Part shown: positions 1-37,907 of the stretch, piece by piece
How the letters are laid out: each line of letters opens with the position of its first letter
Position numbering within the stretch: the stretch's first letter is position 1
Origin: a virus
Length of the DNA stretch: 37,907 nucleotides
IMG/VR virus record: IMGVR_UViG_3300020129_000572
Span: 1 to 37,907 of that record
Direction: 5' to 3' (one strand)
The notes under the pieces: generated by a model
Told to the model about the DNA's origin: nothing
Seen by the model: only the letters and a program-made list of their open reading frames with translations
Database searches by the model: none
Position numbers and translations under genes: made by a program

Positions 1-7230: not shown

Positions 7231-8349
7231 ATGCCAGTTAATCCTCCCGGCAATACCCTCGCCTCGATCCAGGTCAAAGTGAGACGGCTAACTAGATCGC
7301 CGTCCCAGAACCAATTGACCGACGATGATCTCAATAATTATATTAACACGTTTGTGGTCTATGACTTCCCAGAGCAGCTGCGGATGTTTAATCTACGCAC
7401 TACTTTCAGCTTCTGGTGTAACTCATTTCAGGATAGATACCCTACCGATGAAGTATCATTCGCTGGCGTTACGACCAACCAGCTCTATAACTTTCAAAAC
7501 CGATACCTCACTATCCATCAGCCGGTCTATATCGCCGGTTATCAGGCATTTTTTTCTCAGTCGAGAGAGCAATTTTTCGGTATTTATCCCCTTACTAACA
7601 GCATCCTGTCTATTGGCACTACTGGTGATGGCGTTACTACGAGCTACGCGGGAGTAATCACCAATAACACAGGCCCTAACTTCGTAAATCCCTCGCTGGC
7701 TAACCAGACGACGACCCTCCTCCAGAATAACGTTCTCTTCAGCTCTATCGACCTTAATAACGCAGGGCTCGCATTAGTGGACGTTCCGGTAGTGAGCGCC
7801 ACGACGGGCAATCCTACCACCGTAGGCAACCTCTACGTTCCTGGTTTACAACCCACCACCCCTCCCACCGTCGTAGACCCTACGAATAATGTGAACTACG
7901 TCACCGGTGCCTTTACTATAACGTTCCCGACCGCACCCGGTGTAGGACAGCCTATTAACAGCCAGACAGTTCCGCAGATCGTGGCATTACCACAGGCGCT
8001 TCTGTACTACGATAATACGTTCTTCCTCCGTCCCGTCCCCGATCAGCCCTATCAGATTAACTTCGAGTGCTATGTGGCCCCTACATTCCTTATGGAGACC
8101 ACGCAGTCTCCTAAATTAGAAGAGTGGTGGCAGTACATTGCCTATGGCGCTGCGAAAAAGATCTTCGAGGATCGTATGGACATGGAGAGCGTGCAGGCCA
8201 TAATGCCTGAATTTAAAACTCAAGAGCGGCTCTGCCTTCGCAGGACGGTCGTGCAGTATACCAATGAGCGAACGGCAACTATTTATACCGAACAGACTGG
8301 TTTCGGTCCTGGCACAGGTGGCTGGGGCTGGGGCGGTGGACCATTCTAA
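7231..8349 (+). CDS. Head-to-tail or tail structural protein
   Basis: A 372-residue protein. Residues 1-90 (SIQVKVRRLTRSPSQNQLTDDDLNNYIN, VVYDFPEQLRMFNLRTTFSF) have a helical adaptor look, with a long beta-rich middle (YIAGYQAFFSQSREQFFGIYP) and a helical patch KLEEWWQYIAYGAAKKIFEDRMDME before a Gly/Trp tail (GTGGWGWGGGPF). I recall similar proteins at the same place in uncultured podophages, always as structural or adaptor proteins without a fixed name. Placed between capsid-associated and large tail genes, a head-to-tail joining role is the best guess. AGGAGATATC upstream of the ATG matches the signal at 5407. Confidence 0.75.
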   Translation: MPVNPPGNTLASIQVKVRRLTRSPSQNQLTDDDLNNYINTFVVYDFPEQLRMFNLRTTFSFWCNSFQDRYPTDEVSFAGVTTNQLYNFQNRYLTIHQPVYIAGYQAFFSQSREQFFGIYPLTNSILSIGTTGDGVTTSYAGVITNNTGPNFVNPSLANQTTTLLQNNVLFSSIDLNNAGLALVDVPVVSATTGNPTTVGNLYVPGLQPTTPPTVVDPTNNVNYVTGAFTITFPTAPGVGQPINSQTVPQIVALPQALLYYDNTFFLRPVPDQPYQINFECYVAPTFLMETTQSPKLEEWWQYIAYGAAKKIFEDRMDMESVQAIMPEFKTQERLCLRRTVVQYTNERTATIYTEQTGFGPGTGGWGWGGGPF

Positions 8350-8361
8350 GAAAGGATAACG

Positions 8362-8982
8362 ATGCCAGTCCCATCAGATTATAATCCAAATATCCCTCAG
8401 CCTACGGATCTACTATCCGTATCTCAGGGGAACTTGCTCAACAACTTCGGCGCTATCCAGGCTCTGATCGATGTGAACCACGTCGACTTCGCTGCAGCTG
8501 GCGCAGGAAAGCACTTCTTCATCGAGATGCCTGTTCAGGCGCCCGCACCTGCTACATCAGGAGGAGAAGTTGGGCTCTATTCCCAGACTTCAGCTATAAC
8601 CGCTCAGCCGGAGCTTGTATTCGCCCGGCAGGCGGGATCTACCGCCCCTGCACAAGTACAGATCACCGAGTTTACCTCTGCTCGCTGGCAGAACCCAGGA
8701 TGGGCAATGCTGCCTTCTGGGATCTTGCTCAAATGGCACTCTAATATACCCTTCGGTGGCTCACAGACCGTAGTGATCGATCTCAATACAGACGTTCCTA
8801 CATCGCCTAACTACACGAACGTTCTCACGGTACTCGTCTGCGGCGTAGATACTGCCGGCACCTATGACCATGTGATCGCCGTTAAATCCAATAGCGGAGG
8901 AGGAGCTGTTATCCTTACCGTCTATGCGGGCACTGTGCCACCAGGAACTGTCTCTTTCAGATATCTTGCTATAGGGTACTAA
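8362..8982 (+). CDS. Hypothetical tail protein
   Basis: A 206-residue protein. The start PSDYNPNIPQPTDLLSVSQGNLLNNFGAIQALIDVNHVDF is a type seen at the N-terminus of phage fibre or tail proteins, where it attaches to the tail. The C-terminal two-thirds is beta-rich (GWAMLPSGILLKWHSNIPF, GTVSFRYLAIGY), like a small fibre head or distal tail domain. AAAGGATAACG precedes the ATG. It lies between the adaptor-like gene and the large tail gene. Function inferred only from form and place. Confidence 0.72.
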   Translation: MPVPSDYNPNIPQPTDLLSVSQGNLLNNFGAIQALIDVNHVDFAAAGAGKHFFIEMPVQAPAPATSGGEVGLYSQTSAITAQPELVFARQAGSTAPAQVQITEFTSARWQNPGWAMLPSGILLKWHSNIPFGGSQTVVIDLNTDVPTSPNYTNVLTVLVCGVDTAGTYDHVIAVKSNSGGGAVILTVYAGTVPPGTVSFRYLAIGY

Positions 8983-8983
8983 T

Positions 8984-11248
8984 ATGGCGTACGATCGTTT
9001 CCTTATCGCGCCTCTGAGCTCAGGGCTGCAGACTAACATGAGGCCATGGCTTATCTCTGATGACGCCTTTGCCCAATTGAATAATGCATACCTCTTCAGG
9101 GGACGCGTGCGTAAACGATTCGGGTCACGATTTATGGGAAGCGGGTGGCCTTCCGCCGCCGTAGAGCCTCTCTTTTCTCGCTTCAGAATCGCCCTTGAGG
9201 GCGGCGCTGCAGTGGGAATCACAGACGGAGCAGGCAATGCGGCAGGAACTGTGCCTGGTGCTATCTTCAAGGTAGGCCAGATGTTCTCCATAGGCACCGT
9301 GATGTATACGGTCAACGTAACGGGGACGCCAGCTACCATGCTCGCGACCACGGTGACGCCAACGGCTACGTATGATACATCCAACGGAAATTATGTCTTT
9401 GCAGGCGCGCCCGCTACTACCCAAATCTATTTCTACCCCGGCGAACCAGTAATGGGCCTCACTAATTACCAGGTTGGAGCAATAAATGATCAGCCCTCTT
9501 ACGGATTTGATACCCAATTCGCCTACGTATTCACGGGTGGCTCATGGCAGCGATCGGGCGCTGGCGTAACTCCCATATGGCATGGGGATAATACTAACTT
9601 CTTCTGGACTACTAACTGGTGGGGAACCACCATCGCGATAGACACCCTATATGTATCCAATTTTAATGCCACAATAGGCACTCCGGGTGCTGGCGACGAC
9701 CCCATGTGGACCTTTGACGGAACTACATGGGCCACCTTTACTCCCACCTTCTTGGTCGCTGGCGACAATGTCCAGACCGCGCGAATAGTGATTCCCTTTA
9801 AGAGAAGGTTGTTACTCCTTAACACAATCGAGCAGGACGCGGCCGGAACTACAAATACTGCCTATCCCGCTCGCTGCCGCTATTCTTGGGTAGGAACCCC
9901 CTTAGACGCGAACGCATTTCTCGAAGAAAATCAGGTTGGAGCCGGCGGCGCTGGATTTATAGACGCCACCACCGAAGAGGCCATAGTGAGCGCCGAGTTC
10001 ATTAAAGATCGACTCATCGTCTACTTTGAGAGAAGCACATGGGAGCTAGCGTATACTTTTAATGAAAATGAGCCATTCGTCTGGCAAAAAATTAATACGG
10101 AATTAGGTTCCGAATCTACCTTTTCTACTGTCCCATTTGATAAAGTTATTCTGACGATCGGGAACACAGGTGTCCATGCCTGTAACGGTGCGAACGTTGA
10201 ACGTATCGATACCGATATCCCTGATCAGGTGTTCCAGATCGTCGATAAGAAAGAAGGTGTTTCACGCGTCGCAGGGATACGCGACTACTATGTGGAGATG
10301 GTCTATTGGACCTTCCCCGCAACATACCAGAATCCCTCGGAGGTCTACCCTACTAAAGTACTCGTTTATAATTATCGCACTGGCACTTGGGCGTTTAATG
10401 ATGATTGCATTACAGCTTTCGGCTATTTTGAACAACAGGACGGAGTCACCTGGGCATCCACTACGGAAACGTGGGAGGAGGCCGACTTCACCTGGACCAG
10501 TGGAACAACCGCTGCCCAGTTCAGGCAGGTCATAGCTGGAAACCAGGAGGGGTTCGTCTTTATCGTGGACGCAGATCTGGGTAGAAATGCCCGGGCTATG
10601 CAGCTCACCGATATGGCGAACGTTGTCCCTTCTGGAATCGATCTCACCATCATTGACCACACCCTCAATATCGATGACTATGTCATGATAGAGGGCGCCC
10701 AGGGTGTCACGGGCGTAAACGGTATTATCTGGAATGTAGCTCGCATCATAGACACCGATACCGTTCGTGTTTTTTCCCAAACCGTCCCGTCCCATTTCAC
10801 CGGCACCTACACAGGCGGTGGTTATATTACTCGCGTCTCCAATATCACGATACAGAGTAAGCAGTGGAACCCCTACGATAAGAAGGGCCAGAACGTCTAC
10901 TTAGCCAAGATAGATTTCGGCGTTCAGAAGACGCCAACGGGCGAGATCACGGTAGATTACTATCCCTCCTCTTCTTATGTCCCCATGCTCTATGCAGGGA
11001 GACAGACAGGTACGCTCATGGGCACTGGAATACTAGAGACATTCCCCTACGATCCAGTCTTCTATCCCCTTGAGGCTTACCAGGATAAGCTCTGGCATTC
11101 TATTTACTTCCAGACAGAGGGTGATTGCATTCAGCTTCAGTTCTTCTTTAGCGACGCGCAGATCTCCAATCCAGAGATCGCCTTCGCCGACTTCGAGCTT
11201 GAAGGATTAGTACTCCATACCATGGCCGTAAGCACGAGGTTACAATAA
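8984..11248 (+). CDS. Large tail protein (tail-tube/nozzle or DNA-stabilisation type)
   Basis: A 754-residue beta-rich protein, the largest in the window. It begins MAYDRFLIAPLSSGLQTNMRPWLISDDAFAQ with AYLFRGRVRKRFGSRF, a start I associate with large tail proteins of podophages. The body has many Trp/Tyr-rich strands suggestive of a propeller-like fold (LIVYFERSTWELAYTF, RDYYVEMVYWTFP). Functionally it would match the T7 gp12-like nozzle or the P22 gp10-like plug. The stop overlaps the next ATG (TAATG at 11246-11250), so translation is coupled. No enzymatic motif seen. Confidence 0.75.
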   Translation: MAYDRFLIAPLSSGLQTNMRPWLISDDAFAQLNNAYLFRGRVRKRFGSRFMGSGWPSAAVEPLFSRFRIALEGGAAVGITDGAGNAAGTVPGAIFKVGQMFSIGTVMYTVNVTGTPATMLATTVTPTATYDTSNGNYVFAGAPATTQIYFYPGEPVMGLTNYQVGAINDQPSYGFDTQFAYVFTGGSWQRSGAGVTPIWHGDNTNFFWTTNWWGTTIAIDTLYVSNFNATIGTPGAGDDPMWTFDGTTWATFTPTFLVAGDNVQTARIVIPFKRRLLLLNTIEQDAAGTTNTAYPARCRYSWVGTPLDANAFLEENQVGAGGAGFIDATTEEAIVSAEFIKDRLIVYFERSTWELAYTFNENEPFVWQKINTELGSESTFSTVPFDKVILTIGNTGVHACNGANVERIDTDIPDQVFQIVDKKEGVSRVAGIRDYYVEMVYWTFPATYQNPSEVYPTKVLVYNYRTGTWAFNDDCITAFGYFEQQDGVTWASTTETWEEADFTWTSGTTAAQFRQVIAGNQEGFVFIVDADLGRNARAMQLTDMANVVPSGIDLTIIDHTLNIDDYVMIEGAQGVTGVNGIIWNVARIIDTDTVRVFSQTVPSHFTGTYTGGGYITRVSNITIQSKQWNPYDKKGQNVYLAKIDFGVQKTPTGEITVDYYPSSSYVPMLYAGRQTGTLMGTGILETFPYDPVFYPLEAYQDKLWHSIYFQTEGDCIQLQFFFSDAQISNPEIAFADFELEGLVLHTMAVSTRLQ

Positions 11249-11787
11249 TGCCTAGACTCGGATCTTCTGGATCACTAGTACCTACGACGAATATATGGGA
11301 TGTAGCCCAGTTCTATACGGTCGACATAAAGAGCCCAGAATTCCGGGAGCTTCTCGTTCGGCTCGCCCAGAATATCAATAATATCGTCCTTACGCTCAAC
11401 GTTAAGGACGCTGGTTACTATAATATTTTTGAATTCGTGAATGGGCAGCTATATTTCCCCAACCCAGCATTAGATTCTTCTACCAATGCTAACCCTATAT
11501 TCCGTCCCGTTCTTCGCCTGGTGGTCAATTTTGGGGCCCTTCCCAATACTGCCACGAAGTCAGTCGCGCACAATATCGCCATAACCCCTAGCTACACATT
11601 CACGCGAATCTATGCGACCGCCTCAGATACCGTTAACAAAGTATATATCCCCATACCGTATGCATCGCCTGTTTTAGCGAACAATATCGAGCTTAATGTG
11701 GATGCCACGAACGTTAATATTACTACGGGATCAGATAGGACTAACTTCGACGAATGCTATGTCGTCTTGGAATATATACGAACGTAG
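11248..11787 (+). CDS. Tail-associated structural protein
   Basis: A 179-residue protein translationally coupled to the large tail gene by a TAATG overlap. The N-terminal half is helical (FRELLVRLAQNINNIVLTLNVKDAGYYN). The C-terminal half is beta-rich (SYTFTRIYATASDT, FDECYVVLEYIRT) and resembles small fibre-head or appendage domains. No family recognised. The coupling argues for a partner of the large tail protein in the virion. Confidence 0.72.
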   Translation: MPRLGSSGSLVPTTNIWDVAQFYTVDIKSPEFRELLVRLAQNINNIVLTLNVKDAGYYNIFEFVNGQLYFPNPALDSSTNANPIFRPVLRLVVNFGALPNTATKSVAHNIAITPSYTFTRIYATASDTVNKVYIPIPYASPVLANNIELNVDATNVNITTGSDRTNFDECYVVLEYIRT

Positions 11788-11852
11788 ATTGTAAAACTGA
11801 TGTTACGCGATTAGGATATGGGCTGAAATGAAGTTTTTAGGAAAGGAAGAAG

Positions 11853-12470
11853 ATGCCATTTCCATTAATACCACTAGCGCTCGGAGCAGCGGGTGGGGCA
11901 TTAGCAGGTTATTTAGGTGGTCGGGGTACTTCGAGTCAGCCGGAGAATCAAGCTCCTGGTGCCAAGACATATGGCGGCGGCGGGAACTTTCTCACGGGCT
12001 ACGATCCGAAGGCACTTCTCTTCCCTCGCTTTGGGCAGGAGCAGCAAGGTTTACAGAATCAGTCTATTATGCAGGCTCTCTCCTTATTACAGGGAGGGAA
12101 AGCCCCTGGATCATTCGACTTCGCACCCATAGCCCAGCAGGCTCGGACCCAGTTTATGAGCCAGACAGTGCCTTCACTGGCGGAGCGGTTTGTGGCAATG
12201 GGTTCAGGACCAGAATCGAGCCGCTTCCAATCTACCCTCGCCCGCGCTGGCGCAGGATTAGAAGAAGGACTCGCTGGACTCCAGTCAAAATTTGGGCTCG
12301 CCCAACAGGGACAGAATACCCAGCTATTGCAGCTTCTTTTAAGCCTGGGCATGCAGCCTCAGTATGAATCTGCGTATTCACCATCACAGCCTGGACTCGC
12401 CCAGTCGGTCGCTCCCGCCTTAGGGCAGCTCGGTGGATTAGCCGGCTTATCGTACCTCGGCTTACTCTAA
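11853..12470 (+). CDS. Probable internal (DNA ejection) protein, glycine-rich
   Basis: A 205-residue protein with a hydrophobic Gly/Ala zipper start (PLIPLALGAAGGALAGYLGGRG, about residues 4-25), a Gln-rich helical middle, and a Gly/Leu-rich end (GQLGGLAGLSYLGLL). Small membrane-active Gly-rich proteins of this kind sit in podovirus capsids and enter the host envelope with the DNA (compare P22 gp7/gp20, T7 gp14). AAGGAAG precedes the ATG. It lies directly before a second ejection-type protein. I see no lytic transglycosylase motif in either. Confidence 0.65.
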   Translation: MPFPLIPLALGAAGGALAGYLGGRGTSSQPENQAPGAKTYGGGGNFLTGYDPKALLFPRFGQEQQGLQNQSIMQALSLLQGGKAPGSFDFAPIAQQARTQFMSQTVPSLAERFVAMGSGPESSRFQSTLARAGAGLEEGLAGLQSKFGLAQQGQNTQLLQLLLSLGMQPQYESAYSPSQPGLAQSVAPALGQLGGLAGLSYLGLL

Positions 12471-12479
12471 GGAGAGACG

Positions 12480-13640
12480 ATGCCTCAAATAATAAATGAA
12501 AATCAAAATTTCGGGTCACTGCTCGGTACTGGGCTAGCATCTGGTCTCAACGTGTTAGCCCAGAATAAATTGAACCAGTTCGCAGGACGCCAGCAGCGTA
12601 ATATGACCGCTCAGGGCTTAGCCTCTTTAGGGATCCCAGAGCAGAATGCGATGCAGATAGCAGGACTTCCTGAAAAACTACAGGAGCTCGTGGTAAAGAA
12701 CTATCTCGCAGCCGCTGAAAGCCAGGGCCTTAACGAAGCGTTAGCAGCTCTATCGGGCGAGCCTCAGCAGCAACAGCTACCTGGTGCTCAGAATTTCTAT
12801 CAGCAGGCAGCGCCGCAGCAGAATCCACAGCTTTCAGCCCTACAGAATCTTATCTCTTCTGGCCAGGGCGTTACTCCTGAAGCATTTGGTCAGCAGTTAT
12901 CACAGGGCGCATCGCAGGCTCCTCAGGCTCAGGCTCCTAAGGGTGGCGTGATTCCTACGTACAACGATCCTCAGCAGAGAGCAGAAAGACAGAAAAGCTT
13001 CGCCGATATACTAAAGACTGCTCGAATTTCACCGGAGCATAAGTTGAAACTAGCAGCGATGCAGCAGTCTCAGAAGCTCGAGAAAGAGAAGCTAAGCGCC
13101 AAGGAGCAGCAGATTGTTAATCAGGAAACAAAGCCCCTGTATGACGAAATTACTAAGGGAGCTCGGGCCGCTCAGAATAACAATAAGAGGCTCGACCGCA
13201 TGGAAGAGTTGGCGAAGCGTGGGAACTTAACCTATCCCCTTTTTGCCAGCGCGCTAGAAACTCTCTCCAATGGAATATTCGGATTCGGCATCGATCTTAC
13301 TGCGCTTCTCCATCAGGATTCCCAGGAATTCAGGAAGCTCAGTAACGATTTCCTTAAGGATGCGAAGGACACCTTCGGCTCTCGCCTCACCAATTACGAT
13401 GTTAAAACCTTCCTCTCCACCGTCCCCACCCTTTCCCAGAGTCACTTGGGTAAGCTGCGCGTTATCAATAACCTGCGCTCATTTAATGAAGCGGCGCTAC
13501 TTCGCAAGAAAGCTATGGATAAGATTATTCAAGATAATGGCGGCAGGCGTCCGGCCAATCTGGATGTACTGGTCGAAGAAAGAATCTCTCCCCAGCTTGA
13601 TGTGCTAGCCGAGAAGTTTAAATCTGGTGAAAAGATCTGA
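12480..13640 (+). CDS. Probable internal virion (ejection) protein, Gln-rich
   Basis: A 386-residue, largely helical protein. The N-terminus is Gly/Leu rich (FGSLLGTGLASGLNVLAQNK). Residues about 85-155 are strongly Gln/Pro/Ala rich (PQQQQLPGAQ, QQAAPQQNPQ) and likely disordered. A charged helical stretch follows (HKLKLAAMQQSQKLEKEKLSAKEQQ) and a folded C-terminus (LDRMEELAKRGNLTYPLF, DFLKDAKDTFGSRLT). Extended helical composition and the pairing with the gene at 11853 match podovirus ejection proteins that build a trans-envelope conduit. Much shorter than T7 gp16. No lysozyme domain seen. GGAGAG lies before the ATG. Confidence 0.65.
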   Translation: MPQIINENQNFGSLLGTGLASGLNVLAQNKLNQFAGRQQRNMTAQGLASLGIPEQNAMQIAGLPEKLQELVVKNYLAAAESQGLNEALAALSGEPQQQQLPGAQNFYQQAAPQQNPQLSALQNLISSGQGVTPEAFGQQLSQGASQAPQAQAPKGGVIPTYNDPQQRAERQKSFADILKTARISPEHKLKLAAMQQSQKLEKEKLSAKEQQIVNQETKPLYDEITKGARAAQNNNKRLDRMEELAKRGNLTYPLFASALETLSNGIFGFGIDLTALLHQDSQEFRKLSNDFLKDAKDTFGSRLTNYDVKTFLSTVPTLSQSHLGKLRVINNLRSFNEAALLRKKAMDKIIQDNGGRRPANLDVLVEERISPQLDVLAEKFKSGEKI

Positions 13641-13847
13641 TTATATTCTTTTCAGGACATATACGAGAAGGCATATGGCCCATACGAGGGGATTTAGTGC
13701 AAGGACTAGGGCCATTACAAAGGCTACCGAGGGAACGAGCAAGAATAGCTGCAAAGCCATTGTGAGCGGACCCGATAGAACATAAGCTCCCACCAGTACT
13801 CCCACTAGGAATATGATGATCTTTATTAATTCTTCACGGTCACTCAT
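13641..13847 (-). CDS. Small, very hydrophobic membrane protein paired with an RHH regulator
   Basis: A 68-residue protein with a short charged start (MSDREELIK) and hydrophobic segments at about 8-25, 29-51 and 54-65, ending in KRI; two or three membrane passes. Its ATG overlaps the end of the upstream ribbon-helix-helix gene by 8 bp, so the two are translated together. The pair runs against the late genes around it. Possible roles are a holin timed by its own repressor, or the toxin of a toxin-antitoxin-like pair; the sequence cannot tell these apart. The stop at 13641 abuts the stop of the convergent ejection gene at 13640 with no terminator between. Confidence 0.75.
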   Translation of the reverse strand: MSDREELIKIIIFLVGVLVGAYVLSGPLTMALQLFLLVPSVAFVMALVLALNPLVWAICLLVYVLKRI

Positions 13848-14001
13848 AGTACCTCTCCTGGCTTATCGCCCTCCGTATCACCTGTATAAGGTAGGAGGTG
13901 ATAGTGCAGTAGCGCCTGTCAGCAATCACCTTAAGCTCTTTGTGTAGTACAAGCGGCAAATCAACTGCCAATCTCTTCTTACTTGCGCGCTTTTTATACA
14001 T
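13840..14001 (-). CDS. Ribbon-helix-helix DNA-binding protein (Arc/CopG-like)
   Basis: A 53-residue protein that reads MYKKRASKKRLAVDLP and then two helices: LVLHKELKVIADRRY (about 17-31) and SYLIQVIRRAISQERYYE (about 36-53), split by CTIT. A basic strand with alternating residues (KRLAVDL) followed by two helices is the RHH fold of Arc, CopG and many antitoxins. GGGAGGTT lies six bases before the ATG. A perfect palindrome, TGTACAC-GAT-GTGTACA (14027-14043), lies inside the promoter just upstream, as expected for autoregulation. The gene overlaps the hydrophobic protein gene by 8 bp. Confidence 0.82.
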   Translation of the reverse strand: MYKKRASKKRLAVDLPLVLHKELKVIADRRYCTITSYLIQVIRRAISQERYYE

Positions 14002-14024
14002 TTCGCAACCTCCCTATTAGAAAT

Positions 14025-14052
14025 ATTGTACACGATGTGTACATATAGTCAA
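14025..14052 (-). promoter_or_regulatory. Leftward promoter with embedded palindromic operator
   Basis: Read on the minus strand, TTGACT (14052-14047) and TACAAT (14030-14025) are separated by 16 bp; each matches the sigma70 consensus at five of six bases. The palindrome TGTACAC-GAT-GTGTACA fills the spacer and overlaps the -10 box, so a bound dimer pair would block polymerase. The natural ligand is the RHH protein encoded 24 bp downstream. The rest of 14002-14127 has only a small stem-loop (14092-14110). Confidence 0.7.
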
Positions 14053-14091
14053 GCACCTTATTGTATAACTCGTGTTGCACGATCTTACTAG

Positions 14092-14110
14092 GAATGAAGC
14101 TATTTCATTC
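14092..14110. repeat. Perfect inverted repeat before the first fibre gene
   Basis: GAATGAA (14092-14098) and TTCATTC (14104-14110) flank GCTAT. The 7-bp stem lies just upstream of the Shine-Dalgarno for the gene at 14128. It could be an operator or an mRNA hairpin; nothing else supports either. Confidence 0.5.
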
Positions 14111-14127
14111 TTATAAAGGAGAAAGAC

Positions 14128-14907
14128 GTGAGCGTAGCACAGTTCCAACAGGTCTCGTATGGCCTTACACAGGCCCTGATACCAGAGCCCCCATTATCTA
14201 TAATTTCCCGCCGAAACCCGACCGCTAATGATAAGGCGCAGATAGGGACCCAGTGGGTGAATAGCGCCACCAATTCCTATTTCGTTTTAACATCCATAGT
14301 CGCCAATGTGGCTACATGGGCATCGGCAGGAACGGGCGCTGGTGTATTCTTCTCCCTTGAGGCAACGGGTGGAAACATCACTGCTGACCTAGGAAATATT
14401 ATCGCTACGGCTGGCGACATTGTGGCAACCGCTGGAGATATCAACGCTGTAGCTGGCTCGGTGAATGCTGGCACGGATGTAAACGCCACTAATGATGTAA
14501 CCGCTGGCAATGACGTAGTGGCAGACCAGAATATTACTGCTACCAACGGCGACATAACGGCTGCTGCTGGAAATATTGTGGCTACGGCTGGCAATATAGT
14601 TGCCACAGCTGGCGATATTACTGCAACGGCAGGAAGCATCACGGCTGGCACGGATCTAATTGCCGATGTGGATATCACCTCTACGACGGGTAACATAGTC
14701 GCGACCTTGGGCAATATAGAGGCCAGCGCGGGTCACTTCATAGTGAATGGTGTCAGCATCCTTTCGGGAACTGGCGATCCGAACACGGTAGTGAACGCTC
14801 CTCAAGGCTCGTTGTACCTCAATGACGCGGGTTCTGCTATTAATGACCGCGCATGGATAAACATCGATGGTGCCACAGCGTGGACATTTATTACAACCGG
14901 CGCTTAG
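14128..14907 (+). CDS. Tail fibre/adhesin with beta-solenoid heptad repeats
   Basis: A 259-residue protein with a GTG start seven bases after AAAGGAG. Residues about 22-72 form an N-terminal module (PTANDKAQIGTQWVNSATN, then VANVATW) that is related to the starts of the fibres at 20698 and 22383, probably a tail-attachment domain. Residues about 79-205 are a run of some 18 six- or seven-residue repeats of the form G-[DN]-I-x-A-T-A, a pattern that builds a narrow beta-solenoid in adhesins. The end (NAPQGSLYLNDAGSAINDRAWIN) looks like a fibre tip or trimerisation cap. First gene of the fibre region. Confidence 0.8.
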   Translation: MSVAQFQQVSYGLTQALIPEPPLSIISRRNPTANDKAQIGTQWVNSATNSYFVLTSIVANVATWASAGTGAGVFFSLEATGGNITADLGNIIATAGDIVATAGDINAVAGSVNAGTDVNATNDVTAGNDVVADQNITATNGDITAAAGNIVATAGNIVATAGDITATAGSITAGTDLIADVDITSTTGNIVATLGNIEASAGHFIVNGVSILSGTGDPNTVVNAPQGSLYLNDAGSAINDRAWINIDGATAWTFITTGA

Positions 14908-14958
14908 GTGTGTTAGGCTGCCGCTCGGTAGTCTTATCACCTTAGTCTGGAGGATCTT

Positions 14959-15174
14959 ATGGATCTCTATGCAATAGTTAAAGTTGTTCATGCGATTGAA
15001 ACCCGCATCTATGATTTCGGCATTCCGTGGGCCGCTCCTTACGAGGAAGTGTATAAAGCCCTGGATGACATCAGAGCTCAGGTTATGCAGATGGAGGCTA
15101 ACGCGAAAGCGATGGCTGACCAGAAAGCTGCTGAGCAAGGTGCTGCCAAAGTAGACGCGGGTGTTCAGTCCTAG
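14959..15174 (+). CDS. Small helical protein in the fibre operon
   Basis: A 71-residue protein, helical throughout (MDLYAIVKVVHAIETRIYDF, EEVYKALDDIRAQVMQMEANAKAMADQKAAEQ) with an Ala-rich coiled-coil end. CTGGAGG lies before the ATG. No family recognised. It may be a chaperone or a short trimeric coiled-coil part of the fibres. The next gene follows 13 bp after its stop. Confidence 0.65.
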   Translation: MDLYAIVKVVHAIETRIYDFGIPWAAPYEEVYKALDDIRAQVMQMEANAKAMADQKAAEQGAAKVDAGVQS

Positions 15175-15187
15175 AAATAGGAATGAA

Positions 15188-15529
15188 ATGGCCGTAAAGA
15201 ATTACATGAAAGCGATTCCGCTTACTTCTGTAGATTCTGCGACGTTCACAGGTGCATTTGTACCATTAAACGGGGGGCTACAGGCCCCCTGTGTGATTCT
15301 TCGCATTGTTAATTCATCAAATCGAGAAATAGATATTAGTTACGATGGCGGGGCTACTGCCAACGACCATCTCTTCCCTGGCGAGCGCTTACAGCTCGAC
15401 TTCCAGGCGAATGCTGCTCCCAACACTTCGAGTGCGGCCCTTGCGAGAGGAACCAAGATCTACGTGCGTGGCGCTGCAGGCGCTGGGCTCGTCTATCTTG
15501 CCGGATATTATCAACCAGATATCAGTTAA
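15188..15529 (+). CDS. Small beta-sandwich virion protein A
   Basis: A 113-residue beta-rich protein (VILRIVNSSNREIDISYDGG, HLFPGERLQLDFQ, GTKIYVRGAAGAGLVYLAGYY). I place the start at ATG 15188, which has AGGAA just upstream; an earlier in-frame start lies inside the preceding gene. The layout (strand, turn with Asp/Gly, pairing strands, YV...VYL end) matches the next gene's product, so the two look like tandem paralogues. Likely a small fibre-base or decoration protein; function unknown. Confidence 0.72.
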   Translation: MAVKNYMKAIPLTSVDSATFTGAFVPLNGGLQAPCVILRIVNSSNREIDISYDGGATANDHLFPGERLQLDFQANAAPNTSSAALARGTKIYVRGAAGAGLVYLAGYYQPDIS

Positions 15530-15538
15530 GGAGCTGCT

Positions 15539-15886
15539 ATGTACGCAATCGCAATCAGAGTAGCCTTCGAGGAGCTTAGGAGCCTGTCATTCGGCTCCAT
15601 TTCCGGAACGTACGCCGGCGTGGGAACGGTGCTGGAAAATCCAGCCCATCAAATAGTTATAGAAAATCTTACCGACACCGATGTATTCGGCTCCTTTAAT
15701 GGAGTCACCGACCATGTGTATATCCCGTCTGGTCAGGCGCGAATATATGACTTCACTAGTAATAAAGGACCAGGAGGCGGGTTCTACCTTGCCCAAGGAT
15801 CCCGATTTTACGTCAAGGATAATGGCACGCCTGCTTCTTCTGGAGCAGTGTACCTAGAAGTCGTATACGCCGCTGAATCAGCCTAG
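15539..15886 (+). CDS. Small beta-sandwich virion protein B
   Basis: A 115-residue beta-rich protein with the same plan as its upstream neighbour: QIVIENLTDTDVFGSFNG, then YIPSGQARIYDFTSN, then GSRFYVKDNGTPASSGAVYLEVVY. The match to IVNSSNREIDISYDGG, LFPGERLQLDFQ and GTKIYVRG..GAGLVYLAGYY suggests duplication followed by divergence. AAGGAG precedes the ATG. Function unknown; a paired virion component is likely. Confidence 0.72.
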   Translation: MYAIAIRVAFEELRSLSFGSISGTYAGVGTVLENPAHQIVIENLTDTDVFGSFNGVTDHVYIPSGQARIYDFTSNKGPGGGFYLAQGSRFYVKDNGTPASSGAVYLEVVYAAESA

Positions 15887-15894
15887 GAGACCCG

Positions 15895-16419
15895 ATGAGT
15901 CAAATACTACAGAGGTCAGGAAGTGGGCCAGTCCCACCTACTGTCGTCGAAACACTTACGGGTAATACGGGAGGCCCAGTAGGCCCTACTGGTAATAATA
16001 TTAACGTACTAGGGAGTGGACTGCTTACTGTTACTGGGAACCCAGGTACTAGTACGCTCACCATTTCTCAGAGTAATGCCGCAGTAGCAAACGCTCAAAC
16101 GGTTGGCCTCGTTACCGTTAATATCATCTCCCTGGTGGTTCCCGATTCAGAAATGGTCACCATTAAAGCAGTGATTAATGGCCTACGAGACGATACTACC
16201 GATGCCTGGGGTGGTGAAGTTATCTTTACCGTCCTCCGCCCGGCCGGTGGGGATGTCACCATTGTCGGGGCGCCAATTATATCCGCCAATACGACCTCCA
16301 CTGCTGACATTTCAGGCTCAGTAAATATTGGAGCGGAGACGGCAGAAATAAATGTAATCGGCGTCGCAGGGCAGACCTGGAACTGGGTAGCTGATTATGA
16401 ATACTTCTACCAATTCTAG
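15895..16419 (+). CDS. Tail fibre-associated protein
   Basis: A 174-residue beta-rich protein. Its N-terminal part (VVETLTGNTGGPVGPTGNNINVLG, LTVTGNPGTSTLTIS) is the type of repeat found in the shafts of phage fibres, here in the same form as segments of the 16429, 20698 and 22383 products. The C-terminal 100 residues form a compact beta domain (VTIKAVINGLRDDTTDAWGGEVIFTVLRP, ISANTTSTADISGSVNI). GGAG precedes the ATG. It is probably a short fibre or an adaptor for the next ones. Confidence 0.7.
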   Translation: MSQILQRSGSGPVPPTVVETLTGNTGGPVGPTGNNINVLGSGLLTVTGNPGTSTLTISQSNAAVANAQTVGLVTVNIISLVVPDSEMVTIKAVINGLRDDTTDAWGGEVIFTVLRPAGGDVTIVGAPIISANTTSTADISGSVNIGAETAEINVIGVAGQTWNWVADYEYFYQF

Positions 16420-16428
16420 GGAGTTACC

Positions 16429-18201
16429 ATGGGAAAATTAGGATTTAGAGATAATGGTAGCCCGTATGTCTATGAAGAAATAACGGGAACGTCCTCTGCC
16501 GCGATAGGCTTAGATAATGGCGATTCGGGAAAACTCAAGGTCGTAGTATCGCTTAACCCGAATGCTACTCCAGGAGGAACTCCCCTGCAGATGACTATAG
16601 ACCCAGCAGCTAATGGAGACATCGCCTTCACGCCTAACGGCTCGGGGAATGTAGTCGTAGGCAATGGCAGCTTAGTTGTCTCTGCGGGCAACGTCACTGT
16701 TCCTGCATCGAACTCTTCGGGAAACGCAGGATTCTTTGTCCTTAATAGCAATGTCTTCTTGAGTAATCTCGGGACTGGAAATGTATTCGTTGGACCCAGC
16801 GTAGCCAACCTCACCCTCGATCAGACTCAGGCGCAGTTTAATGCGCTCGTGGGAACTAATATAGGAACGGGGCTAACTACCGGAGCTGACAACGTGGCCG
16901 TAGGCGCGTTCTCGCTACAGGATTTAACCAACGGCGTACAGAACGTGGCAGTTGGTCTGGGATGCCTACAGCACATCGTTAACGGTGCCTTTAATATCGG
17001 CATCGGCACGGGAACTGGCAACCTCATGACCGCTGGAACTGAGAGCAGTAATATACTCATCGGCAACCGCGGAGTGAACTCAGAAAGCAACGCGATACGC
17101 ATCGGCGTCACAGGTTCGAGCAACCAGCAGCAGAATGCCTGTTATATCGCAGGTATTTATGGGGTAACCCCGGGCGGTGGCGGTCTTAACATGGCTACTA
17201 TTGATAGTAATGGCCAGTTAGGATCTCAGGCACTTCCTGCGGCAGGAGCTATAACCGAACTTGATGGCAATACTGGAAACGCCACAGGCGCTACGGTTAA
17301 TGTCATAGCCGATACAGGAGAGGGCACCTCTCTTATCACCGGTGATAACGTATCAACCCTCACCCTTACCTATAGTGATGCGGATTTTAATACGGTCCTT
17401 GGAACGTCAGGCTTTGCGGGAACCCATACCCCAGCCGTTGCTGTAGCAAATACAGGACTTGGCGCTCTGAATCTCAACGTGGTCACTACTGCTAGTGGGA
17501 ACACGGCGATCGGCTTTAGCGCTGGGACGTCTCTCCTTTCGGGTATTAACAACGTCATTCTCGGCGCGAATGCTATGGGCGCTTCTACTACTGCGAGCAC
17601 GAATACCGCCCTCGGAATATCGGCGCTTACAGTTCTGGACTCAGGATCTGGAAACATAGCAGTGGGCTCTGGGGCGGGAAGTGCCTATACGACTACTGAA
17701 TCGGATAACATCTTGATCGGAAGCTTAGGCGTTATCGCCGATGGGAATACCATCAGGATTGGTACTCAGGGTTCGGGATCGGGCCAGCAGGATACGACGT
17801 TCATAGCGGGTATCTACGGCGTTACGCCAGGAGCTGGCGGCCTCAATATGGCGACTATCGATAGTGCGGGCCAATTAGGATCTCAAGCGCTGCCAACTCC
17901 GTACGTGGTACAAATCACTCCTGTTAATAACGCAGCATCTCCCTATACAGTGCTCACTACTGATTACTACCTCTCGGTGGATACCAGTGGCGGCGCAGTT
18001 ACCCTTCTCTTCCCAGATGCTCCTGCTACAGGGCGCATCTTCGCGGTTAAGGATTCCACGGGAACGAGTGCGGGTGCCAATATCACGGTCACTACCGTGG
18101 GTGGCGCGGTGCTTATTGATGGGGCTACCAGCTTTGTGATGAATACCAATTATGAAGCCGTGGACTTAATTTTCAATGGTTCTAGCTACGAGGTCTACTA
18201 A
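16429..18201 (+). CDS. Tail fibre with YadA-like head repeats and internal duplication
   Basis: A 590-residue fibre. It has YadA/trimeric-adhesin head repeats (NVAVGAFSLQDLTNG, NIGIGTGTGNLMT, NTALGISALTVLDSG, NIAVGSGAGSAYT). About 85 residues occur twice: NILIGNRGV...AIRIG...YIAGIYGVTPGGGGLNMATIDSNGQLGSQALP, and again with NILIGSLGV...TIRIG...FIAGIYGVTPGAGGLNMATIDSAGQLGSQALP. The two copies use largely different codons for the same residues. The C-terminal 90 residues form a separate beta domain (VLTTDYYLSVDTSGGAVTLLFP) often seen at fibre ends. No S74 chaperone. Stop overlaps the next ATG (TAATG). Confidence 0.85.
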   Translation: MGKLGFRDNGSPYVYEEITGTSSAAIGLDNGDSGKLKVVVSLNPNATPGGTPLQMTIDPAANGDIAFTPNGSGNVVVGNGSLVVSAGNVTVPASNSSGNAGFFVLNSNVFLSNLGTGNVFVGPSVANLTLDQTQAQFNALVGTNIGTGLTTGADNVAVGAFSLQDLTNGVQNVAVGLGCLQHIVNGAFNIGIGTGTGNLMTAGTESSNILIGNRGVNSESNAIRIGVTGSSNQQQNACYIAGIYGVTPGGGGLNMATIDSNGQLGSQALPAAGAITELDGNTGNATGATVNVIADTGEGTSLITGDNVSTLTLTYSDADFNTVLGTSGFAGTHTPAVAVANTGLGALNLNVVTTASGNTAIGFSAGTSLLSGINNVILGANAMGASTTASTNTALGISALTVLDSGSGNIAVGSGAGSAYTTTESDNILIGSLGVIADGNTIRIGTQGSGSGQQDTTFIAGIYGVTPGAGGLNMATIDSAGQLGSQALPTPYVVQITPVNNAASPYTVLTTDYYLSVDTSGGAVTLLFPDAPATGRIFAVKDSTGTSAGANITVTTVGGAVLIDGATSFVMNTNYEAVDLIFNGSSYEVY

Positions 18202-19598
18202 TGGCATACAAACGAATATCTCCTCAGCCAGTGGTTGAGGGCGGAACTGGAGATTCATCCTTTACGGCCTATGCGGTTGTCACGGGCGGTACGACTTCTA
18301 CGGCAGCGTTACAGTCTATCGCATCAGTGGGAACGGCTGGCCAATTACTTACCAGTAACGGGGCTGGCGCATTGCCCACCTTTCAGACGGCAGCTGGTGC
18401 TTCTATCTCCATCACCGGAGACAGCGGAGGCGCTCTTACGAGTGGTAGTTTCACCTTTACAGGGGGCACAAGCGGCCTCACCTTTGCCGGAGCCGGTACC
18501 ACTGAAACTCTCGGGGGCACGCTCGCTATAGCCCATGGAGGCACAAACGCTACTTCGATGACCAACACAGACGGCGTCGTCTATTATGACGGCACTCGCT
18601 TGGTCACCACGACGGTAGGTACGGCTACCAATGTATTAACCAGTAATGGCGCCGGTGTCGCTCCTACTTTCCAGGCGGTTCCCGCATCGTCCATTTCTAT
18701 AACGGGTAATAGTGGAGGCGCCCTTACAGGCAATGCCTTCACTTTCACTGGCGGGACTACAGGTCTCACCTTTGCCGGGGCTGGAACGACTGAGACGCTA
18801 GGCGGTACATTGGCTATAGCCAATGGCGGCACTAACGCGACCTCTATGGCGAATACCGACGGGGTTGTTTACTACGACGGAACGAGATTAGTAACCACAG
18901 CTGTGGGTACAGCCACTAATGTTCTCACGAGCAATGGTGCGGGCGTAGCGCCCACCTTCCAGGCTGTTCCTGCGTCCTCTATCTCTATCACAGGGAATAG
19001 CGGCGGAGCACTTACTGGGAATGCCTTTACCTTTACAGGTGGAACCACGGGACTCACCTTTTCGGGCGCTGGCACAACGGAAACCTTAACGGGAACGTTA
19101 GCGATCGCCAATGGTGGAACTAACGCTACTTCAATGGGTACTACTGATGGCGTGGTCTACTACGACGGAACTAGGCTGGTCACTACGACAGCGGGAACTG
19201 CTGCCCAGGTCTTAACCTCTAATGGTGCAGGCGTTGCTCCTACATTCCAGGCGGTTCCTTCGAGTGGGGGGATGAGCTGGTCCGAGCAGACCGGCACCAC
19301 GCAGGCGATGGCGGTGGCGCATGGCTACATTCTCAATAATGCAGGCGTTGTCACAGCGACTCTTCCCGCAACGGCGGCCGTGGGTGACATTATGGCGATA
19401 GTTGGCAAGGGAACTGGCGGCTGGTTGATGGCGCAAAATAGCGGGCAGACTGTCCACTTTGGGTCGGTTAATACGACCACGGGGGCAGGCGGCTCATTGG
19501 CATCTACTAATCGCTACGACTCCTTGGAGATCATCTGCACCACAGCAAACACTGATTTTGTAGTAAGAAGTTCAATCGGAAACTTAACGGTGGTCTAA
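18201..19598 (+). CDS. Tail fibre with three 96-residue repeats
   Basis: A 465-residue fibre. After a 67-residue start come three tandem units of 96 residues (18405-19268), each carrying SISITGNSGGALTGNAFTF, GGTxGLTF, GAGTTETL, LAIAxGGTNATSM, DGVVYYDGTRLVTT and VLTSNGAGVAPTFQAVP. GGTNATS-type motifs are common in phage fibre shafts. The last 110 residues (QTGTTQAMAVAHGYILNNAG to the C-terminus) form a distinct tip domain. Start and stop overlap the neighbours in TAATG fashion, so translation is coupled along the fibre operon. Confidence 0.85.
   Translation: MAYKRISPQPVVEGGTGDSSFTAYAVVTGGTTSTAALQSIASVGTAGQLLTSNGAGALPTFQTAAGASISITGDSGGALTSGSFTFTGGTSGLTFAGAGTTETLGGTLAIAHGGTNATSMTNTDGVVYYDGTRLVTTTVGTATNVLTSNGAGVAPTFQAVPASSISITGNSGGALTGNAFTFTGGTTGLTFAGAGTTETLGGTLAIANGGTNATSMANTDGVVYYDGTRLVTTAVGTATNVLTSNGAGVAPTFQAVPASSISITGNSGGALTGNAFTFTGGTTGLTFSGAGTTETLTGTLAIANGGTNATSMGTTDGVVYYDGTRLVTTTAGTAAQVLTSNGAGVAPTFQAVPSSGGMSWSEQTGTTQAMAVAHGYILNNAGVVTATLPATAAVGDIMAIVGKGTGGWLMAQNSGQTVHFGSVNTTTGAGGSLASTNRYDSLEIICTTANTDFVVRSSIGNLTVV
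18405..19268 (+). repeat. Three tandem 288-bp coding repeats, conserved in protein but recoded in DNA
   Basis: Units begin at 18405, 18693 and 18981, in exact 288-bp register. In the first 27 codons of units 2 and 3 (18693-18773 and 18981-19061) every residue is the same, yet 19 of the 27 codons differ synonymously. A recent duplication would be near-identical in DNA. Confidence 0.9.
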
Positions 19599-20473
19599 TG
19601 GCAACGAATAATGCGATAAATAACAGCACGAAGGTTACTACTTTCAATTCTAGTGGGTCCTTTTCTAAGGACGCTCGCGCCCAGATGATAAGCGTCTATA
19701 TCTTCAATGGAGGCGGAGGCGGAGGAAGCGGGCGCCAAGGCGCTACGACTGCTGCAGGTGGCGGGGCTGGAGGAGCTGGAGGAGGCACAGTCTTTATGCA
19801 GGCCCCAGCATCTTATTTTGATACCTCAGTATCCGTAACTGTAGGCGCAGGCGGAGGGGGTGGGACCACCCAAGGTGGCGCGAATAGTAACGGAAATAAC
19901 GGCAACCCCGGAACTCGCTCTTCTTTAGGAAATATCCTAAGCGCCGCGCAGGCATCCACTGGTGGTGGAGGTGGCACGACTACCGTGGTATCTGGGTCTA
20001 CCACAGTGGGGGGGCGAACCATGTTCGCTGGTGCCTTTGGTACCAACGGTGGGGGTGGCGGGAGTAACGTTGCCCCTGCATCTCCATCAGCAAGTCCCCT
20101 AGCGGGAGGTGGAGGTGGCGGAAGCGGCGCAGATACAGGAACTGCTCGACAAGCGGCTCCTGGTGCTGTGGTCTGTAATTTCGATTTAACAACGACTGTT
20201 CTCGCTGGTGGAAATGGCGGCATAGAGGGAGGCACAATCGACGGCTCCCAGGGAGTCTCGGTAAGCGCTGCGGGGAATCTCGGCTGGTTCTCTGGCGGCT
20301 CTGGCGGAGGCGGAGGGGGTGGCCAGTCCGTTGGAGGCGTTGCTGGTAAGGGCGGCAAGGGAGGCTCCCCGGGTGGTGGCGGAGGCGGCGGAGGCGGATC
20401 CATAAACGGAACCACTTCTGGCATTGGTGGCGATGGTGCCGATGGCCAGATCATCGTTGTAGAGCATTTCTAG
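19598..20473 (+). CDS. Glycine-rich fibre tip/adhesin
   Basis: A 291-residue protein with a short ordered start (NAINNSTKVTTFNSSGSFSKD, MISVYIFNGGG) and then long Gly-rich tracts (GGGGGGSGRQG, GGGAGGAGGG, GGGGGSNVAPASPSASPLAGGGGGG, GGSPGGGGGGGGG) alternating with short polar segments. Gly-rich sandwich tips made of polyglycine helices are known from receptor-binding adhesins of T4-like phages; the alternating form here fits that idea but is not proof. The end (GADGQIIVVEHF) is a usual strand that closes such domains. It starts on the previous stop (TAATG). Confidence 0.78.
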   Translation: MATNNAINNSTKVTTFNSSGSFSKDARAQMISVYIFNGGGGGGSGRQGATTAAGGGAGGAGGGTVFMQAPASYFDTSVSVTVGAGGGGGTTQGGANSNGNNGNPGTRSSLGNILSAAQASTGGGGGTTTVVSGSTTVGGRTMFAGAFGTNGGGGGSNVAPASPSASPLAGGGGGGSGADTGTARQAAPGAVVCNFDLTTTVLAGGNGGIEGGTIDGSQGVSVSAAGNLGWFSGGSGGGGGGGQSVGGVAGKGGKGGSPGGGGGGGGGSINGTTSGIGGDGADGQIIVVEHF

Positions 20474-20481
20474 GAGAACCC

Positions 20482-20661
20482 ATGGCGAGATACGCAGTAA
20501 TAGATTCGAATAACGTAGTCGTTGGTGTAGTCATCTGGGATGGGAAGGCGCAATGGTCGCCCCCGGAAGGGTTGAAGGTAGTACTAGGGTCTAACAGATC
20601 CGAAGTGGGCTACCTCTACAACCCCCAGGATGATTCATTCTCGGCACCGAAGCAGGGATAA
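20482..20661 (+). CDS. Small fibre-associated protein
   Basis: A 59-residue protein starting MARYAVIDSNNVVVGVVIWDG, then WSPPEGLKVVLG and SEVGYLYNPQDDSF. This small module (AVID-x-x-N-x-V, then WDG, then PPEG) is one I recall at the end of, or just after, phage fibre genes, often as a separate assembly partner. GGAGAACC lies before the ATG. It sits between the Gly-rich adhesin and the S74-type fibre. Confidence 0.75.
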   Translation: MARYAVIDSNNVVVGVVIWDGKAQWSPPEGLKVVLGSNRSEVGYLYNPQDDSFSAPKQG

Positions 20662-20697
20662 CATATAACGTCCACATATTTTCTAAAGGAGAAAAGT

Positions 20698-22374
20698 ATG
20701 GCGACTGGAAAGAAATTAACGGGAATAAATCCCTTAGCATATATGGGGGTCGAGCCAACGGCTCCCCCACAATTAGTTGTTCAACCCTTCCCCCCAACCC
20801 CAGCCGACGTCCAGAATAATAATCTGGGCACCATCTGGATCGTTCAGGGCTCTGAGGTCTGGATGCTCGTAGCCCTTGCAGGAAATACTGCAACCTGGGT
20901 TCAGATTTATCCAGCGGTAGGCGGTACGGTCCAATTCGATACGGATGCAGGCAACGCCGTCCCAGCTTTTGGTGTCATAGATATCCTGGGCGGCACGAAT
21001 ATTAACACCGCTGGCGCAGGAAATGTGGTCACCATTAATCTCGATGACAGCATCGTGGTAAATGATTTCGAAGCCACAGGGAATGCTGTTATCTTTTCTG
21101 GCCTGGGCGCTGATGGCGTTCTCCAGATAGATGGCGGCGGGAACGTAAGCGCGAGCAATGGTACTGACGGACAGGTTCTGATAGCAGCCACTGCGGGCTC
21201 TCCTTCGTGGGCGAATATCACCTCACTCGACGCGAGCGTAACCATAACGAATGGGGCGAATTCCATAGACCTCTCAGTTGCGGGAGGTGGTGGTGGCATC
21301 ACTACGCTTGATGGCGATGTGGGCTCTGCCACGGGTGCCACAGTTACAATAGCTGGTGGCTCTAATATCCACACTTCTGCCGCAGTTGCGACAGTCACCG
21401 TTGACCTGGATGACACGGTTTCTATTTCGGGGAAAATGACTGCGGGCACTGGGTTCGAAGCGACTACGGGCAACGTGGATATCGACGCAGGGAACTTAAC
21501 GCTTCCTGATACGAACGCTGGGTTAACAGCGGGGATCATCTTCATCGATAGTGTGGTGTTCATGCACAGTGGCAACGCCGCTACTAATGCGAACTCATTC
21601 TTAGGCGGAGCGGGAAACCCCGGAACTATAGACCCAGCAGCTACAGCAAATACTGCAGTTGGAGGGACAGCTCTCGATAGTTTAACTACGGGCACCCTTA
21701 ACGTGGCCATAGGAAATAACTGCATAGAGGATATCACGACCGGAAGCCAGAACACTGCTGTGGGAGTGGCATGCGGTAACGCTGGCCTGGACACCGGATC
21801 TAATAACACCTTCCTCGGCTATGCCGCAGGAAGCGCCTATACCGGTGCAGAATCTCATAATATCTGTATCGGACATGGCGTAGATGGAACCCTCGGAGAA
21901 TCTGATGTAATCCGCATCGGCGATACCCAAACAGCGACATTCGTTGCGGGGATCTTCGGCGCAACGGTGGGCGGAACGGGTATCCCTGTGGTGGTAGATA
22001 ATGCCGGCCAATTGGGAACGGTAGTTTCCTCTCGCCGCTTTAAGGATAACATCGAAGACATGGGCGCATTAAGTAATGTGATCCATAACCTTCGTCCAGT
22101 TACCTTCACCATGAAGGGAGACAAGGAGAAGCGCAGGCAGCTTGGTCTTATCGCAGAGGAAGTTGAAAGGGTCTTAGCCGACCTTGTGGTCCATAACGAA
22201 GGCCAGACGCTTACGGTTCGTTATGACCAGCTCCCTGTTCTACTGCTCAACGAGTTACAGATTATGCACAAGGCGCTCATCCAGCAAGAGGAGTTGGTCT
22301 ATAGGCTTTCTGAAAAGATAGACCAGTTAACTCACCGCGTAGATACCGTGTGCAAAATGACCATGTGCGATTAG
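20698..22374 (+). CDS. Tail fibre with YadA-like repeats and S74 intramolecular chaperone
   Basis: A 558-residue fibre. Residues about 8-80 are an N-terminal attachment module (TGINPLAYMGVEPT, NNNLGTIWIV, EVWMLVALAGNTATW) shared with the next gene and more distantly with 14128. The shaft has repeated GNxGxATGATV-type segments and YadA-like head repeats (NTAVGGTALDSLTTG, NNTFLGYAAGSAYTG). The C-terminal 110 residues start SSRRFKDNIEDM, continue LRPVTFTMKGDKEKRRQLGLIAEEVE, and end in coiled coil; this is the Peptidase S74 (endosialidase chaperone) domain that folds trimers and cuts itself off at the Ser of the SxRxK segment. AAAGGAG precedes the ATG. Confidence 0.9.
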   Translation: MATGKKLTGINPLAYMGVEPTAPPQLVVQPFPPTPADVQNNNLGTIWIVQGSEVWMLVALAGNTATWVQIYPAVGGTVQFDTDAGNAVPAFGVIDILGGTNINTAGAGNVVTINLDDSIVVNDFEATGNAVIFSGLGADGVLQIDGGGNVSASNGTDGQVLIAATAGSPSWANITSLDASVTITNGANSIDLSVAGGGGGITTLDGDVGSATGATVTIAGGSNIHTSAAVATVTVDLDDTVSISGKMTAGTGFEATTGNVDIDAGNLTLPDTNAGLTAGIIFIDSVVFMHSGNAATNANSFLGGAGNPGTIDPAATANTAVGGTALDSLTTGTLNVAIGNNCIEDITTGSQNTAVGVACGNAGLDTGSNNTFLGYAAGSAYTGAESHNICIGHGVDGTLGESDVIRIGDTQTATFVAGIFGATVGGTGIPVVVDNAGQLGTVVSSRRFKDNIEDMGALSNVIHNLRPVTFTMKGDKEKRRQLGLIAEEVERVLADLVVHNEGQTLTVRYDQLPVLLLNELQIMHKALIQQEELVYRLSEKIDQLTHRVDTVCKMTMCD

Positions 22375-22382
22375 GAGAAGCT

Positions 22383-24539
22383 ATGGTATCAGCAAAACGA
22401 TTGAGTGGTATAAATCCATTGGCTTATATCGGGGTGGAACCAACCACCCCCGCCCCGCTCTTTGTAAAAGACCGTTCCCCGACCGTGAACGACTATCAAA
22501 ACTTCAATATAGGAACTTTCTGGCTTGTGACGGGTAATAGTATCCCTGAAGAAGTCTGGATGCTCGTCGCCCTTTCTGCTGGAATCGCTACATGGGTACA
22601 GCTGTATCCGGGCGGTGGCGGTGGTGGTGGCGCGAACGAATTTCCGTGTGACTCTGGTACGGCGAACGAAGCGGGCGGCATCTTAAATGTGCTCGGCGAC
22701 GGGAATGTAACAACTTCTGGCGCAGGAAATACGATCACTATATCCCTTGCCGGAACCTTTTCTGAGGAGTTTGATACGGATGCTGGAACCGCCACTCCGG
22801 CTGCGGGCACATTAATAGTCCATGGTGGAACGAATATTGGAACCACTGGAGCGGGTAATACGGTTACGATAAACTTAGATCCATCGATCAACTTAGCAGG
22901 CAGCTTGGTCGTAGGCACTACCAGTAATCTCATAGGCAATGTTACCTTTAATGGGGCGCTACGGGCGACTACCTTTGGCCGCGGAGTTGTGCAAAGCGAC
23001 TCTACTGGGGTTCTCTTTAGTAGCAACGGCACCAACGGCCAGGTTATTATCGCTGCGACGGGGGGAACTCCTCTCTGGAGGAATCTTACTTCACTCGACT
23101 CATCTATTACTATCACCAATGGCGCGAACTCTATCGACCTATCGGCGGTCGGAGGTGGCGGTGGAGGTGCCATTAACTTCCCAACCAATTCCGGAACGGC
23201 AACTGAGGCGGGTGGAGTTCTGCGTATACTTGGTGGCACTAACATTGGTACTGTGGGCGCAGGGAATACGGTCACCGTTAACCTTGATCCAAGTGTTACT
23301 CTCGCTGGCAGCCTAAATGTGGGGACCACTTTAGATGTGACAGGAGCGAGCCAGCTCACCGGCAACGTTCTTTTCGAAGGAAATGTCACTGTTAACAACT
23401 TTAGTGCGGGGGTTGTACAGAGTGACAACTTGGGGCTGTTATCTTCCAGCAAGGGGAATAATGGCCAGGTTCTCATCGGCTCTACTGCGGGATCTCCTGC
23501 TTGGGCGGATCTCACCTCGTCTGATGGCTCAATAGTTATTGTGAATGGCCCGAACTCTATCGATTTATTGGCTACCGGTGGTGGTGGAGGAGGAGGGGGT
23601 GCTTCTTGCGCCTTCCTGGCCCATCAGGCCTCCTCAATAGTGGGCGGACTTTATGAAGGGGGCGTCTATTATCCACTGGGCACTCAATTGGCCCTGGTCG
23701 AAGATTATGACGTGGGGGGAGACTTCTATCCTGGAAATGGAACAGGAAGCCCCGCGACTTTTACCGCACCCATAACTGGGAAGTACTATCTACAGCTGAA
23801 CGCAGCTGTAAGCAATTCTCCCTCCGCGTCTAGCACATTTGCGGGAACTGTCCGCATAGTGACTCCCGCGCGCACATATGAATCTACCCCCTTCGATGGC
23901 CTTACTGGCAGCTCCAACCACCAGGTTACCCCTGTTCTTACTGTCTGTGCAGACTTGAATCAGGGGGATGTGGTAACATTCCAGGCCTTCACCCCAGTGG
24001 GAACTGGCGGTGGTAGTTTGGATGGGCAGGCGAATCCAATCATTACCTTTTGCTCGGGCTTCTTGGTGAGCAGCGGAGGAGTAGTCGGCAAAGGGTTCTC
24101 TGCATATCAAAGTGTGGATACACCCGTCCTCTCTTCTCATACTTATACCGTGGGGACGCAGCAGGCGCTCACTACTATTTTTGATGCGACTGGCGGATTT
24201 TATAATGGCGATGGGGCTGGAAGTCCTGCCTCATTCACGGCACCGTTTACTGGCACTTATAACCTATATTTTTCTGCACAATTTAGGCAGCAATCTGTAG
24301 GAGTAGGGACTGTTTTTGCAAACATCGTCACTCCTACATTTACTTATACAGTGAGCCCGATTAGCGGCGCCGGGTCATTTATAACCGATCAGAACGCGCA
24401 TATTTCTGCCCTAGTTGCCCTTAATGTAGGAGATGTCGTTACCTTCACAGCTATTGCAGCGACCAGCAACAGCTGGAGGCTGCATGGCCTAGTGGGAGGG
24501 CAGATCACCACTTACATATCGGGGTATAGAGTGAGCTAG
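22383..24539 (+). CDS. Large tail fibre ending in two C1q-like domains
   Basis: A 718-residue fibre. I use ATG 22383 because TAGGAGAAGC lies just upstream; an in-frame ATG at 22350 lies inside the previous gene. Residues 1-80 repeat the attachment module of 20698 (SGINPLAYIGVEPT, EVWMLVAL, ATWVQLYP). The shaft has repeated segments (GTNIGTTGAGNTVTINLDPS and GTNIGTVGAGNTVTVNLDPS) and poly-Gly linkers. The last 310 residues are two tandem beta-jelly-roll domains of C1q/TNF type, each with VGTQxAL, then SPASFTAPxTGxYxL, then VGDVVTF. Such domains bind receptors, so this is a likely host-recognition fibre. Last gene of the operon. Confidence 0.85.
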   Translation: MVSAKRLSGINPLAYIGVEPTTPAPLFVKDRSPTVNDYQNFNIGTFWLVTGNSIPEEVWMLVALSAGIATWVQLYPGGGGGGGANEFPCDSGTANEAGGILNVLGDGNVTTSGAGNTITISLAGTFSEEFDTDAGTATPAAGTLIVHGGTNIGTTGAGNTVTINLDPSINLAGSLVVGTTSNLIGNVTFNGALRATTFGRGVVQSDSTGVLFSSNGTNGQVIIAATGGTPLWRNLTSLDSSITITNGANSIDLSAVGGGGGGAINFPTNSGTATEAGGVLRILGGTNIGTVGAGNTVTVNLDPSVTLAGSLNVGTTLDVTGASQLTGNVLFEGNVTVNNFSAGVVQSDNLGLLSSSKGNNGQVLIGSTAGSPAWADLTSSDGSIVIVNGPNSIDLLATGGGGGGGGASCAFLAHQASSIVGGLYEGGVYYPLGTQLALVEDYDVGGDFYPGNGTGSPATFTAPITGKYYLQLNAAVSNSPSASSTFAGTVRIVTPARTYESTPFDGLTGSSNHQVTPVLTVCADLNQGDVVTFQAFTPVGTGGGSLDGQANPIITFCSGFLVSSGGVVGKGFSAYQSVDTPVLSSHTYTVGTQQALTTIFDATGGFYNGDGAGSPASFTAPFTGTYNLYFSAQFRQQSVGVGTVFANIVTPTFTYTVSPISGAGSFITDQNAHISALVALNVGDVVTFTAIAATSNSWRLHGLVGGQITTYISGYRVS

Positions 24540-24605
24540 ATATATTGATCAGATCGATGTATTATAGAGCGAGAGCGCGTACTACGTAATAGTATTGAAT
24601 ATCCT

Positions 24606-24647
24606 CCAGGGCCACTCTTCAAGTCAAAGTGAATAGAGTGGCCCTGG
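24606..24647. terminator. Long hairpin between fibre operon and early operon
   Basis: CCAGGGCCACTCT (24606-24618) pairs perfectly with AGAGTGGCCCTGG (24635-24647), 13 bp with a 16-nt loop. It lies between convergent stops (24539 and 24677), so it probably ends transcription from both sides. There is no strong T-run on either side. Nothing else is seen in 24540-24676. Confidence 0.75.
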
Positions 24648-24676
24648 GTCGGTTAAGAGGCGAGTAATGTTCTAGA

Positions 24677-24880
24677 TTACTCACCCGCAGTGACGACCGA
24701 CTCGTACCCCTTCGAGTCTTGCAGTTCCCACTGGGGATTTTCCTCGTCCTGAGAAACCTGTTTATATATTTCCACCTGCCCGTCCGAACCTAATTCGGCT
24801 CTACAGATGGTGCCAAGCGCAGCCTGATCAAATTTATTTGGGATACCGTAGCGATATAGGATTTTAGGTGGATTCACCAT
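24677..24880 (-). CDS. Hypothetical protein, end of early operon
   Basis: A 67-residue acidic soluble protein (ILYRYGIPNKFDQAALGTICRAELGSDGQVEIYKQVSQDEENPQWELQ). No domain recognised. It starts 10 bp after the stop of the ERF-like small gene, with AAGGG upstream, and so belongs to the leftward early operon. A C-terminal strand-rich look (QVEIYKQV, WELQDSKGYE) suggests a small folded domain. Confidence 0.62.
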   Translation of the reverse strand: MVNPPKILYRYGIPNKFDQAALGTICRAELGSDGQVEIYKQVSQDEENPQWELQDSKGYESVVTAGE

Positions 24881-24890
24881 ATCATGGCCC

Positions 24891-25112
24891 TTACTTTGGG
24901 GGTAATAAGTGCGCCAGTCCGCTCCCTTCTAATTCCCGGCGAAGCATCTTTATGTGGATAATGCGTTCTACTACGGTACAATATCTAGATTGCGGCATAT
25001 CGGCAATAGAGGAAAGCCTGAGCGACTCCATCATTCTCGCACGAATGGTGGGCCACCCCTCAAACAGGCGCTCTAATTCGCTCACCTGCAGCGGGGTGAT
25101 TAATTCTTCCAT
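24891..25112 (-). CDS. Free-standing paralogue of the ERF C-terminal domain
   Basis: A 73-residue protein. Residues 3-55 align without gaps to residues 186-238 of the ERF-like protein encoded just upstream, with 22 of 53 positions identical (both have SSIAD/QSIAD, then P, S, Y and RI..IK). Its ATG overlaps the ERF stop in TAATG (25114-25110), so the two are translated together. It lacks the single-strand annealing core. A partner or modulator of ERF is the natural inference. Its last 18 residues (LRRELEGSGLAHLLPPK) are not shared. A tandem domain duplication is the likely origin. Confidence 0.82.
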   Translation of the reverse strand: MEELITPLQVSELERLFEGWPTIRARMMESLRLSSIADMPQSRYCTVVERIIHIKMLRRELEGSGLAHLLPPK

Positions 25113-25849
25113 TATTTAACCCCATTTCGGGCATTTTTTATCACCCGTATTCTATCAATAACAGCGCGGTACTTGGACTTAGGAATATCAGCAATAGACT
25201 GTATATGGAGGCCCTCAAGAACCTGCTCAGCGATATCAGGATAGGCGGCAAGCTCATATTCTATTTCAGCAATCTGATCTTTAGATATAAGCTCATGGGA
25301 TTCCGTGCGCGGGTCATATTTCGTATTTAAAGCGGTTCCCTGTTCTGCTTTCTGGCGAGCAGGAACCATAGCCACTTCCCCGTCATCATCTTCATCAGAT
25401 GCCACAACGCCCACTATTGCCGCATATGCGTACCTCTTTAAGTAGGTAAGATAGCTGCCCAGCGTTTGAAGATCATTCTTGGCGGGAGCAATGCGCATCA
25501 TCGACTCTAAGAACTGGCCAGAGGCATGGAGTAATCGAGTGAGCAAAATATTCTGCCCTTCTTCGCCCATGATAATCTGCTGCGTCACGCAGAGACCATA
25601 TTTGGTGAGCGCAGGTCTCGATGCCTTAACGATTGATGCAAAATCTGCATACTTACTCTTGAAGTATGGGTTGCTGGAATCTAAGCCCGCTAATTTCATC
25701 TCAGCTTGAGCTTTTGAGAGTGCCGAGGCTAACTCATTGATCTCGGAAGATCTTCCAGCCATGGTCAAATTTGAGGCACTTCTGCGCAAGAGCCTAATTT
25801 CTTCCTGTAGTGCCTGTATGGCTGACAGTATTTCGTTACTTCTGTCCAT
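25112..25849 (-). CDS. erf: ERF-family single-strand annealing protein
   Basis: A 245-residue protein of the ERF recombinase superfamily. The core has KAQAEMKLAGLDSSNPYFKSKYADFASIVKASRPALTKYGLCV at about 46-88 and GSYLTYLKRYAYAAIVGV then SDEDDDG (about 131-157), the conserved ERF signature. ERF proteins form rings that anneal complementary single strands and help circularise the genome or repair it. A low-complexity linker follows, then a C-terminal domain (186-239) that is repeated as a separate gene. AAGGAG lies before the ATG. RusA at 28577 would resolve the joints it makes. It overlaps the upstream gene by 14 bp. Confidence 0.92.
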   Translation of the reverse strand: MDRSNEILSAIQALQEEIRLLRRSASNLTMAGRSSEINELASALSKAQAEMKLAGLDSSNPYFKSKYADFASIVKASRPALTKYGLCVTQQIIMGEEGQNILLTRLLHASGQFLESMMRIAPAKNDLQTLGSYLTYLKRYAYAAIVGVVASDEDDDGEVAMVPARQKAEQGTALNTKYDPRTESHELISKDQIAEIEYELAAYPDIAEQVLEGLHIQSIADIPKSKYRAVIDRIRVIKNARNGVK

Positions 25850-26102
25850 CGTTTTCTCCTTGGGGGTCTGTATCTCCGTACTTTTTGACTATTTTCCGGC
25901 ATCCTGTCACAAAGTGCTTATAGACGAGTCTAAATTCTATCCATTCGTCACCCGTCATCTCGCCTCTCTCGAATGTCTCTATGTAGTCGACCATGAGGAG
26001 GCTGTTTTTATAAATATCATAGGCAGTCTCCTTCGCCCACTGCAGCTTATCGCGATCCTCTTCGGACATATAGTCGATAGGTTTCTTCTTCGGAGCGTCC
26101 AT
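25836..26102 (-). CDS. Hypothetical early protein
   Basis: An 88-residue charged helical protein (SEEDRDKLQWAKETAYDIYKNSL, TFERGEMTGDEWIEFRLVYKHFVTGCRKIVKKYG). GAGGGAT precedes the ATG at 26102, directly after the upstream stop. Its end overlaps the ERF start by 14 bp, so translation is coupled. No family recognised; probably an accessory of the recombination operon. Confidence 0.7.
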   Translation of the reverse strand: MDAPKKKPIDYMSEEDRDKLQWAKETAYDIYKNSLLMVDYIETFERGEMTGDEWIEFRLVYKHFVTGCRKIVKKYGDTDPQGENDGQK

Positions 26103-26390
26103 CTATCCCTCGCACGTTTGGCATATACATTCTTCTGTGGATTTTTTGAGGGTTGCCGCTCCCCGGATAATAAGCGGCTTGCCTATTCCCCCTGCGGGGT
26201 ATCTCCTGTGCTCAAATTTTATTGGATCCTCTTCGTCTGCCGCGATAAGATGCGCCAAGCAGCCTCCCCTCTGAGCGGTTTCCTCAAGAGTCTCCTCGCG
26301 ATTCTTCTTATCTGCTTCCTCGGCAAGTGCATCCATGCGCTCAGTGAGCTGCAGGTCCTTCCAACAGATATAATCTTCTGGTCGATCCAT
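26103..26390 (-). CDS. Hypothetical early protein with a C-terminal Cys pair
   Basis: A 95-residue protein. I choose ATG 26390 (MDRPEDYICWKDL) because GGAGGAGGG lies just upstream; a longer reading from 26414 would put that ribosome site inside the gene. It has a charged helical middle (LTERMDALAEEADKKNREETLEETAQ), then RRYPAGGIGKPLIIRGAAT, and a final CICQTC group that may bind metal with another Cys. First gene of the leftward operon, next to the divergent control region. No family recognised. Confidence 0.65.
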   Translation of the reverse strand: MDRPEDYICWKDLQLTERMDALAEEADKKNREETLEETAQRGGCLAHLIAADEEDPIKFEHRRYPAGGIGKPLIIRGAATLKKSTEECICQTCEG

Positions 26391-26489
26391 GCCATTCCCT
26401 CCTCCTAAGCTCATACATTAATATACTATATTATTTTAACACATTACATTATTATAGATAGTATAGATTGGAACTCGAAGGAGAATCTT
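26391..26489. promoter_or_regulatory. AT-rich divergent early control region
   Basis: This short stretch separates the leftward recombination operon from the rightward HTH/replication genes. It is strongly AT rich, with a direct repeat TATAGAT at 26453-26459 and 26462-26468 and several -10-like hexamers. TTAACA (26436-26441) with TAGTAT (26459-26464) at 17 bp is a weak rightward pair. It is the likely early promoter and operator zone, though I cannot fix the exact boxes. Confidence 0.5.
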
Positions 26490-26735
26490 ATGATAGATGA
26501 AAATACGATTAAGAGGGTTATGGAGTATCATGAGGACCAGGACGCCGTCCGGGACCGGCTTCATAAGGTATATATCAGGGCGGGAAGGCCAAATCTTACT
26601 AAAATAGCATGGGGAATGGGAATTTCCCCCATCACTCTAAACGGCTTCTTGAAGGGTAACCGTAAAGTTGAATTGCGTATTTTGTGGGCGATAGATTGCT
26701 GGGTTCGAGAGCAGGAAGCGCTGGAACAGAAGTAG
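26490..26735 (+). CDS. Small HTH regulator (Cro/CI-like)
   Basis: An 81-residue protein with a helix-turn-helix at about 34-65 (NLTKIAWGMGISPITLNGFLKGNRKVELRILWAIDCWV), the arrangement of short lambda-repressor-like DNA-binding domains. The start is charged (MIDENTIKRVMEYHEDQDAVRDRLHKVYIRAG). GAAGGAG precedes the ATG. It is the first rightward gene of the control region. A palindrome within a promoter starts just past its stop, so it may bind there and control the replication gene. Repressor, Cro-like or activator: the sequence does not say. Confidence 0.75.
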   Translation: MIDENTIKRVMEYHEDQDAVRDRLHKVYIRAGRPNLTKIAWGMGISPITLNGFLKGNRKVELRILWAIDCWVREQEALEQK

Positions 26736-26761
26736 ACAGAATTCTGCCAGAATAGTATAAA
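26733..26761 (+). promoter_or_regulatory. Promoter for the replication operon, with palindrome in the spacer
   Basis: TAGACA (26733-26738; five of six to the -35 consensus) and TATAAA (26756-26761; five of six to the -10 consensus) stand 17 bp apart. A perfect palindrome, ATTCTG-C-CAGAAT (26741-26753), lies in the spacer. It would let a repressor block polymerase. The transcript would have an untranslated leader of about 245 nt before 27014. Confidence 0.6.
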
Positions 26762-26801
26762 TAGAAAGATCAGAAATTAATTGACTGAATAGATAATAAA
26801 A

Positions 26802-26826
26802 TAGGTACCACTTCTAATAGTACCTA
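26802..26826. repeat. Inverted repeat in the replication leader
   Basis: TAGGTAC (26802-26808) and GTACCTA (26820-26826) enclose 11 nt. An AT-rich stretch follows. It could be a second operator, an attenuator or part of a leader RNA structure. The rest of 26762-26989 shows no gene. Confidence 0.5.
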
Positions 26827-26989
26827 CATTATTTAATCATTTTCTCTACCCGAGATAAGACAGTAACGGAAGAATAATTATGCAAACACACCATAAAACC
26901 TGCAGATAATATGAAGCATAAGTTCAAATCTCATCACGAATTAACACCCCGGCCGAGGGTAACCGCTTTGCGATTCTCAACTGACCCCG

Positions 26990-27004
26990 CTCCAACATTG
27001 GAGG
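26990..27004 (+). promoter_or_regulatory. Hairpin covering the ribosome site of the replication gene
   Basis: CTCCA (26990-26994) can pair with TGGAG (26999-27003) around ACAT. The right arm is the Shine-Dalgarno GGAGG (27000-27004) for the ATG at 27014, so the hairpin would hide it and lower initiation until it opens. Confidence 0.5.
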
Positions 27005-27013
27005 ATGTCAGCC

Positions 27014-28549
27014 ATGAATAATCATGTCACTAAGGCTTATTATAAGCCCATCTCTATAGAAAAGCAAGCCTGCAAGCTTGAAGATCCAATCTGTTTGCAG
27101 TCTCCCACCGAAATTGTGTTGAATCTAAGGGACAATTACCCTCCATCTCGCCTTAGGGTAGTGGAAGTGATAATGGGACTCGCCTACGTATGCAGATTTA
27201 TTTTCCCCTCTCTCGATTATATAGCTGCTAAAGCAGGCGTTAGTAAGCGTACTGTCATCAACTGCCTCCAGGATCTTGAGGGGGCAGGATATATCTCTTC
27301 CGCCCAGCGTTATAATAAGTCGAGCATCTATAAACATGCTGCAGCCCTCAAGGATGAAGCAGTACTCCGAGGCCTCTGGCCCGTCTCCAAACTTTTTGGC
27401 GCCCTTTACTTGGCCTTCGTGTGTGCTACACCCCCTGCCATGGCAACCCCGAAACCCCCCGTTTCTCAGGTTCAAAGTGACAGTTGCCACCTAAGAAATA
27501 ATTTATTTATAAATCCCCCGTCCGTTACTCAATCTCATGACTATATAACGGGTACAGAGACTAAACCGTATGACTATATCCAAGATACTTCGAAGTTAAA
27601 GACTGCGAAGGGCCATGACCGAAGGAGATCAATGGTAGAACATGGTGGCATATCACAGGTGATCCGAGATATAAAATTTCTGAAATTGACCAAATGGGGT
27701 CAAATCAAGGCATCTGCATTCCCCGACGGAGCTATTCTCTATGCTGGCGAACAGTACAAGAAGTTGAAGGTTAAGCCCAGGGACGGATTTGCTTGGTTCT
27801 TCACGGTGTGTGATCGATGGTGCCAGATTCACAATATCGAGCCAAACTGGAAGTACTTGGAGGAGCTCAAAGAGCGACACCATATGCCGGACGGGGCGCG
27901 AATGACATTTGATACCCCAGATGACCAGCCATTCTCCGCGAAGGGAACGGGGACGGGTACGGGAATTAAAAAAGAAACGGGAAGTAAGGGCGAGGGAGTT
28001 CCTAGTCCACGACAGCCGTACGTTATTCCAACGAAACCTGAAAAGACGAGAGATGAGCTGCTCTACGACGCGAGAAACTATCTCTTTCCCCCAAAAGGAG
28101 AGGGCATGGCATCAGACGCGACAGAAGGTCTCGCTAAAGAAGCACTCATCGCCATAGCCAACGAACATCCCGATCTTATTGTTGAAGCTCAGCGGCTTGG
28201 GCCTCTCCGCACACAATCCTCGGAAGAGGCTCAGGCTCGAACAGATGCCCGATTGGCTAGCAAGGGAATTAGGAAGATAGATTATTCTGTACATAGAGCC
28301 CCCCCTCCTAAGCCCAGAGATCGCGTTGCTGAATACACAACGCAAGGAGGCGCTCCCTACGAGTATAAATATAAGATCTCCCCTCAGAAGACTCAGGACT
28401 CTGCCCCACAGGCATCCAGAGAGCCATCAAAGGACGCTCTGGATTTGATAGCTAGGCTAACGGGTAATTTAACTCAAGACGGCGCTAATTTGACTCAGGA
28501 AGAAAGTTATAGCAAGTTTGATGCTGAGGATGGGCATGACCAGGATTGA
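27014..28549 (+). CDS. Replication initiation protein with winged helix-turn-helix
   Basis: A 511-residue protein. I take ATG 27014, nine bases after GGAGG; the in-frame ATG at 27005 touches the Shine-Dalgarno and is unlikely. Residues about 45-105 form a winged HTH (RLRVVEVIMGLAYVCRF, SLDYIAAKAGVSKRTVINCLQDLEGAGYIS) like phage replication initiators of the lambda O and DnaD type. A second domain (KFLKLTKWGQIKASAFPDGAILYAGEQYKKL, GFAWFFTVCDRWCQ) follows, then a long disordered linker containing GTGTGTG, and a charged C-terminus. No helicase or polymerase motif. It would bind the origin and bring in host helicase. The possible origin lies inside it. Confidence 0.75.
   Translation: MNNHVTKAYYKPISIEKQACKLEDPICLQSPTEIVLNLRDNYPPSRLRVVEVIMGLAYVCRFIFPSLDYIAAKAGVSKRTVINCLQDLEGAGYISSAQRYNKSSIYKHAAALKDEAVLRGLWPVSKLFGALYLAFVCATPPAMATPKPPVSQVQSDSCHLRNNLFINPPSVTQSHDYITGTETKPYDYIQDTSKLKTAKGHDRRRSMVEHGGISQVIRDIKFLKLTKWGQIKASAFPDGAILYAGEQYKKLKVKPRDGFAWFFTVCDRWCQIHNIEPNWKYLEELKERHHMPDGARMTFDTPDDQPFSAKGTGTGTGIKKETGSKGEGVPSPRQPYVIPTKPEKTRDELLYDARNYLFPPKGEGMASDATEGLAKEALIAIANEHPDLIVEAQRLGPLRTQSSEEAQARTDARLASKGIRKIDYSVHRAPPPKPRDRVAEYTTQGGAPYEYKYKISPQKTQDSAPQASREPSKDALDLIARLTGNLTQDGANLTQEESYSKFDAEDGHDQD
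27947..27981 (+). other. Candidate origin: ACGGG iterons and AT-rich tract
   Basis: ACGGG occurs at 27947, 27953, 27959 and 27977. The first three are spaced by six bases, and AATTAAAAAAGAA separates the third from the fourth. The combination of short direct repeats next to an AT tract within the initiator gene recalls the lambda origin inside O. It also codes a simple Gly-Thr linker, so the repeats could reflect only that. Confidence 0.35.
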
Positions 28550-28576
28550 TTGTGTAGGGGCGATTATGGGGCATAA

Positions 28577-28981
28577 ATGGACCATGTGTACGTTATACCG
28601 GGAGATCCAATTCCTCTGTTGAGAGCTCGGATGGCTAAGGGGCGCAGGCCCTGGGACTCGCAAAAGCAGATTAAGATGGCCACTGGCCTTCACCTCACTC
28701 ATCAGCATGGCCAAAGACCGCTCTTTCAGGGGGCTCTACACTTCGATGTGGTCTTTTACTTCCCCTTTCCGCAGGCTATTTCTAAAGCAAAGCTCGCAAC
28801 CATGGCGGGTAAATTTCATATCTACCGACCCGACCTGAGCAACCTGATCAAATTTATTGAAGACGTGGCAACAGGGATCCTCTTTAACGACGACTGCCTG
28901 ATCGCTTCTATTGTGGCCAAGAAATGTTATGACCATACGCCACGTACTGAACTGTCCATCCGAACAGTGGGAGGGGAATAA
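28577..28981 (+). CDS. rusA: RusA-family Holliday junction resolvase
   Basis: A 134-residue protein with the RusA fold: start VYVIPGDPIPLLRAR, the metal-binding segment RPDLSNLIKFIEDV (Asp86), and NDDCLIASIVAKK (Asp105, Asp106). These Asp residues bind the Mg2+ that cuts four-way junctions. RusA-type enzymes resolve recombination or replication intermediates before packaging, which fits the ERF protein in this genome and the terminase just after. Length is normal for the family. The stop overlaps the next start. The ribosome site is weak (GGGG). Confidence 0.92.
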   Translation: MDHVYVIPGDPIPLLRARMAKGRRPWDSQKQIKMATGLHLTHQHGQRPLFQGALHFDVVFYFPFPQAISKAKLATMAGKFHIYRPDLSNLIKFIEDVATGILFNDDCLIASIVAKKCYDHTPRTELSIRTVGGE

Positions 28982-29553
28982 TGGTACGTAGAAAGAAAAC
29001 CGCAGCAGAGCGCTGGATGGCAGCCAAACCAACCCCTGAAGAAATAGAAGCAGAAAAGGCAGCTAGCGATAAAACTCGTGTCGGCCCTGATTATAAATTT
29101 CCAACTATGGAAAGATTTCGCTTATCACCGCGTACTGATAAGGAATTAGATATGTTGGCCCATGATCTCTTATTGTATGCCCAGCAACCGGAGACGATTT
29201 CATTTGATGGCTTTATAGACGTTTCGGGAATACATAATGCTCGACTTTATGAATACGCGCGCAAGCACCATGGTCTTTCGGAGGCGATTATTGCGGCGAG
29301 GCAGCTGATTGGCCAGCGTAGAGAATCAGGAGCGCTTCATAACAAATTAAACGCGGCGGTGCATTTGTCGACATATCCTATGTTCAATCCAGAATATCGG
29401 TCCTTGCGTAAGGAGATGACACAAAAAGATTCGGGGGGTGGGGCTCTGAGAATTAATGTGGTCATGGAGAAGTATCCTGAGGTAGAGACCGTTCCGGTCA
29501 AGGAGGAAGATGATGAGCAACCCTATAGTCAAGCACCCCAAGCAGATACTTGA
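28981..29553 (+). CDS. terS: Terminase small subunit
   Basis: A 190-residue protein. The basic start (VRRKKTAAERWMAAKP) leads to a domain with DLLLYAQQPETISFDGFIDVSGIHNARLYEYARKHHGLSEAIIAARQLIGQRRESGALHNKL, in the typical TerS order: HTH-like recognition, then a helical oligomerisation part. It ends acidic (VKEEDDEQ). TerS recognises the packaging site on DNA and loads TerL. ATG overlaps the RusA stop (TAATGG). It lies 0.7 kb before the large terminase with two small genes in between. Confidence 0.82.
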   Translation: MVRRKKTAAERWMAAKPTPEEIEAEKAASDKTRVGPDYKFPTMERFRLSPRTDKELDMLAHDLLLYAQQPETISFDGFIDVSGIHNARLYEYARKHHGLSEAIIAARQLIGQRRESGALHNKLNAAVHLSTYPMFNPEYRSLRKEMTQKDSGGGALRINVVMEKYPEVETVPVKEEDDEQPYSQAPQADT

Positions 29554-30049
29554 AGAGATACAGCAGCTACACGATCATGTAAGGGAATGCATGATCAAGA
29601 TGCAGGGCTCCTCTCGTGAGGTTGAGGCCAACTTGAACGCCCAACTTGATGAGCTAGAAGCGCTACTTTCCAAGAGGGCACAGGAGCTCGCCGAGATGCG
29701 CAAGCTTAACGATGAGAAGAATGGCGTAATACAGAGGCTTCAGTTCGAGTTATCTGCCCGTCCTCAGAGGAAGAGTTCAGGCATGCGCAGGTCTTCGGAC
29801 TATGACTTTACAGGAATGGAGATAAAGAAAGAGGGGCAGTACCGCGTTAAAGTGGTCGAGCGCTTTAATAACAAGCAGTGGTCTTGCCAGTGCCTGCTCT
29901 GTGGGAATAAAATCGTGTACACTGACGCGTATTTGAGGAGGTTGCAAGTGGCAAACAATGATATTGTCGGCTGCAGAAACTGCGGCCCCGCCTATGGTAA
30001 AGATGCCTTAAGTTCCAAGTTGCAGGAAATAGAAAATGATAATAACTAA
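29513..30049 (+). CDS. Coiled-coil protein with a C-terminal zinc ribbon
   Basis: A 178-residue protein. I use ATG 29513, six bases from GGAGG; the adjacent ATG at 29510 is too close. A coiled coil spans about 10-80 (ILEEIQQLHDHVRECMIKMQ, LDELEALLSKRAQELAEMRKL). The C-terminal half has CLLCG and, after 27 residues, CRNCG, so two CxxC pairs for Zn2+. DNA or RNA binding would be the usual meaning. It overlaps TerS by 41 bp, and so may help packaging. No family recognised. Confidence 0.75.
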   Translation: MSNPIVKHPKQILEEIQQLHDHVRECMIKMQGSSREVEANLNAQLDELEALLSKRAQELAEMRKLNDEKNGVIQRLQFELSARPQRKSSGMRRSSDYDFTGMEIKKEGQYRVKVVERFNNKQWSCQCLLCGNKIVYTDAYLRRLQVANNDIVGCRNCGPAYGKDALSSKLQEIENDNN

Positions 30050-30296
30050 AGAAGAATTTCTCCATTTTAACCGACAACGTGAACTCATCCGCGAGCTATG
30101 CGGCATGTTCGGGTGCACACAGTATCAACTCATCTTTGAGATCGATAAGATGATCAGAGATCTCAACCGCGCAGAGCTCCAGCTGGAGAAGTTCCAAGGG
30201 AAGCCGATGCGCTTGAAGCCACGCCGCAAAGTAGAAGAGGAAGATGCCGATGACGCAGAACTCGGTCGAAACGACCATCAAACTCAACCGCTTTAA
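30036..30296 (+). CDS. Hypothetical protein overlapping the large terminase
   Basis: An 86-residue charged helical protein (EEFLHFNRQRELIRELCGMFG, LIFEIDKMIRDLNRAELQLEKFQ) ending in a charged region. It overlaps the zinc-ribbon gene by 14 bp and the terminase by 53 bp. Tight overlaps on both sides suggest it is real and translated in the packaging operon. A small partner of the terminase is possible. No family recognised. Confidence 0.68.
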   Translation: MIITKEEFLHFNRQRELIRELCGMFGCTQYQLIFEIDKMIRDLNRAELQLEKFQGKPMRLKPRRKVEEEDADDAELGRNDHQTQPL

Positions 30297-31614
30297 GCCC
30301 AGGCCCTATCAACTGCCGATCTTTGATGCCCTAGAAAACAAGGGCTACAAGCGCGCCTTAGCTATTCTGCCGCGCCGGGCAGGTAAGGACGTCTGTGCAT
30401 TTAACTTGTGCCTGCGTCAAGCCTTGAGGCGAGTGGGAGTATATTATTACGTCTTTCCGACTTACAGTCAGGCAAAGAAGGTTATATGGGACAGCATGAC
30501 CAACGATGGCCAGCGATTCTTGGACTACATCCCCGAAGAGTTAATCGAATCGAAGAACTCCCAAGAGATGAAGATCAAGCTCGTCAACCAGTCACTCATC
30601 CAGTTAGTTGGGTCTGATAATTTCGATTCCCTTATGGGCACCAACCCGAGGGGAGTGATTTTCTCAGAATATGCCCTTCAGGACCCCCGTGCTTACCAAT
30701 ATATCCGCCCCATCCTCACGGCCAATGATGGATGGGCTCTCTTTCTCTCCACCCCTCGTGGTAAAAATCACCTATGGGAGCTGTACCAGATTGCTCAACA
30801 GTCTAAGGAATGGTTCTGTTTGAAGCTGACCGTTGAGGATACTCAGCACATCCCCCTTTATGAAATAGAGAAGGAAAAGGCGGAGGGCATCATGTCCGAC
30901 GATCTGATCCAGCAGGAATACTATACCTCGTTCACTATGGGCGTTGAGGGGGCATATTATGCCAAGTATTTAGATCGGATGAGGGTTAGGGGGCAGATTG
31001 GGATTGTGCCATGGGAGGCGGGGTTCAAAGTCCATACGGCGTGGGACTTGGGGGTGAGGGATTCAACGACCATCATCTTCTTTCAGACCATTGGTCAGAC
31101 GATACGCATTATCGACTGTTACGAGAAAAATAAGGAGGGACTGGAGCACTATGCGAAGGTCCTTCAGAATAAGCCTTATGCGTATGGGCGGCACTTTGCG
31201 CCCCACGATATTAAGGTAAAGGAGTTCGGGACGGGCATGACCCGTCTCGAGAAGGCTCGTCAGTTAGGGATTGCGTTTACAGTAGCACCGGATCTTTCCG
31301 TTGTGGATGGTATAGAGGCGGTTCGTTCTGCGCTTTCCAAGGTGTGGATCGATGAGGTCACATGTGCACCACTCATTAAGGCCGTTGAAAATTACCGTCA
31401 GGAGTACGATGCAAAAAGAAAAGTGTACAAAGATTATCCACTCCATGACTGGTCCTCCCACTGGGCTGATGCGCTACGATACCTCGCTATTTGTCTACCG
31501 AAGACTCGCGATGGTGCGAGCCCTCAGGAATTAGAAAAACGTTACCGAGAAGCAGTATACGGAGATAAAGAGAATTTACCCAGATTCTTCAGGGATGAAG
31601 GCTCTAGTTATTAA
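30244..31614 (+). CDS. terL: Terminase large subunit
   Basis: A 456-residue packaging motor. ATPase: Walker A PRRAGKD at 43-49 (with LAIL before it), Walker B GVIFSEY at 137-143 with catalytic Glu142, and a coupling segment LFLSTPRGKNH near 165-175. RNase H-like nuclease: WDLGVRDSTTIIFFQ near 268, APHDIK near 320 and HDWSSHWADALRYLA near 422, giving the acidic metal site. It pumps DNA through the portal and cuts it. Length is normal. Two possible starts, ATG 30244 and 30250, differ by two residues; the second has better spacing from GAAGAGG. Confidence 0.95.
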   Translation: MPMTQNSVETTIKLNRFKPRPYQLPIFDALENKGYKRALAILPRRAGKDVCAFNLCLRQALRRVGVYYYVFPTYSQAKKVIWDSMTNDGQRFLDYIPEELIESKNSQEMKIKLVNQSLIQLVGSDNFDSLMGTNPRGVIFSEYALQDPRAYQYIRPILTANDGWALFLSTPRGKNHLWELYQIAQQSKEWFCLKLTVEDTQHIPLYEIEKEKAEGIMSDDLIQQEYYTSFTMGVEGAYYAKYLDRMRVRGQIGIVPWEAGFKVHTAWDLGVRDSTTIIFFQTIGQTIRIIDCYEKNKEGLEHYAKVLQNKPYAYGRHFAPHDIKVKEFGTGMTRLEKARQLGIAFTVAPDLSVVDGIEAVRSALSKVWIDEVTCAPLIKAVENYRQEYDAKRKVYKDYPLHDWSSHWADALRYLAICLPKTRDGASPQELEKRYREAVYGDKENLPRFFRDEGSSY

Positions 31615-31630
31615 GAAAGGTGCAGAATCC

Positions 31631-31777
31631 ATGAAATCACGCATGAAGAAGATGTCGCGCCCTATGCGCAGGGCGTTGGGCAAGTTGGTGAAGCCAGCGG
31701 AATTAAGTACTAAAGAATTTCTGATGATCTTATCGCTCCCTAAGGGATCGGCATTGCGTAGAATACACGGGGTGTAG
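31631..31777 (+). CDS. Small basic protein
   Basis: A 48-residue basic protein (MKSRMKKMSRPMRRALGKLVKPAELSTKEFLMIL). ATG 31631 has AAGAAAGG about ten bases before it, just after the terminase stop. A longer reading from 31595 would overlap the terminase. Highly positive, so it may bind nucleic acid. No family recognised. Confidence 0.55.
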   Translation: MKSRMKKMSRPMRRALGKLVKPAELSTKEFLMILSLPKGSALRRIHGV

Positions 31778-31778
31778 G

Positions 31779-31889
31779 ATGGATATGGATACGATAATTT
31801 CCCTACTTCCCTCGCTTGCGCTTATCGTTCTGGCCTGTATCCTGTTACTATCCGTTTGGGAATTACGGGACATGATTAACCGCTTTTAG
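31779..31889 (+). CDS. Single-pass membrane miniprotein
   Basis: A 36-residue protein: MDMDTIISLLPSLALIVLACILLLSVWE, then LRDMINRF. One strong membrane span (about 6-27) with a short positive end. It starts two bases after the previous stop, and its stop is followed by TAGGAGAAAGAG for the next gene, so it is in operon order. Size and form would fit a pinholin or small membrane regulator; no direct evidence. Confidence 0.6.
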   Translation: MDMDTIISLLPSLALIVLACILLLSVWELRDMINRF

Positions 31890-31898
31890 GAGAAAGAG

Positions 31899-32150
31899 AT
31901 GCCATTTTGGACTGAAGACGAATACCATGGATTCACCGAGTGTAGATACTGCAGGAAAGAGAAAGAAGAAGCGTGCGATTATGATGCTGCTTTGTATAGT
32001 GAGCTAAGAAAGATGTCTCCGTATGAGCGAAGGCAGATTATGGCTCTCGAGAATATCTCTTATTATCTTGAGGAATTGAAGAATAGCGTTGATGACCTCG
32101 GAGTTAGTATTTACGAGAAACTCGATGATATTGAGAAAAAAATGGAATAA
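31899..32150 (+). CDS. Hypothetical protein with a CxxC group
   Basis: An 83-residue acidic protein. The start has FTECRYCRKEKEEACDYD, a CxxC with another Cys that may bind metal. The rest is helical (RRQIMALENISYYLEELKNSVDDLG, SIYEKLDDIEKKME). TAGGAGAAAGAG precedes the ATG. Its stop touches the next start. No family recognised. Confidence 0.7.
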   Translation: MPFWTEDEYHGFTECRYCRKEKEEACDYDAALYSELRKMSPYERRQIMALENISYYLEELKNSVDDLGVSIYEKLDDIEKKME

Positions 32151-32597
32151 ATGTGGTATCCACTATCTACAAAACCTCCAGCTAATATCACTATCCTCCT
32201 CACTAATATTAAAGAGCCCGGTTATTTCGCTTTTATGAATACCGGGACTTTCCCTTGGGACCCATTCGCTAAATGGCCCATTTCCCTTTGGGGAAAGGGA
32301 TTCCCCGCATCTGAGTACAAGACGCTCAGGGATATGTCCCATTGGATGCCCATTGAAGATATTCCCCTCCCCGAACCCCGAACCCATTATCTTAAAGACA
32401 AAGCTTCTTCCGGCGACTGGATCTCCGATCCCATGCTCTACCGAGCAGTTGCCTTCGTGCGCAAGATGGTTTCTAAGGGCATGGACCCCGAAGAAGCACT
32501 CTCTAAGGCCCAAGAATATTTTAGTCTCTCACGCTCAGATATTTTGGAGCATGCGGGCAATTTGAACGACCCATTACGCTACCATCCCCTCAAATAG
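32151..32597 (+). CDS. DUF551-like protein
   Basis: A 148-residue protein. Residues 1-75 have the pattern WYPLSTKPPANITILLTN, then GYFAFMNTGTF, then MSHWMPIEDIPLPEP, which fits the phage-common DUF551 module (a W.P...PP start and an HWMP-PP end). The C-terminus is helical (YRAVAFVRKMVSKGMDPEEA, EYFSLSRSDILEHAG). Function of DUF551 is not known to me. It is the last gene before the portal leader and starts directly on the previous stop. Confidence 0.7.
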   Translation: MWYPLSTKPPANITILLTNIKEPGYFAFMNTGTFPWDPFAKWPISLWGKGFPASEYKTLRDMSHWMPIEDIPLPEPRTHYLKDKASSGDWISDPMLYRAVAFVRKMVSKGMDPEEALSKAQEYFSLSRSDILEHAGNLNDPLRYHPLK

Positions 32598-32681
32598 TTG
32601 CACACATAGTCGCATATATTGCATATCACATGTGACATCCATAGCATGGCCCTCAGAATTAGATTTCTGTGAGGGTCATAC
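32598..32681 (+). promoter_or_regulatory. Portal leader with repeat motif and ribosome-site hairpin
   Basis: Holds CATAGTCGCA (32605-32614) and a 21-bp element (32618-32638) that both recur at 35135-35144 and 35189-35209. A hairpin, CCCTCA (32650-32655) with TGAGGG (32670-32675), includes the Shine-Dalgarno GAGGG for the portal ATG, so it may limit its translation. TTGCAT and TAGCAT, 17 bp apart, are a weak promoter-like pair. Confidence 0.45.
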
Positions 32682-34706
32682 ATGCTTTTCCCCCAATTAG
32701 GTCCGCAGTACTACACTGAACGCGACAGGCCGATTCTGAGTAAGATGGAGGCATCATATGCTGAAAGTATTACCATTAATCAGTCCTTTTGGGCGGAGGC
32801 TGATACTGACACCAGGTTCCACGCAGGCGATCAGGCACTTTGGTCTGATATTTATGGCAATCTTCCTGCTAATCGTCGTAGGAACTTTAATTTCAACCGC
32901 ATACGGCGAGTGATCAACATGATTAGCGGACACCAGCGCCGCAATCGTAAATCGACCATCGTATCACCCGTTGAAAATGCAGACGCGGAGACCGCGGACC
33001 AGTTCACGAAAATTTTCATGTGGCTCTCGAATCAGGAAGGCATACTGGAGACGATCTCTGAGTGCTTTGAAGGCTCATTGATTACGGGTATGAACTTCCT
33101 GCATGTCTGGGTCGACTACCGTTCCGATCCAATATCGGGCAATATCCGCGTCGATAACTGTTCATATAACAGCTTCCTCGTCGATCCTTATTTTAGAAAA
33201 CCCGACCTGTCCGACTGTAATTATCTCTGGAAGCGCTCATTTCTCACCAAAAGAGAGTGCATTTCGCTGCTCCCTCAATACACCGAAGAGATACTCGGAC
33301 TCATGGGTAATGACTCAGGAACGGGACGGGACGGCAAGTTCCAATTCATGCCCGAGTCATACAATTATGGGATGAAAAACTTACTGACGTACGATGAGTA
33401 CTGGTACAGGGATTATCGGACCCAGAAAATGCTAGCTGACACACAGACTGGTGAAGTGATGGAGTGGCGCAACTCGAATGATGATGCGCTGAAGCAGTTT
33501 CTGAAAGTCTATCCACAGGTGACGGTCATTGAGCAGGAGATACCAACCTGTAATTTGGCGATCGTCGTACAGGGAAAGGTGATGTATGACGGACCAAACC
33601 CGATGGGAATCGATTCATATCCTTTTGTTCCTGTTTTTAGCTATTATCATCCTGAGATGCCCTACTTTCCAACGCGCATACAAGGTGTGGTTAGGGGTCT
33701 ACGCGATGCACAGTATCTCTACAATCGAAGAAGAGTCATCGAGTTAGACATTCTCGAGAGCCAGATCGCTTCAGGCTTCAAATATAAAGAAAACGCGCTC
33801 GTAAATCCTAAGGACATCTTCCTCAGTGGCCAAGGCCGTGGCCTTGCGCTTAAGGAAGAGGCGCAGATGTCCGATGTTGAGCAGATTTTGCCACCCCAAA
33901 TACCACCATCCATGATCCAGTTGTCTGAGCTACTGGCTAAGGAGGTGCAGGAGATCTCTGGCGTAAACGAAGAACTTCTCGGCAGCGCAATGGATGACAA
34001 GGCGGGAATTCTCTCCATGCTACGCCAGGGAGCCGGCCTGACTACCTTACAGGTGCTCTTCGATCATCTCGATCGGGCACAGAAGCTACTCGGCAAGCTG
34101 CTTATTGATCTTATTCAGGTCAACTACACGCCGGGCAAGATTAAAAAGATCCTCGAAGGACAGGAGCCTGCCCCTCAGTTTTATAATAAGGCTTTCGGAA
34201 AATATGACGCCGTGGTAGAAGAAGGTCTGAATACCACCACCCAGAAACAGATGTACTTTGCGCAGCTCTTACAGCTACGCGAGGTAGGAGTACCGATCCC
34301 CGATGAAACATTACTTGAAGCAGCTACGATCCAGAATAAGAAACAACTTGTGGAAACCATTAAGGCAAATCGTGACCAGGCGTCACAAGTTCAGCAGCTC
34401 CAGATTCAGTCGGCTCTACAAGAGCAGCAGGCACGTACTGAATTGGCTAAAGCTCGTGCCGTTGCTGATAAAGGCCTGGGCCTTGAACGTGTCAGTCGAA
34501 TCCAAGAGAACAGAGCGTTAGCGATCGAACGAAGAGCAGCTGCTGAAAAAGATCACGATGCTGCTATACTGAACCTGGTGAAGGCAGCGAAGGAGATCGA
34601 GCACCTTGATCTAGACCAGCTCAAGAAGATACTCGAGCTCTCTAACGCCATGTCGAACCAGGAAGCACAGAAACAGGCCCAAGAAGGAGCTATGGGAGCA
34701 GTATGA
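32682..34706 (+). CDS. Portal protein, P22-like
   Basis: A 674-residue protein of the P22 portal type. Typical parts are the N-terminus (WAEADTDTRFHAGDQALWSDIYG, RRVINMISGHQRRNRKS), EGSLITGMNFLHVWVDY with NCSYNSFLVDPYFRKPDLSDCNYLWK, and the wing/stem region (FFPTRIQGVVRGLRDAQ-like PYFPTRIQGVVRGLRDAQY, NRRRVIELDILESQIASG). The end is a long Gln/Ala-rich helix (QVQQLQIQSALQEQQARTELAKAR), possibly a barrel as in P22. The dodecameric ring is the DNA gate and the joint to the tail. Slightly shorter than P22's 725 residues. Overlaps the next gene in ATGA. Confidence 0.93.
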   Translation: MLFPQLGPQYYTERDRPILSKMEASYAESITINQSFWAEADTDTRFHAGDQALWSDIYGNLPANRRRNFNFNRIRRVINMISGHQRRNRKSTIVSPVENADAETADQFTKIFMWLSNQEGILETISECFEGSLITGMNFLHVWVDYRSDPISGNIRVDNCSYNSFLVDPYFRKPDLSDCNYLWKRSFLTKRECISLLPQYTEEILGLMGNDSGTGRDGKFQFMPESYNYGMKNLLTYDEYWYRDYRTQKMLADTQTGEVMEWRNSNDDALKQFLKVYPQVTVIEQEIPTCNLAIVVQGKVMYDGPNPMGIDSYPFVPVFSYYHPEMPYFPTRIQGVVRGLRDAQYLYNRRRVIELDILESQIASGFKYKENALVNPKDIFLSGQGRGLALKEEAQMSDVEQILPPQIPPSMIQLSELLAKEVQEISGVNEELLGSAMDDKAGILSMLRQGAGLTTLQVLFDHLDRAQKLLGKLLIDLIQVNYTPGKIKKILEGQEPAPQFYNKAFGKYDAVVEEGLNTTTQKQMYFAQLLQLREVGVPIPDETLLEAATIQNKKQLVETIKANRDQASQVQQLQIQSALQEQQARTELAKARAVADKGLGLERVSRIQENRALAIERRAAAEKDHDAAILNLVKAAKEIEHLDLDQLKKILELSNAMSNQEAQKQAQEGAMGAV

Positions 34707-34978
34707 GCATGAATATCTTATTCGGCATGATGTTATTGGTAATCATGGCTAATACCGCTACCAACGGACCCGTTAAGCCTCCAGTCCCAGAGATTGAGCG
34801 TAAGATCAATATCGATGAGATCTGCGTCGAATGCGATGACGAATGCACAGGATGCATGGAATACTGTGACTGTCCATTCTGTCTTTATGATACCGTCCCC
34901 ACCCTTACCCTTCATATCTATTTCAAAGACCATCCCGCCGAGCTCGTAATCTACAAGCCCAGGCATCATCAGAAGTAA
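34703..34978 (+). CDS. Small Cys-rich protein, probably exported
   Basis: A 91-residue protein whose ATG overlaps the portal stop (ATGA). The start (MNILFGMMLLVIMANTATNG) reads like a signal peptide. The mature part has eight Cys in 25 residues (CVECDDECTGCMEYCDCPFC), fit for disulfides or metal binding, then a strand-rich end (TLTLHIYFKDHPAELVIY). I do not recognise it. Coupled translation with the portal is odd for an exported protein. Confidence 0.65.
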   Translation: MSMNILFGMMLLVIMANTATNGPVKPPVPEIERKINIDEICVECDDECTGCMEYCDCPFCLYDTVPTLTLHIYFKDHPAELVIYKPRHHQK

Positions 34979-35032
34979 CTTTACTCCCCTCATGAGATAC
35001 GCGTTGAGCAGGCGCGCATCTCCCTCTTTGGT

Positions 35033-35077
35033 CCTCGTCCCATGCCGCGTAGTTCGTCCTCGTGGCATGAGGCGAGG
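35033..35077 (+). terminator. Hairpin after the portal operon
   Basis: CCTCG (35033-35037) with CGAGG (35073-35077), and CATGCC (35041-35046) with GGCATG (35064-35069), form a two-part stem, followed by TTTCTGG. A weak terminator or a processing hairpin. Nothing else is seen in 34979-35032 or 35078-35134. Confidence 0.5.
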
Positions 35078-35139
35078 TTTCTGGAATGTAACGGCGATTG
35101 TGATAGACTAGGGTTTGCTAACAAGTTATGGGTGCATAG

Positions 35140-35193
35140 TCGCACCGGATTTTCTCCTCTCAAAGAGGTTTTTGCCGGTGCGATTTTTATTGC
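35140..35193 (+). terminator. Terminator with nested hairpin
   Basis: TCGCACCGG (35140-35148) pairs with CCGGTGCGA (35175-35183) and is followed by TTTTTATTGC. Within the loop, CCTCT (35156-35160) pairs with AGAGG (35164-35168). It is the clearest rightward terminator after the portal operon. Downstream, 35194-35298 has only the repeated element and the next ribosome site. Confidence 0.85.
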
Positions 35194-35298
35194 GTATCAT
35201 TTGTAACATTGCCAGAGTGGTGGCGTCCTACCAAGTATGAGTAGGTAGTTAGAGGCAAGACCTTGCAGTTCGGCTGCAGTTTCTACCAAGGAGCCATC

Positions 35299-35610
35299 AT
35301 GGCAAAACGTTACCACGAAAGTAAAGGGATGGAGAAATCCCTCTACGAAGGGAATTCCCGTCGATTCCAAGAACCGTATGCAGGCGGCATGGATCCACGT
35401 CGTCGCACGGAGTTAGAAGATGCGGGCATGATCCACGAAGATCATCGCGCAATCGCTAACCTTCCACAGGAAGTAATGATCAAAGCCTATCCTTACACTG
35501 GACCATATCTTCCAGAGGGATTGGATGACACCATCCGCGGCGTAGATCATCAAATAGACGATCTCGATAATCGCAAACGCTCGATGCACAACGTACCTAA
35601 GAAGTACTAA
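35299..35610 (+). CDS. Conserved small virion-region protein with DPRRR motif (copy A)
   Basis: A 103-residue charged protein. ATG 35299 follows AAGGAG by six bases; an upstream in-frame start is unlikely. The middle GGMDPRRRTELEDAGMIHEDHRAIANLPQ is shared in form with the gene at 35774 (GGIDPRRRQENADSGMIRPDMNAMANCPR). The end has LPEGLDDTIRGVDHQIDDLDNRKR. I recall such proteins in podovirus-like metagenomic phages, without function. Basic and acidic turns suggest a partly disordered protein. Confidence 0.78.
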   Translation: MAKRYHESKGMEKSLYEGNSRRFQEPYAGGMDPRRRTELEDAGMIHEDHRAIANLPQEVMIKAYPYTGPYLPEGLDDTIRGVDHQIDDLDNRKRSMHNVPKKY

Positions 35611-35611
35611 A

Positions 35612-35761
35612 ATGCCTGGAATGGTGCGCATTCCTGGAAGAGGCAAAAAAATCGCCTATAAGATTATGGGGGTCCCACCCAACATTGCTTATAGGCGAGA
35701 TGCCCTCCAGAAGAAGATTAATCGCAGGCTCCTCTTTGAGGAAACTCAGAGGTCCCGATAA
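35612..35761 (+). CDS. Small basic protein between the DPRRR paralogues
   Basis: A 49-residue basic protein: MPGMVRIPGRGKKIAYKIMG, then NIAYRRDALQKKINRRLLFEE. The ATG lies one base after the previous stop (TAAAATG), so coupling is probable although the ribosome site is weak. Its stop TAA runs into the next ribosome site. Nucleic-acid binding is possible from charge alone. Confidence 0.6.
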   Translation: MPGMVRIPGRGKKIAYKIMGVPPNIAYRRDALQKKINRRLLFEETQRSR

Positions 35762-35773
35762 AAGGAGGTGATC

Positions 35774-36094
35774 ATGAAGTCTAAACGAGGAAATGCTCCC
35801 GCTAATAGCACCCTGAAGCAGGAAGCTGCCTGCCTGAAGGACATCGAGTATGTCTACCAGGTACAGAACCGTAAAGCAGAGGCCTATGACCGTAGAGCAT
35901 TGGCACGCGTGCAGAATCCACGAAGCGACTTCTTCGGTGGCATCGATCCGCGCCGTCGGCAGGAAAATGCTGACAGCGGGATGATCCGCCCTGATATGAA
36001 CGCTATGGCAAACTGTCCACGCCAGGCTATTCATCACGAATGGCCAATCGTGTCGTATTATCAAAATCCATACATCGACGATGTGGTCGACTGA
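35774..36094 (+). CDS. Conserved small protein with DPRRR motif (copy B)
   Basis: A 106-residue protein. ATG 35774 follows AAGGAGGTGATC, the full 12-nt complement of the usual 3' end of 16S rRNA, a rare perfect ribosome site that suggests high expression. A GTG two codons earlier lies within that site. The motif GGIDPRRRQENADSGMI then AMANCPR matches copy A at 35299. The start has helical ACLKDIEYVYQVQNRKAEAYDRRALA. The end IVSYYQNPYIDDVVD is acidic. Function unknown; high expression suggests a virion part. Confidence 0.78.
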   Translation: MKSKRGNAPANSTLKQEAACLKDIEYVYQVQNRKAEAYDRRALARVQNPRSDFFGGIDPRRRQENADSGMIRPDMNAMANCPRQAIHHEWPIVSYYQNPYIDDVVD

Positions 36095-36101
36095 GGTTCC
36101 T

Positions 36102-36356
36102 ATGCCTAAGATGAAGAAGGTCGTGAAAAAGGTCGTGAAGAAAAAATTCACGAAGCCCTTTAAAAAAGAAGTGAAACGCGACGAAAAAATGGCTAAGGTG
36201 AAGTCCCCTAAGGGCAAAGCCAAAGTTGAAAAGGTGATGAAAGAGTTTAAATCTGGTAAGCTACACAGTGGCTCTAAAAAGGGCCCTAAGGTAGATAACC
36301 CCAAGCAAGCAATTGCGATTGCCCTTTCTGAAGCTCGTCGCAAGAAAAAGAAATAA
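36102..36356 (+). CDS. DUF6496-type lysine-rich protein
   Basis: An 84-residue, very Lys-rich protein. ATG 36102 has GAGG five bases before; an earlier reading would overlap the previous gene. The first half is a basic tail (VVKKVVKKKFTKPFKKEVKRD). The C-terminal half has VMKEFKSGKLHSGSKKGPKV, then NPKQAIAIALSEARRK, the pattern of the DUF6496 family as I know it. Histone H1-like charge suggests binding to DNA, perhaps in the capsid. Last gene of the rightward unit; terminator follows. Confidence 0.82.
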   Translation: MPKMKKVVKKVVKKKFTKPFKKEVKRDEKMAKVKSPKGKAKVEKVMKEFKSGKLHSGSKKGPKVDNPKQAIAIALSEARRKKKK

Positions 36357-36394
36357 CGCTTTACACGTCTCCTGTACTGTGCGCGTTTGACTGG

Positions 36395-36428
36395 CCCCGG
36401 ATTAACGTCCGGGGTTTTTATTTATTTT
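36395..36428 (+). terminator. Rho-independent terminator
   Basis: CCCCGGA (36395-36401) pairs with TCCGGGG (36408-36414) over a 6-nt loop, then TTTTTATTTATTTT. It ends the rightward unit and reaches into the last bases of the convergent CYTH gene. Confidence 0.9.
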
Positions 36429-37002
36429 GCTTTCTGCGAGCCAATGCGCCTTCCGTTAATCTCGGTATCGCATTGAGTTCTTCTTTGGTGATACCATATT
36501 CCATGGAATAGAGCTCCGCTATACCCCCTTCGAATCTCGAAGGCAATTTCAATAGCTTCTCTGTATATTGTATTCCTTCTTCATCAGCTGCTTCTATCTC
36601 TAGTAATGGCTTCAATCCAGGCCAATAATCAAGGGATATTAATATCCTATTCCCCTCTGGGCAGAAGATTATCCATTCAGCGCGCTTAGTCTCCTGGAGG
36701 GAGCCTTTGGGGTATCCCAATAGGCGGAATATACATGCTAGAGGCTCCAAGAGGCGGCGCCCTTCAAAGATTATTGTTTTTTCGAGCGTCCCTCGTATTT
36801 TCTTGGGATCCCTTATGTGCTTTACTGTAATTTCCGTAGACATCGCACATTCACGAACTCTTAAAAACGCTCCGGGCTTGTCTTTAATATCCCACACCAT
36901 GCGCTTATATTTCTTGAGAGGAGTCCATACACGCCCCCTGAGCGCTCTACGAACCACATCTACATCAATATCATAATATCGAGCCTCTATTTCAACCTTC
37001 AT
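36418..37002 (-). CDS. CYTH-domain protein (triphosphate tunnel metalloenzyme)
   Basis: A 194-residue protein of the CYTH superfamily (class IV adenylate cyclase CyaB, thiamine triphosphatase, inorganic triphosphatase). Seen: VEIEARY at 3-9 (signature ExExK with Arg in place of Lys), LRVRE at 47-51, TVKH at 59-62, ETKRAEW at 104-110, and LDYWPGLKPLLEIEA at 124-138. These charged residues line the tunnel and bind the triphosphate and Mg2+. Substrate cannot be told from sequence. A phage copy is uncommon. GGGGTGA precedes the ATG. It is a lone minus gene between the late terminator and a divergent promoter region. Confidence 0.88.
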   Translation of the reverse strand: MKVEIEARYYDIDVDVVRRALRGRVWTPLKKYKRMVWDIKDKPGAFLRVRECAMSTEITVKHIRDPKKIRGTLEKTIIFEGRRLLEPLACIFRLLGYPKGSLQETKRAEWIIFCPEGNRILISLDYWPGLKPLLEIEAADEEGIQYTEKLLKLPSRFEGGIAELYSMEYGITKEELNAIPRLTEGALARRKQNK

Positions 37003-37019
37003 AATTCACCCCGGATGGA

Positions 37020-37047
37020 TTGATAAATTCTAAAAATCGTGTATACT
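37020..37047 (+). promoter_or_regulatory. Rightward promoter before the junction-spanning gene
   Basis: TTGATA (37020-37025) and TATACT (37042-37047), 16 bp apart, match the sigma70 consensus at five of six bases each. The start of the gene is at 37149, so the leader is about 95 nt. A short inverted repeat CTGAT/ATCAG (37061-37077) lies just downstream. Confidence 0.55.
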
Positions 37048-37148
37048 TAGCATGTCATACCTGATTAATACTATCAGTGTATCACAATACGTAAGCAGCG
37101 TATACCAGTAACAGTAGTTTCATTACTAACAGAAGGCATTCCCCCCAC

Positions 37149-37907
37149 ATGTATCATCATTACCGAAGTGCTATGGCGCTCGCTCTTCTAGCGTGCCCAG
37201 CACTTAATACCTCTTTGCGCAAAAACTGCGCCCGATTCTCTGATTGTATCACGCAATCGCTCGGAGTCGACTCAATCCACGTGCCACATGATGCCTATCT
37301 TCTCTTTAAGCGTGCGGCGCGCCTGAAGGGAATAGAGGTCTGTATGCCACAGGACGAATTTAATCACATTTACCGCCTTGAGCGCATGTTTAAGGCCTCG
37401 GATATTATTAAAAACCGCACCGGATTCATTCGGGGGAACTCTTCCGCCGCGATAATCCACCACCGTCTTTCTTCATCCCTTCTGACCGCCCCTGATGCGC
37501 CCTCTGCCATCGAGCGCTGGAGGAGAGTCGATGCAGAGTCTGGCGCAGATCAGAAATGGCGGGAATACCAGGCCATAACCGATGCCAGTTCAGCAGATAT
37601 CGTGGCGATGCACAGTGCCATCCAGGCATCTGATGCTGTCTCTGAGCACGTTGTCCTCCCAGAATTGGCCGTCAGAATCTACGGACAATCAGCTGGTAGC
37701 CATAAGGCGTGCGACGATCGTCAGCTTGCGCAGAAACCACACCCGACAAGGACATTGGATTACTCAGAAGTGCATGGGCTCAAGGTTGAAATTCCAGCCC
37801 ATAAGTTCGATCAGATAAAAGAGGTGGCTCATCTCTCTACGCCGCTCATCGAGAACTTAAAGAACCGTCGATTCCTGACCATAAGTGGGCTTCGCAACTC
37901 GAAGGTC
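37149..37907 (+). CDS. 5' part of large hypothetical protein (continues at 2-829)
   Basis: The reading frame is open from ATG 37149 to the right edge and continues at base 2 across the circular joint, about 486 residues in all. AGAAGG lies 12 bases before 37149; ATG 37173 is an alternative, but its spacing is worse. The start MYHHYRSAMALALLACPALN has a short hydrophobic core and LLAC, which could be a lipoprotein signal with Cys16, though the position -2 residue is not ideal. The rest of this part is charged and helical. I do not recognise the family. It has its own promoter and ends at the strong terminator near 867, so it is a separate unit. Confidence 0.82.
   Translation, partial: MYHHYRSAMALALLACPALNTSLRKNCARFSDCITQSLGVDSIHVPHDAYLLFKRAARLKGIEVCMPQDEFNHIYRLERMFKASDIIKNRTGFIRGNSSAAIIHHRLSSSLLTAPDAPSAIERWRRVDAESGADQKWREYQAITDASSADIVAMHSAIQASDAVSEHVVLPELAVRIYGQSAGSHKACDDRQLAQKPHPTRTLDYSEVHGLKVEIPAHKFDQIKEVAHLSTPLIENLKNRRFLTISGLRNSKV
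37781..37907. repeat. Right copy of terminal direct repeat
   Basis: Identical to bases 1-127 (see the left copy). Removing one copy gives a circle of 37,780 bp. Confidence 0.95.

Follow-up and report, generated by a model that had tools for sequence, protein, structure and literature searches.

A putative self-regulated accessory cassette with exchangeable cargo among the late genes of an uncultivated phage family

Two small genes read against the late genes of an uncultivated phage appear to form a self-regulated accessory ('moron') cassette that would deliver, from a fixed site of the late region, an early pulse of exchangeable, envelope-acting and probably superinfection-excluding cargo, a reading to which we give about an even chance. 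The window, i.e. the whole stretch of DNA that was analysed, corresponds to a 37,907-base virus record of IMG/VR with a GC content of 50.1%. Direct support exists for the gene structure, the ribbon-helix-helix (RHH) family of the first protein, the conservation of the operator and of the slot, the exchange of the cargo and purifying selection.

Organization of the cassette

The two open reading frames were found as predicted, a gene for an RHH protein and a gene for a small hydrophobic protein that overlap by 8 nt, the junction TATGAGTGA comprising the RHH stop codon and the next ATG. Both are antisense to the late genes and occupy a slot between a 386-aa late gene and a tail-fibre-type gene (Table 1). 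There are 0 bases between the end of the membrane-protein gene and the convergent 386-aa gene, and a gap of 126 bp, in which no forward promoter could be identified, lies between the RHH gene start and the tail-fibre gene, which is divergent from it. In comparison with relatives, non-synonymous differences per site are fewer than synonymous ones in the RHH gene (pN 0.31, pS 0.82) and in both cargo genes (pN 0.43, pS 0.69 for the membrane-protein gene of the window). Both genes of the window look like they encode real proteins.

The shared promoter is also present, with TTGACT at 14052-14047, a spacer of 16 nt and TACAAT at 14030-14025 on the minus strand. A perfect palindrome had been described as covering the spacer and the -10 element. 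It does lie within the promoter, but it overlaps 13 of the 16 spacer bases and four of the six bases of the -10. The exact motif TGTACAC-N3-GTGTACA has a single occurrence in the window; a 7+7 palindrome by itself is not rare for 38 kb, and the weight of this one comes from its position and its conservation. Reading it as a terminator-like RNA hairpin was considered and set aside because it is located upstream of the expected transcript start. The predicted layout, in which an RHH protein with a palindromic operator in its own promoter is coupled to a membrane protein and runs against the late genes, is thus supported at the level of sequence.

Table 1. Features of the cassette and of its flanks in the window
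Feature	Positions	Strand	Basis or remark
RHH (Arc-like) repressor gene, 53 aa	13840-14001	-	ORF, starts MYKKRASKKRLAVDLP; phrog_582 and profile matches
Small hydrophobic membrane-protein gene (cargo), 68 aa	13641-13847	-	ORF, starts MSDREELIKIIIFLVG
Sigma-70-like promoter TTGACT-N16-TACAAT, upstream of RHH gene and cargo	14025-14052	-	10/12 consensus
Operator-like perfect palindrome TGTACAC-GAT-GTGTACA	14027-14043	no strand	Also kept in relatives
Late gene, 386 aa, left flank of the slot	12480-13640	+	Convergent with the cassette; ejection-type role suggested by position only
Tail-fibre-type gene, right flank of the slot	14128-14907	+	Divergent from the RHH gene

The RHH protein and its operator

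The RHH protein of the window matches the family phrog_582 'Arc-like repressor' (E 1.4e-4), which matches 15 of 36 RHH proteins from the slot. The best PDB match of a profile of these 36 sequences is P22 Arc, with an E-value of 2.5e-6 for the stabilised MYL variant and of 0.22 for the wild type. In the same way, hhalign comparison of the slot RHH profile gave E 2.1e-5 for Arc and E 2.3e-4 for Mnt. The Arc query sequence used matches P22 record X01916 at 100%. In the AlphaFold2 model (pLDDT 90), an extended N-terminus is followed by helices at residues 17-29 and 34-52, in agreement with the Arc/MetJ/CopG fold, whose core of about 45 residues consists of an N-terminal strand and two helices. The protein was modelled as a monomer, in which the strand residues are extended, their pairing requiring a dimer. 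Foldseek placed the RHH proteins MatP, CopA-SO, Arc, ParG and PutA in the top ranks, with all matches at E > 0.03 and none reaching E 0.001. Because the RHH superfamily has many members, the likeness to Arc is no proof of orthology. Single members of the slot set match ParD, HicB, FitA or CopG antitoxin models. The fold occupies almost all of the 53 residues and no toxin-binding tail is visible.

Signals upstream of the RHH gene are shared across the family. In the 125-bp regions preceding 39 distinct RHH genes, TGTACA was counted 15 times versus 1.85 expected from approximate dinucleotide shuffles (n=200, maximum 8). In these homologous regions, promoter scores at 8-45 bp from the RHH start are above those of mononucleotide shuffles (mean 9.13 vs 8.06), and dyads within these promoters also exceed shuffles (5.24 vs 3.71, p about 3e-9). 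Operator variants among relatives include TTGCACAATTGTGCAA, ATGTACAATTGTACAT and TGCACATTTGTGCA. The four related contigs described below (G001-G004) carry TGTACAC-ATG-GTGTACA at the same position in a promoter region that is otherwise diverged (three aligned: G001, G002 and G004). Since the window, the near-complete G001 and G004 and the 18.6-kb fragment G002 hold one full operator each, the RHH protein looks like a local regulator. The conserved dyad and promoter suggest an autorepressor that would bind the dyad in its own promoter.

Exchange of the cargo among close relatives

Four IMG/VR contigs contain, in the same slot, an RHH protein 57% identical to that of the window. Their relationship to the window is close, the capsid protein being 100% identical in G001, G002 and G004 and the portal 92-93% identical in G001, G003 and G004. 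Nevertheless, the partner found at the overlap position in G002-G004 is a 96-aa membrane protein (MSEIE...), and the near-complete G004 is devoid of the window's membrane protein (P0001). The cassette of G001 contains a 95-aa version of the 96-aa gene and then, as a third gene, a homologue of the 68-aa protein (37% identity, E 2e-11). The window carries solely the homologue of this third gene, without the 95/96-aa gene. At the DNA level, G001 and G002 are 97-98% identical over the promoter and the RHH gene and about 70% identical in the next gene; they then differ by a whole gene in the cargo before identity returns to 91-95% in the late gene. The identity breaks sharply at the junction between RHH gene and cargo. 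From these alignments, the RHH gene and its promoter appear as the constant part, behind which the cargo is exchanged between phages.

Census of the slot

A profile of the 178/179-aa protein encoded at 11248-11787 retrieved at least 136 IMG/VR relatives, of which 80 were fetched, and the slot was located by profile searches with the late gene, the tail-fibre N-terminus and the RHH protein. The flanks are a late gene of about 400 aa on one side and the tail-fibre gene on the other. Both flanks are visible in 38 records (window counted), and in 37 of these an RHH gene lies antisense between them, in most cases at a distance of 85-165 bp from where the tail-fibre gene starts. The 38th, L059, has an RHH-like ORF (RSRLFVDL..., E 3.6e-5 in a one-sequence test), a weak match of 10 bits. 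As some records are near-copies, the 40 distinct RHH sequences give a fairer count. Among the corresponding cassettes, 29 encode one or more small proteins for which a membrane segment is predicted, six have other cargo with no such segment and five have no cargo. Membrane proteins account for 31 of 44 small SD-preceded ORFs in the slot versus 20 of 146 elsewhere (Fisher p 1.7e-12). Conserved co-occurrence, whose lack would have refuted the original prediction, is seen for the RHH protein and small membrane proteins as a class, but not for a single fixed partner. Several members share an overlap junction, TATGAGTGA or TATGAATGA, which encodes the C-terminal YE of the RHH protein and the cargo start.

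Cargo of other kinds comprises HNH endonucleases, coiled-coil proteins that are secreted, and a soluble protein about 100 aa long. HNH endonuclease genes were noted in the RHH-headed slot of L073, L075, L077, L079, L100 and L071, while the slots of L051, L054, L068 and L072 contain short proteins in which a zinc-ribbon-like part is joined to a membrane helix.

Searches with the 68-aa membrane protein gave no match in Pfam or PHROGs at a usable threshold and no toxin-antitoxin or PADLOC match; it is predicted to be all-helical, at low confidence. The single-protein scan of IMG/VR returned nothing for it and the alignment scan only the G001 homologue, while no relative of either the RHH or the membrane protein was found among INPHARED phages. 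When Pfam and PHROGs were searched with 55 cargo proteins, HNH endonucleases, one RecE-like match and scattered weak matches were obtained; apart from the HNH endonucleases, no clear known functional family was found. No endolysin or spanin domain was detected in any cargo set, and comparisons of cargo with cargo and of cargo with SieA (one SieA-like sequence used) were negative. No host or prophage copies were found in 84,980 genomes scanned with the RHH protein and with a tail protein. The window proteins that were scanned included no recognisable endolysin, holin, spanin, integrase or CI-type repressor.

Proposed function

After entry, host RNA polymerase would read the strong sigma-70-like antisense promoter into a short bicistronic RNA. 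Translation would begin with the RHH protein, and the 8-nt overlap would couple synthesis of the membrane protein to it. A dimer or tetramer of the RHH protein would then bind the palindrome in the promoter and switch the operon off, so that expression would be limited to a brief early pulse, and opposing late transcription would later strengthen this shut-off. The membrane protein would insert into the host inner membrane and most likely block DNA entry of a second, related phage, i.e. superinfection exclusion comparable to that of P22 SieA. In this sequence of events we infer the DNA binding, the timing, the translational coupling and the function of the cargo.

Besides the lack of detectable similarity of the cargo to SieA or, HNH endonucleases apart, to a clear known functional family, two observations count against this proposal. 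The five cargo-free cassettes and the six without membrane segment imply that exclusion cannot be the sole reason why the RHH gene is kept. In addition, given that neither an integrase nor a CI-type repressor was recognised and that the genome scans found no relative, there is no obvious lysogen to which exclusion would be of benefit, and exclusion would need to operate in lytic growth. A more specific form of the proposal, which we advance tentatively and hold to be somewhat doubtful, is a plug-in site, where a constant RHH gene with its operator-promoter drives an early pulse of swapped envelope proteins in phages that may be non-lysogenising; the fixed overlap junction this involves is found in some members only. 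If true, each phage would carry its own exclusion or host-membrane effector and the slot would amount to a natural library of new small proteins for superinfection exclusion or host takeover. The simple rule of the RHH-headed slot should lead to dozens of unstudied small membrane proteins whose likely targets are the host envelope or competing phages.

Alternative explanations

The main rival to an accessory cassette places the function in the neighbouring gene: the RHH protein and its promoter would mainly set the level or timing of the tail-fibre gene, by a roadblock or by colliding antisense transcription, and the cargo would be incidental. It would account for an RHH gene that is nearly universal next to cargo that varies or is absent, and for an operator located about 85-100 bp upstream of the tail-fibre start. 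Similarly, the ant moron of P22 is thought to affect the tailspike level by limiting late read-through (PMC2629481). Nevertheless, the strong enrichment of membrane proteins and the purifying selection on cargo genes indicate that the cargo is not neutral. Moreover, the operator sits within the antisense promoter and the gap yielded no forward promoter. We consider this explanation rather unlikely, and it may also operate alongside a function of the cargo.

The original prediction had favoured a toxin-antitoxin pair or a self-timed holin, and the exchange of cargo behind a constant RHH gene conflicts with both. An RHH antitoxin with a membrane toxin would fit the gene order, the overlap and the autoregulatory layout, which resemble type II systems, as well as the matches of single slot RHH proteins to antitoxin models. 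However, the partner is of no constant family and changes from phage to phage behind an RHH protein that is nearly the same, it has no match among toxin-antitoxin systems, and RHH-only cassettes exist (5/40). The fold fills almost the whole protein and leaves no visible toxin-binding tail, and the pair keeps a single place on the phage core map instead of being mobile. A toxin-antitoxin function is accordingly judged very improbable. As for lysis, the membrane protein could be the holin or antiholin of a self-timed cassette: the proteins are small and hydrophobic, sub-threshold matches to Pfam Phage_holin_3_6 (E 0.64) and phrog_4325 (E 0.12) were obtained, and the window has no other recognised holin or endolysin. 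Yet an essential lysis gene should not be missing or replaced among phages with a fully identical capsid protein, and membrane cargo is missing in 11 of the 40 cassettes. The cargo lacks endolysin and spanin domains as well as holin family matches, and an alternative candidate located at 939-1190 is 72-73% identical in both near-complete relatives. We thus regard the holin reading as improbable.

Other genes of the window

The alternative holin candidate is an 83-aa hydrophobic protein that belongs to a second antisense block (939-2936, minus strand), together with three proteins with signal-peptide-like N-termini. All proteins of this block are kept in relatives (36-73% identity) and none has a family match. 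A 194-aa protein (36418-37002, minus strand) has 40-42% identity in relatives and matches no Pfam family at E 0.1; to the eye, its N-terminal part may recall that of CYTH-type phosphatases.

In 10 of 59 relatives, the 178/179-aa tail protein is encoded on the opposite strand to the late gene next to it; homologues noted are L043, L058, L060, L068-L071, L081, L104 and L107. On a quick late-gene tree, the strand of this gene requires eight changes by parsimony, at least three of which are forced by well-supported branches, so that single-gene inversion seems recurrent. No long perfect inverted repeats surround the gene in the five loci examined. Neither the 178-aa protein nor a 754-aa tail protein has a solved-structure match, and the latter has no match in INPHARED. 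Phmmer matches of the capsid protein (T4 lysozyme, E about 0.02) were treated as chance.

Comparison with known systems

Type II toxin-antitoxin systems of the ParD, FitA or CopG type share with the cassette an RHH gene in first position, a layout of autoregulation and an overlapping second gene. They differ from it in that the partner here is exchangeable and belongs to no family, RHH-only versions exist in the slot family, no toxin-binding tail is visible and the genomic slot is fixed. The immI or 'ant moron' slot of P22, absent from the original prediction, is a better frame, and by analogy the slot resembles the P22 immunity and exclusion region rather than a toxin-antitoxin pair.

In P22-type genomes, the order is ejection genes 7-20-16, sieA (-), mnt (-), arc (+), ant (+) and tailspike, and P22-like phages carry the mnt/arc RHH repressors and sieA between gene 16 and the tailspike gene 9. 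In some P22-like phages this slot holds just mnt and one unknown gene (PMC2629481). The RHH gene of the window has the position of mnt and the membrane-protein gene that of sieA. Both slots are located between the last preceding late gene, in the window a gene whose ejection role is suggested by its place, and the receptor-binding tail gene. Both have RHH repressors with overlapping operator and promoter, a membrane-protein gene with its own promoter opposite to the late-gene strand, and a highly variable gene content. This variation and the predicted promoter would make the cassette, like immI, an independently expressed region of variable content. On the other hand, the window has one RHH gene and not an mnt/arc pair, the slot contains no ant, the RHH gene is directly coupled to the cargo and the cargo is not SieA-like. 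By analogy, the cassette would function like the ant moron, yet it lacks features that define immI.

The individual proteins compare in a similar manner. The RHH protein shares with Arc its 53 residues, its fold, an autoregulated layout and a profile match, whereas its gene is oriented opposite to the tail gene, as is mnt in P22, its operator consists of TGTACA-type dyads and it is predicted to control the cargo rather than ant. The membrane protein, like SieA, is predicted to have several hydrophobic helices and has its gene in the same slot, antisense to the late genes, but it has 68 residues versus about 162 and no detectable similarity. Virion homology to P22 was not found either: 11 late-protein family profiles gave no convincing match, the portal and terminase profiles consisting of 2-4 sequences, and the 386-aa late protein has no detectable similarity to P22 gp7, gp20 or gp16. 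The likeness between the two slots may reflect common ancestry or the independent use of a tolerant position. In either case, the logic of the P22 ant moron would extend to a large family of uncultivated phages that show no detectable sequence similarity to P22 and in which the regulator is retained and the cargo is swapped.
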